Source: Candidatus Poseidoniaceae archaeon
Lineage (GTDB): Archaea; Thermoplasmatota; Poseidoniia; Poseidoniales; Poseidoniaceae
Assembly (NCBI GenBank): GCA_949372645.1
Contig: CASIAP010000004.1
Coordinates: 62,001-126,000 of the forward strand
Direction: 5' to 3'
Length of the DNA stretch: 64,000 bases
A program made the position numbers and the translations under genes. Every line of letters begins with the position of its first letter. The stretch's first letter is position 1. The notes below the pieces were generated by a model that was given only the letters and a program-made list of their open reading frames with translations, searched no databases and was not told the DNA's origin. Positions 1 to 64,000 of this stretch are shown here, one piece after another.

Positions 1-59
1 GCCTTTATGCCGTTATTTGGTGGCACATTAGTTGCCATAACGAAGAAGTGAGAATTCAA

Positions 60-722
60 TCAAGCATTTCCGGCCTTTTCAACTTCAGCCCAATCTTTCA
101 TGAATCCTTCTAATCCCCGCTCGGTTAACGGATGTTTCATCAATTGGCGGAATATCTTCGCTGGCATTGTTGCGGTGTGGGCACCTAACTGTATGCACTG
201 AAGGACATGTGTTGGATGTCGAATCGATGCGGCAAGTACCTTGGTTGTAATCCAGTGATAATTCGACCACGTGTCCATGATTTCAGCAATAAGGGTCATT
301 CCGTCGTGGCCAGTGTCATCGATACGTCCAATGAATGGTGAGACATAAGTTGCTCCGGCTTTTGCAGCCATCAATGCTTGTGCGGCTGAGAAGATGAGTG
401 TGACGTTTGTGTCTATTCCTTCTTCGGTCAATACCTTGGTTGCAGCAAGGCCTTCAGGGGTGCATGGAATTTTGATGATCACATTCTCGGGCAATTCAGC
501 TTTGAGTGCTCGACCTTGTTCGATCATTCCAGCAGTGTCCATTGCGGTGACTTCTGCTGAGATTGGACCGTCGCAGATGGAGGCGATTTCTGCAACGACT
601 TTCTTGAAATCTCTTCCGCTCTTCTTAATCAATGAAGGATTTGTTGTTACGCCATCGAGGATTCCCCAAGCGGCAATTTCTCGTATTTCATCTACGTCTG
701 CTGTGTCAAGGAAGAACTCCAT
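60..722 (-). CDS. tal: Transaldolase, small single-domain (TalC/FSA-like) type
   Basis: The 220-residue protein would transfer a dihydroxyacetone unit between sugar phosphates in the non-oxidative pentose-phosphate pathway, in the cytosol. The N-terminus [13 protein letters not shown], the VTTNPS motif near residue 25 and the Schiff-base lysine K84 in [11 protein letters not shown] are typical of the short transaldolase/fructose-6-phosphate aldolase family (about 215-220 residues). NVTLIFS and YVSPFIGR follow in the usual order. I start at ATG 722 because the family begins with this sequence; the 15 in-frame codons upstream, from a GTG, look non-coding. It is the last gene of a minus-strand run after the two transketolase halves and a MazG-like gene, which supports transaldolase over aldolase activity. 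Sequence alone cannot fully separate the two. Confidence 0.93.
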
Positions 723-773
723 ACTGCACGGTTGTGGGAGGCACTCTTTCAAGTATTTGCTCAACACATTGCC

Positions 774-1139
774 TTAGTTTTCGTAGGCAGTGTATTTTGC
801 GGAATTTCCTTTTGCCTTTTCAATCGGATATTTGAGTCGATTTTTTTCGATTTTAGAGTTCATCATTTCAATAGGCTCAATGCCGAGAATTGAACATAAG
901 CGGAGGCAATAGACCATGACATCAGCCAATTCGTCTCCAATGTCGGAAAGCAATTGAGGGTTCTCTTGAACTTCTTCTTGAGTTGGATTCGACCATTGAA
1001 CAGTTTCGTTCAATTCACTCGCTTCAATTGAAACAGAAGCCATGAGGTTTTTTACACTGTGAAACTGTTCCCAATCTCGTTCATTGGTAAATACGTCAAC
1101 TTTTCGCATTGTGTTCACGAGGGTGTCTTCGTTCGACAT
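774..1139 (-). CDS. MazG-like nucleotide pyrophosphohydrolase
   Basis: This 121-residue all-alpha protein resembles the small MazG/DCTPP1 group, which hydrolyses non-canonical or excess (d)NTPs to the monophosphate plus pyrophosphate with Mg2+. The metal-site pattern is visible as SIEASEL followed by GDELADVMVYCLRL, an ExxE...ExxD arrangement, and the flanking helices and length fit the single-domain form. ATG 1139 is chosen; a GTG three codons upstream is possible. It lies between transketolase-C and transaldolase on the same strand, about 40-50 bases from each, so it is probably co-transcribed with them. A link to sugar metabolism is not obvious, and the substrate cannot be told from sequence. 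Confidence 0.85.
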   Translation of the reverse strand: MSNEDTLVNTMRKVDVFTNERDWEQFHSVKNLMASVSIEASELNETVQWSNPTQEEVQENPQLLSDIGDELADVMVYCLRLCSILGIEPIEMMNSKIEKNRLKYPIEKAKGNSAKYTAYEN

Positions 1140-1181
1140 GTATGGCACACATCGGTTTCAAATAAAGCATTTTCAGCAGGA

Positions 1182-2117
1182 TTACTTACGGGAAATCGCC
1201 TTCTTTGCAGCCAATGCGATGTAATGAGCAGAAATCTGCATGACTTCGAGCATTTCATCTGCTTGACCAGATTCACCGAATCGATCTGGTACACCGACCA
1301 TTTCGAGAGGGGCAAAGGTGTTGGCAACTAAATGCTCTGCAACCGCACTTCCAAGGCCGCCAATGACATTGTGGTCTTCTGCTGTGACAAGTGCACCACA
1401 TCGAGTTGCAATCGTATCAATCAGTTGACCATCGATTGGTTTGAGTGTATGCATATCAACTACGGTTGCGTGAATTCCTTCAGCTTTCAATGATTCAGCC
1501 GCCTTGAGCGACTCTGACACCAAAACGCCACAAGCCACAATCGCGACATCATTCCCTTCTTTCAAGACAATTCCTTTACCGATTTTAATTTCGTCTTCCC
1601 GTCCATCGTAGAGTACTGGGGTCTTGTTACGAGCGGTCCGCATATAGGATGGAGTTCCAAGTGCTGGAAGTTGCATGGTCAACACCCGTGTGCTTACGTC
1701 ATCACATGGATGCATAACCACAACATTTGGCAAAGTCCTGAAAATGCCTAAATCCTCAATCGATTGTGCAGAAGAGCCATCGGTACCGGTATGGGTGCCT
1801 CCGTGGCTGCCACACAAATGCACTGCAAGGTTTGGTCGAGCAATACCATTACGCATTTGTTCAAATGCTCTTTCAGTGAATATAGCAAAGGTGCTGGCGA
1901 ATGGAATGTAGCCAGATGCTGCCATACCTGCTCCAACAAGAAGCATGTTTTGCTCACCAATTCCGCATGAAATCGTGCGGTCAGGATAGGCCTTTCTAAA
2001 GTGAAGTGATTTGGTAGACTTTCCAAGGTCTGCTTCGAGAACAACGACTTTTTCATTACCCGCTAAATCGAGTAGTGCTTGACCATAGCCATCTCGTGTT
2101 GCTGCCATTCTGGTCAT
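1182..2117 (-). CDS. Transketolase, C-terminal subunit
   Basis: The 311-residue protein carries the pyrimidine-binding and C-terminal domains of transketolase: MAATRDGYGQALLDLA, the ISCGIGEQNMLLVGAGMA segment whose glutamate contacts the TPP aminopyrimidine, and a C-terminal domain ending near AHYIALAAKKA. It pairs with the separately encoded N-terminal half just upstream to make the active TPP enzyme moving two-carbon units between sugar phosphates. The start ATG overlaps the upstream stop in an ATGA, and a strong GGAGGTGG Shine-Dalgarno lies a few bases before it, so translation of the halves is probably coupled. Split transketolases are common in archaea. A pyruvate dehydrogenase E1-beta reading is unlikely given the partner. 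Confidence 0.92.
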   Translation of the reverse strand: MTRMAATRDGYGQALLDLAGNEKVVVLEADLGKSTKSLHFRKAYPDRTISCGIGEQNMLLVGAGMAASGYIPFASTFAIFTERAFEQMRNGIARPNLAVHLCGSHGGTHTGTDGSSAQSIEDLGIFRTLPNVVVMHPCDDVSTRVLTMQLPALGTPSYMRTARNKTPVLYDGREDEIKIGKGIVLKEGNDVAIVACGVLVSESLKAAESLKAEGIHATVVDMHTLKPIDGQLIDTIATRCGALVTAEDHNVIGGLGSAVAEHLVANTFAPLEMVGVPDRFGESGQADEMLEVMQISAHYIALAAKKAISRK

Positions 2118-2947
2118 GCTTCCACCTCCCCAAGTTCAAGCATTGCTTGGTGGAACTGTTCATCATTTGGAGCCGCACCGTGGAAGGATGGGTTATTTTC
2201 CATGTATGAGATACCCGCACCCTTGATGGTGTGTGCAATCAAGATTGAAGGTCCGTTACAATTCTCTGGTGCTTCTAAGAAATCAAGCCCCTCCATGACC
2301 TCAGTCATGTTGTGTCCATCAATCTCCTTTACATTCCAACCAAATGCCTTCCATTTTGCAGGAATGTCAAACATTCGCATTTGAACTTCACAGAAATCAT
2401 CGTTTTGGATACGGTTTCGATCAAGGATTACTTTGAGGTTGCCGAGTTCATGATGTGCTGCAGCCATTGCCGCTTCCCATACACTTCCTTCTTGCATTTC
2501 TCCATCTCCAATCATGACAAACGCACGACGGTCACTGCCATCAAGACGGGCAGCAGTTGCACATCCCATTCCAAAAGAGAGCCCCATGCCGAGTGAGCCA
2601 GCTGAAAAATCAACACCTGGACACCACTTCATATCGACGTGCCCTTGACAGACTCCACCAAGTACCCGGTATGATTTCAAATCCTCATGAGAGATAAATC
2701 CCATTTCTGCGAGAATCGAATACATCCCAGGAGATGCGTGACCCTTCGAGAGAATAAATCTGTCACGGTCGCCCCATTTTGGTTCATCAGGTCGGACGCG
2801 CATTCGAGTTGCATACAATGCCGCAAGTAAATCAATTTCAGACAGAGAACCACCGGGGTGACCCGCTTGAGCGCGGTGAACCATTTTGACAATTTCAACT
2901 CTGCACTTTCGTGCAATTTCTTCTAAATCGGAGATTGACTTGGTCAT
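2114..2947 (-). CDS. Transketolase, N-terminal (TPP-binding) subunit
   Basis: This 277-residue subunit holds the TPP-pyrophosphate and Mg2+ site: the GDG...N motif is seen as MIGDGEMQEGS followed about 25 residues later by LDRNRIQND. AGHPGGSLSEIDLLAALY and SKGHASPGMY near the N-terminus are classic transketolase signatures. It needs the adjacent C-terminal subunit, with which it overlaps by four bases. ATG 2947 is chosen; an upstream in-frame TTG would add five residues of low plausibility. It is the promoter-proximal gene of the minus-strand pentose-phosphate operon, and the 81-base gap to the OPT gene behind it is AT-rich and probably holds the operon promoter. Confidence 0.92.
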   Translation of the reverse strand: MTKSISDLEEIARKCRVEIVKMVHRAQAGHPGGSLSEIDLLAALYATRMRVRPDEPKWGDRDRFILSKGHASPGMYSILAEMGFISHEDLKSYRVLGGVCQGHVDMKWCPGVDFSAGSLGMGLSFGMGCATAARLDGSDRRAFVMIGDGEMQEGSVWEAAMAAAHHELGNLKVILDRNRIQNDDFCEVQMRMFDIPAKWKAFGWNVKEIDGHNMTEVMEGLDFLEAPENCNGPSILIAHTIKGAGISYMENNPSFHGAAPNDEQFHQAMLELGEVEA

Positions 2948-3028
2948 AGAATCGGCTCGCAAACCTTTGGCTTAGCGGGAGCCCTTTGATGGTTTTCATC
3001 CGCTTAGGTTAAAATCACTCTTGAAAAA

Positions 3029-5077
3029 TCACTTTAAATTCTTGAGTTTAAATGCATTGAAAAGTTTCCACATTGAATTCTTTACAATGAAAACAGCCTC
3101 GCTAAAGAGATTACCGCCTTTCGGCAAGGCTCGCGTTGCCAGCCAGATGAAGACGGCGACAAACCAACCGAAGAAGAGCAGTGAAAACATGTCATTGAGC
3201 GTTGTCACTCCAAATAACACATTCAGTTTGACATCCAAGACAATCAGAACAGCAATGAATACGCCGAGAATCGATTCACCTGCAATAAATCCAGCACCGA
3301 TTAAAACACCTCGATTTTCTACATCTTTCCCGGCCTTTTCGGCTTCTTTTGATGGAGTTCCATTGAGATGTCCATCGATGCGAAGGTAAGCCGAATTGAG
3401 GGCGAAGTATGAGATGACTCCACCGAGCATAATCGGGACCGAGAGTCCCAGTGGCAGATAGATTCCAATTGCAACACTCATGACTGGCATTTTCAACATG
3501 ATGAGTGCAACAGCAATAATTGCTCCGAGCATGACCATTTGGATATTCAAATCTCCACCAAACGCCCCTTGAACAATGGCTCCTATCAATTCAGCCTGAG
3601 GTGCAAATAATGCACTTGAACAGGTAGGGTCGCCAGGTAGAGGATTCATTTCACACGCTGTCTTTGAAATTCTAAATGCACTGTGGAGAAGTTGCAGAGT
3701 TGGACCTATGACAATAGCTCCTGTGACGACTCCAATGATTTCCGCAGTTTGCTGACGCCAAGGAGTAGCACCAACCATGTGCCCTGTCTTGAGATCTTGC
3801 ATAACATCACCAGCAATGGCAGCTGAAGACGCAACAATGGCAGCGATGAGTAAGGTCGCCAACATCAGTTCTTCAGTCCCGAGATCGAGGAAGAAATCAC
3901 CCACGACCCAAACTAATGCTACGGTAAACAATAACGTTGCAATGGTCATTCCGGATACAGGTGAATTGGATGAACCAACTACGCCTGCAATATAGCCGGC
4001 CACTGCTGCGAAAAAGAACGATACTACCCCAAGGAAAAGAGCTCCAGCGAGTGCTAGAATGAGAGAACCAGTTGCCCACCAATAGTAGAGGAATGTTAGA
4101 CATACAAGAATTCCACAAACGATGAGAACTTTGTCAAGTGGTAAATCTTGTTCAGTTCTCAAAAGAACTTCATCCGAATTTTCCTTCTTTATCAAGGCCT
4201 TTGAGAGTCCAGTGAAAATCGTCTTACGCATAGACCAAAGCGTGTATACTCCTCCAACCACCATGGCTCCAACGCCAACATAGCGAATTTCAGAAGCCCA
4301 TATGTCATAAAATCCTGCTACTAAATCAGGAGACTCGGGCCAGCCGCGAATCAAGCCATACATTGGTACAAGTACTCCAAATCCAAGAACACCGCCGAGG
4401 AAAATATAGGACGCAATTCGAATCCCTACAATGTATCCAACCGATAATAGGGCAATTGAAAGATCCATTCCTGCATAGAGTCGAGTTCCTAAAAACTCCC
4501 AAGCAGATTCAACATTGTGATGAGTCACTTTGAATCCCTTCACCATCAAACCATAAATAGCGCCAATACCAAGGGCATAAAGAATAGCAAGAGCACCTTC
4601 TCCACCTTCTTCACCAGCAACGAGAACTTCTCGACATGCCACTCCTTCTGGATAGGGGAGTGCTTCTTCAACGATAAACAAACGACGTAACGCAATGGTA
4701 AACATGGTTCCAAGTAAACCGCCTAAAAGAGCAATGATCAATGTATCAAGCCATTGAATTTCATCCCATATTCCAATGACAAGAAGAGCAGGGACAGTAA
4801 ATATAACTCCTGCTGCAAGCGATTCACCAGCGCTGGCCATTGTTTGAACTGCATTGTTTTCAAGAATCGATACATCATTGAACATGGTCCTCAATATAAT
4901 CATCGACATTACGGCTGCTGGAATACTTGCAGATACGGTCATTCCTGCATAGAGGCCCAAGTATGCATTAGCTGCAGTCATCAAGATACCTAAGACGATA
5001 CCAACAAGGACAACTCGTAAAGTAAGTTCTTTTGGAGACTCACTCGCTGGAATATATGGTTCATCCAGAGCCCCCAT
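3029..5077 (-). CDS. OPT family oligopeptide transporter
   Basis: The 682-residue integral membrane protein is almost entirely hydrophobic helices. OPT signatures are visible: PYPEGVACREVLVAGEEGG near residue 145, the N-terminal LGILMTAANAYLGLYAGMTV, and NSPVSGMTIATLL. OPT carriers import oligopeptides, or in other branches metal-siderophore complexes, by cation symport; the substrate cannot be assigned here. The start MGALDEPYIPASESPKELTLR resembles the short soluble N-terminus of prokaryotic OPT proteins. It is transcribed away from the P-type ATPase across a 124-base divergent region. Peptide uptake suits a protein-degrading planktonic heterotroph, which is inference. Confidence 0.92.
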   Translation of the reverse strand: MGALDEPYIPASESPKELTLRVVLVGIVLGILMTAANAYLGLYAGMTVSASIPAAVMSMIILRTMFNDVSILENNAVQTMASAGESLAAGVIFTVPALLVIGIWDEIQWLDTLIIALLGGLLGTMFTIALRRLFIVEEALPYPEGVACREVLVAGEEGGEGALAILYALGIGAIYGLMVKGFKVTHHNVESAWEFLGTRLYAGMDLSIALLSVGYIVGIRIASYIFLGGVLGFGVLVPMYGLIRGWPESPDLVAGFYDIWASEIRYVGVGAMVVGGVYTLWSMRKTIFTGLSKALIKKENSDEVLLRTEQDLPLDKVLIVCGILVCLTFLYYWWATGSLILALAGALFLGVVSFFFAAVAGYIAGVVGSSNSPVSGMTIATLLFTVALVWVVGDFFLDLGTEELMLATLLIAAIVASSAAIAGDVMQDLKTGHMVGATPWRQQTAEIIGVVTGAIVIGPTLQLLHSAFRISKTACEMNPLPGDPTCSSALFAPQAELIGAIVQGAFGGDLNIQMVMLGAIIAVALIMLKMPVMSVAIGIYLPLGLSVPIMLGGVISYFALNSAYLRIDGHLNGTPSKEAEKAGKDVENRGVLIGAGFIAGESILGVFIAVLIVLDVKLNVLFGVTTLNDMFSLLFFGWFVAVFIWLATRALPKGGNLFSEAVFIVKNSMWKLFNAFKLKNLK

Positions 5078-5201
5078 GCCCCCTCGACATCAATACAGTT
5101 GTTCAATTCATCGCCTCAACGAAAATGGGACTCCCACCATTATTATGATAAGTCATCTCCATTACCGAATGATGCTTACGGTTCGTAGGTGGGGACTTTG
5201 A

Positions 5202-8084
5202 ATGGATACTTGGCACGATTTAAATTCTGATGAAATTATTCAAACTTTAGATACTAATCTCGATGGATTAAGTGAACAAGAAGTTCAAAATCGCCGTTCT
5301 TTGCACGGAAAGAACAAATTGAAGGAACCAGAAAAGACCTCTTCTCTCCTTCGTTTTCTTTCACAATACCATGACCCACTCAATTATTTGTTAATTACCG
5401 CCGCTATTGTGGCGTTACTTATTCATCCTGAACAACCAGGAGATGCTATTTTCATTTTTATTGTACTTACTGCAAATGCAACTTTTGGATTTTGGCAAGA
5501 AGGTCAAGCTGAGCAAGCAATGGATGCACTTAAACAGATGTCCGTTTCAACGTGCGTCGTCATTCGAGATGGACTCGAATGGTCGATTCCTACTCCAGAC
5601 TTGGTACCTGGTGATATCGTTAAACTGGGTGAGGGACTCAATGTTCCAGCCGATATCCGTGTCGTCGAATCCTATCAATGTAAAATAGATGAATCGTCAT
5701 TGACAGGTGAATCAAACAGTATTCTCAAATCGACTGATTCCCTTCCTACGTCTACACTTCTCGCAGATCGAAACAACATGGCATACATGGGTACATGTGT
5801 TTCAACTGGCCGAGCGATTGGCATTGTTGTGGAAACTGGAATGTCAACAGAACTTGGCCGCATTGCAAGCAATATCGTCGGTTCAGAGTCTCCTAAAACA
5901 CCACTCGAGCTGAAATTAGAATCTCTTGGCCGTTTCCTCGGATTTATTGCATTGGTTGTCGCAACACTCCTGGTTTCGATTAAAGTTCTTATCGCTTATG
6001 GTGATCCTGCCGTTGATAATACGGGACTTAGGGATGTTGCCGTCGAGCAATTTATCGTAGCAATTGCAATTTTTGTGGCAATTGTCCCCGAAGGATTACC
6101 GATCATTTTAGTGATTACGCTCGCGCTCGGTATGCGTAACATGGCACGTCACAAAGCCATAATCCGTCGAATGAAGGCAGTTGAAACCTTGGGTTCAACC
6201 ACTGTTATTTGCTCTGATAAAACGGGCACATTGACAAAGAATCAGATGACTGTCCGACAATTTACAACGACCGATGGGACCTTTACCGTTTCAGGTGAAG
6301 GTTTCAAACCGAAAGGTAAGTTGACTTATGAAGGCCTTGAAGTGACAGATTCGAAAATGGAAGAACTCCAGAGTGACCTCTCGTTTCGCCTTTCCGCTGC
6401 TTGCTTAAGTTTGTGCCATAACTCACAGATCTCTAAAGTAGATTCTCAATGGCAAGCCATCGGAGACCCAACTGATTCTGCTTGTGCGGTATTAGGATGG
6501 AAAATTAACGGTGACGTACGTAAATTCGCTCAACGCCACTCGAGGATTCATGAGTTCTTTTTTGATACCACTCGCAAACGTATGTCGGTAATCCATGAAT
6601 ATGAAGGTGAGCGATGGGTCTTTTCTAAAGGTGGAGCAGGCGGTTATGTATCACTTGCAGATTGGAAAATTTCAGATGGAGAAATAGTTCCAATTGAAAA
6701 GGCAGATATTGAAGCCGCTTCCCAAGCGAATAAAGACATGGCAAGTCAAGCCATGCGAGTTCTCGCTCTTTGTGCTCGGAAATTAGATGACGATGAAGAT
6801 ATTTATGACATCAATGTTGTTGAGACCGGGTTTGTTTTCCTTGGGCTCGTTGGGATTATGGATCCTCCGCGTGCGGAAGTCAAAGATGCGATTGCCATTT
6901 GTCAGCAAGCTGGAATTCGTGTCAAAATGATTACTGGTGACCAACAATATACTGCTGAAGCGATCGGTCGTGAACTCAATATTACTGAAGGAGGAATAAA
7001 ACCAATCCACGGTCATACGCTTTCCACACTTGATGATGACGCCATCAGCGAGGCAGCATCTCAAGCGAGTATATTCTCCAGAGTCACTCCAGAACAAAAA
7101 ATGCGTATTGTTTCTGGTCTGCAAGCGCGTGGCGAAATTGTTGCTATGACCGGTGATGGGGTAAATGACGCTCCAGCCCTTTCACGCGCGAACATAGGTA
7201 TAGCCATGGGCATTGCCGGAACTGATGTGGCGAAGGATGCAGCAGACATGGTTTTACAAGATGATAATTTTGCGAATATCGTACATGCAATTGAAGAAGG
7301 AAGGAAGATTTATCAAAATATTCGAAACTTCGTACGTTATCAAGTGTCTACAAATGTCGCTGCAGTAGCCTTAATCATAATTTCTACGTTCATATTTGGT
7401 TGGAATCTACCCCTCACAGCTACTCAAATTTTGGTCATCAATATCTTGATGGATGGTCCTCCTGCGGTTGCTCTCGGTGTCGAAAAGAAGCATGGAAATG
7501 TCATGTCGCGTCCACCGCGTCCAGTGAATGAAGGCCTTCCTAATTTCAGTGATATCGTTCTCATTTTCTGGCTCGGGGCAGTGATGGTTACAGGGACATT
7601 GCTTGTCTTCTTCCTCGCAGGTGGCGGTATTGATGCAGAAGAATGCGAAGTGGCTCCCTTGACAGACCCTGATACTATGTCGTGGATGGAGGCTTGTGAG
7701 GCTGGAGATACATCAGAAGCTCAAGCCTATGCAGATGACAAGTTTGCCTATGCGCAAACGATGACGTTCTCTGTTTTCATTCTCTACCAGTTGTTCAATG
7801 TAATCAATTGTCGTTCGAGTGATGAGAGTATTTTCAAACTCGGGCTTTTCTCGAATAAGGCAATCAATTATGCATTGGTTATCTCCCTTGGATTACTCCT
7901 CTTCTTCGTTCAACTTTCGCACTTAACAATACCCATCATCGATGTTCAAATTGGTAACCTCCTCTCTACAATGAGTTTAGAATTAAGTGATTGGTTCGTG
8001 ATTACTTTAGTTGCTTCAGGAGTTTTCGTTGTCGACGAGTTTCGAAAGTTTATTGTTCAGTCTCGCTATTTTGCAGTACAATGA
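5202..8084 (+). CDS. Cation-transporting P-type ATPase (P2-type, Ca2+-ATPase-like)
   Basis: The 960-residue protein has the full P-type ATPase order: an N-terminal cation_ATPase_N segment, the TGES actuator loop at residues 168-171, VPEGLP in M4, the phosphorylated D339 in CSDKTGTLTKNQMT, a nucleotide domain, and TGDGVNDAPAL near residue 650. VPEGLP plus ILMDGPPAVALG in M6 place it in the P2 group with Ca2+ (SERCA/PMCA-like) pumps, but Na+ or another divalent ion cannot be excluded. A hydrophilic acidic loop with two cysteines (EECEVAP...MEACEAG) sits between late membrane helices. The start ATG follows a GGTGGGG sequence. It would export cations from the cytosol at the cost of ATP. Confidence 0.92.
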   Translation: MDTWHDLNSDEIIQTLDTNLDGLSEQEVQNRRSLHGKNKLKEPEKTSSLLRFLSQYHDPLNYLLITAAIVALLIHPEQPGDAIFIFIVLTANATFGFWQEGQAEQAMDALKQMSVSTCVVIRDGLEWSIPTPDLVPGDIVKLGEGLNVPADIRVVESYQCKIDESSLTGESNSILKSTDSLPTSTLLADRNNMAYMGTCVSTGRAIGIVVETGMSTELGRIASNIVGSESPKTPLELKLESLGRFLGFIALVVATLLVSIKVLIAYGDPAVDNTGLRDVAVEQFIVAIAIFVAIVPEGLPIILVITLALGMRNMARHKAIIRRMKAVETLGSTTVICSDKTGTLTKNQMTVRQFTTTDGTFTVSGEGFKPKGKLTYEGLEVTDSKMEELQSDLSFRLSAACLSLCHNSQISKVDSQWQAIGDPTDSACAVLGWKINGDVRKFAQRHSRIHEFFFDTTRKRMSVIHEYEGERWVFSKGGAGGYVSLADWKISDGEIVPIEKADIEAASQANKDMASQAMRVLALCARKLDDDEDIYDINVVETGFVFLGLVGIMDPPRAEVKDAIAICQQAGIRVKMITGDQQYTAEAIGRELNITEGGIKPIHGHTLSTLDDDAISEAASQASIFSRVTPEQKMRIVSGLQARGEIVAMTGDGVNDAPALSRANIGIAMGIAGTDVAKDAADMVLQDDNFANIVHAIEEGRKIYQNIRNFVRYQVSTNVAAVALIIISTFIFGWNLPLTATQILVINILMDGPPAVALGVEKKHGNVMSRPPRPVNEGLPNFSDIVLIFWLGAVMVTGTLLVFFLAGGGIDAEECEVAPLTDPDTMSWMEACEAGDTSEAQAYADDKFAYAQTMTFSVFILYQLFNVINCRSSDESIFKLGLFSNKAINYALVISLGLLLFFVQLSHLTIPIIDVQIGNLLSTMSLELSDWFVITLVASGVFVVDEFRKFIVQSRYFAVQ

Positions 8085-8146
8085 TCAAATCTCATTCCTT
8101 ATGGAAGCAACCACATCTTGAAGAATGAAGCGCTACAGGTTGAGCC

Positions 8147-9361
8147 ATGTCAGCATGGGAATCATCTCTCCGAGATGCTGGTTCAAATGTAGATTGGAAA
8201 GAAAAACTCCCTGCATTGGTCGGTACATTTTCATCATGGAGCGAAAACATTCGACCTCTCGCTCTAAAAGTTTCTAAGGGTCAGCGACTTTCCCTTGATG
8301 ATGGTCTTCTGTTGTATTCTCACCCGAACCTTTCAGAAGTTGGACGGTTATCGAATTGTATTCGAACCGCTCGTTTTGACTTCAATGCTTTCTTTAATTC
8401 CAATGTCCACGTCAATCAAACGAATGTGTGTGTTTTAGCTTGTAAATTCTGTGCTTTCCGCCGTTCCAAGCGTGCCACGGATGCTTATTCTCTTGACATT
8501 GAAGCATATCTCGACGACTTAGCTCAATACGCCGATGTTGTCGATGAAGTGCACTCTGTTGGTGGACTTCATCCTGATTGGGACGTCGATCACTATGAAT
8601 CTCTATTTACTGAATCCAAAAAGCGCTTTCCTCACATTGCCATTAAAGCACTCACGGCCGTTGAAATTAAACACATTTCGCAGTTATCAAATATCTCATT
8701 CACAGAAACCCTTTCTCGATTGAAAAAGGCAGGGCTCGATTCATTACCAGGTGGTGGTGCAGAAATTCTTGACGACGATGTTCGAGCCATCATATGTAAC
8801 GGCAAAGAGAGTTCATCTGAATATCTGGAAATCCATCGTTGCGCTCATGAATTAGGAATTCCGACCAATTGCACCATGCTTTTCGGAACGATTGAAACAC
8901 TCGAGCAGAGATTGATGCATATGATTCAGCTTCGTGAACTTAACGATGAAACCCATGGTTTCCAGTGTTTCGTCCCTTATCCGTTTTTGCCAGATGATTC
9001 ACGGTTACCGGAAGCACAATTAGCAACCGGAAGTGAAATACTTCGAACAATTGCTATTTCACGCCTCATGCTGGATTCTATTCCACATATCAAAGCTTAT
9101 CGGATGAATATTGGGGATGAATTAGCGGAACTTGCCCTTCAATATGGTGCAGATGACATCGATGGTACTGTTCAAAAAGAATCGATTATGCACCTTGCTG
9201 GTTCCACAACCCCACTCGATCATGACCGAATACGTCTCGCACGTCTTATTTCTGATGCCGGTTGTGTTCCCGTGCAACGTAATACCACCTATGAGCAATT
9301 CAAAGTATTTATTCCACCAGTGCCTAAGCAGCGTAAGAAATTGAAAATGGCAAACCTTTGA
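8147..9361 (+). CDS. mqnE: Aminodeoxyfutalosine synthase (radical SAM), MqnE
   Basis: The 404-residue protein is a radical SAM enzyme with the cluster motif C95-x3-C99-x2-C102 in TNVCVLACKFCAF. Farther on, IKALTAVEI, LDSLPGGGAEI and HELGIPTNCTMLFG are characteristic of MqnE rather than MqnC. MqnE joins 3-[(1-carboxyvinyl)oxy]benzoate to SAM-derived adenosine, giving 6-amino-6-deoxyfutalosine, the second step of the futalosine menaquinone route. An N-terminal extension of about 60 residues carries no motif I recognise. It is followed after 9 bases by mqnA, the preceding enzyme of the pathway, which strongly supports the call. ATG 8147 follows a weak GGTTGAG sequence. Confidence 0.93.
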   Translation: MSAWESSLRDAGSNVDWKEKLPALVGTFSSWSENIRPLALKVSKGQRLSLDDGLLLYSHPNLSEVGRLSNCIRTARFDFNAFFNSNVHVNQTNVCVLACKFCAFRRSKRATDAYSLDIEAYLDDLAQYADVVDEVHSVGGLHPDWDVDHYESLFTESKKRFPHIAIKALTAVEIKHISQLSNISFTETLSRLKKAGLDSLPGGGAEILDDDVRAIICNGKESSSEYLEIHRCAHELGIPTNCTMLFGTIETLEQRLMHMIQLRELNDETHGFQCFVPYPFLPDDSRLPEAQLATGSEILRTIAISRLMLDSIPHIKAYRMNIGDELAELALQYGADDIDGTVQKESIMHLAGSTTPLDHDRIRLARLISDAGCVPVQRNTTYEQFKVFIPPVPKQRKKLKMANL

Positions 9362-9370
9362 GTTGATTGT

Positions 9371-10168
9371 ATGAAGCGTTCGATGTGGATGAATACAATC
9401 GGGCGTGTTGCTTTCTTGAATTGTGATCCTTTGTTTTACGACCTCGATAAACAATGGGAGGTCTTGGCAGCACCTCCAGCATGGCTGACTGGCCACGTGC
9501 TCCGTAGAGATTGCATATTAGCTCCAATCCCAGCAGCAGACTACGCTCGTCACGCTGATGAGCTGGTCCTTTTGCCTGATATTGGAATTTGCAGTCGAGG
9601 TGAAGTAGGTAGCGTACTGGTCTTTGGTAATACATCTCTTGAAAATATGAATTCGATAGCACTTCCTACTGATTCCGCTACGTCAGTTCAATTACTCAAA
9701 TATCTCCTCAAAGAGCGCAATCTTGAACCGCACCTCGAGCTCATGGGCCCTGATCTCACCACTATGCTTGAGGAATGTGATGGTGCGTTACTTATTGGCG
9801 ACAGGGCACTCGAAGAAGCAAAGAAAAATCCTGAGTCAGTTCAACTTGATCTTGGTACTGATTGGCTTCAATTCACTCAAAAACCGATGGTATTCGGTGT
9901 CTTCGCGGCCCGCAAAGATACGCCTATCGATTCACTCCGTACCGCTCAAGGCATCCTGACTGAGAATCTTCGACTTTTCGAACAAGATTCAATGCAACGG
10001 GAAAAAGTCATTCAATGGGCTCTTTCACGCTCTGACCTTGATTATGAACGACTCGACCGTTACTTTGGAGAAGTATTCAATCGAATGGATAACGAACACC
10101 TTTCAGGGCTAAATGAATTTTTAATCAAAGCCTGTGGATTGCAAAGTGGTGCAGAATTCGCCTGGTAG
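9371..10168 (+). CDS. mqnA: Chorismate dehydratase, MqnA
   Basis: This 265-residue protein belongs to the MqnA/MqnD periplasmic-binding-protein fold. IGRVAFLNCDPLFYDL at the N-terminus, ILAPIPAADYA, and KPMVFGVFAARKD near residue 180 fit MqnA, which removes water from chorismate to give 3-[(1-carboxyvinyl)oxy]benzoate, the first committed step of futalosine-dependent menaquinone synthesis. It follows mqnE with a 9-base gap and is almost certainly co-transcribed. The upstream in-frame ATG at 9371 (MKRSMWMNT) is used; the internal ATG at residue 7 is also possible. It ends 6 bases from the convergent surface-protein gene. Confidence 0.9.
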   Translation: MKRSMWMNTIGRVAFLNCDPLFYDLDKQWEVLAAPPAWLTGHVLRRDCILAPIPAADYARHADELVLLPDIGICSRGEVGSVLVFGNTSLENMNSIALPTDSATSVQLLKYLLKERNLEPHLELMGPDLTTMLEECDGALLIGDRALEEAKKNPESVQLDLGTDWLQFTQKPMVFGVFAARKDTPIDSLRTAQGILTENLRLFEQDSMQREKVIQWALSRSDLDYERLDRYFGEVFNRMDNEHLSGLNEFLIKACGLQSGAEFAW

Positions 10169-10174
10169 GCGATT

Positions 10175-12391
10175 TTAAATCCCATCTTCTTCATCACCAG
10201 AATATGTTACGACACGTCGTGTTTTCACAACTTCAGGTTTTTGAGGCTTTGAAACAACTTTACGTTTAGATGTCTTCACCTTGGTGTCATCTCCAACTGA
10301 TTTTGAGATGTCTTCATCCAAACGTCTTCGTTTAACTTTTGTAATTGGACCATCTTCATCTATTGCAATACTTTTTCTTTTCCTTCGTGCAACAACATGT
10401 TTGGATTCTGTTTCTTCTTTTGGTTTTCGCCGAACTTTCTGCCGTGTAGATTGAGGTTCGTCTGCCGCCCCTTCACCCTCTTCAAGTTCATCTTCTTTGT
10501 ATTCCATTTCGATAGATTCTGATTCGGTATCGAATTTACCTTCCGCATTCTCTTCAAGTTCATCATCAAAATCAATATCAATTGAATTCTGTATTCGAAT
10601 GATAAAAACAATACCAGCTACGAGAAGTCCCAGTATCGGGACAAACAGTATTGGATAAGAAATGAGTAACGCAGATATTCTTTCTGAAACACTCGGTTCA
10701 GGCTCCATTTCTTCCTCCAATGTGAATGAAAGTTCACCTTGGATAATCCACCAAGGGGACCAATATTCTGTTTCAGAGTTCGTGCCTCGAGCGGTGATAT
10801 CAATTGGATGCATTTCTGCGTGTTGAGCGAGAGAAGCGTCGGTAGAAGAGGGTTGTGATTTCAATGTAAATTCATAGGGGTATGTCACTGTTTCACTTAA
10901 GTTGAAGGTGAGGACATAGGTCACTGCAACCTGTGTTTTATGATCGTTCTGGGCAGTTGTCACCATCCCTCTATCAATTTCACATTGCATATACCCATCT
11001 TGAACCTGTCCCGAGGAAAGTAAGATGACATTTTCCCATGAACTTATGTAGTGGTTATTGTTCATGTTACTGCAAATTGTTTGCGCCAAAAAATCCGCCT
11101 CTTCTTGGCTCAGTCGTACATCTGCAATTATCGATCGCCGTGAAAGGTTCCTCAATTCAGATGATGTTTCAGCGTCTAATGTGAAGGTATCTTCGATAAT
11201 GAAAGCAGTTGAATTTACTGTGATGTCAACACTCCTAATCGTTTCAATATTTGGTGTCTTACTGCATGACTGTACTACAGATCCGCACCGATTGTCTATG
11301 GAATCTGGTATGGAATCACCATCATCATCATCATCGGAAGTATCAGGAATCTTATCACCATCTAAATCAGCCCCCTGTCCTCCATAACCATCGGCAAGTT
11401 TCATTGCACCATAAACCGCGATATGCCCGGTATCAGTGGCTACGAAAGCGATCTCGCGTGTTCCAAAATTATTTTCTCTCAATATGAAGTCAAGTGCTTG
11501 GTGTGCAAGGTATACGGAGGTCGATTCTTCTAAGTTTGCAGAGTCAACGGTGAGAATTCGCGGCGATGATCCACTTTCTAATACGTGAATTACACTGTCA
11601 TCGGAAGACCAATGGAACATAGCACCTTCATCGAGTGATATTTCTGTTAACGACCCCCCTGAAAACGACCAAGTGCTCAATACTCCAGATTCCGTCAATA
11701 CTGCAAAACGATCATCATCAGAGTCAAAATCACAGGCTTTGAGGCCTGAATCAAGATTCCACTCCTTATCGGTTGGATTGCCTTGTGACGTCCACATCAC
11801 GAGTCTTCCCGATTCATCGCCTGTCAAGATATAACTTCCGAGTGATGAATAGGCGATGCAGGTCACGCGTGCATTGTGTTCACCGTTAAGTGCCATCTCA
11901 ACACCCATATCAGAGAAACGTAAGATATCAACTCCGTAATTATTATTGGGAACCGCTAAGAAACTCCCATCAGGTGACCACTTTATCATATCAGGCTGAG
12001 AATTTGACCCATGCTGTTTGGAAGTGATTTGTTGAGCATGGACATCAATAATTTGAATCGTATCCGTGTCTGCAGAAGAACCTGAGCGTGAAAATGACAA
12101 CCATAATCCATCCGGAGAGAATTCGACATCCAATACATTACTTTCAACTGTGAAGGACATGATGATTTCAAGAGTATCAACATCATGTATTGCTACTACT
12201 CCTGCATAGCCACTTGCAAGATATGTTCCATTTGAATTCATATCGACTGTCCTTGAGTCGCTTGCGTTGGGTGTAGTCGTAGCATCCATATAGGCGATAT
12301 CTGAATATTGACCCGCTCCAGATGGAATGATGAATATAAGGGTCATAAGGAGGCATATTTGGGCTTGTAATTTGGAAAGTCCCGCCAACAT
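10175..12391 (-). CDS. Membrane-anchored WD40-like beta-propeller protein with thrombospondin type 3-like repeats
   Basis: The 738-residue protein begins with a signal peptide (LAGLSKLQAQICLLMTLIF then PSGAG). WD40-type blades follow over residues 40-340, for example VLDVEFSPDGLWLSFS and IKWSPDGSFLAVP. A Ca2+-binding thrombospondin-3-like stretch (DLDGDKIPDTSDDDDDGD) is near residue 350, and a transmembrane helix (YPILFVPILGLLVAGIVFII) lies near residue 610. The cytoplasmic tail is first acidic, then strongly basic (RRKPKEE, ARRKRK, VKRRRL). It is therefore predicted to sit on the outer surface with a charged cytosolic tail; ligand and role are unknown. ATG 12391 is chosen because it starts the signal peptide; an upstream in-frame start would add 17 implausible residues. 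It lies opposite to and between the menaquinone genes. Confidence 0.8.
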   Translation of the reverse strand: MLAGLSKLQAQICLLMTLIFIIPSGAGQYSDIAYMDATTTPNASDSRTVDMNSNGTYLASGYAGVVAIHDVDTLEIIMSFTVESNVLDVEFSPDGLWLSFSRSGSSADTDTIQIIDVHAQQITSKQHGSNSQPDMIKWSPDGSFLAVPNNNYGVDILRFSDMGVEMALNGEHNARVTCIAYSSLGSYILTGDESGRLVMWTSQGNPTDKEWNLDSGLKACDFDSDDDRFAVLTESGVLSTWSFSGGSLTEISLDEGAMFHWSSDDSVIHVLESGSSPRILTVDSANLEESTSVYLAHQALDFILRENNFGTREIAFVATDTGHIAVYGAMKLADGYGGQGADLDGDKIPDTSDDDDDGDSIPDSIDNRCGSVVQSCSKTPNIETIRSVDITVNSTAFIIEDTFTLDAETSSELRNLSRRSIIADVRLSQEEADFLAQTICSNMNNNHYISSWENVILLSSGQVQDGYMQCEIDRGMVTTAQNDHKTQVAVTYVLTFNLSETVTYPYEFTLKSQPSSTDASLAQHAEMHPIDITARGTNSETEYWSPWWIIQGELSFTLEEEMEPEPSVSERISALLISYPILFVPILGLLVAGIVFIIRIQNSIDIDFDDELEENAEGKFDTESESIEMEYKEDELEEGEGAADEPQSTRQKVRRKPKEETESKHVVARRKRKSIAIDEDGPITKVKRRRLDEDISKSVGDDTKVKTSKRKVVSKPQKPEVVKTRRVVTYSGDEEDGI

Positions 12392-12506
12392 GCCCTCTGC
12401 CCCATACTCTCTTGGGCGGCTACACTTGAAAACTTGGCGCACACTTCATCTCTTCTCTATCTGTTGTTGGCGGTTGGTTCATCAAGGTCCCCAATGTGGG
12501 AGCATC

Positions 12507-13391
12507 ATGGTGGCACAGTTACCCCTCGATGAAGACGGCAATAAGATAGTTCGAATCGGGCATTCCCCCGACCCTGATGATGCATTTATGTTCCATGCCA
12601 TGACAACTGGTGCATTCCCCACACCTGGATATAATTTCATTCATGAATTACAGGATATTGAAACCCTTAATCATCGTGCTATGAGATCTGAACTTGAAGT
12701 TTCAGCAGTGTCTATTCATGCATTCCCAGAGATTTCAAAGGATTATGCCTTGATGAATTGTGGCGCTTCGATGGGTGAAGGGTATGGCCCAATGGTTGTT
12801 TCACTCCCAGGAGCCTCCCTGGACGAAGTACGTTCATCTACAATTGCTGTGCCAGGCTTGAAAACAAGTGCATATTTGGGATTACGCTTATCGTGGGGAG
12901 ATTGTGATATTGCCGTAGTAGCATTTGATGAAATCATCCCACGCATTCTTGATGGCACCTACAAAAGTGGGTTGATTATTCATGAAGGTCAATTGACGTA
13001 TGTTGACGATAATCTCGAAGTTCATCTTGACCTTGGCGTTTGGTGGAACGAACGCACTGGCGGTTGGCCTATGCCACTCGGTGGTAATGTCGTTCGTCGA
13101 GACCTCGGTGAACAGGTGATGGAAGATATCACGAAATATACAAAAATGAGCATTGAATTCGCACTTGATTCACCAGACGATGCGCTCGAGTTTGCAAAAC
13201 AATGGGGGAGAGGAATTGATGATGATACCAACAGAGAGTTTGTTGGCATGTATGTCAACGATCGAACCATTGACTATGAAACAGAGGGCAGGGCCTCAGT
13301 TCGTCGTTTCATCCAAGAAGGCCAAGAACTTGGCTTGATTCAATCAGATTTTGATGCGCAATCGATGAGCTTTATTGGCTCGAATGAGTGA
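12507..13391 (+). CDS. mqnD: 1,4-dihydroxy-6-naphthoate synthase, MqnD
   Basis: The 294-residue protein has the MqnD signature IGHSPDPDDAFMFHAM near its N-terminus, then LNHRAMRSELEVSAVSIHAF, MGEGYGPMVVS and LIIHEGQLTY. MqnD converts cyclic dehypoxanthine futalosine to 1,4-dihydroxy-6-naphthoate, the last futalosine-specific step before prenylation. ATG 12507 is chosen because of the GGGAG five bases upstream and because earlier in-frame codons overlap the divergent surface-protein gene and look non-coding. With mqnE and mqnA only 2-4 kb away, three of the five pathway enzymes are in the window; no MqnB (futalosine hydrolase) or MqnC is present. Confidence 0.92.
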   Translation: MVAQLPLDEDGNKIVRIGHSPDPDDAFMFHAMTTGAFPTPGYNFIHELQDIETLNHRAMRSELEVSAVSIHAFPEISKDYALMNCGASMGEGYGPMVVSLPGASLDEVRSSTIAVPGLKTSAYLGLRLSWGDCDIAVVAFDEIIPRILDGTYKSGLIIHEGQLTYVDDNLEVHLDLGVWWNERTGGWPMPLGGNVVRRDLGEQVMEDITKYTKMSIEFALDSPDDALEFAKQWGRGIDDDTNREFVGMYVNDRTIDYETEGRASVRRFIQEGQELGLIQSDFDAQSMSFIGSNE

Positions 13392-13609
13392 AGGCCATGA
13401 AGCTGCTGAAGTCTTAGGACAATTGGCAATAGTAACGCCAAGCCCATCAAGAATTCCAACATGATGATTATCTCGAAGTATAGGGTTGTGCCAGTTGATC
13501 TTTGTCACTCAATTTGCATGCAAAATTGGAATGGAAAGAAACACAAGCGAGTATTTTGAAACCTCAAGTTCAAAGACTCAATGCTTCTGCGTTGGAACAG
13601 AGGGATTCT

Positions 13610-13816
13610 ATGCCGCACGAACATATTACACTGGCTCAAGCTCCAAACGGTGAAATCGGTCCTCGTTGTGAAAAATGTGGCATCCGACTTACTTTTGGTA
13701 ATGCCATGGTTGTTGACAAGTATTACATGTGCTGGGAGCATTATGTTGAAGCAACTGGTGCAGACACCTCAACCACTGTAGGGGAAGCTGACGAACGTTT
13801 CTGGATGACTGAATAA
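13610..13816 (+). CDS. Small zinc-ribbon-like protein of unknown function
   Basis: This 68-residue protein contains one likely metal site: CEKCG, then about 16 residues later CWEHY, so ligands C-x2-C and C-x2-H. I do not recognise a named family. The start MPHEHITLAQAPNG is preferred to upstream codons since AGAGGGATTCT lies just before ATG 13610. It is followed 52 bases later by the primase gene on the same strand, so a role linked to replication is possible but unsupported. The 218 bases between mqnD and this start hold no coding sequence I can defend. Confidence 0.7.
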   Translation: MPHEHITLAQAPNGEIGPRCEKCGIRLTFGNAMVVDKYYMCWEHYVEATGADTSTTVGEADERFWMTE

Positions 13817-13868
13817 ATTCAGCGTGTATTCAATAACCTTCACCCCCACCCTCTCAACGGGGAATTCT

Positions 13869-15071
13869 ATGGCAACGGGTTGGGCAAGGTTTGCACACCG
13901 GTTTGGAGCATACTATCGTAGTGCTGAATTTTGGACCCCTCCACGTTTAAAAACAAGAGAATGGATGTTTATTCCTTTTGGTGGTTCGCCACCTATTCGT
14001 CACAAAGGATTTAGTGACATGAACTCTGTTCGGCAATTTATTACTGAGCGTTCGATGCATTCCTGCTTTTACTCAACAGCATATTGGGATCGTCCATTTG
14101 AACTCAAAATGTCTGACAAAATTTGGCGTGGAGCCGATCTGATTTTTGACTTGGATGGAGACCACCTTCCTGGGGTCACCGACAAAGATTTTCCTGGGAT
14201 GCTCGAAGTTATACAAGAACAAGCTTGGTCTCTATGGAACGATTTCCTCGAACCTGAATTCGGATTTGACGAGAAATATCTACAAGTCACCTTTTCCGGT
14301 CACCGAGGATTCCATTTACATTACAGAGATCCTTCGCTTTTTCATTTGGATTCCGAGGCACGACGTGAAATAGTATCGTATATCCGTGGTGAAGGAGTCG
14401 ATGTAAAAGGTGGTCTTGCCCGGTATCATGATCTGACCTCCGAGGGCTGGACTCGCCGAATCCGTGATGGTATGGGCGACATGATTGAAAAATTGCGCAC
14501 TATCTCTCGAAAAGAACAAGGATATATGGCTGAACTGAATTCCCTCCACAAGGGACTTTTAGGGCAATCACAGCGTGAAGGGAGAACTTCTACCAAAGGT
14601 AAGGTTTCGATTCAAAGTTTGGCAGATGTTGTGAATCATGATGCTCGAGCTGATCGTCTTCGCAATGGAAGTTTTGGTGTATTGGAAAAATATGAGGGTT
14701 TATTTCTTGACTTACTCAAAACTGACGCATCTGTCGTTCTTGGATCTGCTGGTGAAACAGATGAAGTAGTTACAATCGATGTACGAAGACAAATTCGTTG
14801 GCCGACTTCACTTCATGGGAAAACGGGTATGCGCGTCAGTGAATTCCCCCTTAACCGTCTTGACCCTGATGGTTCAAACCCCTATTCAGCTTTACATGAA
14901 GCAGTTGTACTCAATACTCAAGATAAAATGCAAGTAGAAATGATTGTAGATGATTCGATTAGTAAATTCGGCGATCAAGTATTCGATAAACAATCTGGCG
15001 ATCGATTTGAAATCCATGAGGCCGGGGCAACATTTCTCATTTTGAAAGGTTGGGCGAAAGTAGTTTCCTAG
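13869..15071 (+). CDS. priS: DNA primase small (catalytic) subunit PriS
   Basis: The 400-residue protein is an archaeal/eukaryal-type primase catalytic subunit. The metal-binding DxD is D94/D96 in ADLIFDLDGDHLP, and the nucleotide-binding SGHRGFHLHY motif (SxH type) follows near residue 140. The N-terminus YYRSAEFWTPPRLKTREWMF matches PriS, where aromatic and basic residues precede the palm. With PriL, not in this window, it makes the RNA or DNA primers that start replication. ATG 13869 is preceded by GGGG; a start 15 codons upstream is not supported. Length is slightly above the usual 330-380 because of a C-terminal segment after RFEIHEAGATFLILKGW. Confidence 0.92.
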   Translation: MATGWARFAHRFGAYYRSAEFWTPPRLKTREWMFIPFGGSPPIRHKGFSDMNSVRQFITERSMHSCFYSTAYWDRPFELKMSDKIWRGADLIFDLDGDHLPGVTDKDFPGMLEVIQEQAWSLWNDFLEPEFGFDEKYLQVTFSGHRGFHLHYRDPSLFHLDSEARREIVSYIRGEGVDVKGGLARYHDLTSEGWTRRIRDGMGDMIEKLRTISRKEQGYMAELNSLHKGLLGQSQREGRTSTKGKVSIQSLADVVNHDARADRLRNGSFGVLEKYEGLFLDLLKTDASVVLGSAGETDEVVTIDVRRQIRWPTSLHGKTGMRVSEFPLNRLDPDGSNPYSALHEAVVLNTQDKMQVEMIVDDSISKFGDQVFDKQSGDRFEIHEAGATFLILKGWAKVVS

Positions 15072-15164
15072 AGTTTATATCTCTCTCATTTTGGTTAATC
15101 TTATGCTTAGCCGAAGGTAAGGTTCAATACTCCACCCGCATCCAGCGGTTTAGAGGTGAACCAC

Positions 15165-16160
15165 ATGGGTCTACGCAAAGGCAAGAAAAAAAATGCTCAA
15201 AACCCCCCTGCTCCGGGTTTGCCAATGCCTGCACTTCCTGGTCTTCCAATGCCTGCGCCTGGTGCTCTTCCAATGCCTGCGCCTGGTGCTCTTCCAATGC
15301 CTGCGCCTGGTGCACTTCCAATGCCACTTCCGGTTCCTGATGGACTCCCCGCGGCTCCTTCCCCAACATCACTCACTCTCCCCGATTCACCTCTTGCTGA
15401 TGCAGATACATCTTCGGGTAATGAGTATGGATCAATGTGGGCAAAGCGTTCCGACAAACCTCTCCAACAGATTTATGGGCATATCGATCGCTTAGCCAAA
15501 GGCGAAACAGGGTCGCTGCTCGACCGATATTCCGAACGTTTTGGCCATTCTCTTGACCGAGAAATTATCGTCCTCCGCAAAAAGGAACATGATTCGAAAG
15601 TTTCCGAGATACGTGATGCTCCAGTTGTAGAATTACTTGATGATGAAGATGCAGATGATTTACAATCTCAACTTTCAGCTATTGAAGATGAACTTCGTAC
15701 ACTCAAACCTGAATACCAAAATGCGAAATCATCAGGGGACGCCGAACTTCTTTCCCAACTCCGCCCGGTTCTTGAGAGTCTCATGGCTGAGCGTAAATCC
15801 ATCATGGCAATGATAAGCGAGGAGACAGAACCAACTGTGGCCGAAGCAGCACCTCATTCAGATACTTCCAGTGATGATGACTTGTTCATCTCTTTTGTGG
15901 GGATTGTTGATGATTTACTCGGTTCAGACCTCCCAGCAGATGTCGTATCTGCATTTATTGAAAGTGATGACTTTGGAATTTATCAAGAGGTCGCAAGTGA
16001 TGCTGAATCCTCAGTCGATGATTTACGAAGGCAATTCGTAGCTATCGTTGATGGCCAACTCGGAAACATGAGTGAAGAATCAATAAACGAATTTGTTGGA
16101 TCTCCGAACTTTGAAATTTACAGCACAGTAGCAACACTCTATCAGTCAGATGATAGTTGA
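15165..16160 (+). CDS. Proline-rich repeat protein with a duplicated C-terminal module, unknown function
   Basis: The 331-residue soluble protein starts with a basic MGLRKGKKK, then a low-complexity Pro/Met/Ala segment made of tandem GALPMPAP units. A coiled-coil-like stretch (QLSAIEDELRTL to VLESLMAERKSIM) comes next. It ends with two copies of an approximately 40-residue module: FVGIVDDLLGSDLPADVVSAF...FGIYQEVAS and FVAIVDGQLGNMSEESINEF...FEIYSTVAT. I recognise no family. ATG 15165 follows AGAGGTGA at ideal spacing; the TTATATC sequence near 15073 could be the TATA box. The next gene, a repeat-rich membrane protein, begins 24 bases later and is probably co-transcribed. Confidence 0.75.
   Translation: MGLRKGKKKNAQNPPAPGLPMPALPGLPMPAPGALPMPAPGALPMPAPGALPMPLPVPDGLPAAPSPTSLTLPDSPLADADTSSGNEYGSMWAKRSDKPLQQIYGHIDRLAKGETGSLLDRYSERFGHSLDREIIVLRKKEHDSKVSEIRDAPVVELLDDEDADDLQSQLSAIEDELRTLKPEYQNAKSSGDAELLSQLRPVLESLMAERKSIMAMISEETEPTVAEAAPHSDTSSDDDLFISFVGIVDDLLGSDLPADVVSAFIESDDFGIYQEVASDAESSVDDLRRQFVAIVDGQLGNMSEESINEFVGSPNFEIYSTVATLYQSDDS
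15243..15314 (+). repeat. Three tandem 24-bp units encoding GALPMPAP
   Basis: Three consecutive 24-base units (15243-15266, 15267-15290, 15291-15314) differ at a single base and are followed by a partial fourth. They lie in frame within the proline-rich protein, so unit gain or loss would change its length by 8 residues without a frameshift. Near-identity of the DNA implies recent expansion by slippage or unequal exchange. Confidence 0.95.
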
Positions 16161-16184
16161 TATGAACAAATGGAAGTGAAAAAC

Positions 16185-17141
16185 ATGGGATTACTCGATA
16201 AAGCAAGTGATGCAGGTTCAAAGAACCCAAAGAAACCAGTTGCAAAGGCTAAGCCCGTGGCTAAAGCAGTAGCTAAGGCCAAACCCGTGGCTAAAGCAGT
16301 AGCTAAGGCCAAACCCGTGGCTAAAGCAGTAGCAAAGGCGCAGGCAGTACCCGTTGCAAAACAACCCAGAGCTAAAAGAGTAAAATCGGCACCTCAGGGT
16401 CTCCCGGAAGATTACGAAATAGCTTCTGCGAATGGTCGACGTATTGCTTGGTTTACAAATTTTGTAATCAATGTGGGACCAATCATTGGATTCTTCGCAG
16501 CAGTTGTCCTTGATGCTTTTACGACAGTTTTTGCCCTCATTGCTCTTGTAGCACTGTTGGTGAACTTAATTATTGTTCCAGTTATGTCTGGTCGATCCCT
16601 TGGCAACTTTGTTTCACGAACCAAATCGGTTACATCGTCAGGTGGAAATCCAATATTCCTCTACCCCATTATTGCAAACTCTGCAGGAATACTTGCATTA
16701 TCTGGTGTCGCTATGCTGATGTTTTTTGCAGGTAAGATGTTTTCCGCTACTGGTAATGATCGAGTTACGGCCTCTATATTCAGCGTTCTTGGAATCATTT
16801 TCCTTACGCTCTACTTTATCAATTACGGAATGAGGAAAGGGAACAACTACGGCCAAGGACTTTACGATACCATGTTTGGTGCATTCCTCGTCAAGCACGT
16901 CCCTGCAGAAGGCGAAGTCTCAACAGGATTCATTGGACGACTTGAAGGTATGGCTATTTACGGTGATCGCTTTACAAAGCGGCAAGAAGAAAAAACCGCA
17001 AAGAAGGCAGCTAAAGTTGAAACTGATGCAGAGAACGAATCAACCGATGCAAAAGAAGAATCAACAGATAGCGAAAAAGAATCAGTATCGGAAAAGAAAG
17101 TTGTAGCCAAGGCTAAAAAAGCAACTAAAAAAGCTAAGTGA
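16185..17141 (+). CDS. RDD-like four-helix membrane protein with Lys/Ala/Pro-rich tails
   Basis: The 318-residue protein has a basic repetitive N-tail (KPVAKAVAKA units), then GRRIAWFTNFVINVGPIIGF, a second helix, and SGRSLGNFVSRTKSV. This R...D/N...GRSLG arrangement resembles the RDD family, small membrane proteins of largely unknown or ion-transport-related role. Two further membrane helices follow, then a mixed-charge C-tail rich in Lys and Glu. ATG 16185 (MGLLDKAS) is preferred; the first five codons upstream from 16170 are less likely. The weak RDD match and the unusual tails leave the function open. Both tails are predicted to be disordered and cytosolic. Confidence 0.7.
   Translation: MGLLDKASDAGSKNPKKPVAKAKPVAKAVAKAKPVAKAVAKAKPVAKAVAKAQAVPVAKQPRAKRVKSAPQGLPEDYEIASANGRRIAWFTNFVINVGPIIGFFAAVVLDAFTTVFALIALVALLVNLIIVPVMSGRSLGNFVSRTKSVTSSGGNPIFLYPIIANSAGILALSGVAMLMFFAGKMFSATGNDRVTASIFSVLGIIFLTLYFINYGMRKGNNYGQGLYDTMFGAFLVKHVPAEGEVSTGFIGRLEGMAIYGDRFTKRQEEKTAKKAAKVETDAENESTDAKEESTDSEKESVSEKKVVAKAKKATKKAK
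16251..16340 (+). repeat. Three tandem 30-bp units encoding KPVAKAVAKA
   Basis: Units at 16251-16280, 16281-16310 and 16311-16340 are nearly identical and in frame, adding ten residues each to the basic N-tail of the RDD-like protein. The sequence periodicity resembles the AKP/AKKA repeats of histone H1-like tails, but here it is joined to a membrane domain. Confidence 0.95.
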
Positions 17142-17158
17142 TTTTACTTGGTGATCTT

Positions 17159-18157
17159 ATGGTTCAGCTTTCTTCAAAGTGGGCGCGTACGCAACTATGG
17201 ATTTTCGGCCTCATCGTCGTAATCTTTTGCTCTGCCAATGAGTATCTTCTCCCCTCTCCCCTTTTTTGGATACCCATAGGGATATATTGTCTCTTCAACG
17301 CTTATTTGGAATTGATCGTAAGTGCAATATTTATCACTCCGGGACCAGCAAAGGAATCCTTGGATTCCGTCGGATGGCAATCACACATGAGAGATTTTGA
17401 TAGGATCACGACGCATATTCAGACCTTTCGACAACAACATACCGCCCCTCTCATTGTACTACTTCATGGTTGGAGGGGTTCTTCTGCATCGGTACAGGGT
17501 CGAGCAGAGTGGTTTGTAAACCAAGGATGGCATGTGGTTCTTTGTGAACTACCAGGCCATGGGAAGTCGACCCGAGTAGCAAGATGGAATGCCCTTACCG
17601 CAGTCAAGCATATTCAATTTCATATCAAAAACCTCCACAAACTCATTGAACCACAGGTGGTCTCACATGTCTTCTTTTATGGCCACAGCATGGGTGGATA
17701 TATCTGCACTCGACTTTCTATTGATAAGAACAACATCCCCTATGACCTTCCCTTGTCGGGTTTGATTTTGGAATCCCCATTGATGCTTTATTCGAAAATC
17801 CTTAACGAAATAAGAGACCGGCTCATGATTCCAAATTTTTTGCGCTCACTCCACATGCGTCGAGTTTTCCGGGATGTTAAAACCATGCACCCCTCTATCA
17901 CTCTCACTGGTATTGAACAATTTGATGTTCCGCAATGGGGTGTCCCCTCCGTGCCTACATTGTGCCTTCAGGCCATGACAGATACACGGCTTGGTCGTGA
18001 TCATTACGATGCAACCGTCAAGATGCTATCACAAAGTGATAACTTAACACACCATCTTATCGAAAGTATGACCCATTCAGGGGCGAGAACAAATGAAGAA
18101 AGAGAACATCATCTTCGAGTTTGGCTCAACACTTTGGAATCAATCGTTGTCAGTTAA
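17159..18157 (+). CDS. Alpha/beta hydrolase with N-terminal membrane helices
   Basis: The 332-residue protein begins with two hydrophobic helices (residues about 10-55), then an alpha/beta hydrolase fold. The oxyanion motif is LLHGWRGSS, the nucleophile is S177 in GHSMGG, a likely acid is the aspartate in LQAMTDTRLG, and the base is the histidine in SMTHSGART. It is probably a membrane-bound serine esterase, lipase or peptidase of unknown substrate. ATG 17159 has GGTGATC just upstream. The preceding gene ends at 17141, suggesting one transcript. It converges on the CNNM-like gene, and the two coding ends overlap by 18 bases. Confidence 0.85.
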   Translation: MVQLSSKWARTQLWIFGLIVVIFCSANEYLLPSPLFWIPIGIYCLFNAYLELIVSAIFITPGPAKESLDSVGWQSHMRDFDRITTHIQTFRQQHTAPLIVLLHGWRGSSASVQGRAEWFVNQGWHVVLCELPGHGKSTRVARWNALTAVKHIQFHIKNLHKLIEPQVVSHVFFYGHSMGGYICTRLSIDKNNIPYDLPLSGLILESPLMLYSKILNEIRDRLMIPNFLRSLHMRRVFRDVKTMHPSITLTGIEQFDVPQWGVPSVPTLCLQAMTDTRLGRDHYDATVKMLSQSDNLTHHLIESMTHSGARTNEEREHHLRVWLNTLESIVVS

Positions 18158-19174
18158 CTCGGCCTGTTCTCTTGCCAGTTCTCGCATGTCATCGACTTCA
18201 TCGAGTTCATCAACGATTTCTTCACCCAAGAGTGTTTCTAAGACGTCTTCCATGGTGACAATACCTGATGTGCCACCAAACTCATCTTGGACTAAGGCAA
18301 ATTGCTGACGCCTTTCGAGGAACATTTCGAGAACTTCATCCACATTTGCAGTTGATGGAAGAGTGATGACTGATTTCTTGAAATCTCTCATAGGGAGTTC
18401 CCATTCATCACGACTAGCGGCCATGAGAATCTCGGAACGGATGACGATACCTGAGGCATCATCAATGGTATCATCGTACACAGGTATACGAGATACTCGA
18501 ATGATTTTATGTTCTTCCAATACCTCTTGAACTGTACTTGATGAATTAAAAGCAGTCATGACCACTCTTGGAGTCATGATGTCGACAACTTTTATTTCAC
18601 GCAATTTGAGAAGATTTTGTATGACTTTTCCTTCATCTTCCTCAATTATGCCTTCTTCTCCACCGAGATCGGCGAGTGCAGCTACATCATCTCGTGTCAC
18701 CAGTGCATGGTCTCCTTTAGGCAACACAGCCTTGAGAGCTTGAATTGGAATAATTAAAAACACCAAGAGCTTGATGAGAATGTTGAGAACTTTACCCGTA
18801 AATGGCGCCAATTTCTTCCAGTAAGCAGTCCCGAGCGTCTTCGGAATGATTTCTGACAAGAATAAGACCGCAATGGTCAAAATGATCGAAGCAACAGTGA
18901 GTGCACTTTCTCCCCAAATCGATTGTACTTCAGAACCAACTCCGGCTGCACCCATTGTGTGAGCAATGGTATTGAGGGTCAAAATCGCAGTGAGTGGTTT
19001 GACAGCATCATCTTCTTTGAGATTGGCCCAAATCGCCCCACCTTTATCCCCATCCTTTTCCAATACGGCAATATAGGTATGTGGTATTGAAAGAACAACT
19101 GCTTCTAAAATAGAGCAGAGAAAGGAAACTCCGAGAGCGAGAGATGCATACAGGATTAATGTGGTCATTGCCAT
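18140..19174 (-). CDS. CNNM/CorC-like membrane protein (DUF21 plus CBS pair)
   Basis: The 344-residue protein has an N-terminal DUF21-type membrane domain: ALGVSFLCSILEAVVLSIPHTY, LNTIAHTMGAAGVG and FLSEIIPKTLG. Two CBS domains follow (residues about 195-320), with VDIMTPRVVM and FGGTSGIVTMEDVLETLLGEEIVDE. This is the HlyC/CorC/CNNM group, implicated in Mg2+ or Co2+ efflux and Mg homeostasis, with the CBS pair binding adenine nucleotides. It ends soon after the CBS pair, so the small C-terminal CorC_HlyC domain found in many members is absent. ATG 19174 or 19168 could serve as start. It is divergent from metG across 165 bases in which I find no further gene. Confidence 0.88.
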   Translation of the reverse strand: MAMTTLILYASLALGVSFLCSILEAVVLSIPHTYIAVLEKDGDKGGAIWANLKEDDAVKPLTAILTLNTIAHTMGAAGVGSEVQSIWGESALTVASIILTIAVLFLSEIIPKTLGTAYWKKLAPFTGKVLNILIKLLVFLIIPIQALKAVLPKGDHALVTRDDVAALADLGGEEGIIEEDEGKVIQNLLKLREIKVVDIMTPRVVMTAFNSSSTVQEVLEEHKIIRVSRIPVYDDTIDDASGIVIRSEILMAASRDEWELPMRDFKKSVITLPSTANVDEVLEMFLERRQQFALVQDEFGGTSGIVTMEDVLETLLGEEIVDELDEVDDMRELAREQAELTDND

Positions 19175-19339
19175 GTGACTTCTGAGACTCCTAGCGGGTG
19201 GCCTGTCTTTAGCACAAGCAAGGGGTTATTGAAAATGTCCCTTGATACACATTGCAACGACGAAATATGGATGACTTGATGAATGAATAGGGGTGAAAGT
19301 CAAGAGGTGACGGCTTTTCCGTTGATTTGAGGGGCCGTT

Positions 19340-21634
19340 ATGACCGATGAACATGTGTTGATTTGTGTCGCTTGGCCATATGCCAACGGCCCTTTACACC
19401 TTGGCCATGTAGCGGGATGTTACCTTCCACCCGATATCCAAGCGCGCTTTGAACGAGCTCGAGGAAATCGTGTGCTTATGGTGTCAGGCTCTGATGAGCA
19501 CGGAACACCAATAACCGTCACAGCGGAACAAAACGGTATAACTCCGCAACAAGTCGTCGATGAATATCATGCCCTTAATTCCCAGGCACTTCTCGACCTT
19601 GGATGTTCATGGGAACCTCAAGTCGATTCACGAGGAATTGAATTCGGGGGCTCCTTGTTCAACAGGACCACAGATCCACGCCACAAAGAGATGGTTCAAG
19701 AGAATTTTTTACAGCTCATGAAAGCGGGCTTGTTTGAAACCAAAACAATGGAACAATATTACGAAATCCATGAAGATGGCGGAGGCCGCTTCTTACCAGA
19801 TCGATACGTCGAAGGCATATGCCCTGCATGTTCTGAAGAAGGCGCTCGAGGCGACCAATGCGATGCATGTGGAGCTACCTATGAAGCGGCAGAACTCAAA
19901 AACCCAGTGTCAAAAATGAACCCAGAAGCTCCAATTGAAATCAGGGACACTGATCACCTCTTTTATCGTCTCGATGCATTTCAAGGCGTCTTGGAACAAC
20001 ATGCTGCATCTCAACAAGGCAATTGGAAATCAAATGTTCGTGCCATGACCAAACAATGGCTGGATATGGGCTTGAGGCCTCGTGCAGTCACACGTGACCT
20101 TTCTTGGGGAATTCCTTTACCAATGGATGGTAATGAATGGGATGGGAAGTGTGTTTATGTTTGGTTTGAGGCCGTACAAGGGTACTCGACGTGTGCTCGT
20201 ATTTGGGCCGAAGAATTTGCAGAACCGGAAAACCACAGCCTTGGTAAAGATGCTTGGAAAAAATGGTGGTGCATTGCAGAAGACGGTACAAAACCGCGCC
20301 ACTTGTATTTCCTCGGCAAAGACAACATCCCTTTCCACACCGTCATTTGGCCTGCTCTTATCATGGGACTTAACCATGCAAAGAATGGCAAAAATATCGA
20401 TGATGCAGTCCAATTACCAGGGCCCGGGGATTTTGCATTAGAGTCGAATGTCCCCGCAATGGAATACTTAATGCTCGCAGGTGGCCAATTCTCCAAATCG
20501 CGCAAACACGCTGTATGGCTCCCTTCATTCTTGGAACGCTTCGACCCAGATGTTCTACGCTATTATCTCGGAATCAATATGCCTGAAAATCATGATACTG
20601 ATTTCAACTGGCCTGATTTCGTTGAGAAAATCAACAGTGAACTTATTGCTGCTTACGGCAACTTTGTTCATCGTGTATTGACACTTGGCGCCCGTTTACC
20701 ATCATCCCCAACTGGCCCGTTTGCTTCATTCGACAATCTCGAAAGTACACGAGACACTCAACTCAAACTCGAAACTCTTCACGCATCTATTTCAGAATCT
20801 CTTTCTCGACACCGATACAAGGAGGCGTTGAGGTTTGCAATGAATGCAGCCCAAGTTGGCAATCAGTTGTTGCAATCTGCAACCCCATGGAAATTCTTAT
20901 CTGAGTCCGGTGATGGATCGAATCACGACTACCAGGATGAGAGGAATGCTGCCATGGCTTCATTGTCATTTGGTTGGCGTATTGCTCGATTTTTAGCGAT
21001 TACAATGCAGCCGTTTTTACCATTCAGCTCAAAACGCCTTTGGACTTCACTTGGCCAGGAAGGTGAAGTTTCTGAAACTCCATGGGATTCAGCATTGGAT
21101 TGGAATGTCCCGATGACTTGGAATGAAGCCAAACCAGAGCCACTGTTCCAACGTCTGGATTTGGATGAGATTCTTGCATCTGAGCAATCTCTTGTCGAAC
21201 TAGCAGATGTCAAAGAACAACCTGGCCACTCAGTCAAAGGTGGCAAAAAGAAGAAAAATATATCGAAGGAGGATAAAAAGATGACAGAAGCCCCAGAAGG
21301 AATAGCCTATCTCGATTTCGAGACATTTATGGAAGTCGACTTACGAGTTGGTAAAATACTGACAGTTGAAGACCATCCAAATGCAGATCGCTTGTTTGTC
21401 GTCTCTATCGATGATGGTACTGAACAAGGACGGACGATTTGTGCTGGTTTGAAAGAATTCTATTCCGCTGATGAGATGGTCGGTAAGTCCGTTGTATTCG
21501 TAGCGAACCTCAAACCACGTGCTTTACGTGGAGTGAATTCCGAAGGAATGATGTTGGCGGCTGATGATTCAAACGGAACTGTTCGCCTCATTACCATCGA
21601 TGGAGATATATCGACTGGTTCTCAAGTTCGATGA
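19340..21634 (+). CDS. metG: Methionyl-tRNA synthetase with fused C-terminal tRNA-binding domain
   Basis: The 764-residue enzyme charges tRNA-Met. The class I HIGH motif is H20-LGH23 in ANGPLHLGHVAG; the KMSKS equivalent is FSKSRK near residue 385. A zinc knuckle is visible as CPAC...CDACG around residue 155, and the WFEAVQGY and LGKDNIPFH motifs are intact. After a lysine-rich linker (GGKKKKNISKEDKK), residues about 656-764 form an EMAP/Trbp111-like OB-fold domain (VDLRVGKILTVEDHPNADRL), which improves tRNA binding. In many archaea this domain is a separate protein, so the fusion is worth noting. GAGGGGCC precedes ATG 19340. Confidence 0.96.
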   Translation: MTDEHVLICVAWPYANGPLHLGHVAGCYLPPDIQARFERARGNRVLMVSGSDEHGTPITVTAEQNGITPQQVVDEYHALNSQALLDLGCSWEPQVDSRGIEFGGSLFNRTTDPRHKEMVQENFLQLMKAGLFETKTMEQYYEIHEDGGGRFLPDRYVEGICPACSEEGARGDQCDACGATYEAAELKNPVSKMNPEAPIEIRDTDHLFYRLDAFQGVLEQHAASQQGNWKSNVRAMTKQWLDMGLRPRAVTRDLSWGIPLPMDGNEWDGKCVYVWFEAVQGYSTCARIWAEEFAEPENHSLGKDAWKKWWCIAEDGTKPRHLYFLGKDNIPFHTVIWPALIMGLNHAKNGKNIDDAVQLPGPGDFALESNVPAMEYLMLAGGQFSKSRKHAVWLPSFLERFDPDVLRYYLGINMPENHDTDFNWPDFVEKINSELIAAYGNFVHRVLTLGARLPSSPTGPFASFDNLESTRDTQLKLETLHASISESLSRHRYKEALRFAMNAAQVGNQLLQSATPWKFLSESGDGSNHDYQDERNAAMASLSFGWRIARFLAITMQPFLPFSSKRLWTSLGQEGEVSETPWDSALDWNVPMTWNEAKPEPLFQRLDLDEILASEQSLVELADVKEQPGHSVKGGKKKKNISKEDKKMTEAPEGIAYLDFETFMEVDLRVGKILTVEDHPNADRLFVVSIDDGTEQGRTICAGLKEFYSADEMVGKSVVFVANLKPRALRGVNSEGMMLAADDSNGTVRLITIDGDISTGSQVR

Positions 21635-22264
21635 TTACTGAGCCATACGATCATGTACTGCATTCATAATTTTTCGTGAAACTTCACTGCATTGCATCCG
21701 TATACGAGGGGCATTCTGACGCATGTCGACACCCATGTTCTCTGGCAAGGATTGAAGATTTATTTCAACATTGAAAAGGGCACCTTTGACTGCAGCACTT
21801 GCCAGCAGCGCGGCGACTCCTACGTCCGAAACTGCGTTGGCATTCCCTGCCGCAGCGAGTTCTTCAAGGCACGATAGCAGCTCCATCCCGAGCATGACTG
21901 TTTCATACGGTACTTCTGATGCCTTAAGAGTGGCTTTCCTGATTGATTTTCTGCGATTTTCAACTTCATTGTCGTTGTTCTTAGGCATTCGGAAGGATGC
22001 CATGACTTCATCAAACGCATCACTGTCAAGTTGCGCAAGTTCACCAGCGCGCTCGAAAGTATTCTGTGAGACAGCCTCAGCCTTTTCAGCAGCACTCCAA
22101 CCGTCTTGCCATTTTTCCTTACTCAGTGTTAATTGGGCAACCATGCGTGTGAGTGCTGTAGCTTGACCTAAGGCAACTGCAGCGGCAGTTCCACCACCAG
22201 GAGTTGGATCGGATGAAGCCAAAGCTAATTGAAACTCTCGCAAGGTCATATCCATCCACTTCAT
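21635..22264 (-). CDS. Formimidoyltetrahydrofolate cyclodeaminase
   Basis: The 209-residue helical protein matches the cyclodeaminase (FTCD_C) domain: SDPTPGGGTAAAVALGQATALTRMVAQLT and AAGNANAVSDVGVAALLASAAVKGALFNVEINL. It would deaminate 5-formimino-THF to 5,10-methenyl-THF, releasing ammonia. The start overlaps the stop of the upstream formimidoyltransferase gene in an ATGA, so the two mammalian FTCD domains are here separate, translationally coupled proteins. It ends immediately beside the convergent metG stop. With HutH, HutU and HutI in this window it completes histidine breakdown with recovery of the one-carbon unit. Confidence 0.92.
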   Translation of the reverse strand: MKWMDMTLREFQLALASSDPTPGGGTAAAVALGQATALTRMVAQLTLSKEKWQDGWSAAEKAEAVSQNTFERAGELAQLDSDAFDEVMASFRMPKNNDNEVENRRKSIRKATLKASEVPYETVMLGMELLSCLEELAAAGNANAVSDVGVAALLASAAVKGALFNVEINLQSLPENMGVDMRQNAPRIRMQCSEVSRKIMNAVHDRMAQ

Positions 22265-23307
22265 TGTTTCACCGCCTCAAGTAAAGCCCATTCGATTATT
22301 CGTTTTTGAGGTATAAATTGTTCAAGTTGACTTAAGCCCAATCCTTTAATTGCTGCTTCCACAAGAATATGTTCATCAGTCACGCCTTCATCTGCATACC
22401 ACTTTCCAGATTCCAACATTGCTTTGAGAGGTACGAGGCCAACCAATTCACTCCCAGGAACATCTATTCCATGATCGGCTGCAATTGTTTTACACGCCTC
22501 ATAGGCAAAATGCATTGGGCATTGATCAACATCACGCAAATTCATTGACACTTGACTGATTCCGTGTGCTTCGAGTGACACACCCATGCCTTGTACCATC
22601 GGTAACATCCCACTGATACGTATTTTCCGCCCATCGTTTTGTTTGATTAAACGGCCGGTTGAACGTACCAATGAGCCGATTTTCTTAGCGACAACAGCAT
22701 CAGGCTCATCGATATTAACGTTATACGCGACCAATATACTTCGGGCGCCAATCGTAATTCCTCCTGAACGTTTTGCACCCTCACTCCAATCCATTGGTCC
22801 AAAATCAGGGAATCTCGTCGCCTCCACGTGTGAGGTTTCCCCTCCATTCAGTCGTGCTTCAAGTCCTTCATATTGCCCTTTACGAATCGTTGAGAGTAAA
22901 TTTTTATCCTCGTTGAGAGCTGCTGCTCCATACAAATAAGTTGGAACATTGCATTCTTCGCCAACTCTTTGAGCAAGTGAGCGGGCTAATGCAACACAAT
23001 CATTCATATTCATTCCCTTCAAAGGTACAAACGGGCAAACATCAACTGCCCCGAGTCGGGGGTGTTCACCTTGATGAACCGTCATATCTATTTCTTCTGT
23101 AGCCTTTTGAATTAGTAAAAAAGCTGCCTCTTTTACTGCTTGCGGCTCACCTGCAATGGTGATGACTGTTCGATTGTAATCACTGTCAGGTTCTACGCCC
23201 AGAACTGCACAGCCTTCTATGCCATATACTGCCTGAGTAATTCTTTTAATTTTCTCTGAATCACGACCTTCAGAAATGTTCGGCACGCATTCGACTATTG
23301 CTTCCAT
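22261..23307 (-). CDS. Glutamate formimidoyltransferase
   Basis: The 348-residue protein transfers the formimino group of N-formimino-L-glutamate to tetrahydrofolate. Family signatures are VECVPNISEGRD at the N-terminus, DSDYNRTVITIAG, HQGEHPRLGAVDVCPFVPL (with the catalytic-site histidine) and MLPMVQGMGVSLEAHGISQVSMNL. ATG 23307 (MEAIVECVPN) matches the family start; 30 extra codons upstream overlap the end of the PAN gene and look non-coding. It lies 52 bases downstream of PAN and just upstream of the cyclodeaminase. It is the final enzyme for carbon from the Hut pathway, giving glutamate. Confidence 0.94.
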   Translation of the reverse strand: MEAIVECVPNISEGRDSEKIKRITQAVYGIEGCAVLGVEPDSDYNRTVITIAGEPQAVKEAAFLLIQKATEEIDMTVHQGEHPRLGAVDVCPFVPLKGMNMNDCVALARSLAQRVGEECNVPTYLYGAAALNEDKNLLSTIRKGQYEGLEARLNGGETSHVEATRFPDFGPMDWSEGAKRSGGITIGARSILVAYNVNIDEPDAVVAKKIGSLVRSTGRLIKQNDGRKIRISGMLPMVQGMGVSLEAHGISQVSMNLRDVDQCPMHFAYEACKTIAADHGIDVPGSELVGLVPLKAMLESGKWYADEGVTDEHILVEAAIKGLGLSQLEQFIPQKRIIEWALLEAVKQ

Positions 23308-23359
23308 GAACCGAGGTTCAAGAGGCGGACTTTGAATGTTAACTCTAAGAATGGATGAA

Positions 23360-24580
23360 TCAACTGTATAATGCATCAGGTGACGAAGTAACTCCACTCG
23401 TCAATTTCTTGATTTGGATTCTTTCAATTGCAAGCAAAAGATCTGCCTGCGTGATTTTGTTTCGCTTATCGCGTATTGCAATCATGCCCGCTTCGACACT
23501 GGTGGCTTTGAGTTCAGCACCAGAGTAGCCCTCGGTTTTTTCAACAATAGTCTTCAAGTTAATTCGAGCGGTCGACATGGCAGATATATGCAGGGAGAGG
23601 ATATCTTTGCGCCCTGCTGCATCTGGCAATGGAATGGTGACGATACGGTCGAATCTACCTGGGCGCAGCAGTGCATCATCAAGAATATCCGGTCGATTCG
23701 TTGCAGCAATAATCTTGACACCTTCAAGAGCATCGAATCCATCGAGTTCAGCGAGTAATTGCATTAATGTTCGTTGAACTTCCCGGTCACCACTCGTTGA
23801 GCCATCTAACCTCTTGGCGCCAATGGCATCGATTTCGTCCAAAAATATAATTGAAGGTGATTTTTCCTTAGCTAATGAAAATAATTCACGAACCATTCTT
23901 CCACCTTCGCCGATATATTTCTGCGCCAATTCGCTTCCAACCATTCGTATAAACGTGGCATTTGTTTGATGTGCCACTGCCTTTGCAAGGAGTGTCTTAC
24001 CACATCCAGGGGGTCCAACGAGCAAAATGCCTTTCGGAGGCGTGATTCCAATTTCTGCAAATAATTCTGGCTCGAGAAGTGGTAGTTCAATGGCTTCACG
24101 AATAGTTTCTATTTGTTCATCGAGGCCAGCAACTGAATCATAAGATACATCAGGTTTGCCGATCATTTCGGCTCCGCTCACCATAGGGTCCCATGCTTCA
24201 TGAAGAACTTCAATAACCGCCAAAGTGTCTTGGTTCAATGCCACACGTGTGCCTGGTTTCAATCGTTCCGGATCTAATCTTTGGTTCAGTGAGACCTGAA
24301 AAACCGTACCATTTGAAGAACGAACGATGGCAGTTCGTTCATCAAGAACGTCTTGTAAATGGCCGATGATGAGTGGTGGTGTTTTTAGTAAACGAACTTC
24401 ATCATCAAGTCTTGTGACTCTTTTCTTTAGTGTTCGCATTTCAGTTTCAAGATACGAACGCTCGTTGATTAAACTCTGTGAATCATCGAGGAGTTTCTGA
24501 TAGTCTTCCTCAAGTTGTTTCAACTCATCATCAGGGTGTGATGAACGAGGGGTATTGTTTTTTTCAACCTCGGAACTCAT
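23360..24580 (-). CDS. pan: Proteasome-activating nucleotidase PAN
   Basis: The 406-residue AAA+ ATPase unfolds substrates and feeds them to the archaeal 20S proteasome. In order it has an N-terminal coiled coil (residues about 16-66), an OB domain (70-125), Walker A GPPGCGKT (189-196), Walker B IIFLDEID (near 250), the SRH region with two arginines in LLRPGRFDR, and a C-terminal helical domain. It ends in L-Y-S, a HbYX motif that docks into the proteasome ring and opens the gate. ATG 24580 is used; the upstream in-frame codons run into the divergent MBF1 promoter. A GGAGGG sequence lies about 10 bases before the start. Confidence 0.96.
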   Translation of the reverse strand: MSSEVEKNNTPRSSHPDDELKQLEEDYQKLLDDSQSLINERSYLETEMRTLKKRVTRLDDEVRLLKTPPLIIGHLQDVLDERTAIVRSSNGTVFQVSLNQRLDPERLKPGTRVALNQDTLAVIEVLHEAWDPMVSGAEMIGKPDVSYDSVAGLDEQIETIREAIELPLLEPELFAEIGITPPKGILLVGPPGCGKTLLAKAVAHQTNATFIRMVGSELAQKYIGEGGRMVRELFSLAKEKSPSIIFLDEIDAIGAKRLDGSTSGDREVQRTLMQLLAELDGFDALEGVKIIAATNRPDILDDALLRPGRFDRIVTIPLPDAAGRKDILSLHISAMSTARINLKTIVEKTEGYSGAELKATSVEAGMIAIRDKRNKITQADLLLAIERIQIKKLTSGVTSSPDALYS

Positions 24581-24698
24581 AGGAATCAAACCCTCCTCGT
24601 GGCTACAGTTTGTTAAGTCGTCGCTCTTACGAATGGCTGTCTTTCGTTCCGAAGGCTTCAAGGACATTCGCCAAGAGCACCAAGTGGGACTGAGTGGC

Positions 24699-25202
24699 AT
24701 GGCAGACTGTGAATTATGCGGCGCAATGAAAGTCAGTGTACGACATGTCAAAATGGGTAAGGCGGAAGTTACTGCTTGTGCACGTTGTTCAGATAAAATG
24801 AATCTCGGTCCAAAGGAGACTGCTCCCGGTTTGGCACGAGCACAAAGTATGAATGCTCGACCCGCTCACCTCACTGCATTTTCTGCAAAAGGGAAAAAAG
24901 GCAAAGACATCATGCTCAAATCGACATTGGAACTTGTCAGTGACTATGCTCTTCGTATCTCTGTTGCCCGCAAGGCCAAGGGTTGGAATCATGCAACACT
25001 TGGAAAGAGAATGGCTGAAACTGTCAACATCATCAAATCGACCGAAGGTGGCAAGAGACCGACGGACTCTGTGCTCAAAAAATTCGAAAGAGTTCTTTCG
25101 ATTTCACTCTATGAGGCATCCACTCCCTCGGAAACTCAACGTGTTGACAAATCTACAGGCCGTGGAATGACGCTTGGCGATTACCTTGATGATCTCAGGT
25201 GA
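24699..25202 (+). CDS. Multiprotein bridging factor 1 homolog (zinc ribbon plus HTH)
   Basis: The 167-residue protein has an N-terminal zinc ribbon (CELCG and CARC) and a C-terminal Xre-type helix-turn-helix (ISVARKAKGWNHATLGKRMAETVNIIKSTEGGKRP). This is the archaeal MBF1 architecture; the eukaryotic homologue bridges TBP and activators, and the archaeal one is linked to translation and transcription. ATG 24699 (MADCELCG) has GTGGGACTGAGTGG before it. It diverges from PAN across 118 bases. Its stop TGA lies inside the AGGTGA Shine-Dalgarno of the next gene, so translation is probably coupled to Tsr3. Confidence 0.93.
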   Translation: MADCELCGAMKVSVRHVKMGKAEVTACARCSDKMNLGPKETAPGLARAQSMNARPAHLTAFSAKGKKGKDIMLKSTLELVSDYALRISVARKAKGWNHATLGKRMAETVNIIKSTEGGKRPTDSVLKKFERVLSISLYEASTPSETQRVDKSTGRGMTLGDYLDDLR

Positions 25203-25206
25203 TCTT

Positions 25207-25767
25207 ATGCCCAAGATTTCGGTCCACGCGGTTTGGCTTGCACAAGATGACCCCAAGAAAAATACCGCAGTGCTTGCATCGAAACGAGGAAATCTTCGCC
25301 TTCATAAACGTCTGAACACACTTCCAAAGCGAGGAATCATTCTTGAGCCATTATGTGGCAAGGTGTTTGGGCCCGAAGATCACGCATTACTTCTGAAGGG
25401 TGGTTCGCTTGTTGGACTTGATTGCAGTTGGGCACATATTGAAGAGAGTGTTCAACAAGTCATGAAAAGTACAAGGTTACAACCTCGCATGTTACCACTC
25501 CTCTTAGCAGCAAATCCAGTGAACTGGGGGAAACCTGGCCGCCTAACAACTGCAGAAGCATTGGCGACCGTACTCTACCTTCTTGGTGAAAGAGAGCAAG
25601 CACGAGAAGTTCTTGGAGCATTCAGATGGGGTGAGCGGTTTTTTGAACTCAATAGGGAACCATTGGATGCATATGCAGAAGCCAAATCAAGCAGTGAATT
25701 AGTAGATTTGCAATTCGAGTTCTTTGATATCGAACGGCCAGATGAATCCGAAGAGACTTCAAGTTGA
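25207..25767 (+). CDS. tsr3: Tsr3-like rRNA aminocarboxypropyltransferase (DUF367)
   Basis: The 186-residue protein matches Tsr3, which transfers the 3-amino-3-carboxypropyl group of SAM to a pseudouridine in helix 31 of small-subunit rRNA. Seen are the N-terminal RLI-like segment (CGKVFGPEDHALL), LVGLDCSWAHIEE, RMLPLLLAANPVNWGKPGRLTTAEALATVLY, and FRWGERFFELNREPLDAY. All are hallmark stretches of the family. ATG 25207 follows AGGTGATCTT, which contains the stop codon of MBF1. It is probably co-transcribed with MBF1 upstream and perhaps fdhD downstream. Confidence 0.92.
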   Translation: MPKISVHAVWLAQDDPKKNTAVLASKRGNLRLHKRLNTLPKRGIILEPLCGKVFGPEDHALLLKGGSLVGLDCSWAHIEESVQQVMKSTRLQPRMLPLLLAANPVNWGKPGRLTTAEALATVLYLLGEREQAREVLGAFRWGERFFELNREPLDAYAEAKSSSELVDLQFEFFDIERPDESEETSS

Positions 25768-25784
25768 GTTCGCATGGCAAAACC

Positions 25785-26573
25785 ATGGAGCATAGTCGCC
25801 GTATTGGAATTCACAGATATTCTGAAGGTCGTTCTCAAATTGCAGAAGATCATTTGGCAAGTGAAACTTTAATCCATCTTCTGTCAGGGGAACGAAAGAT
25901 TGCAAGTTTACTTGGAACGCCTACTGAACTGAAAGAATTGTTTCTCGGCCATGTATTCAGCGAGGGGTATGCGCGTTTAACTGGTGCAGAGGTGAGAATT
26001 GAACGGGCACAGAGTGGTTCAATCAGTGTTAGCATTGACCAAAGAATAACTCCTCCTCAATCGAGTGAACGAATAATCACTTCATCATGCGGAGCATGTA
26101 ATGCTGATGGCCTCGAAGAATTGAGCGATGGATTGCCAATATTTTCAAACAACCATCCTCTGATTCATCACGAAGTGCTCTATCATGCACTTGTATTGAT
26201 GAAAGATCGGCAACATGGATTCGCAAAGACTGGAGGGATGCATGCTGCAGCCCTATGGAATCATCATCTTGGATTGCGTCACTTATCAGAGGATATCGGA
26301 CGCCATAATGCAGTCGACAAAGCAATTGGAAGTGGATTAATTGCAGGTGAATCGTTTGATGAGGAGGCACTCCTTCTTTCGGGCAGGTGTGGGTGGGATC
26401 TTGTGGCAAAGGCCGCACGTTCAGGCATAGGGACAATCGTATGTATCGGAGCTTGCTCTACTTTAGCAGCCGATACTGCGAGAAGCCTAGGTATGCGCAT
26501 ATATTCTTTCATGAAGCAGAACAGTAGTGTCGCAATAGGCCATGTTTCTCACTTTGAAAACAACAAGCCTTGA
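25785..26573 (+). CDS. fdhD: FdhD sulfurtransferase / formate dehydrogenase accessory protein
   Basis: The 262-residue protein carries the FdhD signatures: LGHVFSEGY, TSSCGACN with C102 and C105, FAKTGGMHAA, and EDIGRHNAVDKAIG. FdhD passes sulfur from a cysteine desulfurase to the molybdenum cofactor to sulfurate formate dehydrogenase-type enzymes. The following gene is exactly such a molybdopterin oxidoreductase, and their ends overlap. ATG 25785 is used; an upstream TTG overlapping the Tsr3 stop would add seven residues. All residues needed for the CxxC relay look intact. Confidence 0.94.
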   Translation: MEHSRRIGIHRYSEGRSQIAEDHLASETLIHLLSGERKIASLLGTPTELKELFLGHVFSEGYARLTGAEVRIERAQSGSISVSIDQRITPPQSSERIITSSCGACNADGLEELSDGLPIFSNNHPLIHHEVLYHALVLMKDRQHGFAKTGGMHAAALWNHHLGLRHLSEDIGRHNAVDKAIGSGLIAGESFDEEALLLSGRCGWDLVAKAARSGIGTIVCIGACSTLAADTARSLGMRIYSFMKQNSSVAIGHVSHFENNKP

Positions 26574-28905
26574 GAACCCCCCCACTGCAGGACCATTTGG
26601 TGAGCGTATGAGGGATGATGTCCGAGCAGATACTCCTCCTGACAAGCGCTCATTGAAAATTAAGAAAATTAAGAAGATGGCTGCAGGTATCCCAGCCGTC
26701 ACCTCTTCAATGAAACACGGCATCCAAAACATGGGGTTGAAGCGTTCGATTAAGACACTCACTATGGTCAATCAACAGGCTGGTTTTGATTGCCCGGGAT
26801 GTGCATGGCCGGATCCTGAACATCGGACCCACTTTGAGTTTTGTGAAAATGGTGCCAAAGCTGTAGCTGATGAAGCTACGACAAGTCGTATTACTCCTGA
26901 GTTTTTTGCTAAACACACCGTCCAAGAACTCTCTGAACAAAGTGATCACTGGCTCAATAAGCAAGGTCGGCTTACACACCCAATGTTCCTCGACAAGGAA
27001 AGTTCGCATTACATGCCAATATCATGGGGTGACGCCTTTGAACTTATCACTTCCAAAATAAACTCAATGGAACATCCCAATCGTTCTGTATTCTACACCT
27101 CTGGACGAACGAGTAACGAAGCCGCTTTTCTTTACCAAGCGATGGTACGAAGTATTGGGACCAACAATCTCCCAGATTGCTCAAACATGTGTCATGAATC
27201 AAGTGGAATAGGTCTCGGTGCCACAATCGGTATTGGGAAAGGAACTGTTCACCTTGAAGACTTCAACCATGCGGATGTCATCATGGTAATCGGGCAAAAT
27301 CCTGGTACCAATCATCCGAGAATGCTTACTGCTTTACGCGATGCAAAAACCAAAGGCGCAAAAATAATCCATATCAACCCATTACCTGAAGCGGGACTTG
27401 AAAGGTTCAAACATCCTCAAGACTACATGAAATTAAATTTCGCTTCCACTAAACTGGCTGATTTCCACTTACCTGTTAGAATTGGTGGCGATGCTGCCTT
27501 GATGAAGGGCTTCATCAAAGTCCATTCCGAGTATGGAGGTTTGGATCATTCCTTCATTGACAATAAGACTGAAGGCTATGACTCGATGGTCGAGCATGCA
27601 AAAACGTATAGTTGGTCTGAACTTGAATCCGATTCCGGTATTGGAAAAGAGCTCATAATCGAGGTTGGTAAGGTTTTGGCCAAGTCGAAGGCAACTATTG
27701 CATGCTGGGCTATGGGTCTCACGCAACAACCGAATGGCGTATCGGTTATTCAAGAAATTGTCAACCTCCTCCTCATGGGGGGTCATGTAGGGAGGCCTGG
27801 AGCAGGCTTTTGCCCAGTTCGAGGCCATTCGAATGTCCAAGGAGACCGTACCGTCGGAATTTGGGAAGCACCACCACTTGAATTTATTCAAAAAATGGAA
27901 GAAGGTCTAGAAATTTCTATTCCAAAGGAACATGGTTATGATGTCGTCAACGCAATACATGCCATGAGGAATGGCAATGTAGATCTCTTCTTCTGCATGG
28001 GTGGGAACTTCATCTCAGCAACACCCGACACCCATGCCACAGCAGAAGGTATGCGAAAGGTTCCACTAACCGTCCAAGTATCAACAAAACTCAATCGATC
28101 TCATCTCGTTACTGGAGAGCAGGCGTTAATTCTCCCATGCCTCGGACGTACTGAGCTCGACATCCAATCGAGTACACCACAGTTTGTCACCGTTGAGAAT
28201 TCTATGGGAATTGTTCACCAATCACGTGGTGGACTTCAACCAGCGTCTGAACATCTCCGTAGTGAACCATGGATTGTAGGTCAACTCTCATCGATTCTCT
28301 TCACCGATTCACCCATCAAATGGCTTGAATTATCTGAGAACTATGATCTCATACGTGATTTGATGGAACGTTCACTTTTCGGATTTGATAATTATAACGA
28401 GCGCGTACGGAATGAGAATGGATTTCTTCTTCCAAATCCGCCTCGCGACTCAAGGACCTTCTCCACACCTTCTGGAAAGGCACATTTCACAACCCACCCA
28501 TTACCAAATATTACTGTTGCAGAAGATCGGTATGTCATGATGACTATACGGTCTCATGATCAATACAATACTACGATTTATGACGTTCATGACAGATACC
28601 GTGGACTCAGTGGTAATCGTAGAGTTGTGCTAATGAATGCACTTGATATGGCTGAGCGAGGATGGAAGAACAGACAGCCACTCTCCATAACCAGCCATTT
28701 CGAGGGTGAAACACGCCAGTCAGACGGTTGGCTGGCAGTTTCATATGAAATACCTCGTAAAAATATTGCAACGTATTTCCCTGAGGCAAACTCACTGGTT
28801 CCGTTGGATTCAACAGCTGCGGTTTCGAATACCCCTACTTCTAAATGGATACAAGTCACTCTTGACTCTGAACTTTCCCTTCGAAAGGGAGATGAAGAGG
28901 AATGA
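26542..28905 (+). CDS. YdeP/FdhF-like molybdopterin oxidoreductase alpha subunit
   Basis: The 787-residue protein belongs to the molybdopterin oxidoreductase alpha-subunit group that includes E. coli YdeP, distant from classical formate dehydrogenases. Evidence is AGFDCPGCAWPDP near residue 82 with C84, C87 and C101, PEFFAKHTV, WGDAF, CSNMCHESSG around C217 (aligned with the Sec/Cys Mo ligand of FdhF), GHNPGTNHPRM-like GQNPGTNHPRM, and a C-terminal dinucleotide-binding domain (MMTIRSHDQYNTTIYDVHDRYRG). ATG 26542 overlaps fdhD by 32 bases and keeps an N-terminal ENPPTAGPF segment; ATG 26608 is an alternative. The substrate is unknown; formate is possible. No electron-transfer subunit is adjacent. 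Confidence 0.88.
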   Translation: MFLTLKTTSLENPPTAGPFGERMRDDVRADTPPDKRSLKIKKIKKMAAGIPAVTSSMKHGIQNMGLKRSIKTLTMVNQQAGFDCPGCAWPDPEHRTHFEFCENGAKAVADEATTSRITPEFFAKHTVQELSEQSDHWLNKQGRLTHPMFLDKESSHYMPISWGDAFELITSKINSMEHPNRSVFYTSGRTSNEAAFLYQAMVRSIGTNNLPDCSNMCHESSGIGLGATIGIGKGTVHLEDFNHADVIMVIGQNPGTNHPRMLTALRDAKTKGAKIIHINPLPEAGLERFKHPQDYMKLNFASTKLADFHLPVRIGGDAALMKGFIKVHSEYGGLDHSFIDNKTEGYDSMVEHAKTYSWSELESDSGIGKELIIEVGKVLAKSKATIACWAMGLTQQPNGVSVIQEIVNLLLMGGHVGRPGAGFCPVRGHSNVQGDRTVGIWEAPPLEFIQKMEEGLEISIPKEHGYDVVNAIHAMRNGNVDLFFCMGGNFISATPDTHATAEGMRKVPLTVQVSTKLNRSHLVTGEQALILPCLGRTELDIQSSTPQFVTVENSMGIVHQSRGGLQPASEHLRSEPWIVGQLSSILFTDSPIKWLELSENYDLIRDLMERSLFGFDNYNERVRNENGFLLPNPPRDSRTFSTPSGKAHFTTHPLPNITVAEDRYVMMTIRSHDQYNTTIYDVHDRYRGLSGNRRVVLMNALDMAERGWKNRQPLSITSHFEGETRQSDGWLAVSYEIPRKNIATYFPEANSLVPLDSTAAVSNTPTSKWIQVTLDSELSLRKGDEEE

Positions 28906-30149
28906 CTAAGATAGGGTATTGGGAACTCATAACTTCAAATTCTGAGTTTCGCCGTTTATGGTCTGCATCGGTCATTTCGATGCTTGGAGAATGGTTCAAC
29001 ACCATCGCACTTTTCTTGCTGATCTTCGAATATACCGATTCAGAGTTCTTGCTTGGGATTTTATTTACAGTACGAATGTTGTGTTTTGCATTCCTCCAAC
29101 CGATCAGCGGTTTACTCGCAGATCGAATGAACCGTAAACATATCATGGTTTGGTCAAATGTGTTGCAGATGTTTTTGGCTCTCGGATTCTTAGCGGTTGA
29201 CGGTCCCGAAGATATACCGTGGATGCTCGGACTGTCGGGTATCATGATGTTACTTCACGGTGCATATGTTACAGCAGAACGCGCCGCATTGCCGAATGTC
29301 GTTTCGAAAGAAGATTTGGCGACAGCCAACGCACTTGATGCGGCATCTTGGTCGACTGCACTATGTTTAGGTGCAATGCTTGGTGGAATCGTAGTGGAAT
29401 ATTGGGGGACCAATGCGGCATTCATCATTGATGCAGGAACCTTCTTGTTGGGAGCAATACTACTCATCCCATTGTCGATTCCTCAATCTTTTGACAAAGA
29501 GATGTCAGGTCCCTTGTTTTCGACTGCTTTTTCCAATATTCGAAAAGGTTGGATACGTATTATCCAGGAAGCTCGATTACTTCGAATTGTATTCGCCAAA
29601 GCCTCGTGGAATATCGCAGGTGGAGGCTTAGCAGGAGTATTTCTTGTCATAGCAGGTTCAAATATTGACGGGTTCGGTGTTGCACTTGGATTCGGCCTGT
29701 TCTTTTTCGCCCGGGGCATAGGGACGGGTACGGGTCCAATACTTGCGCGAAAGTTCCTCACCGATCAAGAAAAATGGCCTGTACTCGTAGGAGTATTGGT
29801 CATGATTTCCGGATTTTTCTACTTCTTCGTGGGCTACACACTTGGGCTAAATATTTGGCTGACAGTCTTCTTAGTCATGTTGGCGCATTCTGCAAGTGGT
29901 GCGAATTGGGTCTTATCGACCATATTGACACAGATGTGGGTTGAAGATGAAATCCGAGGAAGAGTATTTTCCATTGACATGCTCATTATGTCTCTCACCT
30001 TCTCTCTTTCCAGTGCAAGTGCAGGCTATTTACTTGAAAAAGACATACTTACGCTCCAACAAGGGTTCCAAATATTTGCACTCGTAATGATGGTTTCAGG
30101 GCTCGTTTTTACTTTTTGGAAGCCCGGAACCAGTTCTCAAAATGCATGA
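28902..30149 (+). CDS. Major facilitator superfamily transporter
   Basis: The 415-residue protein has about twelve hydrophobic helices and an MFS loop signature after helix 2 (GLLADRMNRKH). The pattern of the N-terminus (FRRLWSASVISMLGEWFNTIALFLLIFEYT) resembles the enterobactin-exporter-like (MFS_3) branch. Its start ATG overlaps the oxidoreductase stop in an ATGA, and its own stop is followed without a real gap by the urocanase gene. The substrate cannot be assigned; location between an oxidoreductase and histidine-degrading enzymes does not settle whether it serves either. Six-plus-six topology looks complete. Confidence 0.88.
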   Translation: MTKIGYWELITSNSEFRRLWSASVISMLGEWFNTIALFLLIFEYTDSEFLLGILFTVRMLCFAFLQPISGLLADRMNRKHIMVWSNVLQMFLALGFLAVDGPEDIPWMLGLSGIMMLLHGAYVTAERAALPNVVSKEDLATANALDAASWSTALCLGAMLGGIVVEYWGTNAAFIIDAGTFLLGAILLIPLSIPQSFDKEMSGPLFSTAFSNIRKGWIRIIQEARLLRIVFAKASWNIAGGGLAGVFLVIAGSNIDGFGVALGFGLFFFARGIGTGTGPILARKFLTDQEKWPVLVGVLVMISGFFYFFVGYTLGLNIWLTVFLVMLAHSASGANWVLSTILTQMWVEDEIRGRVFSIDMLIMSLTFSLSSASAGYLLEKDILTLQQGFQIFALVMMVSGLVFTFWKPGTSSQNA

Positions 30150-30214
30150 ATCCCCAGGTTTGCCCGAGAGCCTTCAATGAGAATGCTCAAGGGTATTGCC
30201 TTCAAGGAACAGGT

Positions 30215-32251
30215 ATGGGGGCCGAAACGTCTGCACTTCACATGTGTCTCGGCGAAGGCATCCCCGATACCATCCCCTCCTACCCGCATTGGGATGACAC
30301 GGTCGACCATGCTCCTCCTCGTCGACAGATTCTCTCTTCAAAGGAGAAGCGACTTGCCTTGCGTAATGCATTACGCTATTTCCCACAAGAACAACATGAA
30401 ACTCTTGCAGGTGAGTTTTTGGAAGAGCTTAATTCGTTTGGTCGAATTATTATGTGGAGATACCGCCCAACCGAGTATGAGATGCGCGCCCATCCGATCG
30501 AAGAATATCCTGCCAAATGTCAACAAGCTGCTTCAATCATGTTAATGATTCAAAATAATCTCGATCCTGCAGTTGCACAGTTCCCTCATGAGCTGATCAC
30601 CTATGGCGGGAATGGTTCTGTCTTCCAAAACTGGGCCCAATACCGCCTAGTTATGTCTTATTTATCGAAGATGACAGACTCACAGACGCTCGTCATGTAT
30701 TCTGGCCATCCACTTGGATTATTCCCTTCAATGCCCGAAGCACCTCGAGTCATTGTCACCAATGGAATGGTTATTCCAAATGCCTCTTCGCAAGACAATT
30801 ATGAGCGCATGAATGCCCTTGGAGTGACGCAGTATGGGCAAATGACTGCTGGGTCATACATGTATATTGGCCCTCAAGGAATCGTCCACGGGACTACGAT
30901 TACTCTTCTCAATGCGGCACGATCGCATCTCGGCCTTGACGGTGATGATGGGCTTGAAGGAGTGACCTTTGTAACTTCAGGACTTGGGGGCATGTCCGGC
31001 GCTCAAGCAAAAGCAGCAGTGATAGCTGGCGCCTCTTGTATCGTTGCAGAATCAAACGAGCATGCTGCCCGTAAGCGCCATGAACAGGGTTGGGTGTCGA
31101 CTGTAACAGAAGATGTCGATGATGCGATTGACCAAATGGTGTCATCTTCTAAGAACAAAGAACCACTTTCTATTGGCTATATCGGAAATATAGTTGACCT
31201 TTGGGAGCGTTTGGTTGCACGTGAGATTTCCGTCGACCTGGGGAGTGATCAAACCAGTTTACATAACCCATTCCAAGGTGGATATTTCCCCGTTGGGCAT
31301 TCCTATGAACATGCTGCAGCTATGCTTTCAGACGAACCTGAACGCTTTGCCGACGAAGTTCGCTCAACATTACGACGTCATGCAGCAGCCATTAACCAAA
31401 TGTCTGCGAGTGGAATGTATTTCTGGGATTATGGTAATGCTTTTTTGCTCGAAGCAAGCCGTGCTGGTGCCGATGTAATGGCTGATGATGGCAGTTTCAG
31501 GTATCCCAGTTATGTCGAGGATATTATGGGGCCTATGTGTTTTGATTACGGATTCGGCCCCTACCGTTGGGTTTGTTGTTCTGGGTCACCGGATGATTTG
31601 AAAATTACCGATGAAATTGCTTGTAGTGTGCTCGAAGGAATGTTGCATGATTCACCGATGGAAATCCGTCAACAACTAATTGATAATATCCGATGGATAC
31701 GTGGAGCAGGGGTGAATAATATGGTTGTAGGAAGTCAAGCACGAATTCTCTATGCAGATGATGAAGGTCGAAGAAAAATTGCTTCAGCCATGAACGCCGC
31801 TATTGGCGATGGCCGTCTATCGGGTCCAATCGTACTCGGCCGTGATCATCATGATGTCTCTGGAACTGATAGCCCCTACAGAGAAACAGCAAATATCCGC
31901 GACGGTTCGATTCTAACTGCAGATATGGCCGTGCATAATTTCGTTGGCGATGCTTTTCGTGGTGCTACCTGGGTGAGCCTGCATAACGGCGGCGGCGTCG
32001 GTTGGGGTGAAGTCGTCAATGGTGGCTTTGGAATGCTTCTAGATGGTAGTTCTGATTGTGAAGCTCGACTTCAACGTATGCTTCACTGGGATGTCAACAA
32101 TGGTGTCGCACGACGCGCATGGGCTCGTAATGAAGGTGCTGAGTTTGCTATACAACGTGCCATGGCTTCCGAGCCTCTCTTACGCGTCACTCTACCTCAT
32201 CATATGGATGATGAATTACTTGACAGCTTATTCAAGGAGACCTCAATATGA
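30215..32251 (+). CDS. hutU: Urocanate hydratase (urocanase)
   Basis: The 678-residue enzyme converts urocanate to 4-imidazolone-5-propionate using a tightly bound NAD+. LALRNALRYFP, MWRYRPTEYEMRA, FQNWAQYRLVMSYL, YSGHPLGLFPS and VTSGLGGMSGAQAKAAVIAG are typical, and CFDYGFGPYRWVCCSG contains the active-site cysteine region. The long form (about 670-680 residues) resembles the animal enzyme more than the 550-residue bacterial one. ATG 30215 is chosen because AAGGA lies upstream and the length then fits; an earlier ATG at 30146 overlapping the MFS stop is possible. The start of hutH overlaps its stop in an ATGA. Confidence 0.94.
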   Translation: MGAETSALHMCLGEGIPDTIPSYPHWDDTVDHAPPRRQILSSKEKRLALRNALRYFPQEQHETLAGEFLEELNSFGRIIMWRYRPTEYEMRAHPIEEYPAKCQQAASIMLMIQNNLDPAVAQFPHELITYGGNGSVFQNWAQYRLVMSYLSKMTDSQTLVMYSGHPLGLFPSMPEAPRVIVTNGMVIPNASSQDNYERMNALGVTQYGQMTAGSYMYIGPQGIVHGTTITLLNAARSHLGLDGDDGLEGVTFVTSGLGGMSGAQAKAAVIAGASCIVAESNEHAARKRHEQGWVSTVTEDVDDAIDQMVSSSKNKEPLSIGYIGNIVDLWERLVAREISVDLGSDQTSLHNPFQGGYFPVGHSYEHAAAMLSDEPERFADEVRSTLRRHAAAINQMSASGMYFWDYGNAFLLEASRAGADVMADDGSFRYPSYVEDIMGPMCFDYGFGPYRWVCCSGSPDDLKITDEIACSVLEGMLHDSPMEIRQQLIDNIRWIRGAGVNNMVVGSQARILYADDEGRRKIASAMNAAIGDGRLSGPIVLGRDHHDVSGTDSPYRETANIRDGSILTADMAVHNFVGDAFRGATWVSLHNGGGVGWGEVVNGGFGMLLDGSSDCEARLQRMLHWDVNNGVARRAWARNEGAEFAIQRAMASEPLLRVTLPHHMDDELLDSLFKETSI

Positions 32252-33795
32252 CTCTAATATCACTCGATGGGCATACACTCACAGCTGCAGAAGTAATGCG
32301 AATTGCCAATGGCAAAGCACAGGTTTCAGTATCGAAGGATGCTCTGCCTCGTATCGAGGCGGCTCGTTCTGTCGTTGAACGCATCTTATCAAACGATGAA
32401 ACGGTCTATGGAATCAACACAGGTTTCGGCGCACTTGTCCATCAAAGAATCTCTTCGGATGACTTGGCACAATTACAAACCAACTTGGTACGTTCTCACG
32501 CTACTGCAATCGGTGAGTTGATGTCAAAGGAAGCTGTACGCGCTATGATGACTGTAAGGATTAATTCTCTCTCGAAAGGTAATTCTGGCGTCCACCCTGA
32601 TGTATTACAGCAACTTATTCACTTCCTTAACTTTGATATCACTCCTGCAATACCACGTATAGGAAGTCTTGGAGCAAGTGGTGATTTGGCACCTCTCTCA
32701 CATATGGCATTGAGTTTAATCGGAGAAGGAGAGGTTTTGTCAAGCGATGGTGGAACTGAACCTACGGAAATACAAATGAAGAAGCACGGACTCATCCCAC
32801 TCGAATTACGTGCGAAGGATGGGTTATCATTGATCAATGGAACAAGCCAAATGTGTTGTTTTTTGGTATTGGCGGAGCAAAGACTTGCCGATTTGTTGGT
32901 TTATGCCGACCTTGCGCTTTGCACTTCTATTGAGGCGCGTAAAGCAAGCGTCAAACCATCAGATGAACGTGTACATCACGCAAGGCCACACCCTGGGCAA
33001 ATATTGGTATCAGAAAGAATAAGAGCAATCCTCAAGGATTCACCAATAATTGAGTCACATTCAGATTGTGAACAAGTGCAAGATGCCTATTCATTCCGTT
33101 GCGCACCTCAAGTTCATGGAGCAATATATGAGCGCATGGTGGCACTACAGAGGACTTTAGACATTGAAATAAACAGTGCAACTGACAACCCACTCATCTT
33201 CCCTGATTTATCAAATCCCGGTCCGCATGAAGTGATTTCGCAAGGTAACTTCCATGGAGAAGTATTGGCATTGACCGCAGATGCTATGACTTCAGCAATG
33301 TTTGAACTCGGCTCAATATCAGAGCGAAGAATAGATCAAATGCTCGACCCTGCGAGGAGTGGTTTACCTGCATTTTTGGCAGCAGATTCAGGCCTCGAAT
33401 CAGGCTTAATGATAGTGCAATACGTTGCTGGAGCATCTCTTGGAGAACTCCATGGCCATGCAGCACCACGTTCTATTTTCTCAACATCAACTTCTGCCGG
33501 ACAAGAAGATCATGTAAGCATGGGTGCGACTGCGTGTTGGAATCTTCTTCAAGCCACAAACCGTCTTTCAGAGGTTTTAGCATGCGAGTTTATTGTTGCA
33601 TGTCAAGCACTCGAGTTGAATGCGACTCAACCATCAAAGGTAGTTTCAGCAATGAAAGAACGAATACGCTCAGTGGTTGAACCGCTTAATGGCGATCGTA
33701 GTACAAGTGCAGACATAATATCGGTTGCTCGGGAACTGCTCGATGGTACATGGCTAGCAAGAGTTGAGGCTGAAGTAGGACGATTGCCACGTTAA
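32248..33795 (+). CDS. hutH: Histidine ammonia-lyase
   Basis: The 515-residue enzyme deaminates L-histidine to urocanate, the first step of histidine degradation. The electrophilic MIO group would form from A143-S144-G145 in GSLGASGDLAPLSH. YGINTGFGAL near residue 55, QDAYSFRCAPQVHGA and NPLIFPD are further family marks. It overlaps hutU by four bases (ATGA), so the two are translationally coupled. The order hutU-hutH follows fdhD, an oxidoreductase and an MFS gene on the same strand with minimal gaps. Its end overlaps the convergent DUF835 gene by a few bases. Confidence 0.95.
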   Translation: MTLISLDGHTLTAAEVMRIANGKAQVSVSKDALPRIEAARSVVERILSNDETVYGINTGFGALVHQRISSDDLAQLQTNLVRSHATAIGELMSKEAVRAMMTVRINSLSKGNSGVHPDVLQQLIHFLNFDITPAIPRIGSLGASGDLAPLSHMALSLIGEGEVLSSDGGTEPTEIQMKKHGLIPLELRAKDGLSLINGTSQMCCFLVLAEQRLADLLVYADLALCTSIEARKASVKPSDERVHHARPHPGQILVSERIRAILKDSPIIESHSDCEQVQDAYSFRCAPQVHGAIYERMVALQRTLDIEINSATDNPLIFPDLSNPGPHEVISQGNFHGEVLALTADAMTSAMFELGSISERRIDQMLDPARSGLPAFLAADSGLESGLMIVQYVAGASLGELHGHAAPRSIFSTSTSAGQEDHVSMGATACWNLLQATNRLSEVLACEFIVACQALELNATQPSKVVSAMKERIRSVVEPLNGDRSTSADIISVARELLDGTWLARVEAEVGRLPR

Positions 33796-34706
33796 TCTCC
33801 ATAGAACTGAAGCTCAAGCTCTTCGAGGCCAGTTAGCTGGCGAATACGAAAACGGGCTGTTGCCTCATCTGTTGCGGATAGACTTGGTTCTAATTGGTTA
33901 ATGTGGCAGTCCAAATCAACAGCTTGCCTGACTTTTTCCTCGACCTGTGCGTACAGGATATACGCTTGCTCGGGTTGGAAACTCAATGCTGCCTCAACTT
34001 CAGATACATCAAGACCCATTCTCCTCCATTGAAGTATACGCTTACGTAGAAGTTTTTTTGTAAATCCTTTGGAGGGTAGCCTCGAAAGCATGTGCAATTG
34101 AGGTGAACCATCCTCGAGCGTTTGATTCGAACTAAATTCGAATTCTGTTTCTGATTCATCGACAACAAGAGATTCATCATGAATTGTTTGAACCGAACCT
34201 TCGTTTGGTAATGTGAGGTCAAGAGAAGGGGCTTCTCGCCTAAGCCGCGCCAACCAGAGAGATTCAAATGCCAAAGAACGGATTGGCAAAATAATTGTCC
34301 ACTGCGTGCGATAAACCTCTTCTCGTAATTCACGTATAAATGAAAGTACAGCATCATCTCCATGTATTGTTATAAGCCATTCAAGACCTTCAAGAATGAC
34401 TACACCTGTGTGATTTGAAAGGTGACTCGATATCTGTGACCGAATCTCACGTATGTCCGGGCGAATCGCTCCTTCAGTAGCTCTTTCTGTCAGCCAATAT
34501 GCTTCAACGGTGTTAATATCAAGATGTTCCAACAACCTCCTGTGTGGTAACCGTGAGAATAAAAGTACGTGCTCATCCGTGGATTGACTTACTCTGTCAA
34601 CCCACGCAAGAGTATCGTCATCGTTGACAAATTCAGTCGTATAAATCCGGCCTTTTTCGATTGTCTCACCCCGCGCGCTCGTCTGCTCGTATTGCGGGTT
34701 CATCAT
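33792..34706 (-). CDS. DUF835 domain protein
   Basis: The 304-residue protein has an N-terminal DUF835-like domain: VLLFSRLPHRRL, AYWLTERATEGAIRPDIREIRSQISSHLSNHTGVVILEGLEWLI, and a second half around LSFIRELREEVYRTQWTIILPI. DUF835 is common in Euryarchaeota and Thermoplasmata and resembles a degenerate P-loop/RecA-like or receiver-like fold of unknown role, often near signalling domains. The C-terminal half is acidic, then basic (KGFTKKLLRKRILQWRRMG), then helical. No membrane segment is visible. It starts at ATG 34706, and a second ATG follows immediately. It is divergent from the EF-hand protein across 55 bases. Confidence 0.75.
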   Translation of the reverse strand: MMNPQYEQTSARGETIEKGRIYTTEFVNDDDTLAWVDRVSQSTDEHVLLFSRLPHRRLLEHLDINTVEAYWLTERATEGAIRPDIREIRSQISSHLSNHTGVVILEGLEWLITIHGDDAVLSFIRELREEVYRTQWTIILPIRSLAFESLWLARLRREAPSLDLTLPNEGSVQTIHDESLVVDESETEFEFSSNQTLEDGSPQLHMLSRLPSKGFTKKLLRKRILQWRRMGLDVSEVEAALSFQPEQAYILYAQVEEKVRQAVDLDCHINQLEPSLSATDEATARFRIRQLTGLEELELQFYGD

Positions 34707-34761
34707 TCAAAGTCTATGAATCATTATATCCGACGATGCTATGGGGAGAACAGGTGTGGTA

Positions 34762-36573
34762 ATGTCTGACGATAAGAAAGAGGAAATTGCAATGGCAGAA
34801 TGTGGATCCTGCCGATCTATTGTTCCGCTCAATTCTGAAAACTGCCCTGAGTGTAATATTTCGTTCTCTGGAGTCTCCGATGAAGCACTTGGAGAGTGTG
34901 GCGCTTGCAATGGATTAGTTGCTTTAGATTCTACTAAATGCAGCCACTGCGGTACAATTTTTGTTGCTGATGATGTTGTCGAAGTTTTGAGAAAATGGCT
35001 GGAAGAGACTGGCATTAGTATTCCCATGCTGTTCAATAAATTTGACAAAGATGGTGATGGGCAAATAGACTCATCCGAATTAAAATCTGGACTCCTAAGC
35101 CTCAATCTAGCAGATTTACCTCCATCCCAAGTCGAACGTTTAATCAAAACCATTGATGAAGATGGTGACGGTAGAATCGATCTAGGCGAATTGCATGAGA
35201 CCATCACTGGAGAGAAATACTTACCAGATACGACCGTTGTTGAGAAGGCACCTGGAAAGGTGAATGAAGTCGATGATTCCGAAGATGAGGAATCAGAAGA
35301 AGAAAACCAGAATGAGAGTTCTGATGTAGACGATTCCGATGAAGATTCTGATGAAGATTCTGATGATGATTCTGATGATGATGGCTCTGGAAATGAATCG
35401 AATGAAGATGAAGAAGAATTGGAAACTGAGGATGAAAGTGAAGAGGAGTTAGAACTCGAAGACATTGATGACATCATCGATGATCTCGATGAAGATGAAG
35501 ATGAAGATGAAGATGATTTTACACCTGTTTCTATCCTTAACCTCATCTCAGATGCAATGGATGAATCGGGCGATTCACCAAGTAAATACTTTAACTACTT
35601 GGATAAGAATGGTGACGGTAATGTTTCTGTCGAGGAATTCACTCTTGCAATTGAGGAACTCATTGACGATGAAGTCGCAATGAAAGACATTGAATCATTC
35701 ATTGTCAATACTGATGATGATGCTGACGGAGGTATCGATATTATTGAATTCGTCAACGCACTTGAGTCACTCGACGATGCCGATGAAGTGGTCGATGAAG
35801 AGACACTCCTTTCGAAGAAGGTCGAGAAAAATTTCCCGACTGACCTTCAACGTAAAATGATGGGTAAGAAGTGGAACGATATTGTTTGGCCTTTGATACA
35901 TTTGGCCTTCGGGTTGTTTATTGCTGCATGGCTAATCAATGGAATGGGTGGCATAGGCCCACTTGCAGTCGATGGAGCCGGAGGAAATGTGGCTCTCGAA
36001 ACTGCTTATGAAATTGGACATGATGGTTTGAGTGAGGGAGACATTTACCCTTGTGACGCATCTGTTCAAGTTGGCGAATGTAAGAACTCACTCACACCAT
36101 TATCTGGTGATTCTTCTTCTATGCCTGCCGGGTTCTATTGGGATGGTATCTTATTCATGGTTCTTGGAGGAATCGGACTCATTGCATCTCTTGCAACACA
36201 CCTTGCTGTTGTCCCTGGCTGGAGAGCACGTGTAAAAGCAATGAAGGAAGTTGAAGATGACACCGATGAAGCGCGAACAAATGATTCCGATGAGAGAGAG
36301 GATGACGAAGACGAACATGATTCCGATGAAGATGTGGATGACGAAGACGAACCTGATTCCGATGAAAATGTGGATGACGAATCCAATGCAGAATCAGGAG
36401 ATGATGATGGTGACGGAATTGACATTGGCTCCCATATCGGTTTAACCTTGGAAGATGAAGAAGTATTCGGGGTAATTATTGAATTTGACGATGATGAAGA
36501 AACAGTAACCATCAAAGAAGATGGTACTGGAGACCTTGTCACTGGATATCAAGAAGATATGTTCGTGGAGTGA
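34762..36573 (+). CDS. Membrane protein with two zinc ribbons, four EF-hands and acidic low-complexity segments
   Basis: The 603-residue protein is an unusual mosaic. It has two zinc ribbons (C14/C17/C28/C31 and C46/C49/C60/C63), EF-hand loops DKDGDGQIDSSE (95-106) and DEDGDGRIDLGE (132-143), and a long Asp/Glu/Ser-rich stretch (about 165-250). Then come EF-hand-like loops DKNGDGNVSVEE (281-292) and a weaker one at 317-328, a membrane helix (about 375-395), a 60-residue loop with two cysteines, a second membrane helix and another acidic repeat region. It closes with a small beta-rich tail (LEDEEVFGVIIEF). Ca2+ binding by the first three loops looks intact. Function is unknown; Ca2+-sensing at the membrane is plausible. 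AGGTG precedes ATG 34762. Confidence 0.8.
   Translation: MSDDKKEEIAMAECGSCRSIVPLNSENCPECNISFSGVSDEALGECGACNGLVALDSTKCSHCGTIFVADDVVEVLRKWLEETGISIPMLFNKFDKDGDGQIDSSELKSGLLSLNLADLPPSQVERLIKTIDEDGDGRIDLGELHETITGEKYLPDTTVVEKAPGKVNEVDDSEDEESEEENQNESSDVDDSDEDSDEDSDDDSDDDGSGNESNEDEEELETEDESEEELELEDIDDIIDDLDEDEDEDEDDFTPVSILNLISDAMDESGDSPSKYFNYLDKNGDGNVSVEEFTLAIEELIDDEVAMKDIESFIVNTDDDADGGIDIIEFVNALESLDDADEVVDEETLLSKKVEKNFPTDLQRKMMGKKWNDIVWPLIHLAFGLFIAAWLINGMGGIGPLAVDGAGGNVALETAYEIGHDGLSEGDIYPCDASVQVGECKNSLTPLSGDSSSMPAGFYWDGILFMVLGGIGLIASLATHLAVVPGWRARVKAMKEVEDDTDEARTNDSDEREDDEDEHDSDEDVDDEDEPDSDENVDDESNAESGDDDGDGIDIGSHIGLTLEDEEVFGVIIEFDDDEETVTIKEDGTGDLVTGYQEDMFVE
35276..35520 (+). repeat. Acidic low-complexity coding repeat (Asp/Glu/Ser)
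   Basis: This stretch inside the EF-hand membrane protein is built of short degenerate repeats such as GATGAAGATTCT and GATGAAGAT, encoding SDED and DED units. A matching acidic block recurs at about 36250-36410. The antisense reading, an apparent long serine-rich frame, is an artefact of this composition. Confidence 0.85.
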
Positions 36574-36577
36574 AAGA

Positions 36578-36943
36578 ATGCCTTCAGAAGATGCTCTCAA
36601 TTCAATAAAAGGTAAATCGTCTTGCCCCGTTTGCGGATGTATCGAGCAAGAAGGCTGTATTCGTTGCCCAGAATGCGGAACATTCCATTCAGGAGTTCAT
36701 CTCGAGGAGCGCGAAGCGCCACCCCCTAACTCCGCACCGGAAAGAGAAGTGATTGACCCAGCATTGTATTCACTTTCTGATCAACATGCAATACCTGAGG
36801 AAGATTTCGAAGAGAGTGAAAAGATTTCATCATGGAGTGGTGGATCGACAGACTTCACCATGACTGAAGAAGATGAAAAGCCAGTTTCACAAATTGATCT
36901 GGAAGACCTCAATCTTCCACCTGCTGAGAATCTCTCTAAATGA
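36578..36943 (+). CDS. Small zinc-ribbon protein with acidic disordered tail
   Basis: The 121-residue protein has one zinc ribbon near its N-terminus (CPVCG, then CIRCPECG), followed by a Pro/Glu/Asp-rich tail ending ALYSLSDQH...DLEDLNLPPAENLSK. No family name is recognised. It starts four bases after the stop of the EF-hand protein, with GTGGAGTGAAAG before ATG 36578, so it is co-transcribed and may act with it. The zinc-ribbon style is similar to the first two ribbons of that neighbour. It is probably a protein-protein adapter, which is inference. Confidence 0.7.
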   Translation: MPSEDALNSIKGKSSCPVCGCIEQEGCIRCPECGTFHSGVHLEEREAPPPNSAPEREVIDPALYSLSDQHAIPEEDFEESEKISSWSGGSTDFTMTEEDEKPVSQIDLEDLNLPPAENLSK

Positions 36944-37033
36944 AAAACATCTTATTGGCTTCGAGAAACCATCCATATTAATTGGCTTTCAATATACATT
37001 TACCTATATTTCATAAAGTTGGAGAAACACTGG

Positions 37034-37107
37034 TGGGCTCGGAGAGAATTGAACTCTCGATCTTCGCCATGTCAAGGCGACGTCATAAACCCCTAGACCA
37101 CGAGCCC
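37034..37107 (-). tRNA. tRNA-Val (anticodon GAC)
   Basis: The minus strand folds into a full 74-base cloverleaf. It has acceptor GGGCTCG/CGAGCCC, a three-pair D stem with GG in the loop, anticodon stem TCGCC/GGCGA around loop TTGACAT (anticodon GAC at 37071-37073), T stem GAGAG/CTCTC with TTCAATT, and discriminator A. CCA is encoded directly after it (37031-37033). There is no intron. GAC reads the valine codons GUC and GUU. An archaeal box A candidate lies about 30 bases upstream. Confidence 0.96.
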
Positions 37108-37133
37108 CTAGGTATCCTGCCCACTGAAACGGT

Positions 37134-37140
37134 GTATTAA
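37134..37140 (-). promoter_or_regulatory. Box A (TATA) candidate for tRNA-Val
   Basis: On the minus strand the sequence GGTTTAATACACC contains TTAATAC about 27-33 bases upstream of the tRNA 5' end, the expected distance of an archaeal TATA box. It sits between the tRNA and the stop of the small zinc-ribbon gene, so the tRNA probably has its own promoter. Confidence 0.55.
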
Positions 37141-37165
37141 ACCACATCGGTGGCTGAGGTTGAAT

Positions 37166-37318
37166 TTAACTCACGATCTTGGATATCTTTCCGGTGCATC
37201 CTTGCTGGGAACATACTCCACCCATACGCGTTCTGCCGTTTTTCATTTTAATGAGCTGACCGTCCTTAATCGGCCCATAGGTTTTGCACTTCAGACAAAA
37301 TCCTTCAACTATATCCAT
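37166..37318 (-). CDS. Fifty-residue zinc-ribbon protein, DUF5679-like
   Basis: A short reading frame on the minus strand encodes MDIVEGFCLKCKTYGPI followed by KDGQLIKMKNGRTRMGG, VCSQQGCTGKISKI and a stop. Two cysteine pairs (FCLKCK and VCSQQGC) frame a KNGR turn, the pattern of the tiny DUF5679/topoisomerase C-terminal-like zinc ribbons of archaea. I recognise it by this pattern only. No Shine-Dalgarno is evident, so the mRNA may be leaderless or short-leadered. It lies just upstream of tRNA-Val on the same strand. Its size makes it easy to miss in automated annotation. Confidence 0.75.
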   Translation of the reverse strand: MDIVEGFCLKCKTYGPIKDGQLIKMKNGRTRMGGVCSQQGCTGKISKIVS

Positions 37319-37432
37319 GTCAATCGTTCTTCGCACAGAGTGGTTTGCCTTAGAATGTTCGTTAAAATTAGTGTTTCGTATGGAAGAGTAAGAAATGCGG
37401 CTATTATCCCTCCTCCCCCCCCTACTTTTCGT

Positions 37433-37569
37433 AGTAATTACTGATTTTTTACCGCCCTCAGAACGTAGATGCGTGATAAAGAGGGCACTGAGCGGCTATT
37501 CCGCTTACTTTTTGAAATTTCTAAAATCATATCCAACCTCAATGTCGTATAACATACATTATGCGACAT
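37433..37569. other. Structured intergenic region with several inverted repeats
   Basis: The 267 bases between the small zinc-ribbon gene and the ABM-like gene hold no credible coding sequence but several inverted repeats. These are a perfect palindrome AGTAATTACT (37433-37442), GCCCTC/GAGGGC (about 37454-37486), TGAGCGG/CCGCTTA (37489-37507), and an 11-base-arm repeat ATGTCGTATAA/TTATGCGACAT with a 6-base loop (37542-37569). A run of eight C lies at about 37415-37422. The last repeat sits 17 bases beyond the stop of the minus-strand ABM-like gene. It could be a 3' UTR structure or a non-coding RNA. Confidence 0.4.
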
Positions 37570-37585
37570 CAAGCCCTACGTCAAA

Positions 37586-37930
37586 TTACTCAGAATTAGA
37601 AATACGAGCAAGGTTAAGAGATTCGAGAGGAGATTCGAACATTCCGATGAGTGGGGGTCCACCAATGACTCCTTCTAATCCTCCATCCTTAGTATCGAGT
37701 TTGGCAGCGATCGATTGAGAAATGCGTTTCCATGATTTTTTATTTTGGAATACAGAATGTATGAGGAAGAGTTCCTGGCCATCAGACGATTGAGCAATCC
37801 ATGCGGCAAGGCAACCCGATTGCCTACGTTTGAATTCTTGGCGGACCTCGAGCATTCGTTTGAATCGAGCTTCTTTCCCTGGAGCGCCGGAACACACCAC
37901 GGTTTCAATAAGTACAGTGTTGATTTTCAT
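37586..37930 (-). CDS. Antibiotic-biosynthesis-monooxygenase-like (dimeric alpha/beta barrel) protein
   Basis: The 114-residue protein resembles small ABM-domain proteins: an N-terminal beta strand (INTVLIETVVCSG), a helix (ARFKRMLEVRQEFKRR), CLAAWIAQSSDGQELFLIHSVFQNKKSWKRISQSI, and a tail with GGPPLIGMFE. The domain call is a pattern judgement of moderate strength; such proteins range from haem-degrading to structural. A TATA-like TTTATAC (plus-strand 37976-37982) and a strong GGAGAGGGTGA Shine-Dalgarno before ATG 37930 indicate it has its own promoter and is truly expressed. It is downstream of hutI on the same strand. Confidence 0.65.
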   Translation of the reverse strand: MKINTVLIETVVCSGAPGKEARFKRMLEVRQEFKRRQSGCLAAWIAQSSDGQELFLIHSVFQNKKSWKRISQSIAAKLDTKDGGLEGVIGGPPLIGMFESPLESLNLARISNSE

Positions 37931-37975
37931 TTATTCACCCTCTCCTAGTTAAATCTATTATTTGCTTTCTGTAAA

Positions 37976-37982
37976 GTATAAA
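37976..37982 (-). promoter_or_regulatory. TATA box candidate for the ABM-like gene
   Basis: Read on the minus strand, TTTATAC lies about 50 bases before ATG 37930. The predicted transcription start near 37953 leaves a leader of roughly 22 bases containing GGAGAGGGTGA. Spacing of both elements fits archaeal rules. It lies just downstream of the hutI stop. Confidence 0.5.
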
Positions 37983-37990
37983 TGACTAAA

Positions 37991-39265
37991 TCAATGATGT
38001 ATTAATTTCCCATTTACACATGTTGATGCAAATGGAGTATCTGATGGTTGCAGGCACCATGCCTCCCAGTAGGGGCCATTGACTACATTGAAGTTCGCAA
38101 TGCCACCTTCTTGAATTCGGCCATGGACTTTGCCGGAGGGGTGTGGGGTTGTTTCAGAGGGGTTACGTGTAGCCGCGATGAGTGTTGCCAGTGGATGAAC
38201 AGAACATCGTTGTGCAAGAAGTGAGCCAATGAATGGTAGGCTGAGGGTTTTGCAATTCGGATTGAAATCTGTGGCGATACTCCACGTGAATTCATCTTCA
38301 ATTAAAGCATTGAAGTCTGGCCATTGCGCACCCATTGCATATGGGGTGCCGGGTAAAAGGCCAGTATTCACTCCTGCTGCCTCCATATTGATCCTTGAAT
38401 CATTATTCGTGTAGTGTGCATGGTCAGCGGTCGCCACTTTGAGTTCGGCTGCTAGTTCTCCTCCGCCGCCATCTTTGAATTCATCGATGTGCATCCGCAG
38501 TTCAAGGCCACCAACTTTTGAAGACCTGAGAATATCTTCAGATTGCTCTAGTGAAAACCAACCAGGTTCGCAAAAGACATCCGCTGAACGGGCAATGCCT
38601 TGTTCTAACACCATGGGGAGCTGCTCCGACAAGATTTGCTCGACGTATTCTTCAGAAGTCATACCAGCAGGTGTGTCATGGGCTCCAAGCCAAGTCAGAT
38701 CAAGTGATGGCAAATGGCTCATCGATTGAAGTTGGGATGCGACATGAAGTAACTTTAATTCGGATTTGGTTGAAAGTCCATACCCGCTCTTTGCCTCAAG
38801 ATGTGTCGTACCTGTTCGTAGGGCTGAACGCATTCGAGTGTAGCCTAACTGTAAGAGATACTCATCAGTAGCTTGAGAGGTTGATCGGACAGTATCTTGA
38901 ATTCCACCTCCTAAATCTGAGATATCCTTGTAGGTTTTCCCTTCATGCCTCCATGAAAGTTCACGTGAGCGGTCGCCGGCCCACAGCAAATGGGTATGGC
39001 CGTCGACAAGGCCGGGGATGACTGCATTACCTTTCAAAGAAATAACATTCGTTTCTGAATCGCCACCGTGATTCTGGTTTGCGGCACCATATTCTTCTTG
39101 CAGTTCCGCTGAAGGTGAGATTCTCTCGATCGTATCCCCAAGTACCACGATTCCCATCCCGGGGGCTTCAATTAACGAATCTGAATCGAGGAGTGAATGC
39201 CCTTTCAATGGACCGTCACCAGCCAAATGAGCTAGAGCTCCAACGTCCAGATAAACAGTGCGCAT
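37991..39265 (-). CDS. hutI: Imidazolonepropionase
   Basis: The 424-residue amidohydrolase opens 4-imidazolone-5-propionate to N-formimino-L-glutamate. The metal HxH is in VDGHTHLLWAGDRS, followed by YKDISDLGGGIQDTVRSTS, TTHLEAKSGYGL, a central LTWLGAHDTPAG, the metal histidine in MHIDEFKD, and ATDFNPNCKTLSLPF. ATG 39265 (MRTVYLDVGALAHLAG) is chosen over an upstream TTG. It is divergent from kae1 across 58 bases and about 4 kb from hutU-hutH, on the opposite strand. Together with glutamate formimidoyltransferase the pathway is complete in this window. Confidence 0.95.
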   Translation of the reverse strand: MRTVYLDVGALAHLAGDGPLKGHSLLDSDSLIEAPGMGIVVLGDTIERISPSAELQEEYGAANQNHGGDSETNVISLKGNAVIPGLVDGHTHLLWAGDRSRELSWRHEGKTYKDISDLGGGIQDTVRSTSQATDEYLLQLGYTRMRSALRTGTTHLEAKSGYGLSTKSELKLLHVASQLQSMSHLPSLDLTWLGAHDTPAGMTSEEYVEQILSEQLPMVLEQGIARSADVFCEPGWFSLEQSEDILRSSKVGGLELRMHIDEFKDGGGGELAAELKVATADHAHYTNNDSRINMEAAGVNTGLLPGTPYAMGAQWPDFNALIEDEFTWSIATDFNPNCKTLSLPFIGSLLAQRCSVHPLATLIAATRNPSETTPHPSGKVHGRIQEGGIANFNVVNGPYWEAWCLQPSDTPFASTCVNGKLIHH

Positions 39266-39323
39266 GTTTACTGCTGAAGGCTGAGGGTTGAAGAACAATG
39301 GCTCTCTGGATTGGTTGATTGAG

Positions 39324-40337
39324 ATGAGTGGTTGGACGCTGGGAATTGAATCGACGGCTCATACGTTGTCTTTTGGTTTGGTCGATTCCAAGGGTATTCC
39401 TTATCCCGCAATTTCAGATACGGTCAGTCCAGACAAAGGTGGAATTCATCCAAGAGAAGCTGCCGACCATCACAAAGATATTGCTCAATCTTTGTTTACT
39501 TCCTTGCTCAAAACTTATGACTTATCTGCCTCAGACATTGGCGCAGTTTCTTTTTCACAAGGACCTGGACTTGGACCTTGCCTACGCGTAGGGGCTGCAT
39601 TGGCCCGCGGCATATCGAGCCGCCTCTCAGTCCCTTTGGTTGGCGTCAATCATTGCGTCGCTCATATTGAAATTGGCCGACAGCAATGTGGTTGTAATGA
39701 CCCAGTACTCCTCTATGTATCTGGAGGAAACACACAAGTTATCGCTCACTTGGATGGAAGATATCGAGTCTTGGGCGAAACTCTTGACATTGGCATTGGG
39801 AACATGCTTGACAAATTCGCACGAGTCCAAGGGATTCCATTCCCTGGTGGACCCGTTATCGAAAGACTAGCAGCCAACTGGCTCGAATTGCAAGATGAAC
39901 CCTCATTAGTCGGTCTTGAACTGCCATTTGCAGTTCGTGGAATGGATTTGGCATTCTCAGGAGTGATGACAGCAGCTCAAAGACTGATTGAAAACGGAGC
40001 TGAATTAGGCGCAGTCTGTTGGTCATTACAAGAACATGCATTTGCAGCATGCGTTGAAGTTGCAGAACGGGCACTTTCGCACACGGGGAAAACAGAACTC
40101 CTCTTAGGTGGAGGGGTTGCATGCAATTCGAGACTAAGGACGATGTGTGAACAGATGGCTGAAGAACGTGAATCCACTTCACATGCACCACCTCGAATGT
40201 ATTGCATCGATAATGGTACAATGATCGCTTTACTCGGGAAGATTGAGATGGACAATGGAAGGCAAACTCACTATGATCAAAGTGGTGTCGAACAATACCT
40301 TCGGACAGACCAAACAGAAGTGACATGGGCTGTTTAG
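39324..40337 (+). CDS. kae1: Kae1, tRNA threonylcarbamoyladenosine synthase catalytic subunit
   Basis: The 337-residue ASKHA-fold protein, universal in archaea, transfers the threonylcarbamoyl group to A37 of ANN-decoding tRNAs in the KEOPS complex. The metal ligands H110 and H114 are in VNHCVAHIEIG; LGIESTAHT opens the protein, and SQGPGLGPCLRVG, YVSGGNTQVIA and LLGGGVACNSRLR follow. No Bud32 kinase domain is fused at the C-terminus, unlike in some Euryarchaeota; no Bud32 is in the window. ATG 39324 is chosen by family start. Bacterial-type TsaD is excluded by the archaeal-type C-terminal segment. Confidence 0.95.
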   Translation: MSGWTLGIESTAHTLSFGLVDSKGIPYPAISDTVSPDKGGIHPREAADHHKDIAQSLFTSLLKTYDLSASDIGAVSFSQGPGLGPCLRVGAALARGISSRLSVPLVGVNHCVAHIEIGRQQCGCNDPVLLYVSGGNTQVIAHLDGRYRVLGETLDIGIGNMLDKFARVQGIPFPGGPVIERLAANWLELQDEPSLVGLELPFAVRGMDLAFSGVMTAAQRLIENGAELGAVCWSLQEHAFAACVEVAERALSHTGKTELLLGGGVACNSRLRTMCEQMAEERESTSHAPPRMYCIDNGTMIALLGKIEMDNGRQTHYDQSGVEQYLRTDQTEVTWAV

Positions 40338-40386
40338 TCCTTCATAACACGCTAATTGTTTTTAAGCAGTCGATGTCGAGAACAGA

Positions 40387-41283
40387 TTGGGGGAATCGAA
40401 GATTAGCGGCGAGAGGCGGAAAAAAGACGAACCGTTTAATCCATTTGCTCGCGATGCGAGCGCTCAGCGCAATAAGCGTATGAGTGAACGTTCTCAGACT
40501 CAACGCCGAAATGCTCCTGCTCCTCGACCAACTCCTCGGCCTGAACAAAAAAGTCAGTCAGCCCATGATGAATTAGCTAAGAAGCGTCAACAGGCATTGA
40601 ATAGATTGGGTACTCAAGAAAAGAAAGCAAAGGCAAAACCCCCTCAACCAGTCGATGTCGCTGATGAACCAACGTTCACAACTTCTGTTGAAAAGCAAGA
40701 GGAAACCGCTCCTAAGGTTTCCCGTGAAGACCGAATGGCAGAATTAAGGCGGAAGTCGGAAGAGTCACGTAAGAATGCTAAGGCACAACGTAATGATGCT
40801 GTTGCTATTCAAGCGGAAGCCATTGCAGTTGTTACCGAACCTGCAATAGAGTTCGTTTCAGCTGAACAAACATCTGTCCCTACACATATTCAACCTGCAG
40901 CAGAAAAGTCCACGACAGACTTGAAATCACGTAATGATGTTTTCAAAACAATTCAAACAGAAGTCGCAAAGCCTTCTTCGGACCGGCGACGGAAAAGACG
41001 TCGCGGTGACAAAAAGGGTGGCGGCCGACAAAAGCAAGAGAAGAAACTCAACCGCCAAAAATATCTCGAATACAAATATGCTGCTCGGGACATATTGGAT
41101 AATGATTCCATTGCTGAGGAACAGCGTTCAAATGTCCTTGGTCAAGTTTGGGCGAAAGGTGAAAGAATGGGCGTACTTGATGCGTTCGAATTCATTGAGC
41201 TGAAGGTAGAAGAGGAAATTCTTCCTCGTCAAGTCGCAGATAAGCTAAGAGATTTAGTTTCTCGCATGACAACAAGAAGGTGA
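40387..41283 (+). CDS. Basic, largely disordered protein with helical C-terminal domain, unknown function
   Basis: The protein of up to 298 residues has an N-terminal two thirds rich in Lys, Arg, Glu, Pro and Ala (for example RNAPAPRPTPRPEQK), ending in a very basic patch (RRRKRRRGDKKGGGRQKQEKK). A compact helical C-terminal domain follows (KYLEYKYAARDILDNDSI to VADKLRDLVSRMTTRR). The basic patch could bind RNA or ribosome. The start is uncertain: TTG 40387 gives the longest form, while the next in-frame ATG is at 40480; an ATG at 40374 is out of frame. Its stop lies inside the Shine-Dalgarno of the FKBP gene, so the two are coupled. Confidence 0.65.
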   Translation: MGESKISGERRKKDEPFNPFARDASAQRNKRMSERSQTQRRNAPAPRPTPRPEQKSQSAHDELAKKRQQALNRLGTQEKKAKAKPPQPVDVADEPTFTTSVEKQEETAPKVSREDRMAELRRKSEESRKNAKAQRNDAVAIQAEAIAVVTEPAIEFVSAEQTSVPTHIQPAAEKSTTDLKSRNDVFKTIQTEVAKPSSDRRRKRRRGDKKGGGRQKQEKKLNRQKYLEYKYAARDILDNDSIAEEQRSNVLGQVWAKGERMGVLDAFEFIELKVEEEILPRQVADKLRDLVSRMTTRR

Positions 41284-41287
41284 TACA

Positions 41288-41794
41288 ATGACAGAATTAA
41301 CAGTAAGCAAAAATATGGTAGCAAGCGTACATTACACTGGGACCCTCCCTGATAGTGGTGAAGTTTTTGACAGCAGCGAAGGGCGAGAACCACTTTCATT
41401 CCTCGTCGGACACAAGCAAATGATTCCAGGATTTGAAGAGGAAATTGTGGGTGCTAAAGTTGGTGAAAAGAAAGAATTTACTCTTTCCTCAGACCGAGCA
41501 TACGGCGACCGCGATGAAGCAGCAGTCCAGCAAATAGCCCGAGAGCAATTTGCACAACTCGAAGAAGAAGCAAAATTGGAAGTTGGTATGCAGCTTGTAG
41601 CCCAAGGCCAAGAAGGACCCATGCCGTTCATCATTTCCGAATTATCTGATGAAATGGTAACTGCGGATTTCAACCATGCTCTTGCAGGTCAAGCTCTTAA
41701 ATTCAATGTCGAAATTGTCGATCTTAGAGAAGCTACCGATGATGAGCAAGCCCATGGCCATGCACATGGTCCAGACGGCCACCACCAACACTGA
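41288..41794 (+). CDS. FKBP-type peptidyl-prolyl isomerase, SlyD-like
   Basis: The 168-residue protein has the FKBP core (SVHYTGTLPDSGEVFDSSEGREPLSF, VGHKQMIPGFEEEIVGAKVGEKKEFTL, AYGDRD) interrupted by an IF (insert-in-flap) domain of about 70 residues, as in archaeal/SlyD FKBPs. It is a cytosolic folding helper that isomerises prolyl bonds and has chaperone activity via the flap. The His-rich C-terminus (HGHAHGPDGHHQH) probably binds Ni2+ or Zn2+. ATG 41288 is preceded by AGGTGATACA, which contains the stop of the upstream gene. Confidence 0.94.
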   Translation: MTELTVSKNMVASVHYTGTLPDSGEVFDSSEGREPLSFLVGHKQMIPGFEEEIVGAKVGEKKEFTLSSDRAYGDRDEAAVQQIAREQFAQLEEEAKLEVGMQLVAQGQEGPMPFIISELSDEMVTADFNHALAGQALKFNVEIVDLREATDDEQAHGHAHGPDGHHQH

Positions 41795-41835
41795 TACGTG
41801 CGAGTGTTGATGAAGCCCCTCTTCATGGAGGGTAC

Positions 41836-43437
41836 ATGGTCAGTCAACGCAAGGAAGACTGGAAGACTCTAAGTGGTCTTGATTTAGAATTAGAAAGCAC
41901 TCCTGAAACTCTTAATGAGCTAGGTGCTGAAGTGTCAAACATTGGAAGTGCAGGCTCACCACCTTACACTCGAGGCATCCATTCAACGATGTATCGTTCA
42001 CGTTTGTGGACCATGCGCCAATATGCTGGCTTTTCAAGTGCTAAGGCAACCAATGAACGGTTCAAACTTTTACTTGAACGTGGGCAAAAAGGCCTTTCAG
42101 TAGCCTTTGATTTACCAACACAACTCGGCCTTGATGCTGATGATGAAATGTCACTTGGGGAAGTCGGAAAGGTCGGAGTATCGATATCAACTGTTGACGA
42201 CATGCGGCAACTGCTCGAAGGTATTCCGTTGGACAAAGTCAGTACTTCGATGACCATTAATGCACCTGCTATGATCTTACTTGCCATGTACATTGCAGTT
42301 GCTGAAGAGCAGGGTGTTTCTTCTCATGAAGTTCTTGGTACAATTCAAAATGATATTTTGAAGGAATATATAGCTCGTGGCACGTATGTGTTCCCGCCAA
42401 AGCAGAGTATGCGACTTATTACTGATATTTTTGAATACTGTTCTGAACATGTTCCAAAATGGAATACCATTTCGATTTCCGGCTACCATATACGCGAAGC
42501 GGGATCTACTGCTGTGCAGGAAGTTGCCTTTACACTCGCAAATGCCCTGGCGTATGTTGAGGCCGCAGTTGAGAAAGGTCTCGAAGTGGACTCTTTTGGA
42601 CCGAGGTTGTCTTTTTTCTTCAACTGCCACAATGATTTCTTTGAAGAAGCATCTAAATTCCGTGCAGCACGATCACTGTGGTATGAATTGATGACTGAGC
42701 GTTATGCTCCGAATGACCCTAAAACTTCGATGCTTAGATTTCATACTCAAGTTGCTGGTGTCAGTTTAACGGCTCAACAACCACTGAATAATATTGCGAG
42801 AGTAACGATTCAAGCCTTGGCAGCTGTATGTGGAGGGACTCAAAGCTTACACACAAATTCCTACGATGAGGCTCTCGGTTTACCAACCGAGAAGTCGGCA
42901 ACTGTGGCGTTACGAACTCAACAAATAATTGCAGAAGAAAGTGGTGCGGCTGATGTTGTCGATCCTCTTGGTGGATCATTTCATGTTGAAGCGTTGACAA
43001 AGAAAATCCATGACCTGGCGCGGGAACAAATCATGAAAATCGAATCGCTCGGTGGAGCATTGAAAGCAATCGAGCAAGGATGGCAGCAACGAGAGATTCA
43101 TAATGCTGCATATCAACATCTCAATGATGTCGAATCCGAGTCAAGAAAAATTGTTGGCGTCAACCATGGTTTGATGGAAGATGATACTGTGACTGAAGTG
43201 CTCAAATTAGACCCGTCAGTGGGTGAAGAGCAATGCCGGCGATTAGCAGTCTTACGAGAGAGTAGAGATTCAGTAAATGTGCAAGAGTGTCTTGAAGCTC
43301 TTGTGCAAGCAGCCAAGTCTGATGAGAATTTATTCCCTCATGTACTCCATGCAGTGAAGAATGATTGCACTCTTGGAGAAATTGTTCAATCGTTGAAGGA
43401 TGTTTTTGGTACATGGATGGCGCCAAGTGGTTTTTGA
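41836..43437 (+). CDS. Methylmalonyl-CoA mutase, catalytic (large) subunit
   Basis: The 533-residue protein is the substrate-binding TIM-barrel subunit: RGIHSTMYRSRLWTMRQYAGFSSAKATNERFK, GLSVAFDLPTQLGLDADDE, STSMTINAPAMILLAMY, ISISGYHIREAGSTA and AAVCGGTQSLHTNSYDEALGLPTE. It lacks the C-terminal B12-binding domain, so a separate small subunit must exist elsewhere; it is not in this window. The enzyme interconverts methylmalonyl-CoA and succinyl-CoA with adenosylcobalamin. The next gene is the matching epimerase, with the mutase stop abutting its Shine-Dalgarno. ATG 41836 follows GGAGGGTAC. A role in propionyl-CoA or odd-chain use is inferred. Confidence 0.95.
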   Translation: MVSQRKEDWKTLSGLDLELESTPETLNELGAEVSNIGSAGSPPYTRGIHSTMYRSRLWTMRQYAGFSSAKATNERFKLLLERGQKGLSVAFDLPTQLGLDADDEMSLGEVGKVGVSISTVDDMRQLLEGIPLDKVSTSMTINAPAMILLAMYIAVAEEQGVSSHEVLGTIQNDILKEYIARGTYVFPPKQSMRLITDIFEYCSEHVPKWNTISISGYHIREAGSTAVQEVAFTLANALAYVEAAVEKGLEVDSFGPRLSFFFNCHNDFFEEASKFRAARSLWYELMTERYAPNDPKTSMLRFHTQVAGVSLTAQQPLNNIARVTIQALAAVCGGTQSLHTNSYDEALGLPTEKSATVALRTQQIIAEESGAADVVDPLGGSFHVEALTKKIHDLAREQIMKIESLGGALKAIEQGWQQREIHNAAYQHLNDVESESRKIVGVNHGLMEDDTVTEVLKLDPSVGEEQCRRLAVLRESRDSVNVQECLEALVQAAKSDENLFPHVLHAVKNDCTLGEIVQSLKDVFGTWMAPSGF

Positions 43438-43446
43438 GGTGATGAA

Positions 43447-43878
43447 ATGAAATTTGGACCTGTACACATCGATCACATTGGTATCGCCGTCGACTCTCTT
43501 GAACAAGGAAGTACGTTTTGGAGATTGATTGGATTAATTGAATATGATGAAGATGAACTTGTCGAAGATCAAGGAGTTACGACTCGCTTTTTCTCTACAA
43601 GCCTTGCATCTGAACAAGACCATCCTGCCCAAATCGAATTACTTGAGGCAACTGGACCCGATACTCCAATTGGGAAATTTATTTCTAAAAAAGGCAAAGG
43701 TGTACAGCAGATTTGCTTTCGTGTTGGAGATTTAATTGGTCTCATAGCACATCTTCTTGCTCATGAGATTCACATGATTGACACGGTACCCAGGAGAGGT
43801 GCTGGTGGCAAGATGATTGCATTTGTCCACCCTAAATCAACTGGTGGAGTCTTAGTTGAATTGACACAAGTTGCATGA
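43447..43878 (+). CDS. Methylmalonyl-CoA epimerase
   Basis: The 143-residue glyoxalase-fold (VOC) protein has the epimerase pattern: HIDHIGIAVDSLEQGSTFWR with the first metal histidine, a middle QIELLEATGPDTPIGKFISKKGKGVQQICFRV, and a C-terminal GGKMIAFVHPKSTGGVLVELTQ with the metal His and Glu. It interconverts the 2S and 2R epimers of methylmalonyl-CoA for the mutase encoded just upstream. TGAGGTGATGAA precedes ATG 43447, placing the mutase stop directly against the ribosome-binding site. Confidence 0.94.
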   Translation: MKFGPVHIDHIGIAVDSLEQGSTFWRLIGLIEYDEDELVEDQGVTTRFFSTSLASEQDHPAQIELLEATGPDTPIGKFISKKGKGVQQICFRVGDLIGLIAHLLAHEIHMIDTVPRRGAGGKMIAFVHPKSTGGVLVELTQVA

Positions 43879-43924
43879 GATACTGAGGGTAAGCATCATA
43901 TCTTTGCATCCCCACAATGGATTG

Positions 43925-44230
43925 ATGCGAACCTGTGTTGACAACCTCATTGCTTTGCCGCATATCGATGGACCACGCATTCGTAATGAAGTTGAATTCT
44001 TAGCAAATCGATTAGAGTTCTTGCGTCAAAAGCGTCAGATCTCGAATGAAGCATACCTGGATGCTGGTGCCATTCAAGGAGCCTTCGATATGATTGGTAA
44101 TTTAGTTGAAATGGGTGTTCCACAACTCGAAATTTTTTCTCAGATTAAGCAACAATTGAATCGCGCATGTAATTTGGAAGTCAAGCACCCCGGTCTTGAT
44201 CTTGCAATTGAAACTGGCCGTATGTCGTGA
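43925..44230 (+). CDS. Small helical protein of unknown function
   Basis: About 101 residues from ATG 43925 (MRTCVDNLIALPHIDGPRIRNEVEFLANRL) form a mostly alpha-helical, soluble protein without Cys motifs or membrane segments. I do not recognise the family. An upstream TTG at 43871, overlapping the epimerase stop, would extend it to 119 residues (MHEILRVSIISLHPHNGL), and no clear Shine-Dalgarno decides between them. It is sandwiched between the epimerase and an ABC ATPase whose possible GTG start overlaps its stop, so it is part of the same transcript. Confidence 0.6.
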   Translation: MRTCVDNLIALPHIDGPRIRNEVEFLANRLEFLRQKRQISNEAYLDAGAIQGAFDMIGNLVEMGVPQLEIFSQIKQQLNRACNLEVKHPGLDLAIETGRMS

Positions 44231-44238
44231 GGGATTTG

Positions 44239-45072
44239 ATGCCGAAGTCACTTCTTTCGATTCAAGGAGTCACAAAGAGCTTTGCTGAAGTTCAAGCTTT
44301 ACATGAGATCAATTTAGAAATACACTCAGGGGAAATCGTTGGCTTAGTAGGGAGTAATGGTGCTGGTAAAACGACCTTATTACGACTTATGGCGGGCGTC
44401 TACAAACCTTCGAGTGGCTCCGTCCTCCTGAGCAATGGAGAACCTGTGTCAAGTATGCGCCATGAATTAGGTGTTGTTCCAGAATCGACTGGATTGTATT
44501 CGAGGTTGACTGCGTGGGAAAATATCCGATATCATAGTCGGATGCACGGCATCCCAGATTCAATATCTTGGGCACGTACTGAAAAATTTGCTGAACACTT
44601 GGATATGAAAGACAGTTTGAGCCGCCATACCAAGGGATTCTCTCGAGGCATGAAGCAAAAAACTGCACTCTTACGTGCATTGGCTCATGGACCTAACATT
44701 CTCTTGCTCGATGAACCAACAGCTGGATTGGATATCACCAGTGCGAGGACAGTTCGTGCATTGGTTCGGCAATTACGTGATGAAGGAGGTACTGTAATTT
44801 ATTCCACTCATCAATTGGCTGAGGCGCAGCAAGTGTGTGATCGTATTGTCATCATTCATAATGGTGAAATCCGAGCAGATGGATCTCCGATGAAGCTCTT
44901 ATCCGATACAGATACTGAATCACTCGAAGAAGCATATGTCTCACTCACACTTGACCAGGCGAGAACCCGTAAAGAAGACAATGCAAAAGAAAGTGCATTC
45001 AGTGGATGGTGGCGAAGATTATTCACACCACGTACGCCAGCTTCTACACGTGAGGTGAATGAAGATGAGTGA
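44239..45072 (+). CDS. ABC transporter ATP-binding protein, NatA/CcmA-like
   Basis: The 277-residue ATPase has Walker A GSNGAGKTT, a signature region (FSRGMKQKTALLRAL), Walker B ILLLDEPTAGLD and the switch histidine in STHQLAEA. It resembles NatA-type subunits of two-component ABC exporters. ATG 44239 with TGAGGGATTTG upstream is preferred over GTG 44227. A C-terminal extension after the core (about 45 residues, Arg/Trp-rich) is atypical but not informative. Its permease partner starts inside its last codons. Confidence 0.93.
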   Translation: MPKSLLSIQGVTKSFAEVQALHEINLEIHSGEIVGLVGSNGAGKTTLLRLMAGVYKPSSGSVLLSNGEPVSSMRHELGVVPESTGLYSRLTAWENIRYHSRMHGIPDSISWARTEKFAEHLDMKDSLSRHTKGFSRGMKQKTALLRALAHGPNILLLDEPTAGLDITSARTVRALVRQLRDEGGTVIYSTHQLAEAQQVCDRIVIIHNGEIRADGSPMKLLSDTDTESLEEAYVSLTLDQARTRKEDNAKESAFSGWWRRLFTPRTPASTREVNEDE

Positions 45073-46285
45073 GGGTAGTTTCCTACGCGTACGAGCTATT
45101 GCGAAGAAGGAAGTGGTTGAATTCTCCCGTGATTGGAGAACAATCATTGCCATAATTGTGATTCCTCTTCTCATGTTCCCACTCTTGTTCATCTTATTCC
45201 CGGTATTACTTGAATCGGAAGCTGCTGAACTCGATGCTCTGGAATTATCGATTGTCATTCAAACTGATGGCTTACCCGATACACTCGCTGAAAATATATC
45301 TCTTGGCAGCATGGAGTATTCTCTTGAAATCTTGCCGAACCTCACAAGTTTGTCAGAACCAGGTCTCGATCTCGAACGGGTGAGGAACAGTTCAACTGAT
45401 GCGATTCTGCGATTTGAATCGAATGATGATGTATGGGGGTATGCAATCCTACACCTCTCAACATCCGAACGCTCAAGCGAGGCAAGATTCCGACTTCTTA
45501 CCGCCCTCTCCATTTGGGAAGATTCAGAAGTTCGTGAGCGGATTGAGGAGGGTGGGATGGACGTCAATACAACACTCGACCCGTTACGATGGGATGGTGA
45601 AATTGCAGACGGAGATGTTGCTACATCGGGTGAACAATCCGGTATGATTCTCTCATTATTCATACCTTTAGTGCTCGCAATATGGACCTATTCAAGCGCG
45701 ATTCAACCTTCTATTGACATGACGGCGGGAGAACGTGAACGAGGTACACTCGAAGCGTTACTCTGCCTACCATGTACTCGGATGGAGCTCTTACTTGGAA
45801 AATGGCTGGCTGTCGCATCGATTACAGGGGTGGGTGTGCTGTTACAAATATTCGGACTCCTGTTTGCGATTGGATACCTTGCTTCTTCAAGTTTCATTGG
45901 AGTGCCACAACTCTCGCTGCTCTCTATTGGTCTCATTGTTCTCTCAATCATGCTTTTCGCAGTCATGGTCGTTGCATTTGAGTTAGCTTTAGCAATGCGC
46001 TCTCATAGCGTAAAAGAAGCGGGGTCGATCTTAGCTCCTGCCTTGATGCTCATTCTTTTCCCAGCTCTGTTCACTCAAGTCATCAACTTGGATGGGATTG
46101 AAGGCTTCTGGTTTGCAATACCTGTTGTGAACATTCTTCTCGCTCTACGTGAATTACTCATGAATAGAGTAATCACTGAACACGTATTGATTTGGGTTCT
46201 CTCATCCTTGGTTTATGCCAGCTTCGCAGCGTATTATGCCTCACGACAATTCAATCGAGAGGATATTGTAACATCACTCTCATGA
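45065..46285 (+). CDS. ABC exporter permease, NatB-like
   Basis: The roughly 406-residue protein has an N-terminal membrane helix (IIAIIVIPLLMFPLLFILFP), a large extracytoplasmic domain of about 150 residues, and five or six C-terminal helices. ITAGERERGTLEALL-like sequence (MTAGERERGTLEALLCLPCT) is a hallmark of NatB/ABC-2 permeases. With the upstream ATPase it would export Na+, a drug or a lipid-like substrate. ATG 45065 is favoured because GAGGTGA lies six bases before it; ATG 45059 directly abuts that motif. It converges on the aminotransferase gene with a single base between stops. Confidence 0.92.
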   Translation: MSEGSFLRVRAIAKKEVVEFSRDWRTIIAIIVIPLLMFPLLFILFPVLLESEAAELDALELSIVIQTDGLPDTLAENISLGSMEYSLEILPNLTSLSEPGLDLERVRNSSTDAILRFESNDDVWGYAILHLSTSERSSEARFRLLTALSIWEDSEVRERIEEGGMDVNTTLDPLRWDGEIADGDVATSGEQSGMILSLFIPLVLAIWTYSSAIQPSIDMTAGERERGTLEALLCLPCTRMELLLGKWLAVASITGVGVLLQIFGLLFAIGYLASSSFIGVPQLSLLSIGLIVLSIMLFAVMVVAFELALAMRSHSVKEAGSILAPALMLILFPALFTQVINLDGIEGFWFAIPVVNILLALRELLMNRVITEHVLIWVLSSLVYASFAAYYASRQFNREDIVTSLS

Positions 46286-46286
46286 A

Positions 46287-47798
46287 TTAAGAGAAGTGGT
46301 GGAAAGAAGCGCGAACAATATCGATAATAATATCGATTTCTGCTGAAGTGATTGCGAAGTGGGGGGTGAAACGAAGGGCGTTACTGCCGCCATGAATTAC
46401 ACCCAAACCATTCTTTCTACACCATGTTTCAACCGCATCAAATCCAATAACAGGGAATTTATTAGGTTCCAGTTCTGCACTCAAGAGTAATCCTGTACCT
46501 TGAACTTGTGTGATTATTCCTGGTAATTCAAGTGCTAAGAGTTCGAGCTTTTGAACAAATTCAGCACCTTTGAGACGGATATTTGCTCTCAATTCCGGCG
46601 TGATTTGATCGAGGACAGCACATGCAGTCTCAAGGGCGCGTGGGTTGGTGGTCATTGTATTACCATAAATCCCTACAACATAATTTTCTGCAGCTCGCTG
46701 ATTAAGTCCTAATACCGAGAGTGGGTATTGGCCAGCATTGAGGGCTTTCGACCATGTCTCCAAATCAGGACATTCAGCATCTTGGAACCCCTCATAATCA
46801 ATAATAGAAAGGCATCCTTGGCCACGAATACCTGCCTGAATAGAATCAACGAGGAGCATAGAACCATGTTCAAGTGTTAGACGACGGGCAGCATCGTAGA
46901 AACTACGCTCAACGCAGGAGCCTGGATTCCCTTCACCTTGAACCGGTTCAATGGCCATCAGTTCGATAAAATATCCATCGGATTCAGCTTTCGCATAAGC
47001 AGCCTCGAGGGCAGTGACATTATTCGCAGGAACAAGGATTAAATTATCTCGGGTCTGAAAGGTTGCGAGGTTTTTGTCGTATGCAGACATACATGAATGA
47101 GAAATTTGGGCTGGACGGTCTGTTCGGCCGTGGAATGCCTTTTCGACTGCCATCAGTTTGATTTCCTTACCTTCGTGACGGCCACCTGGGCCAGTCATTT
47201 TCTGAGCATTAACATCAGCAATACGCAGACTCACTGTAACTGATTCAGAACCACTGTTCATGCAAATAAAGCGAGTAAAGGGGCATGAGCCACGTGTATG
47301 TCCGAGTTCACGTTGCAACCGAGTTGCAAGGCGCTTATGGCTGTAGGATGGCGTCATGACATTCGCCATTACCCAATTTTCAGACATTGCGGAGATGATG
47401 GCACTCGGGCCATGACCAGTGCCAAGCATTCCATAGCCACCATTATCGTGGAGCACAGCACCATGAGCGGTGATAATCCAAGGTCCACGTGCTGCAAGTG
47501 CTACGTATGGATTCACTGTAGCCGGAGCGTAGAAATTAATGAAATCAGATTGAAGGGACTTGATGAGTTCAGGTTCTGAGGAATTCATAACATCCTCACC
47601 AAATTCGTCCAAGAGTGAATGTCTTCGCGAAACTGCTTCGGTAATCGCAATCCCTAAATTCGGGTCAGAAGAAAGAAATTGATGGATGACCTCATTGGAT
47701 AAACCAATGGTTTCACGATGACCCGTGAGGTCACGTAAGTTTTGAAGATGGGCGAAAGCATCTGCAGCATGTTGAGTCATCAACTTCTTGGCACCCAT
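46287..47798 (-). CDS. Class III PLP-dependent aminotransferase (lysine 6-aminotransferase/GABA-transaminase-like)
   Basis: The 503-residue protein is a fold-type I class III aminotransferase: GTGHGPSAIISAM, FICMNSGSESVTVSLRIA, VEKAFHGRTDRPAQISHS, IEPVQGEGNPG, and the PLP lysine K351 in TWSKALNAGQ. It has a divergent D318-S-I-Q321 where most relatives have DEVQ/DEIQ. Length and the N-terminal extension of about 100 residues suggest a lysine- or omega-amino-acid enzyme, but I cannot fix the substrate. ATG 47798 or 47780 may start it. It diverges from the ribbon-helix-helix gene over 124 bases rich in palindromes. Confidence 0.85.
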   Translation of the reverse strand: MGAKKLMTQHAADAFAHLQNLRDLTGHRETIGLSNEVIHQFLSSDPNLGIAITEAVSRRHSLLDEFGEDVMNSSEPELIKSLQSDFINFYAPATVNPYVALAARGPWIITAHGAVLHDNGGYGMLGTGHGPSAIISAMSENWVMANVMTPSYSHKRLATRLQRELGHTRGSCPFTRFICMNSGSESVTVSLRIADVNAQKMTGPGGRHEGKEIKLMAVEKAFHGRTDRPAQISHSCMSAYDKNLATFQTRDNLILVPANNVTALEAAYAKAESDGYFIELMAIEPVQGEGNPGSCVERSFYDAARRLTLEHGSMLLVDSIQAGIRGQGCLSIIDYEGFQDAECPDLETWSKALNAGQYPLSVLGLNQRAAENYVVGIYGNTMTTNPRALETACAVLDQITPELRANIRLKGAEFVQKLELLALELPGIITQVQGTGLLLSAELEPNKFPVIGFDAVETWCRKNGLGVIHGGSNALRFTPHFAITSAEIDIIIDIVRASFHHFS

Positions 47799-47829
47799 GG
47801 AGTTCTTTGAACGTTCGCTTCAAATCCAC

Positions 47830-47842
47830 TGACAATTTGTCA
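47830..47842. promoter_or_regulatory. Palindrome TGACAATTTGTCA upstream of the aminotransferase
   Basis: A perfect 13-base palindrome with one central base lies 32-44 bases upstream of the aminotransferase start, where a TATA-proximal operator would sit. Symmetric sites of this size commonly bind dimeric HTH regulators such as Lrp/AsnC proteins. The regulator is not identified. Confidence 0.4.
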
Positions 47843-47851
47843 AAAATCCAT

Positions 47852-47873
47852 AGTATTACGACGAAGTAATACT
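47852..47873. promoter_or_regulatory. Inverted repeat 1 (AGTATTAC-N6-GTAATACT), candidate RHH operator
   Basis: The two 8-base arms are perfectly complementary, with a 6-base spacer. The site lies two bases from a second inverted repeat with the same AGTATT half-site and just upstream of the TATA box for the ribbon-helix-helix gene. Tandem half-sites of this form are usual for RHH dimers, which bind cooperatively. Direct binding is inferred. Confidence 0.6.
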
Positions 47874-47875
47874 GT

Positions 47876-47895
47876 AGTATTCGCCTGCGAATATT
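47876..47895. promoter_or_regulatory. Inverted repeat 2 (AGTATTCGC-CT-GCGAATATT), overlaps TATA box
   Basis: Nine-base arms match at eight positions around a CT centre. The right arm runs into the TATA-like ATATTTATA (47891-47899), so a protein bound here would block TBP. It shares the AGTATT half-site with the preceding repeat. Confidence 0.6.
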
Positions 47896-47899
47896 TATA
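47891..47899 (+). promoter_or_regulatory. TATA box for the RHH/preQ0 operon, probable leaderless transcript
   Basis: ATATTTATA is centred about 27 bases upstream of the A of ATG 47923. In archaea transcription starts roughly 26-27 bases from the TATA centre, so the mRNA would begin at or next to the start codon. No Shine-Dalgarno is seen, which agrees with a leaderless message. Confidence 0.6.
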
Positions 47900-47922
47900 G
47901 GGGCTGAGCTGAACCACGAAAC

Positions 47923-48087
47923 ATGCCGAAAATTTCCTTAGACATGCCTGCGGAATTAGTCGAAGACCTACGTAAGCATGTAGGAGATCAACATAAATTC
48001 GTGAGTCTAGCGGATGCAGTTCGTACTGCATGCAGAAAACTTCTCGACCAGTTGGATGAAATTGATGCTCGGCATGGACGTACGTGA
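47923..48087 (+). CDS. Ribbon-helix-helix (CopG/NikR-like) DNA-binding protein, short
   Basis: A 54-residue protein: MPKISLDMPAELVEDLRKHV, then GDQHKFVSLADAVRTACRKLLDQL and a short polar tail. The N-terminal strand with alternating residues, helix A, the VSLADAVR turn and helix B form the classic RHH dimer fold. It would bind DNA as a dimer through the strand, without nickel-type C-terminal domains. Two inverted repeats lie directly upstream, so it is probably autoregulated. Its stop overlaps the start region of folE, making it the first cistron of a preQ0 operon. No toxin gene is adjacent, so an antitoxin role is unlikely. Confidence 0.8.
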   Translation: MPKISLDMPAELVEDLRKHVGDQHKFVSLADAVRTACRKLLDQLDEIDARHGRT

Positions 48088-48662
48088 TTGATATGGTGAC
48101 TAAAACAGAAGCGGAAAACGCAGTGAAAATATTGCTCGAATACCTTGAAGGTGATGCCCAACGCGAGGGATTACAAAAGACCCCTCAACGAGTAATTGAA
48201 TCATGGGATGAGATATTTTCAGGATATTCCACAGATTCTGAAGAATTACTTCAATCGACATTCAACGGTGAAGGGTATGATGGTATTGTCTTGCTCCGAG
48301 ATATCGAATTCCATTCAACCTGTGAGCACCACTTACAGCCGTTTACTGGACGTGCACACATTGCCTATATTCCAGTTGATCGTATTGTAGGCATCAGTAA
48401 ACTTGCAAGGATTGTCGATGCCCATGCCCATCGATTACAGAATCAAGAGCGTATAACCAAAGGCATCGCTGATGACTTGGAAAAACATTTGAATCCTCTT
48501 GGGGCAGCAGTCATTCTCGAAGCATCACATGGGTGTATGCGTTGCCGAGGTGTCCGCAAGCAAAATTCAGTCATGACCACTTCAGCAATGCGCGGCGTGT
48601 TTTTCGATAAGGCCGAACCACGTCAAGAACTCATGCAATTAATTCAATCACGACCCCTTTAA
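48084..48662 (+). CDS. folE: GTP cyclohydrolase I, FolE type
   Basis: The 192-residue enzyme converts GTP to 7,8-dihydroneopterin triphosphate. Seen are GLQKTPQRVIESW, the Zn ligand C80 and its neighbours in STCEHHLQPF, KLARIVDAHAHRLQNQERIT, and HGCMRCRG with the second Zn cysteine. Here, upstream of queE, queC and queD, it supplies the first step to preQ0 for archaeosine (and possibly queuosine-type bases) rather than folate. GTG 48084 overlaps the RHH stop; ATG 48093 is the other candidate start. Translation is probably coupled to the RHH gene. Confidence 0.94.
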   Translation: MIDMVTKTEAENAVKILLEYLEGDAQREGLQKTPQRVIESWDEIFSGYSTDSEELLQSTFNGEGYDGIVLLRDIEFHSTCEHHLQPFTGRAHIAYIPVDRIVGISKLARIVDAHAHRLQNQERITKGIADDLEKHLNPLGAAVILEASHGCMRCRGVRKQNSVMTTSAMRGVFFDKAEPRQELMQLIQSRPL

Positions 48663-48671
48663 GGTGATTCT

Positions 48672-49331
48672 ATGAGTGATGAAGCATGTATCATTTCAGG
48701 TGCCCACCCCGTTGATTCCGCGACAGACCTCGGAATGGTGTACAAAATCGTAGAGATTTTTCATTCCGTTCAAGGTGAAGGAGTACATGCAGGAATTCCG
48801 CATGTATTCATCCGCTTTGGAAAATGTAACCTCCAATGCGAATGGTGCGATACAGATTTCGAAACCTTTGACGAAATGGCAGCTGTTGATATATTGGGGG
48901 AAGTCATGAAGTATCCAGCAAAAAGAATCATCTTTACAGGTGGTGAACCAATGTTGAATGATTTATGGCCACTCCATCGATTATTCAAATCAAGAGGGTA
49001 TGAACTCTCTTGTGAATCAAATGGTACGATTGAGATCCCAGAAGGGTTATTGGATTGGATTTGCATTTCTCCAAAAGATCAAATGTATCCTCAAATCAAA
49101 ATCCGTCAGCGAAGAGGGGATGAACTCAAATGCGTCTATGTGGGTCAAGATCTATCACTTTATGATGGATTACTGGAAGGCTTTGACCACCATTTTCTGC
49201 AACCTTGCTATATCGATACAGAAAGCGTCGAATGGAATGGTAAGAATTTTGCAATGACTGAATCTGTTGTGAAGCAATCGCCTCCTTGGCGTTTGAGTCT
49301 TCAAACGCATAAGTGGATGGGGGTGGACTGA
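48672..49331 (+). CDS. queE: 7-carboxy-7-deazaguanine synthase, QueE
   Basis: The 219-residue radical SAM enzyme rearranges 6-carboxytetrahydropterin to 7-carboxy-7-deazaguanine (CDG). The cluster motif is C52-x3-C56-x2-C59 in GKCNLQCEWCDTDF, preceded by HSVQGEGVHAG and followed by IFTGGEPML. The short length is normal for QueE. AAGGTGATTCT before ATG 48672 contains the end of folE, so the genes are coupled. It works between QueD and QueC in the pathway. Confidence 0.95.
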   Translation: MSDEACIISGAHPVDSATDLGMVYKIVEIFHSVQGEGVHAGIPHVFIRFGKCNLQCEWCDTDFETFDEMAAVDILGEVMKYPAKRIIFTGGEPMLNDLWPLHRLFKSRGYELSCESNGTIEIPEGLLDWICISPKDQMYPQIKIRQRRGDELKCVYVGQDLSLYDGLLEGFDHHFLQPCYIDTESVEWNGKNFAMTESVVKQSPPWRLSLQTHKWMGVD

Positions 49332-50483
49332 ATGAAGCGAGCGGTTATGGCACTCTCGGGTGGAATGGATTCGACAGCCCTCTTGATGCGACTCTTGGCC
49401 GATCAATACAAAGTCGATTGTATTTCATACAATTACGGACAAAAGCACAGTGTTGAGATAGAACGTGCACAATTGAATATTCAATACCTTGAATCAAAGG
49501 GGTACGACATTGAACACAAAATCATCGACCTCTCAAGTGCAATGGGTGCGTTTGAAAGTTCACTCCTCAAAAGTGGTGAGGAGATTCCCGAAGGTCATTA
49601 TGAAGCTAAACAAATGAAATCAACTGTTGTTCCTAATCGTAATGCTATTTTCGCTTCAATAATGTATGGGTATGCATTATCAGTATCGAACCGTGAGGGG
49701 TGCAACGTTGAAATTGCCCTTGGTATTCATTCTGGTGATCACGAAATATATCCTGACTGTAGGCCAGAGTTTTATCAAGCCATCGAACATGCTTTTGCTG
49801 TTGGAAATTGGGACAGCGAAAAAATATCGTTCTCATTACCATATTTAGATGGCAACAAGGCATCAATTCTCGAAGATGCCCAAAAAGCGATTACACAACT
49901 TAAGCTGGAATTCAACACCGTGTTTGCGAACACCAATACCTCCTACAATCCTGATGAAGAAGGGCGAAGTTCAGGAATGAGTGGGGCTGATATTGAACGT
50001 ATTCTTGCATTCCACAGCCTTGGTCTAACCGATCCTGTGGAATACCAAACAACTTGGGGAGAAGTTCTCGCAAACGCCCTCCAAGTTGAAAAGGTGCACA
50101 GGGAAGAAGACTATCGTCAACGCCTCTCGGAAGAACAATACATGGTCACACGTCAAAGTGCAACAGAACGCGCCTTCACTGGAATCTATTGGGATGAGAA
50201 GAGAGATGGTGATTACTTTTGTATCTGTTGCGGCCATCTCTTGTTCACCTCTTCAATGAAATTTGATTCAGGATGCGGTTGGCCATCATTCCATACTGAA
50301 CATCCAGATGCAGGAATCAAACACATCGAAGATTATACTCATGGGATGCAGAGAGTTGAGGTTCAATGTTCAAAGTGTGATGCCCATTTGGGGCATATCT
50401 TTGAAGACGGACCTCGGGCATTCGGTGGGCAAAGGTATTGCATAAATTCGGCATCATTAGATTTTGAGGAGATGGAAGAATGA
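49332..50483 (+). CDS. queC-msrB: Fusion of QueC (7-cyano-7-deazaguanine synthase) and peptide-methionine (R)-S-oxide reductase MsrB
   Basis: The 383-residue protein joins two enzymes. Residues 1-250 are QueC-like: the PP-loop ATP site SGGMDST (9-15), YNYGQKHSVE, VVPNRNAIFASI (100-111) and GIHSGDHEIYPDCRPEF. Residues 258-383 are a complete MsrB: TGIYWDEK, Zn cysteines C297/C300 and C346/C349, FDSGCGWPSF, and catalytic C370 in RYCINSASLDF. The QueC Zn site, usually four cysteines (TxxCY...CGxCxxCxER), reads NTSYN and SGMSGADIER here with no cysteine. QueC converts CDG to preQ0 with ATP and ammonia; MsrB reduces methionine-R-sulfoxide. The order folE-queE-queC-queD supports the preQ0 role. The ATG directly follows the queE stop. 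Confidence 0.93.
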   Translation: MKRAVMALSGGMDSTALLMRLLADQYKVDCISYNYGQKHSVEIERAQLNIQYLESKGYDIEHKIIDLSSAMGAFESSLLKSGEEIPEGHYEAKQMKSTVVPNRNAIFASIMYGYALSVSNREGCNVEIALGIHSGDHEIYPDCRPEFYQAIEHAFAVGNWDSEKISFSLPYLDGNKASILEDAQKAITQLKLEFNTVFANTNTSYNPDEEGRSSGMSGADIERILAFHSLGLTDPVEYQTTWGEVLANALQVEKVHREEDYRQRLSEEQYMVTRQSATERAFTGIYWDEKRDGDYFCICCGHLLFTSSMKFDSGCGWPSFHTEHPDAGIKHIEDYTHGMQRVEVQCSKCDAHLGHIFEDGPRAFGGQRYCINSASLDFEEMEE

Positions 50484-50929
50484 CCACACGTATACGACGA
50501 TTTGTAGAAACTGATACCGGGCACCGAGTTCCAAACCACAAGAGTAAATGCCGCCACATGCACGGGCATAGATATCGATTTGAAGCAGAAATTGAAGGTG
50601 ACACCGTTCAAGAAACTGGCGTAAGTGAAGAAGGAATGCTGATCGACTTTTCAGATGTGAGTGCTATACTCATGGAACATGTACATGACATCGTTGATCA
50701 TGCATTTGTTGTATATGAAGGAGATTCTGAAGCACGGAAGGCTTGTGATGCAATGGGTGAAGGGCATCGGACAGTCGTTGTTCCGTTCATTCCAACAGCA
50801 GAAAATCTTGCTAAATGGGCATTTGAGCAAGTGCAGCCTCATATTTCAACTGCATATGGCAATCGACTGAAACTCGTTGCCATGCATGTGCGTGAAACTC
50901 CCAAGAGCACCGCATCGTGGATTCCATAA
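50480..50929 (+). CDS. queD: 6-carboxytetrahydropterin synthase, QueD
   Basis: The 149-residue protein of the PTPS family has Zn ligands H15, H28 and H30 (TGHRVPN, RHMHGHRYR) and the nucleophile cysteine C24. The later IVDHAFVVYEGD and PTAENLAKWAFEQV fit QueD. It makes 6-carboxy-5,6,7,8-tetrahydropterin from dihydroneopterin triphosphate, feeding QueE. Its start overlaps the stop of the queC-msrB gene in an ATGA. It ends directly against the convergent methyltransferase gene. Confidence 0.94.
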   Translation: MTTRIRRFVETDTGHRVPNHKSKCRHMHGHRYRFEAEIEGDTVQETGVSEEGMLIDFSDVSAILMEHVHDIVDHAFVVYEGDSEARKACDAMGEGHRTVVVPFIPTAENLAKWAFEQVQPHISTAYGNRLKLVAMHVRETPKSTASWIP

Positions 50930-51769
50930 TCATTCTTCTTCAGACCGTGTAATCTTTCTGCGGCGTTGACTTTTCCATTCAGCATTACCATCCACGTATT
51001 GCAGAGCAGTCGTTGCATCAAGAATACCACCTATCAGTCGCATAGCCTCATCATCTGTAGGCATAGAACGCATTAGATTCCGCCTTAGATTATGAGAAAA
51101 ACTTTCCCTTCGCTCGTCATTTCCGGGTAAGACTTGCCCAAATTCGAATATCCCTTGGTGGAGTATGCGCTTCAATGTGGGATTCATGCTCCGTTCAAGA
51201 GGAACAATATTTGGAATACCTGGGTTCGAACCTTGGGTAGAACGTACGGTTGAGCGATGCAATTCATAGACGCATGCGTTCACTGCATGAGATAAGTTCG
51301 CTATTGGGTATCCTTCCCATGTTGGCAAGGTTACCAAGAAGTCACAGAGTGCAAGAGATTCTGTCGAGAGACCCATTCCTTCTTCACCAAATACAAGTGA
51401 TACAGATTCGCTGAATGATTCCAAGCGCTCTGCCATTTCCCAAGGATAAGTAAAATGACGGAATGTCGTCTTCGCACCGATTTCTCGCTTTCCAGATGTT
51501 CCAATTGTTATGCTGCAATCAGCAGTTGCTTCCTCAAGAGTCTCATACACTCGGCACGAATCAAGAATTCGACCTGCATGCTTTGCTCTATTCCGTGCTT
51601 CAATATCGTCTGGAGAGCAAATGGGTGCAACAAGGCGAAGTGAATCAAAACCATAATTCAACATTGTTCTGCATACAGCTCCGAGATTACCTGGGTGAGA
51701 TGCACCAACTAATACGATGTGGAGAGAATAGTTACGGTGAGGGAGTGGAAGTGTTTGACGATCGCCCAT
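50930..51769 (-). CDS. TrmJ-like SPOUT RNA 2'-O-methyltransferase
   Basis: The 279-residue protein is a SpoU-family (SPOUT) methylase: IVLVGASHPGNLGAVCRTMLNYGF, TIGTSGKREIG, LVFGEEGMGLS and LPTWEGYPIANLSHAVNACVYEL are the three knot motifs. It most resembles TrmJ, which methylates the ribose at position 32 of tRNA. ATG 51769 follows GGAGGATGAGTAAC; an ATG nine bases upstream overlaps the previous gene. It is last in the minus-strand ribosomal-protein run. Confidence 0.92.
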   Translation of the reverse strand: MGDRQTLPLPHRNYSLHIVLVGASHPGNLGAVCRTMLNYGFDSLRLVAPICSPDDIEARNRAKHAGRILDSCRVYETLEEATADCSITIGTSGKREIGAKTTFRHFTYPWEMAERLESFSESVSLVFGEEGMGLSTESLALCDFLVTLPTWEGYPIANLSHAVNACVYELHRSTVRSTQGSNPGIPNIVPLERSMNPTLKRILHQGIFEFGQVLPGNDERRESFSHNLRRNLMRSMPTDDEAMRLIGGILDATTALQYVDGNAEWKSQRRRKITRSEEE

Positions 51770-51770
51770 G

Positions 51771-52004
51771 TTACTCATCCTCCATCGCCTTAGGCATCAT
51801 TTCTTCGAATTCTAATATCCACCTTGGATTACAAGGTTGGTAGATAAAAAAGAGATAACCGCCCTCATCACGATCTTTCATGACCAGTGAACGTTTACGG
51901 ACGCCGAATTTATTACGAAGATGGAGTATTAATGCCTCAAGAACATCTTGTTGGTCATGATGAACTGAAACAGGGGTGCGGTCCCAATTGACGCGCACAG
52001 ACAC
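51771..52004 (-). CDS. Small protein of unknown function in the ribosomal operon
   Basis: The 77-residue protein (MSVRVNWDRTPVSVHHDQQDV to MPKAMEDE) has mixed alpha/beta character with strands around SVRVNW and GGYLFFIYQP, one cysteine and no membrane helix. It starts at a GTG with GAGGCGA six bases upstream, 13 bases after the S17e stop, and its stop abuts the methyltransferase start. I recognise no family. In this ribosomal setting a translation or RNA role is likely but unproven. Confidence 0.65.
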   Translation of the reverse strand: MSVRVNWDRTPVSVHHDQQDVLEALILHLRNKFGVRKRSLVMKDRDEGGYLFFIYQPCNPRWILEFEEMMPKAMEDE

Positions 52005-52017
52005 TACATCGCCTCAC

Positions 52018-52209
52018 TCAGTCGACTCTACGCTGACGGTAGGTTGTGACGTAGCCAGCAATCCAGTTGCGCAGCTTTTTCGATTCAACATCGGTGAGTT
52101 CTTGGACCATCTTCTTGTTGTGATCGAAATCAGCGGTGAATTTCTCACCATGATCTTCAACTAGATGGATAGCTCGGATTTTGATAAAACTTGGTCGGAT
52201 ATTTCCCAT
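52018..52209 (-). CDS. rps17e: Ribosomal protein S17e
   Basis: The 63-residue protein matches archaeal S17e: [57 protein letters not shown]. It binds 16S rRNA in the small subunit. ATG 52209 is chosen over an upstream GTG because GAGGAGTGAATCAT gives good Shine-Dalgarno spacing and because the family starts MGxIRP. It follows L31e with only a few bases between them. Confidence 0.93.
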
Positions 52210-52214
52210 ATGAT

Positions 52215-52490
52215 TCACTCCTCAAATAATTTGACTTCGATTGGAATATCAGGTTCGTCGTGTCGAGTGATTTGCAAGCGTATCTTGCGAGGTGGGTTCT
52301 CGATACCACGGGCCCAGATATGTTCGTTGACACTTGGGTCAATCCAAACTTCTTCATCTTCGCGAACTTTCAAGTGATGAATCACATGTTCTCGGATGAT
52401 TTGGATTGCACGAGGTGCACGCTTGTAGCGGGTAATGCTCCACGCTTTACGTAGGGGGACGGTTAATTCGGATTCATTTGCACGTACCAT
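52215..52490 (-). CDS. rpl31e: Ribosomal protein L31e
   Basis: The 91-residue protein matches archaeal L31e, a large-subunit protein near the exit tunnel: [62 protein letters not shown] 52490 follows GAGGTGAATGAT; a GTG three codons earlier is also in frame. It is immediately downstream of L39e, as in most archaea. Confidence 0.95.
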
Positions 52491-52500
52491 ATCATTCACC

Positions 52501-52656
52501 TCATCGTTGGAGCTTACTACGGCGCCAGTGGTGTCTCTTAGGATGGGACACAGTATTTCGGTCGGTCTTCAACATGACCCAAACGGGGACACGTCGATTT
52601 TGCTTCCCCACTTTCATGAGGCGTATTTTCTTAGCTGCTGGTTTATTTCGGGACAT
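52501..52656 (-). CDS. rpl39e: Ribosomal protein L39e
   Basis: A 51-residue, very basic protein: [51 protein letters not shown]. This is the full archaeal/eukaryal L39e, which lines the peptide exit tunnel. It lies between PDCD5 and L31e, the usual archaeal order. It is too short for most length cut-offs, so it is easily missed. Confidence 0.95.
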
Positions 52657-52670
52657 GTTCGAGCACCTTC

Positions 52671-53030
52671 TCAGATTCTTCGGATGGACGCACTACGGCG
52701 GCTCTTCGATTGGGATTGGAGCAATTGTTTCAATTGCTCATCATTCATTATTGTGTTCAACTTACCTTGGCTGTGCAGTTGAACGATTGTTTGCTTGATC
52801 ATTTCAGCACGCTCTGGTGTAGCCAAAGCAATTGCAGAGATGCGGGAACGTGCTTCGGGTGAAACAAGGTTCTTCATTGCAGCGTCAAGGTTTTGAGACA
52901 CTAATTGTGCTTCCTGTGCTTGAACTTCAGCATTTGCTTGTTGGGCAGCTTGCTGTTCGAGTTGTTGTTGGAGTGCCATACGTCGTTGTTCACGAAGTTG
53001 ATTCAACTCATTGTCTTGAGTCGAAACCAT
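52671..53030 (-). CDS. PDCD5-like DNA-binding protein
   Basis: The 119-residue alpha-helical protein belongs to the PDCD5/TFAR19 family: [56 protein letters not shown], and a basic C-terminal tail ([12 protein letters not shown]). Archaeal members bind double-stranded DNA and are encoded next to S19e and L39e, exactly as here. ATG 53030 follows GAGGTGACAAGC. Confidence 0.93.
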
Positions 53031-53053
53031 GCTTGTCACCTCATTCACGTCCT

Positions 53054-53548
53054 TCAGTACTTAGAGAGTCCTGGATATTGTTCCTCAGCGATTGAACGGC
53101 ATTCATGAGCAACGTTGTCAATCATTTTGTGACCAGCTGCAGTAATGCGTCGACCTTTGAAGAGTTGAAGTGAATCGCCATTTTCGTCCTCGACAATTCG
53201 TCCAGCAACTTTCTCGACTAAACCCGATTCCTCGAGTTGTTGAAGAGCAGTTCGAATAATATGTCGGGATGCAACACCAGGAGTGTTCGGGCTTGCACCG
53301 TTATCCTTGCGTCCACCGAATGCTTGAGCTAAATGGGTTACGCCGATTGGTCCATCACGGGAAACCTTGCGAAGAATAGCAGCAGATCGGAGAAACCACC
53401 AGTTTTCTTGTGAAGGTGGGCGTTCTCGGTCGACTCCGGTTTTGACGAATTCAGCCCATTCAGGCGTTGAAACGCTCTTTGTTTCTTCAAGTCGCGCTGC
53501 AAGAGCTGGGCTAAGGATTTCAGCGGGTATATCGTATAGAGTCGTCAT
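53054..53548 (-). CDS. rps19e: Ribosomal protein S19e
   Basis: The 164-residue protein has the winged-helix S19e fold: TLYDIPAEILSPALAARL, PPSQENWWFLRSAAILRKVSRDGPIGVTHLAQAFGGRKDNG, SRHIIRTALQQLEESGLVEKV, GRRITAAGHKMIDNVA. It is first in the operon. ATG 53548 is the family start; upstream in-frame codons lie in the divergent promoter region. A CATATAGGGG sequence about 40 bases upstream can serve as TATA box. Confidence 0.95.
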   Translation of the reverse strand: MTTLYDIPAEILSPALAARLEETKSVSTPEWAEFVKTGVDRERPPSQENWWFLRSAAILRKVSRDGPIGVTHLAQAFGGRKDNGASPNTPGVASRHIIRTALQQLEESGLVEKVAGRIVEDENGDSLQLFKGRRITAAGHKMIDNVAHECRSIAEEQYPGLSKY

Positions 53549-53695
53549 GATAAGACACCGAGCAATTTGCCGACCGAACTCCCCTATATGAAGAGAACGG
53601 CTAAAACGCACCGCCGAATACATCTCATCCTCCTTCGGTTGTGCGAAAAAGGCACATAACAAGGGTTCAAGACAGGGGGGCTCTTGGCATGGATA

Positions 53696-54505
53696 ATGAA
53701 GAAGGCTTTGGCGCAGAACCCGAACCTTTTGCGTACTTTACTTGGATTGTCTGTGACACTTATAATTCTACTCTCATACGCGGTCTATGGGGCAACGGTC
53801 TCTCCTTCGTACTATCTCTACACAACTGAAACTACCGAAACGAATCATGCACTTGGTGAACCTATCCGCATCTATCAAGAATCTTCAAACACCACGACAT
53901 GGTCATGGAATATAGGTGCAAACAGTTCCAATCTGACATGGGTTCACCTCTCTGCAAACGAACTTTCGTCGAATTCTAAAGTGAAGTTGATTAATGCAGC
54001 CGGATTGTATAGTCATCGACTCCTTGGTGTGGAATCGGACCAAGCATTCAGTTGTGCTGAGCAATGTCAAAAGAATTCCACGCACGAGGTCGAATCATCC
54101 GATGGTAGTGATGTTGTGATTCATGCCTTGACCTCATATGACCCCGCTCGAAGAAATAACGGAACAGTATATGGTTCGGATCTGGCCGAAGCGACTTCCA
54201 AAGCGAGGGCTTTGATCGAATATCAGCACAGACCCTCGATCCTACGCGTTGAAATCATCGAGGAAGGAAATCGAATGACTTCACCAGAAATAATGCTGGT
54301 AACAGTGAACGAAGAGTTTGAATCGATAGCCGTCTTTTCGGTCGATGCAGCCACTGAATTCGTATGGGCACTTGCAGCAGTTGTTGGATGCTTTTCGATG
54401 GTATTAATTCCATCATTCACTGTATATTTTGCGGCCAAAGCAAAAGAAAAGAAGGATCAAGTTAAGCTGCAAGACTCAGAAAATCAAGTAAAAGAATCGA
54501 TTTAA
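53696..54505 (+). CDS. Membrane protein with extracytoplasmic domain, unknown function
   Basis: The 269-residue protein has an N-terminal signal-anchor helix (RTLLGLSVTLIILLSYAVYG), an extracytoplasmic domain of about 180 residues rich in Asn, Ser and Thr with sites like NTTTW and NSSNLTW that could be N-glycosylated, two cysteines (CAEQC), and a C-terminal helix (FVWALAAVVGCFSMVLIPSFTVYF) with a short Lys-rich cytosolic tail. I recognise no family. ATG 53696 (MKKALAQ) is chosen as a normal signal-anchor start. It precedes another surface protein on the same strand. Confidence 0.7.
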   Translation: MKKALAQNPNLLRTLLGLSVTLIILLSYAVYGATVSPSYYLYTTETTETNHALGEPIRIYQESSNTTTWSWNIGANSSNLTWVHLSANELSSNSKVKLINAAGLYSHRLLGVESDQAFSCAEQCQKNSTHEVESSDGSDVVIHALTSYDPARRNNGTVYGSDLAEATSKARALIEYQHRPSILRVEIIEEGNRMTSPEIMLVTVNEEFESIAVFSVDAATEFVWALAAVVGCFSMVLIPSFTVYFAAKAKEKKDQVKLQDSENQVKESI

Positions 54506-54538
54506 AAAGCTTCGACTACCCTTTTTCCCAATTGCCTC

Positions 54539-54547
54539 ATATATATT
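54539..54547 (+). promoter_or_regulatory. TATA box candidate for the large surface protein
   Basis: CATATATAT lies 20-30 bases before the ATG codons at 54564 and 54573. The predicted transcription start is near 54570, so the transcript would be leaderless or nearly so from ATG 54573, or the operon uses 54564 with a slightly earlier start. A T-rich run just upstream (CCCTTTTTCCC) may terminate the previous gene. Confidence 0.5.
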
Positions 54548-54563
54548 GAAGACATGTGATGCA

Positions 54564-57500
54564 ATGAGCGTCATGCAGAAGTTCGTAGCTTTCATCCTTC
54601 TCTTCCTCTTAGTGGTGAGCAGTGTGCCAAGTACGCATGAAACGGAAATGTCTACTGAAACCTCTTACTCAACTTCCGCTCGAGCGACTGGAGTTGATCT
54701 CACAGTTACTGACACTTCATTTTCATACACTTTAGCCAGTGATGAAGAAAAATACCGTATGTTTTCTTCAAACTATCCAGTTCCTGGATTTAACCGTGAT
54801 GAAATGATCTACGTGGTCGATACTGTAGTGGATGTACCCATTCAACTGGACATTATGGTTGAGAATTTAGGAACTGCCTCATCTGGAAACATAAATGTGA
54901 ATATCATTGCACTCCATAATGAATACTCATTCTTTGAAATGTTAAATGAAACAGTGCAGATGTCTGCATTGAATGGTGGAAATTCTAATTCTGTTTCCAA
55001 AATAATTACACCAACATATTCTGGCAATCACACCTTGGTGATTCGTGTTACATCGGCCGTACTCGACGATAATACTCAGAACGATGTAAAAACCATTAGT
55101 TTTACTGTGGCAAGTGCGTACTACAATTGCGATTCATTGGTCGGGTGGACTCCAGGTACTCAATGGGGTATAAGTACAGACACTGCACTCTCAATGGGGA
55201 GCAGTTGCCATGTAGGAAACGGTCAATCTTCGAGTTATACCAACAATTTAGTGACCTCGTTGGTCACACCTGTAATGGACATGTCCGATGCAGTATCAAA
55301 CCCAACTCGCACCAACGGCCTCAGTTTCTTTTACACAGGAAGCGTCCAGTTCCCTGCTGATGTTTTGAAAATTCAAGTTCGTACAGCGATGGGTAGTTGG
55401 TATCAGTTGGGTAGCATCAGTAACACCATTGATCAAAATTTCGATGATGGACAGAGTTATCAAACATTTTCAATCAATCACGCTGGTGCAACTTCACCAC
55501 TCATACCTATTCCTCAGGAGCATTTTCACAGTCAAACACAATTCCGTTTCTTGTTTGAATCCGATGTCCAATACACCGATATTGGCTATTATTTAGATGA
55601 GCTTGTATTTGTCTATGATCAGAAAGTTCGACAAGAGGAATACGCTCTCTCTTCAAATGGTATATCCACAATTGGTTCAGTTACAGGAGAATGGGGCACT
55701 GTCACTGTTCAAATTACCAATGATGGAAACATCTCTGATACATTGTTACCTGAAATAGTGGGTCTACCAGCAGGATGGGATGTCTATTTCGCTTACCCGA
55801 GCGGAGTATCGATAAATACTCAATCTGGAATCTTGTTATCTCCTGGTGAATCGAAGTATATCGATGTCAAATTCCAACCGGACCTGAATGCAACGACTGG
55901 ACTCCATCAGATGGTTTTCAAAGGTACCTCAAACCAATATCCAGATGTTAACACCACACTTCCAATGCAATTCCAAGTAATCCCTGATAGGGAGCCATAC
56001 ATTATTGCCCCTGAAGTAGCACCGTTATGCCCCCCTGGAAATACATGCCCATTTTCGATTGAAGTTCAGAATATTGGCGATGCAACTGATGTATTTGATT
56101 TAGAAATTGACACATCGACACTCCCCCAAAACTGGGACGTTAATTTCGCCTGGACTCAAGACTCGAGTGTATTGGTGCGTCAAGACACTCCAGCGCACGT
56201 TGATTTTTCATTGACTGTGCCAACCGACGCAATTCCCGATTCAAGGTATAGTTTTGTCTTGACTGCCACATCACAAAATAGCTCATTGAGAAGTCACTCT
56301 CTAAGTATTGATGTATCAGCTTCAATGATCAGTAATGCAACCATAGTCGTATCAGAATACCAAAAGCAGAAAGATTTGACAATTGATGCTGGGGAGACGG
56401 TATCAATCGATTTCATAATTTGGAACAATGCAAGCCGACAAGATATTTTTTCAGTATCGTTACTTTACGACCTTCCAGGTCAATGGATCATCGAACTACC
56501 AGCATTGAACAATGCAGTAATCAACAGTCAATCTTCGACCTCTTTCAAAATTTATGTCACTGCCCCAGATACAGGTCAAGCAGGAGATTATGCACCTACA
56601 ATCACTCCTGTACTGAAGTCTGTCCGAAGTGGAATGGAATTCCAAGGAATGCCATACAGTGGTATCATCGTGAGTACCGTGAGTGACCTCGAGTTACGTC
56701 TCATTGAATCACCAGACATATTGTCACCTGGCGTCCCGACAATGGTATTATTGGAATTAGAAAACAATGGAAACGGTCATGTTTCGGCCCTACTTAGCAG
56801 CTCAACTATTCCTGAACAGTGGGAATGGTGGATGAGGATCGATGACGCCAACCATACTGGCCCAATCGAATTATCAGCACCCTATGATGGTGAAGATATT
56901 GTATTAATCGAAGTGTGGATTCTTTTACCAAGTAATGAAAAAGCTGAAGAAGTCAACTCAGTAGAGTTTACAGTGATGAATACAGATGGGCTTAGCGACA
57001 TGCAAGTCGATGATAATAGCATTTCTTTTGATTCAATTACAGCATCGATACGAAAGCCGTTAATCATTGCAGATAGTAATGAAATATCAGCTGGCGTGGG
57101 AGAGATTGTTTCGGTAAACATCACTGTGAAAAATATTGGAAATGCTGTCGATGAGTTATTCCTAGTTTCAGCCTCTGTGTCCACCTCTCCACCTTTTCAA
57201 AACATTACCGCCTCTTTAAATATCGGTGATTTCGATCAATTCAATGTCTTAGAGATGGCTGCAGGACAAGAAGTATTGGTCATCGTCGATATGATTATTC
57301 CAAAAGATATGCCTCTTAACACCCGAATTGTCGTCACATTCGAGGTAATGGCAGGAGATTATGCAGAAAATATGTCAAACGAGTTACAGCATGAGGTTCT
57401 CATTCTTGTTGACGAACAACGGATGATGCAAGCTGAGATGAGTCAACAATCTGAACAAGAATTTACTTCAGGGATTCCTGCAACTTTCTGGATTAACCTT

Positions 57501-58124
57501 ACGTCCTCTTCAACTCAACCTGAACAGTATTGGATCAATATTGATCAACCTGAACAATGGCAAACGGTTTGCCAAGGAATATTAGTGAATGAATCAGGAC
57601 AACAATTGGAGCATAAAGCTGGACATGTGACTCAACGGAACACCGATATGATGTGTGAACTACATCGGCTCGGCGGTGATACGAGTGGAGAAGTCACAGT
57701 ACGAATCGAGACCGTTGATGGGGTGCTTAGTTGGTCTGATAGCCGAACCTTTAATTTTAAGATTATAGAGTCTGGTGGCTTCAAAATGAATGCTGAAATC
57801 ATGGCGAGTTCTCTTGCCGGCATACTCTTTGTGGCTGTAATTATGGCCATGCTTTTGAGAAAAAAGCGCAATCAAACTGATCAGTATACACAAAAAGTGC
57901 TGATCGAACTATCAGATACAATTCCAATTGGCCCTCCAGTCTCTACGTCTGGCCCACCAGTTTCCTCAACCGGATTTACAAGTATAACTGCGGATGATGT
58001 ACATTCAGTCGACAGTAAACTTGAACAAAATGGTCCACAAATACCCATTGATGGCCTACCTGATGGTTGGACAATTGAGCAATGGCAATACTATGGTCAG
58101 CAATATCTCGATACGAAACAGTAA
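54564..58124 (+). CDS. Large surface protein with signal peptide, CARDB-like beta domains and GLPxGW C-terminal motif
   Basis: The 1186-residue protein has a signal peptide (KFVAFILLFLLVVSS), a chain of beta-rich domains resembling CARDB/NPCBM-associated repeats (for example VDVPIQLDIMVENLGTASSGNI, GTVTVQITNDGNISD, VFDLEIDTSTLPQNWDV, VSVNITVKNIGNAVDELFLVS), and one C-terminal membrane helix near residue 1080. The cytosolic tail of about 100 residues ends in GLPDGWTIEQWQYYGQQYL. The domains are typical of archaeal cell-surface or adhesin-like proteins; ligand is unknown. ATG 54564 or 54573 is the start. The following small membrane gene is 25 bases away. Confidence 0.82.
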   Translation: MSVMQKFVAFILLFLLVVSSVPSTHETEMSTETSYSTSARATGVDLTVTDTSFSYTLASDEEKYRMFSSNYPVPGFNRDEMIYVVDTVVDVPIQLDIMVENLGTASSGNINVNIIALHNEYSFFEMLNETVQMSALNGGNSNSVSKIITPTYSGNHTLVIRVTSAVLDDNTQNDVKTISFTVASAYYNCDSLVGWTPGTQWGISTDTALSMGSSCHVGNGQSSSYTNNLVTSLVTPVMDMSDAVSNPTRTNGLSFFYTGSVQFPADVLKIQVRTAMGSWYQLGSISNTIDQNFDDGQSYQTFSINHAGATSPLIPIPQEHFHSQTQFRFLFESDVQYTDIGYYLDELVFVYDQKVRQEEYALSSNGISTIGSVTGEWGTVTVQITNDGNISDTLLPEIVGLPAGWDVYFAYPSGVSINTQSGILLSPGESKYIDVKFQPDLNATTGLHQMVFKGTSNQYPDVNTTLPMQFQVIPDREPYIIAPEVAPLCPPGNTCPFSIEVQNIGDATDVFDLEIDTSTLPQNWDVNFAWTQDSSVLVRQDTPAHVDFSLTVPTDAIPDSRYSFVLTATSQNSSLRSHSLSIDVSASMISNATIVVSEYQKQKDLTIDAGETVSIDFIIWNNASRQDIFSVSLLYDLPGQWIIELPALNNAVINSQSSTSFKIYVTAPDTGQAGDYAPTITPVLKSVRSGMEFQGMPYSGIIVSTVSDLELRLIESPDILSPGVPTMVLLELENNGNGHVSALLSSSTIPEQWEWWMRIDDANHTGPIELSAPYDGEDIVLIEVWILLPSNEKAEEVNSVEFTVMNTDGLSDMQVDDNSISFDSITASIRKPLIIADSNEISAGVGEIVSVNITVKNIGNAVDELFLVSASVSTSPPFQNITASLNIGDFDQFNVLEMAAGQEVLVIVDMIIPKDMPLNTRIVVTFEVMAGDYAENMSNELQHEVLILVDEQRMMQAEMSQQSEQEFTSGIPATFWINLTSSSTQPEQYWINIDQPEQWQTVCQGILVNESGQQLEHKAGHVTQRNTDMMCELHRLGGDTSGEVTVRIETVDGVLSWSDSRTFNFKIIESGGFKMNAEIMASSLAGILFVAVIMAMLLRKKRNQTDQYTQKVLIELSDTIPIGPPVSTSGPPVSSTGFTSITADDVHSVDSKLEQNGPQIPIDGLPDGWTIEQWQYYGQQYLDTKQ

Positions 58125-58149
58125 GGGACTCGATTCAAGAGGAATGAAT

Positions 58150-58329
58150 ATGGACTCAGGTGCATATCCTCCAGCATGGTACTTGCTTTGGCTTGTCATT
58201 GCAGTTTGCGGAGTAGGGACATGGTTTCTGCGTAATTTCACAGAGCGAGTGGAAGCAACTCGACTTGTCGCTTTCACGGGTGTTGCAGCAATGTCAGCTA
58301 TGGTCATTTGGACATTCACACAATTTTGA
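58150..58329 (+). CDS. Two-helix membrane protein, 59 residues
   Basis: MDSGAYPPAWYLLWLVIAVC is followed by a second hydrophobic stretch (LVAFTGVAAMSAMVIWTF), giving a small two-pass membrane protein. AGAGGAATGAAT before ATG 58150 fits a Shine-Dalgarno; ATG 58144 is also in frame. It sits between the large surface protein and the PqqD-like gene, with gaps of 25 and 9 bases, so all three are probably one transcript. No family is recognised. Confidence 0.65.
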   Translation: MDSGAYPPAWYLLWLVIAVCGVGTWFLRNFTERVEATRLVAFTGVAAMSAMVIWTFTQF

Positions 58330-58338
58330 GGAATCACT

Positions 58339-58893
58339 ATGGAACTCGCCGATTCAAATGACCACAAATATTCAGGGACGTATCCTTGTCGTTTACCTGT
58401 GTGGTGGGCTCGCCTAGGTGATATAGGACCTCATCTTGAAGAAGACGGAATTACTGGGATGAATGTTGTCCTTCGTATCGAAAAACGATTTACGCGTTTT
58501 GAGAGAGTTTTAGCGAAACTGTTCCGCGCACCCCGTGAAGTAAGAAGACCCCTCGATACAATGAACAGTATGCTCTGGGAATTGTGTGATGGTTCAAGAG
58601 AGTTCCAGTCAATCTGTGAGGCTATGGACAAGCTATTTCATGAAAATATCGCCCCAGCAGTTGACAGAACTGCATCTGGAATTGATTCCCTACGCTCACG
58701 TAACCTCGTTACATGCCTCGACCAACCGTTCTCACTGAAATGGAACATAGGCCCCGGTCAAACTCCAACGCATCAAACTCTTGTAGAGATGGATGAGAAA
58801 ATCGGCTATGATGTCGAGCCACGGACAAGTGATGAGAGTCATTTTATTGAAGCAATTCAAGCAGACTTTCTACAGGACGGCCAATCCGAGTAG
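58339..58893 (+). CDS. PqqD-like peptide-binding domain protein
   Basis: The 184-residue protein has a central PqqD-like region: RRPLDTMNSMLWELCDGSREFQSICEAMDKLFHENIAPAVDRTASGIDSLRSRNLVTCL. PqqD-like domains bind leader peptides for radical SAM enzymes, but stand-alone forms in archaea have other, unclear roles. The N-terminal YPCRLPVWWARLGDIGPHLEED and basic segment (KRFTRFERVLAKLFRAPREV) are not recognised. No peptide-modifying enzyme is adjacent. GAGGAATCACT lies before ATG 58339. Its end overlaps the convergent ArsC-like gene by 50 bases. Confidence 0.7.
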   Translation: MELADSNDHKYSGTYPCRLPVWWARLGDIGPHLEEDGITGMNVVLRIEKRFTRFERVLAKLFRAPREVRRPLDTMNSMLWELCDGSREFQSICEAMDKLFHENIAPAVDRTASGIDSLRSRNLVTCLDQPFSLKWNIGPGQTPTHQTLVEMDEKIGYDVEPRTSDESHFIEAIQADFLQDGQSE

Positions 58894-59194
58894 TGTGTCC
58901 GTTGTCGAGCCAAGGGCGCTGCATCAAATGACCGTTTAGAGAAAGAAAACTCGCAATTGATTCAGCACTCATTCGATCGATATTCAAACTATCAACCTCC
59001 TTGAATGCACTATCATTCCAGCGTATGGCAGAACTCATCTCTCCCTCGAGCCTTGAAAGAAGAGAAAGAAGAGTCTCATAATCGAGAGGGGTAGAGAGAT
59101 AAAAGTGTACCGAAACATTACGTGGTGACGCAACACATAATGCCAGTGCTTGTCGAGATTTTGAGCAACGGGGGTTGTGGTAGAGGATAGCCAT
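58844..59194 (-). CDS. ArsC/Spx-family thioredoxin-fold protein
   Basis: The 116-residue protein has the ArsC-family start ILYHNPRCSKSRQAL, with the catalytic-type cysteine at residue 10, and a later RPWLDNG segment preceding GRPVESLLELL. ArsC-type glutaredoxin-linked arsenate reductases and regulators such as Spx and YffB share this fold; the true role here is not determined. It overlaps the PqqD-like gene tail-to-tail by 50 bases, an unusually long coding overlap. It follows the SUMF1-like gene on the same strand. Confidence 0.82.
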   Translation of the reverse strand: MAILYHNPRCSKSRQALALCVASPRNVSVHFYLSTPLDYETLLSLLSRLEGEMSSAIRWNDSAFKEVDSLNIDRMSAESIASFLSLNGHLMQRPWLDNGHTTRIGRPVESLLELLQ

Positions 59195-59214
59195 ATGAAT
59201 TCCACGTTACATGT

Positions 59215-59949
59215 CTAAATTGGTTGCCAAACAAGACGGAAGCCGATTCCATCACTGCGATGGTCCATGAGAGCTGAACCTCGTGATGCGCAGCGGGTTG
59301 AATCAGATTCCGTAAACCATGAACCGCCACGATGAATTCGACGAAGTGATTTTCCCTTTCGAGGAGTTTGAACGCCTTTATGAGAGTCATAATTTGGCTC
59401 GAAAGTATCTTCGCACCATTCCGAAACTTGCCCGTGGAGGTCTAAAAAACCCCAAGGATTCGGTTTTTTCTGCCCAACTTCGCGAGTGCTTGCACCTGAA
59501 TTACCTGCATGCCACCCATAGTCGCTCAAATCACCATCCCTGTCGCCAAAAGCCCAACGCTTGTTTGTGTTAGCACGCGCTAAATACTCCCATTCTGCTT
59601 CCGAAGGTAAACGCCAGATGCCTCGAACACCGAGCCTCACATTATTTCCATCAAGTCTATTGAATTGCTCGAGGAACAGATGAACTTCAACCCAAGAGAC
59701 TTGTTCGACAGGGCGCAGTCCAGCAGCCCAACCCTCTGTAAAGGCTGAGGGATTGTCACCCATGATAGTCTGCCAATGCGCTTGAGTTACCGGTCGTTCA
59801 CCACAAAAAAACGGTTCTGTGATCTTAACATGATGAGTTGGCTTTTCAGATCGAGTGCCTTGCCCGTCACCCATGATAAATTCACCAGGCTCAACCAAGA
59901 GGTACCTTCCACCGTACTCATCATCGAAAAACGGTCGTTGTTCGGACAT
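59215..59949 (-). CDS. SUMF1/formylglycine-generating-enzyme-like protein without the full cysteine pair
   Basis: The 244-residue protein has the FGE-sulfatase (SUMF1) fold: FIMGDGQGTRSEKPTHHVKI, PVTQAHWQTIMGDNPS, RPVEQVSWVEVHLFLEQ, WRLPSEAEWEYLARA, GFLDLHGQVSEWCEDTF, RIHRGGSW and DGIGFRLV. In true formylglycine-generating enzymes two cysteines five residues apart hold copper; here only the second is present (STRCASR) and the first is serine. So it may be a related non-oxidase domain protein. ATG 59949 overlaps the region of the flavin reductase stop. Target and substrate unknown. Confidence 0.82.
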   Translation of the reverse strand: MSEQRPFFDDEYGGRYLLVEPGEFIMGDGQGTRSEKPTHHVKITEPFFCGERPVTQAHWQTIMGDNPSAFTEGWAAGLRPVEQVSWVEVHLFLEQFNRLDGNNVRLGVRGIWRLPSEAEWEYLARANTNKRWAFGDRDGDLSDYGWHAGNSGASTREVGQKKPNPWGFLDLHGQVSEWCEDTFEPNYDSHKGVQTPRKGKSLRRIHRGGSWFTESDSTRCASRGSALMDHRSDGIGFRLVWQPI

Positions 59950-59954
59950 TATTC

Positions 59955-60512
59955 TCACTCAGTTTGTGTGGCAAAGAGAGAGGAAGTGTCCATCACAGAA
60001 TCAACTAATGAATGAAGGCGATTCACGATATCCTCATCCGTTAAATTTCCATCTGTATCAAACGCTTCTTTCACATGGCCAACGGCCAATTGTTCAGGTA
60101 CAGGCCAAGCATGTAACCAACGAAGCATAATACGCATGTGATTGAGGGTATTCGAATTTTGCATCCCTCCAAGTGTGGACATCAATCCGAAAACTTTGCC
60201 GCCAATATGCTTGTCATATAACCAATCAAATGTGTTTTTCATGACTCCAGACATGGTGCCATGGTATTCAGGAGAACATATCAAGAACGCATCACAGGAT
60301 GATGCAAGCGATTGAAATTCTTTGACATTTGTATTGTCCCAACAGCCATCTTCTCCGACAAAAGGAAGTGGTTTTTCTGCGCAATCCCAGAATACTATTT
60401 CTGCACCCTTCGATTCAGCATATGAGAGAGCAAGGTTGACCATCATTCCACTCTTTGATGTCGAACGGTACTCTCCTGAGAGGCCGAGAATGCGAAGCGA
60501 TGTCTGTGTCAT
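59955..60512 (-). CDS. NADPH-dependent FMN reductase-like flavoprotein
   Basis: The 185-residue protein has the flavodoxin-like NADPH:FMN reductase fold: LRILGLSGEYRSTSKSGMMVNLAL binds the FMN phosphate, and LICSPEYHGTMSGVMKNTFDWL is the flavin-contact motif typical of the family (SPEYHGSxxGxLKN). Such proteins reduce flavins, quinones or chromate. ATG 60512 (MTQTSLRIL) is chosen; the eight upstream codons start at a GTG-like codon. The SUMF1-like gene begins six bases before its stop ends, so the two are coupled. Confidence 0.9.
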   Translation of the reverse strand: MTQTSLRILGLSGEYRSTSKSGMMVNLALSYAESKGAEIVFWDCAEKPLPFVGEDGCWDNTNVKEFQSLASSCDAFLICSPEYHGTMSGVMKNTFDWLYDKHIGGKVFGLMSTLGGMQNSNTLNHMRIMLRWLHAWPVPEQLAVGHVKEAFDTDGNLTDEDIVNRLHSLVDSVMDTSSLFATQTE

Positions 60513-60617
60513 GATGTAGGATTTTGCCGACGGCATTTGAATATAGTGTCGATTTTCAAAGTACAGCGAGAAGCAATGCTTATGCCGGTCGCATAACCGC
60601 TTCGGCTTGGTGACACT

Positions 60618-63152
60618 ATGAACGGAACCGGTGCCAATCTTCCCGAACCCTCAGATTCGAATGCAGTATCTGATGCTGTAGCTGAATCTATGGCTGCAGC
60701 ACTCCGTTCAGCAGGCTTAGGGGATATGGTCGAACATGTTGAAGTCAAATCGATGGGCTATTCTGAGAACGTTCTGGAACGCGTAATTCAACAACATTCA
60801 ATCTCGGACCGGGAAGGATTCCTTACCTTTGCGCATTCAATGGATGAGGATGAAAACAATTACCTCCGAGAGGAAGAGCTGCAGAGTGCTGCCAAGAAAT
60901 GGGTTGCTCAACAAACACAGGAACCAGAAGTAGAAGAAGAGTGGGACGAGGAAAACTCAGTTGATTACCTTCTACAACTCGGTGAAGAATGTTCACGTAA
61001 AAACGATTCAAAAGGTGCACTCACCGCCTTTAACAAAGCCATTGCATTGGATCCCTCTTGTGACATGGCTTGGTTCAATCGCGGCGTTCTGCTCGAAGCT
61101 GAGCAAGATGCTCGCGGTGCACGTCAAGCATTCCAGATTTGTCTCGATATTAATCCCGAAAATGCACCTGCTACAGCAAACATTGCCACACTACTCGAGA
61201 GAATTGGTGATGACGGTGCTGCTTATGAAATGGCCGTGCGGGCACTGCAATTCTTCCCTGGGCATCCGCTGTTACTTGACGTAAAAAACAGATGCGCTGA
61301 AAGTGGTGAACAGAATCCAATAGAGGAAATGCCAATGCAATCTCCTTCACAGACCTATGACGATAAACAGGTTGCTCAAGTCATGAAAGAGGTAGGTGTC
61401 GACGACAAAGAGGCAATCCTTGCTGAAGCTATTCACCATGACGAAGATGAGAATAAACATCTCGAATATCAAGAGCTCAAATCTGCGGCTGAAGTGGTTG
61501 CTGCTACACAAGAAATTCAACAAGTAATAGAACTCGAAGAGCCTGTCGCTCAGGAACTTCCACCGGTCGTTGAAGTAGCGATTGAAGTACCAATTAATAT
61601 CGATGAATTAGTCGAGAATGCAACAGCAATGATACGTACTGGAGAAGCCCAATCAGCATTGGAATTGCTCAGCCCACATCTCAAAACAATTGCTGCTGAA
61701 CACGCTGGAGCATGGAGGATTGCTGGAGGCGCAATGGCTCGTCTTGAACTCGATGACCACGCCATTTCTGCACTGGAACACGCTCAAGCACTTGACCCTA
61801 ATCAAGGGTCTGGATGGTTCAATTTAGGCTCAATATATCAGCGCAAGGGAGAAAATACACGCGCCATAGAATGCTACACCAAGGCAATGAATGTTCAAGC
61901 CAATTATCTGAAGGCGGCTCTGAAATGTAGCCAACTCTGCAACCAAACAGGCGATGTCGAAAACTATCTCAATTCAACACGAACACTCTTACAAATTGAA
62001 CCTTCAAACGCTGAACGGAATGAATTTATTCGCGTATTGATTGAATTGGCAGAAGGTGAAGCAAATGTGTTGGAATCTGTCCATGGATTACCCCCCACGC
62101 TACCAGAAGGTCCACATTTGGCGCAAGAGGCATTGAATTACTTGGGTGAGGGTGAAACTGAATACCATGCTCGAGCATATACTGCTGCAAAGAATGATGT
62201 CCAAGCCGTAACCATCTGGAAATCAATGATTAAGGTGGATGGTAAAAATCCTGAAATTTGGAGAGGTCTCGCACGTTCACTCGAATCTGCAGGAGATTTG
62301 GAAACCGCTCAAAAATGTCATCGTAAAGCAGACCTACTCAGTGGTGTTACGCCAGATGAAGCACTTACGTCAGTACCAACTGCACCAGCAATTGTTGAAC
62401 CCGTGGCACCTCTTGAGCCGGTAATGTCTCAATCAGTCGCACCCCAACCAGAAGCTACACCCGTCGATCAACAAGAATCGCAAGCAGATTATTACATGAA
62501 TGCACTCGGATTACAGACCAAGACAGAGCCGCAAGTTGTGGAACCGACTCAAACACTGGTGGCGCCCTCTTCTTCTCTCATTGATTCGGCACAAGCATTG
62601 AATCAACAACCGCAACAACAACCAGTCGTTGTAGAACAACCAACACAACCAGCATTTGATTTGACTCAAGCGGCAATCGAAGCTCAGAAGTTGGCCTCTA
62701 CACCAATTATGGCAGAAGTGAATTCAAGTTCAGTTGCCAACCAAGATGTTGCATGGTACAATCAAGGTGTTGGTCTCATCGAAAGTGGTAAATTTAAAGA
62801 AGCACTTTCTTGCTTTGACCGAGCACTCCCCTCATTTGCCGGTAATGATGACATGATTATTCGAATTCTAAACGGCCGTGGGAACGCATATTATTATCTT
62901 GAAGAGTATCCAAAGTGTGTCGAAGCCTATCACCAAGCTATGCTCATTCGACCTGCCGAAGTTCGAGGAAAGACACTGTACAACATGGGAAGTGCATATG
63001 CCGAAATGGGGCGTTATCCTGATGCAATGAAGTGTTTCGAGCAATCAATACCTCGAGGTCTTGAAGCTGAAGAAGTGAAGCGGGCGAAAGAACAAATCCG
63101 CCGTTGTGGAATACTTCTCAAAGAAGTTGAGCGTAAAGAAAAACGCCGTTGA
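60618..63152 (+). CDS. TPR-repeat protein with EF-hand-like acidic modules
   Basis: The 844-residue soluble protein begins with a helical EF-hand-like module ending DEDENNYLREEELQSAAKKW (residues about 35-100). TPR repeats follow (about 115-225), then a second copy of the module (DEDENKHLEYQELKSAAEVV, about residue 275), more TPRs (335-490), a Pro/Gln-rich linker (about 585-690), and three C-terminal TPRs (from NQDVAWYNQGVGLIESGKF). TPRs scaffold protein complexes. No membrane or signal segment is seen. ATG 60618 follows GGTGACACT. It ends 61 bases before the IscA-like gene. Confidence 0.85.
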   Translation: MNGTGANLPEPSDSNAVSDAVAESMAAALRSAGLGDMVEHVEVKSMGYSENVLERVIQQHSISDREGFLTFAHSMDEDENNYLREEELQSAAKKWVAQQTQEPEVEEEWDEENSVDYLLQLGEECSRKNDSKGALTAFNKAIALDPSCDMAWFNRGVLLEAEQDARGARQAFQICLDINPENAPATANIATLLERIGDDGAAYEMAVRALQFFPGHPLLLDVKNRCAESGEQNPIEEMPMQSPSQTYDDKQVAQVMKEVGVDDKEAILAEAIHHDEDENKHLEYQELKSAAEVVAATQEIQQVIELEEPVAQELPPVVEVAIEVPINIDELVENATAMIRTGEAQSALELLSPHLKTIAAEHAGAWRIAGGAMARLELDDHAISALEHAQALDPNQGSGWFNLGSIYQRKGENTRAIECYTKAMNVQANYLKAALKCSQLCNQTGDVENYLNSTRTLLQIEPSNAERNEFIRVLIELAEGEANVLESVHGLPPTLPEGPHLAQEALNYLGEGETEYHARAYTAAKNDVQAVTIWKSMIKVDGKNPEIWRGLARSLESAGDLETAQKCHRKADLLSGVTPDEALTSVPTAPAIVEPVAPLEPVMSQSVAPQPEATPVDQQESQADYYMNALGLQTKTEPQVVEPTQTLVAPSSSLIDSAQALNQQPQQQPVVVEQPTQPAFDLTQAAIEAQKLASTPIMAEVNSSSVANQDVAWYNQGVGLIESGKFKEALSCFDRALPSFAGNDDMIIRILNGRGNAYYYLEEYPKCVEAYHQAMLIRPAEVRGKTLYNMGSAYAEMGRYPDAMKCFEQSIPRGLEAEEVKRAKEQIRRCGILLKEVERKEKRR

Positions 63153-63213
63153 ATGCTATGAAAGAGCGTGTACCGAAGAACAGGTTCATAGAGAAGTGGC
63201 GCTTCGTCTAATC

Positions 63214-63594
63214 ATGGACTGCGGTACATGCGAAACTTCTGGCCCCGTGCAAGTCATGACTCCTGAAGTGGTCAACGTCAACTTAACCATCTCTTCAAAA
63301 GCGCAAGAAATGCTTGTTGATGCGTTCGGTGATGACCGCTCAATGGCACTTTTAGTTGGTGTTTTATCCGGTGGATGCTCAGGCTATATGTATGACTTAC
63401 AACTCGTAGAAGACACTGATCAAAGTTGCCAGGAAGTATCAATTGATGGATTTAGAGTCTTGGTCCCAAACGCTTCAAGCCATCTCTTGGATGGAATTGA
63501 AATCGATTACGTTGATCGATTAATGGGTGGAGGATTCAAAATCAATAATCCAAATGCTGAATCCTCATGTGGATGCGGCGAATCTTTCGCTTGA
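63214..63594 (+). CDS. A-type Fe-S carrier protein (IscA/ErpA/HesB family)
   Basis: The 126-residue protein ends in a HesB/IscA domain: LLVGVLSGGCSGYMYDLQLVED and the C-terminal CGCGESF with the paired cysteines. It would hold and deliver an iron-sulfur cluster. The first 40 residues (MDCGTCETSGPVQVMTPEVV) add a CxxxC not usual for IscA; a start at ATG 63256 would give a more standard protein. Its stop touches the GAGGCGATTTT ribosome-binding site of the next gene, which fits an Fe-S assembly pair. Confidence 0.9.
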   Translation: MDCGTCETSGPVQVMTPEVVNVNLTISSKAQEMLVDAFGDDRSMALLVGVLSGGCSGYMYDLQLVEDTDQSCQEVSIDGFRVLVPNASSHLLDGIEIDYVDRLMGGGFKINNPNAESSCGCGESFA

Positions 63595-63603
63595 GGCGAT
63601 TTT

Positions 63604-64000
63604 ATGCCTCAAGTGGCCTACGATGATGCTGCTTTGACCATTTGGCGTGGTTCCGATGCCTTGTTATTTATCGATGGACTTTCTTCCAACAAGATTGCCG
63701 ACATGATTCAAGGTGAAGTTCGCCAAACTGTATTTACAACGACTCAAGCGAAAATTGTAGACCTTGCTACGGTTTTCCACATGGGTGATTTCCTTGCCGT
63801 GCAATCACATAAATCACAGCTTGAGCGATTACTTCAACACGTTACACCGCGTATCCTCAACCAAGAAGTCACCATTGATGATGTAACATCCCGTAATGTA
63901 TTTTGCATTGAATATGGAGTATCGAATCTCAATATTGGCCAATTTGAATCAAAGGATGGTGTTACACATGGATATGTGAATGAAAAGTATTCATTCCTCA
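63604..64000 (+). CDS. YgfZ/GcvT-like folate-binding protein, partial (runs off the window)
   Basis: At least 132 residues are encoded without a stop to the end of the window: MPQVAYDDAALTIWRGSDAL, FIDGLSSNKIADMIQGEVRQ, TVFTTTQAKIVDLATVFHMG. This matches the N-terminal domain of the YgfZ/IBA57 group, which helps Fe-S cluster assembly on certain enzymes using a folate. The GEVRQTVFTTTQAKIVD stretch corresponds to the region around the family's KGCYxGQE loop, which would lie beyond the window. The upstream A-type carrier gene supports an Fe-S role. Confidence 0.75.
   Translation, partial: MPQVAYDDAALTIWRGSDALLFIDGLSSNKIADMIQGEVRQTVFTTTQAKIVDLATVFHMGDFLAVQSHKSQLERLLQHVTPRILNQEVTIDDVTSRNVFCIEYGVSNLNIGQFESKDGVTHGYVNEKYSFL

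Follow-up and report, generated by a model that had tools for sequence, protein, structure and literature searches.

A QueC domain without its zinc motif is fused to MsrB in a preQ0 operon of Marine Group II archaea

We analyzed a stretch of DNA of 64,000 nucleotides (the window), which the names of related records place in Marine Group II/Poseidoniales, archaea that are abundant in the ocean. On its forward strand, four tightly packed genes lie in the order folE, queE, queC-msrB, queD. The first, folE (48084..48662), encodes GTP cyclohydrolase I (PF01227, E 2.7e-67; the NCBIfam FolE models are over their cut-offs). Then queE (48672..49331) encodes a radical SAM protein resembling 7-carboxy-7-deazaguanine synthase; Radical_SAM PF04055 is over its cut-off, and the best NCBIfam model, TIGR04508, gives 134 bits, which is below its cut-off of 240. 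The third gene (49332..50483) is a single uninterrupted open reading frame that starts with ATG and encodes 383 residues. Its end overlaps by 4 bases the start of queD (50480..50929), which encodes a 6-carboxytetrahydropterin synthase-like protein (PF01242, 2.4e-26; TIGR03367, 81.3 bits with a cut-off of 89.25). The nearest neighbors of the fusion gene in the window are folE, queE, queD, an aminotransferase gene, and a gene for a TrmJ-like methyltransferase. An earlier note on this DNA had described QueC and MsrB joined in one uninterrupted frame of 383 residues within a preQ0 operon. The open reading frame and Pfam bear out the first part, and the Pfam and NCBIfam matches of folE, queE, and queD bear out the second.

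Both halves of the protein were recognized by Pfam. Residues 3 to 229 match QueC (PF06508, E 1.5e-40; 139.4 bits, above the gathering score of 22), and residues 265 to 379 match SelR/MsrB (PF01641, E 3.8e-48). These were the only two Pfam domains found in the protein at E 0.001; there was no glutamine amidotransferase domain. The MsrB half passes the NCBIfam equivalog-domain model TIGR00357 (162.9 versus 113.05 bits) and is 52% identical to 3cxk over 127 residues. The QueC half falls below the cut-off of the equivalog TIGR00364 (135.7 versus 150.3 bits). We place the QueC domain, with its SGGMDS, YGQKHSVE, VPNRN, and YPDC motifs, at residues 1 to 250 (49332..50081) and the MsrB domain at residues 256 to 383 (50097..50480), so the boundary near residues 250 to 258 that had been proposed holds. 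In an AF2 model (pTM 0.81), one continuous helix is predicted to span the junction and bridge both domains (residues 242 to 264, 50055..50123; DSSP, block pLDDT 89 to 95). Cysteines 297, 300, 346, 349, and 370 are present as claimed; we take the first four to be the zinc ligands and the last to be the catalytic residue of the MsrB half. Cys299 and Cys315, absent from the earlier note, are also present, and Cys315 is the putative resolving cysteine of the MsrB domain.

The fusion is real. Among the matches listed in a survey of 243 genomes of the class, we read off by hand the places that span both domains and found one in 102 of the 243. In one of these genomes (G045), the fusion is split by an in-frame stop. 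In another (G154, contig C16, locus L273), an otherwise intact fusion of type B (see below) is interrupted by a single stop codon within QueC and is either a pseudogene or carries a sequence error. The stops flagged in two further genomes (G037 and G061) are the terminal stop only. Without G045 and G154, the fusion is present in at least 100 of the 243 class genomes, in a few of which the frame is cut by a contig end. These genomes all belong to two families of the order, f1 and f2; a fusion spanning both domains was found in 38 of the 39 genomes with a match in genus g1 and in 22 of the 24 in genus g2. This recurrence, together with two fixed junction lengths, rules out an assembly artifact, a frameshift, or a pseudogene. 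The search of archaeal genomes that had been proposed for proteins with both domains returned many, and among the places listed an interrupting stop was seen in G045 and, inside QueC, in G154.

Of the 219 loci that were fetched, 207 hold queC or msrB: 87 are fused, 74 have the two genes as split neighbors, 35 have queC without an adjoining msrB, and 11 have msrB without queC. In some of the 35 queC-only loci msrB is missing merely because the contig ends, and these locus counts are not genome counts, as loci from named records and from genomes overlap. No fusion outside the order was found among the matches listed for 145 genomes of the phylum (109 of them outside the class, by hand count). 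None of 937 plasmid records covers 80% of the query, and a scan of viral contigs returned 15 loci with QueC only and no fusion. The viral and genome-contig scans used patterns built from the window protein, so they are biased to near relatives; the bacterial genomes were covered by a pattern scan of the best 80 of 117 loci, and a search of named phages used the QueC part as the query and is hence silent on fusions. Many of the surveyed genomes are incomplete. No published description of this domain combination was apparent among the titles of the literature searched, nor was one of a link between methionine-sulfoxide repair and archaeosine precursor synthesis, in agreement with the earlier note.

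The fused frames have exactly two lengths between the ER(I/V)LAF motif of QueC and the TExxFTG region of MsrB. The type A junction, which includes the window protein, has 55 residues and occurs at 69 loci; the type B junction has 41 residues and occurs at 18. Both CxxC pairs and the catalytic motif RYCxNS are present in the window protein and in 62 of 62 nonduplicate fused rows (45 type A and 17 type B). In the split rows, msrB starts at, just before, or shortly after the point where queC ends. Overlaps are common there, either ATGA or a single base between the queC stop and the msrB start. The split, fused, and msrB-less forms have the same order, folE-queE-queC-(msrB)-queD. By hand comparison among the matches listed, 50 of 51 MsrBs with separate open reading frames in Marine Group II adjoin queC, and the exception is in G144. 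Because queC and msrB are neighbors in many relatives and often overlap, the fusion joined genes that were already adjacent. The presence of the three forms side by side makes this a clean case of fusion from adjacent genes.

The MsrB tree separates the operon MsrBs, as one group, from those of Marine Group III and G144, and type B is a single clade in it (99*). The type B clade and the two junction lengths suggest that two fusion origins are likelier than one. A single fusion with a later change of 14 residues, or transfer, is possible, because the AU test does not reject a tree that unites all fused rows (p 0.70 for MsrB and 0.43 for QueC) and because resolution in the QueC trees is poor, with families f1 and f2 intermingled. 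Two other fusions occur in these operons: a single queE-queC frame of about 507 codons, followed by queD (L189, G121:C117), and a single msrB-queD frame of 287 residues (L036, 3907-4767). These favor the view that fusion is a by-product of tight packing. We also considered an internal translation start that would give free MsrB. In type A, none of the first 40 positions has a methionine in more than 8 of the 45 rows, which argues against such a start and means that the amounts of QueC and MsrB would be locked together. In type B, VMK stands near the start in 15 of 17 rows, and free MsrB might there be made from an internal start.

The QueC half without a zinc site is a more interesting result than the fusion, and its zinc loss went unmentioned in the earlier note. 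In the part of Libby et al. (2026, PMC13329287) on which we draw, the zinc motif C(x)8CxxCxxC is given as a hallmark of canonical QueC, a specific tyrosine is essential in E. coli QueC, and a loss of preQ0 synthesis is predicted for major QueC clusters with an altered signature. That part leaves the archaea-only clusters 7, 8, and 10 of PF06508 unanalyzed and does not describe a zinc-free QueC for Marine Group II. In the window protein, the segment from Cys143 to Cys297 holds no further cysteine; thus, the zinc motif is absent from this protein. The motif was found in none of 154 QueC rows, which come from Marine Group II and III with a few bacterial rows, one row (L073) ending before the site. 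Aligned by eye, the place of the lost motif is at residues 201 to 227 (49932..50012), where Ser204, Ser214, Ser217, and Asp220 stand at the places of the four canonical cysteines in a loop one residue longer. The conserved stretch at this site is TxTSYxPDxxGRSSGxSGxDxERILAF.

The rest of the QueC signature is kept. The SGGxDS, YxQxHxxE, VPxRN, and YPDC motifs are each present in 153 of the 154 rows and all in the window protein, and the essential tyrosine stands in its T(S/C/A)Y context in 151. YxQxHxxE is not strict, as the same pattern was found in 17 of 30 zinc-motif rows from Thermoplasmatota. The zinc motif itself is present in all 30 of the best-scoring QueCs of the phylum (the best 30 of 315 genomes with a match), all from outside the class, which score 263 to 280 bits versus 141 for the window QueC. 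The genomic link of the QueC half to queD and queE is present. Here an archaeal order and many phages keep the other motifs and the operon without the zinc motif, and the archaea also keep TgtA, so that what zinc does in QueC can be tested directly.

QueCs of the zinc-free kind are more widely distributed than the fusion. In Marine Group III, folE-queE-queC lies without msrB at five loci (L184 to L188), and in the four genomes in which both genes could be placed (G201, G202, G205, and G209) msrB is on another contig than queC. With the window protein as the query, 12 of 15 QueCs from viral contigs lacked the zinc motif; two of the other three have the full motif, and one (L263) has three of the four cysteines, by eye. 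A Flavobacterium phage QueC also lacks it. A 77-row tree unites the zinc-free rows (36 from Marine Group II, 5 from Marine Group III, 13 viral, and 5 from bacterial metagenomes) in one clade with support of 100/100. Marine Group II, some of Marine Group III, and many phages share this clade, which includes L250 to L261 and L265. Two of its viral loci, L250 (2609-5432) and L252 (2594-5602), carry a QueF-QueC-QueD-QueE-FolE cluster, in which QueF is over its Pfam cut-off and QueD was assigned by eye. QueF acts on preQ0, so the zinc-free QueCs beside it presumably make preQ0.

The genome of the window encodes TgtA (TIGR00432, 430 bits versus a cut-off of 350) and an ArcS homologue below the cut-off (NF040592, 222 versus 440 bits) and has no QueF match; thus, the operon most likely feeds archaeosine. 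TGT is present in 59 of 60 genomes of the order. NF040592 matched in 31 of 31 genomes, in none of them over the cut-off and in some only through the TGT protein or a fragment, and QueF was over its cut-off in none of the 31. A single QueC was found in the genome of the window, where two weak extra matches are NAD-synthetase-like and GMP-synthase-like proteins, named by eye. At another locus (L115, 1357-3675, G000:C11), TgtA has 772 residues, and a long stretch without a Pfam match lies between its TGT domain (49 to 372) and its C-terminal PUA domain (698 to 768).

We counted MsrA and MsrB among the matches listed for the 183 Marine Group II genomes in which the fused protein had any match. The lists were compiled by hand, the genomes are mutually related, and a few entries (for example G057, G095, G109, and G230) could reflect a single domain or a contig end. 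MsrA was present in 135 of 159 MsrB-bearing genomes versus 4 of 24 MsrB-less genomes (Fisher p 4e-11, kinship uncorrected). Twenty of the 24 MsrB-less genomes had neither enzyme, 10 of these 20 being from one genus (g14), and MsrA was missing in 24 of the 159. The four MsrB-less genomes with MsrA come from g9 (two), g5, and g2; in G144, a relative of the two g9 exceptions, MsrB is encoded away from queC. Within genus g16, G044, G063, and G235 have both enzymes (the MsrA match of G235 is weak, 9.1e-5) and G017 and G121 have neither. MsrA and MsrB matches are jointly absent from genera g14, g21, g22, and g6 and part of g16, whose relatives have both; at the loci fetched, these genomes keep queC with folE, queE, and usually queD. 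Among the matches listed, exactly one MsrB was found in 173 of 174 MsrB-bearing genomes. The genome of the window (84% complete) has one MsrB match and, on another contig, one MsrA match. That msrB is lost together with the unlinked msrA while queC stays indicates that MsrB follows general methionine-sulfoxide repair, and its being mostly kept or lost with MsrA would be a sign of such repair.

Our preferred explanation, to which we give a probability of about 0.6, is that one chain holds two independent activities, a preQ0 synthase without a zinc site and the only detected MsrB. The QueC domain would convert CDG to preQ0 with ATP and ammonia, with the CDG supplied by FolE, QueD, and QueE of the same operon. 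TgtA would then insert preQ0 at tRNA position 15, and an ArcS-type enzyme would convert it to archaeosine. The C-terminal domain would be an ordinary MsrB that reduces methionine-R-sulfoxide in proteins generally, and the S form would be handled by the MsrA encoded elsewhere in the genome. As for the order of events, we infer that msrB settled between queC and queD in an ancestor of Marine Group II and that the genes then became tightly packed or overlapping, so that a frame change could remove the queC stop and give rise to both types of junction. What the cell gains is probably co-expression in a fixed ratio, or the fusion is merely tolerated; channeling and redox control are less likely benefits.

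Several observations do not fit well with two independent enzymes. That msrB keeps its place with striking constancy suggests a degree of selection for linkage. Among the matches listed, the 24 MsrB-bearing genomes without MsrA and the 4 MsrB-less genomes with it depart from the joint pattern. The QueC half fails two canonical marks, the zinc motif and the TIGR00364 cut-off, and the QueC and MsrB amounts would be locked in type A. Since the junction length is fixed within each type and the AF2 model has a continuous helix, a specific interdomain geometry is possible.

The alternative that survives best, although we consider it unlikely, is functional coupling, in which MsrB would shield parts of the preQ0 machinery (QueC itself, QueE, or TgtA) or act as a sensor of oxidation, and the archaeosine supply would follow the redox state. 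It would account for the predicted bridging helix and for the position of MsrB, which among the matches listed is fused to QueC or encoded next to it in nearly every Marine Group II case that was located. Two methionines of QueC, Met12 of the ATP loop and Met95, are conserved in 151 and 154 of the 154 QueC rows, respectively. However, rows without an adjacent MsrB also keep Met12 (27 of 30, versus 61 of 61 fused rows) and Met95 (30 of 30). The Met12 exceptions are two bacterial rows and L189, in which this residue was unread, and 13 of 13 zinc-free viral QueCs have Met12. Thus, no association was seen between the conservation of these methionines and the state of MsrB, and they are not indicated as an MsrB client. 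The earlier suggestion that MsrB protects a methionine-rich partner is, for QueC, not supported on the same ground, Met95 being methionine in every row whatever the MsrB state. Moreover, several genera have preQ0 operons without MsrB, and MsrB is lost with MsrA while queC stays. Tying preQ0 output to the oxidative state, as had also been suggested, fits poorly with the 20 of 183 Marine Group II genomes that keep queC with neither MsrB nor MsrA detected among the matches listed. We know of no step for MsrB in the archaeosine-type pathway.

It is improbable that the MsrB domain or the shared helix acts as a scaffold that stabilizes or oligomerizes a QueC lacking its zinc clasp. The absence of the zinc motif from all 154 rows (L073 ending before the site) and the confidently predicted bridging helix would be consistent with this, but zinc-free QueC is also found where no MsrB adjoins it, in Marine Group III, phages, and msrB-less Marine Group II. 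MsrB is therefore not needed for a zinc-free QueC, and it is ruled out as a substitute for the lost zinc site.

We are equally doubtful that the QueC domain makes another product, either ADG alone or, as in Cap9/QatC, a protein-bound deazaguanine. The four signature motifs and the essential-tyrosine context are kept in nearly all rows, the gene sits among folE, queE, and queD, two viral relatives adjoin QueF, and the incomplete genome of the window has no second QueC, yet TgtA is present. Least probable of all is a redox-hardened preQ0 synthase, in which a phage-related lineage would have exchanged the oxidizable zinc-thiolate clasp for Ser/Ser/Ser/Asp and then, in archaea of the sunlit ocean, tethered the MsrB of the cell, which would repair Met12 and Met95 in place and tie the archaeosine supply to the oxidative state.

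Compared with canonical QueC (PF06508 Cluster 1 in the part of PMC13329287 on which we draw; 3bl5 and 2pg3), the window protein lacks the zinc motif, adds a C-terminal MsrB, and scores below the TIGR00364 cut-off. With MsrB/SelR (TIGR00357; E. coli MsrB, 6sym) it has the whole domain, the CxxC pairs, and the catalytic cysteine in common; elsewhere, however, this domain is free-standing or with MsrA, whereas here it lies behind QueC. MsrA-MsrB fusions (3e0m, 5fa9, and 7e43) and PilB likewise use MsrB as a module of a multidomain protein, but the partner there is a methionine-sulfoxide reductase and here it is a nucleobase enzyme. The GAT-QueC proteins of archaea and phage 9g, as the consulted part of PMC6884629 presents them, likewise fuse QueC to an enzyme in an archaeosine-type pathway; their partner is an amidotransferase that acts in the pathway, and ours is MsrB.

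QatC and Cap9 are QueC relatives from defense systems, and the earlier note had pointed to a reuse of this kind. The evidence does not support it. QatC has lost the canonical substrate motifs (PMC13329287, in the part drawn on), whereas the window QueC keeps them, and its neighbors are preQ0 genes. No QatA, QatB, QatD, or CD-NTase was found among the nearest neighbors in the window. When the fusion protein, QueE, the aminotransferase, and the TrmJ-like protein were run through PADLOC, the fusion matched a QueC model with 51 bits, and weak matches to viperin models were returned for QueE only.

The distribution of the zinc-free QueC suggests transfer of a preQ0 enzyme between phages and marine archaea, in either direction. 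In the tree, the viral rows L250 to L252 adjoin a group of archaea and three bacterial rows with support of 86/79, which is not strong. Within one family of Marine Group III, G193 (g23) has a QueC that is canonical-like by score alone (1.3e-67) and G196, G201, G202, G205, and G209 (g24) have the zinc-free kind, suggesting gene replacement. The viral cluster of L252 lies near ParB-like and DNA methyltransferase genes, and that of L250 lies near an exonuclease gene and a lysozyme-like gene, the latter of which suggests a phage of bacteria.
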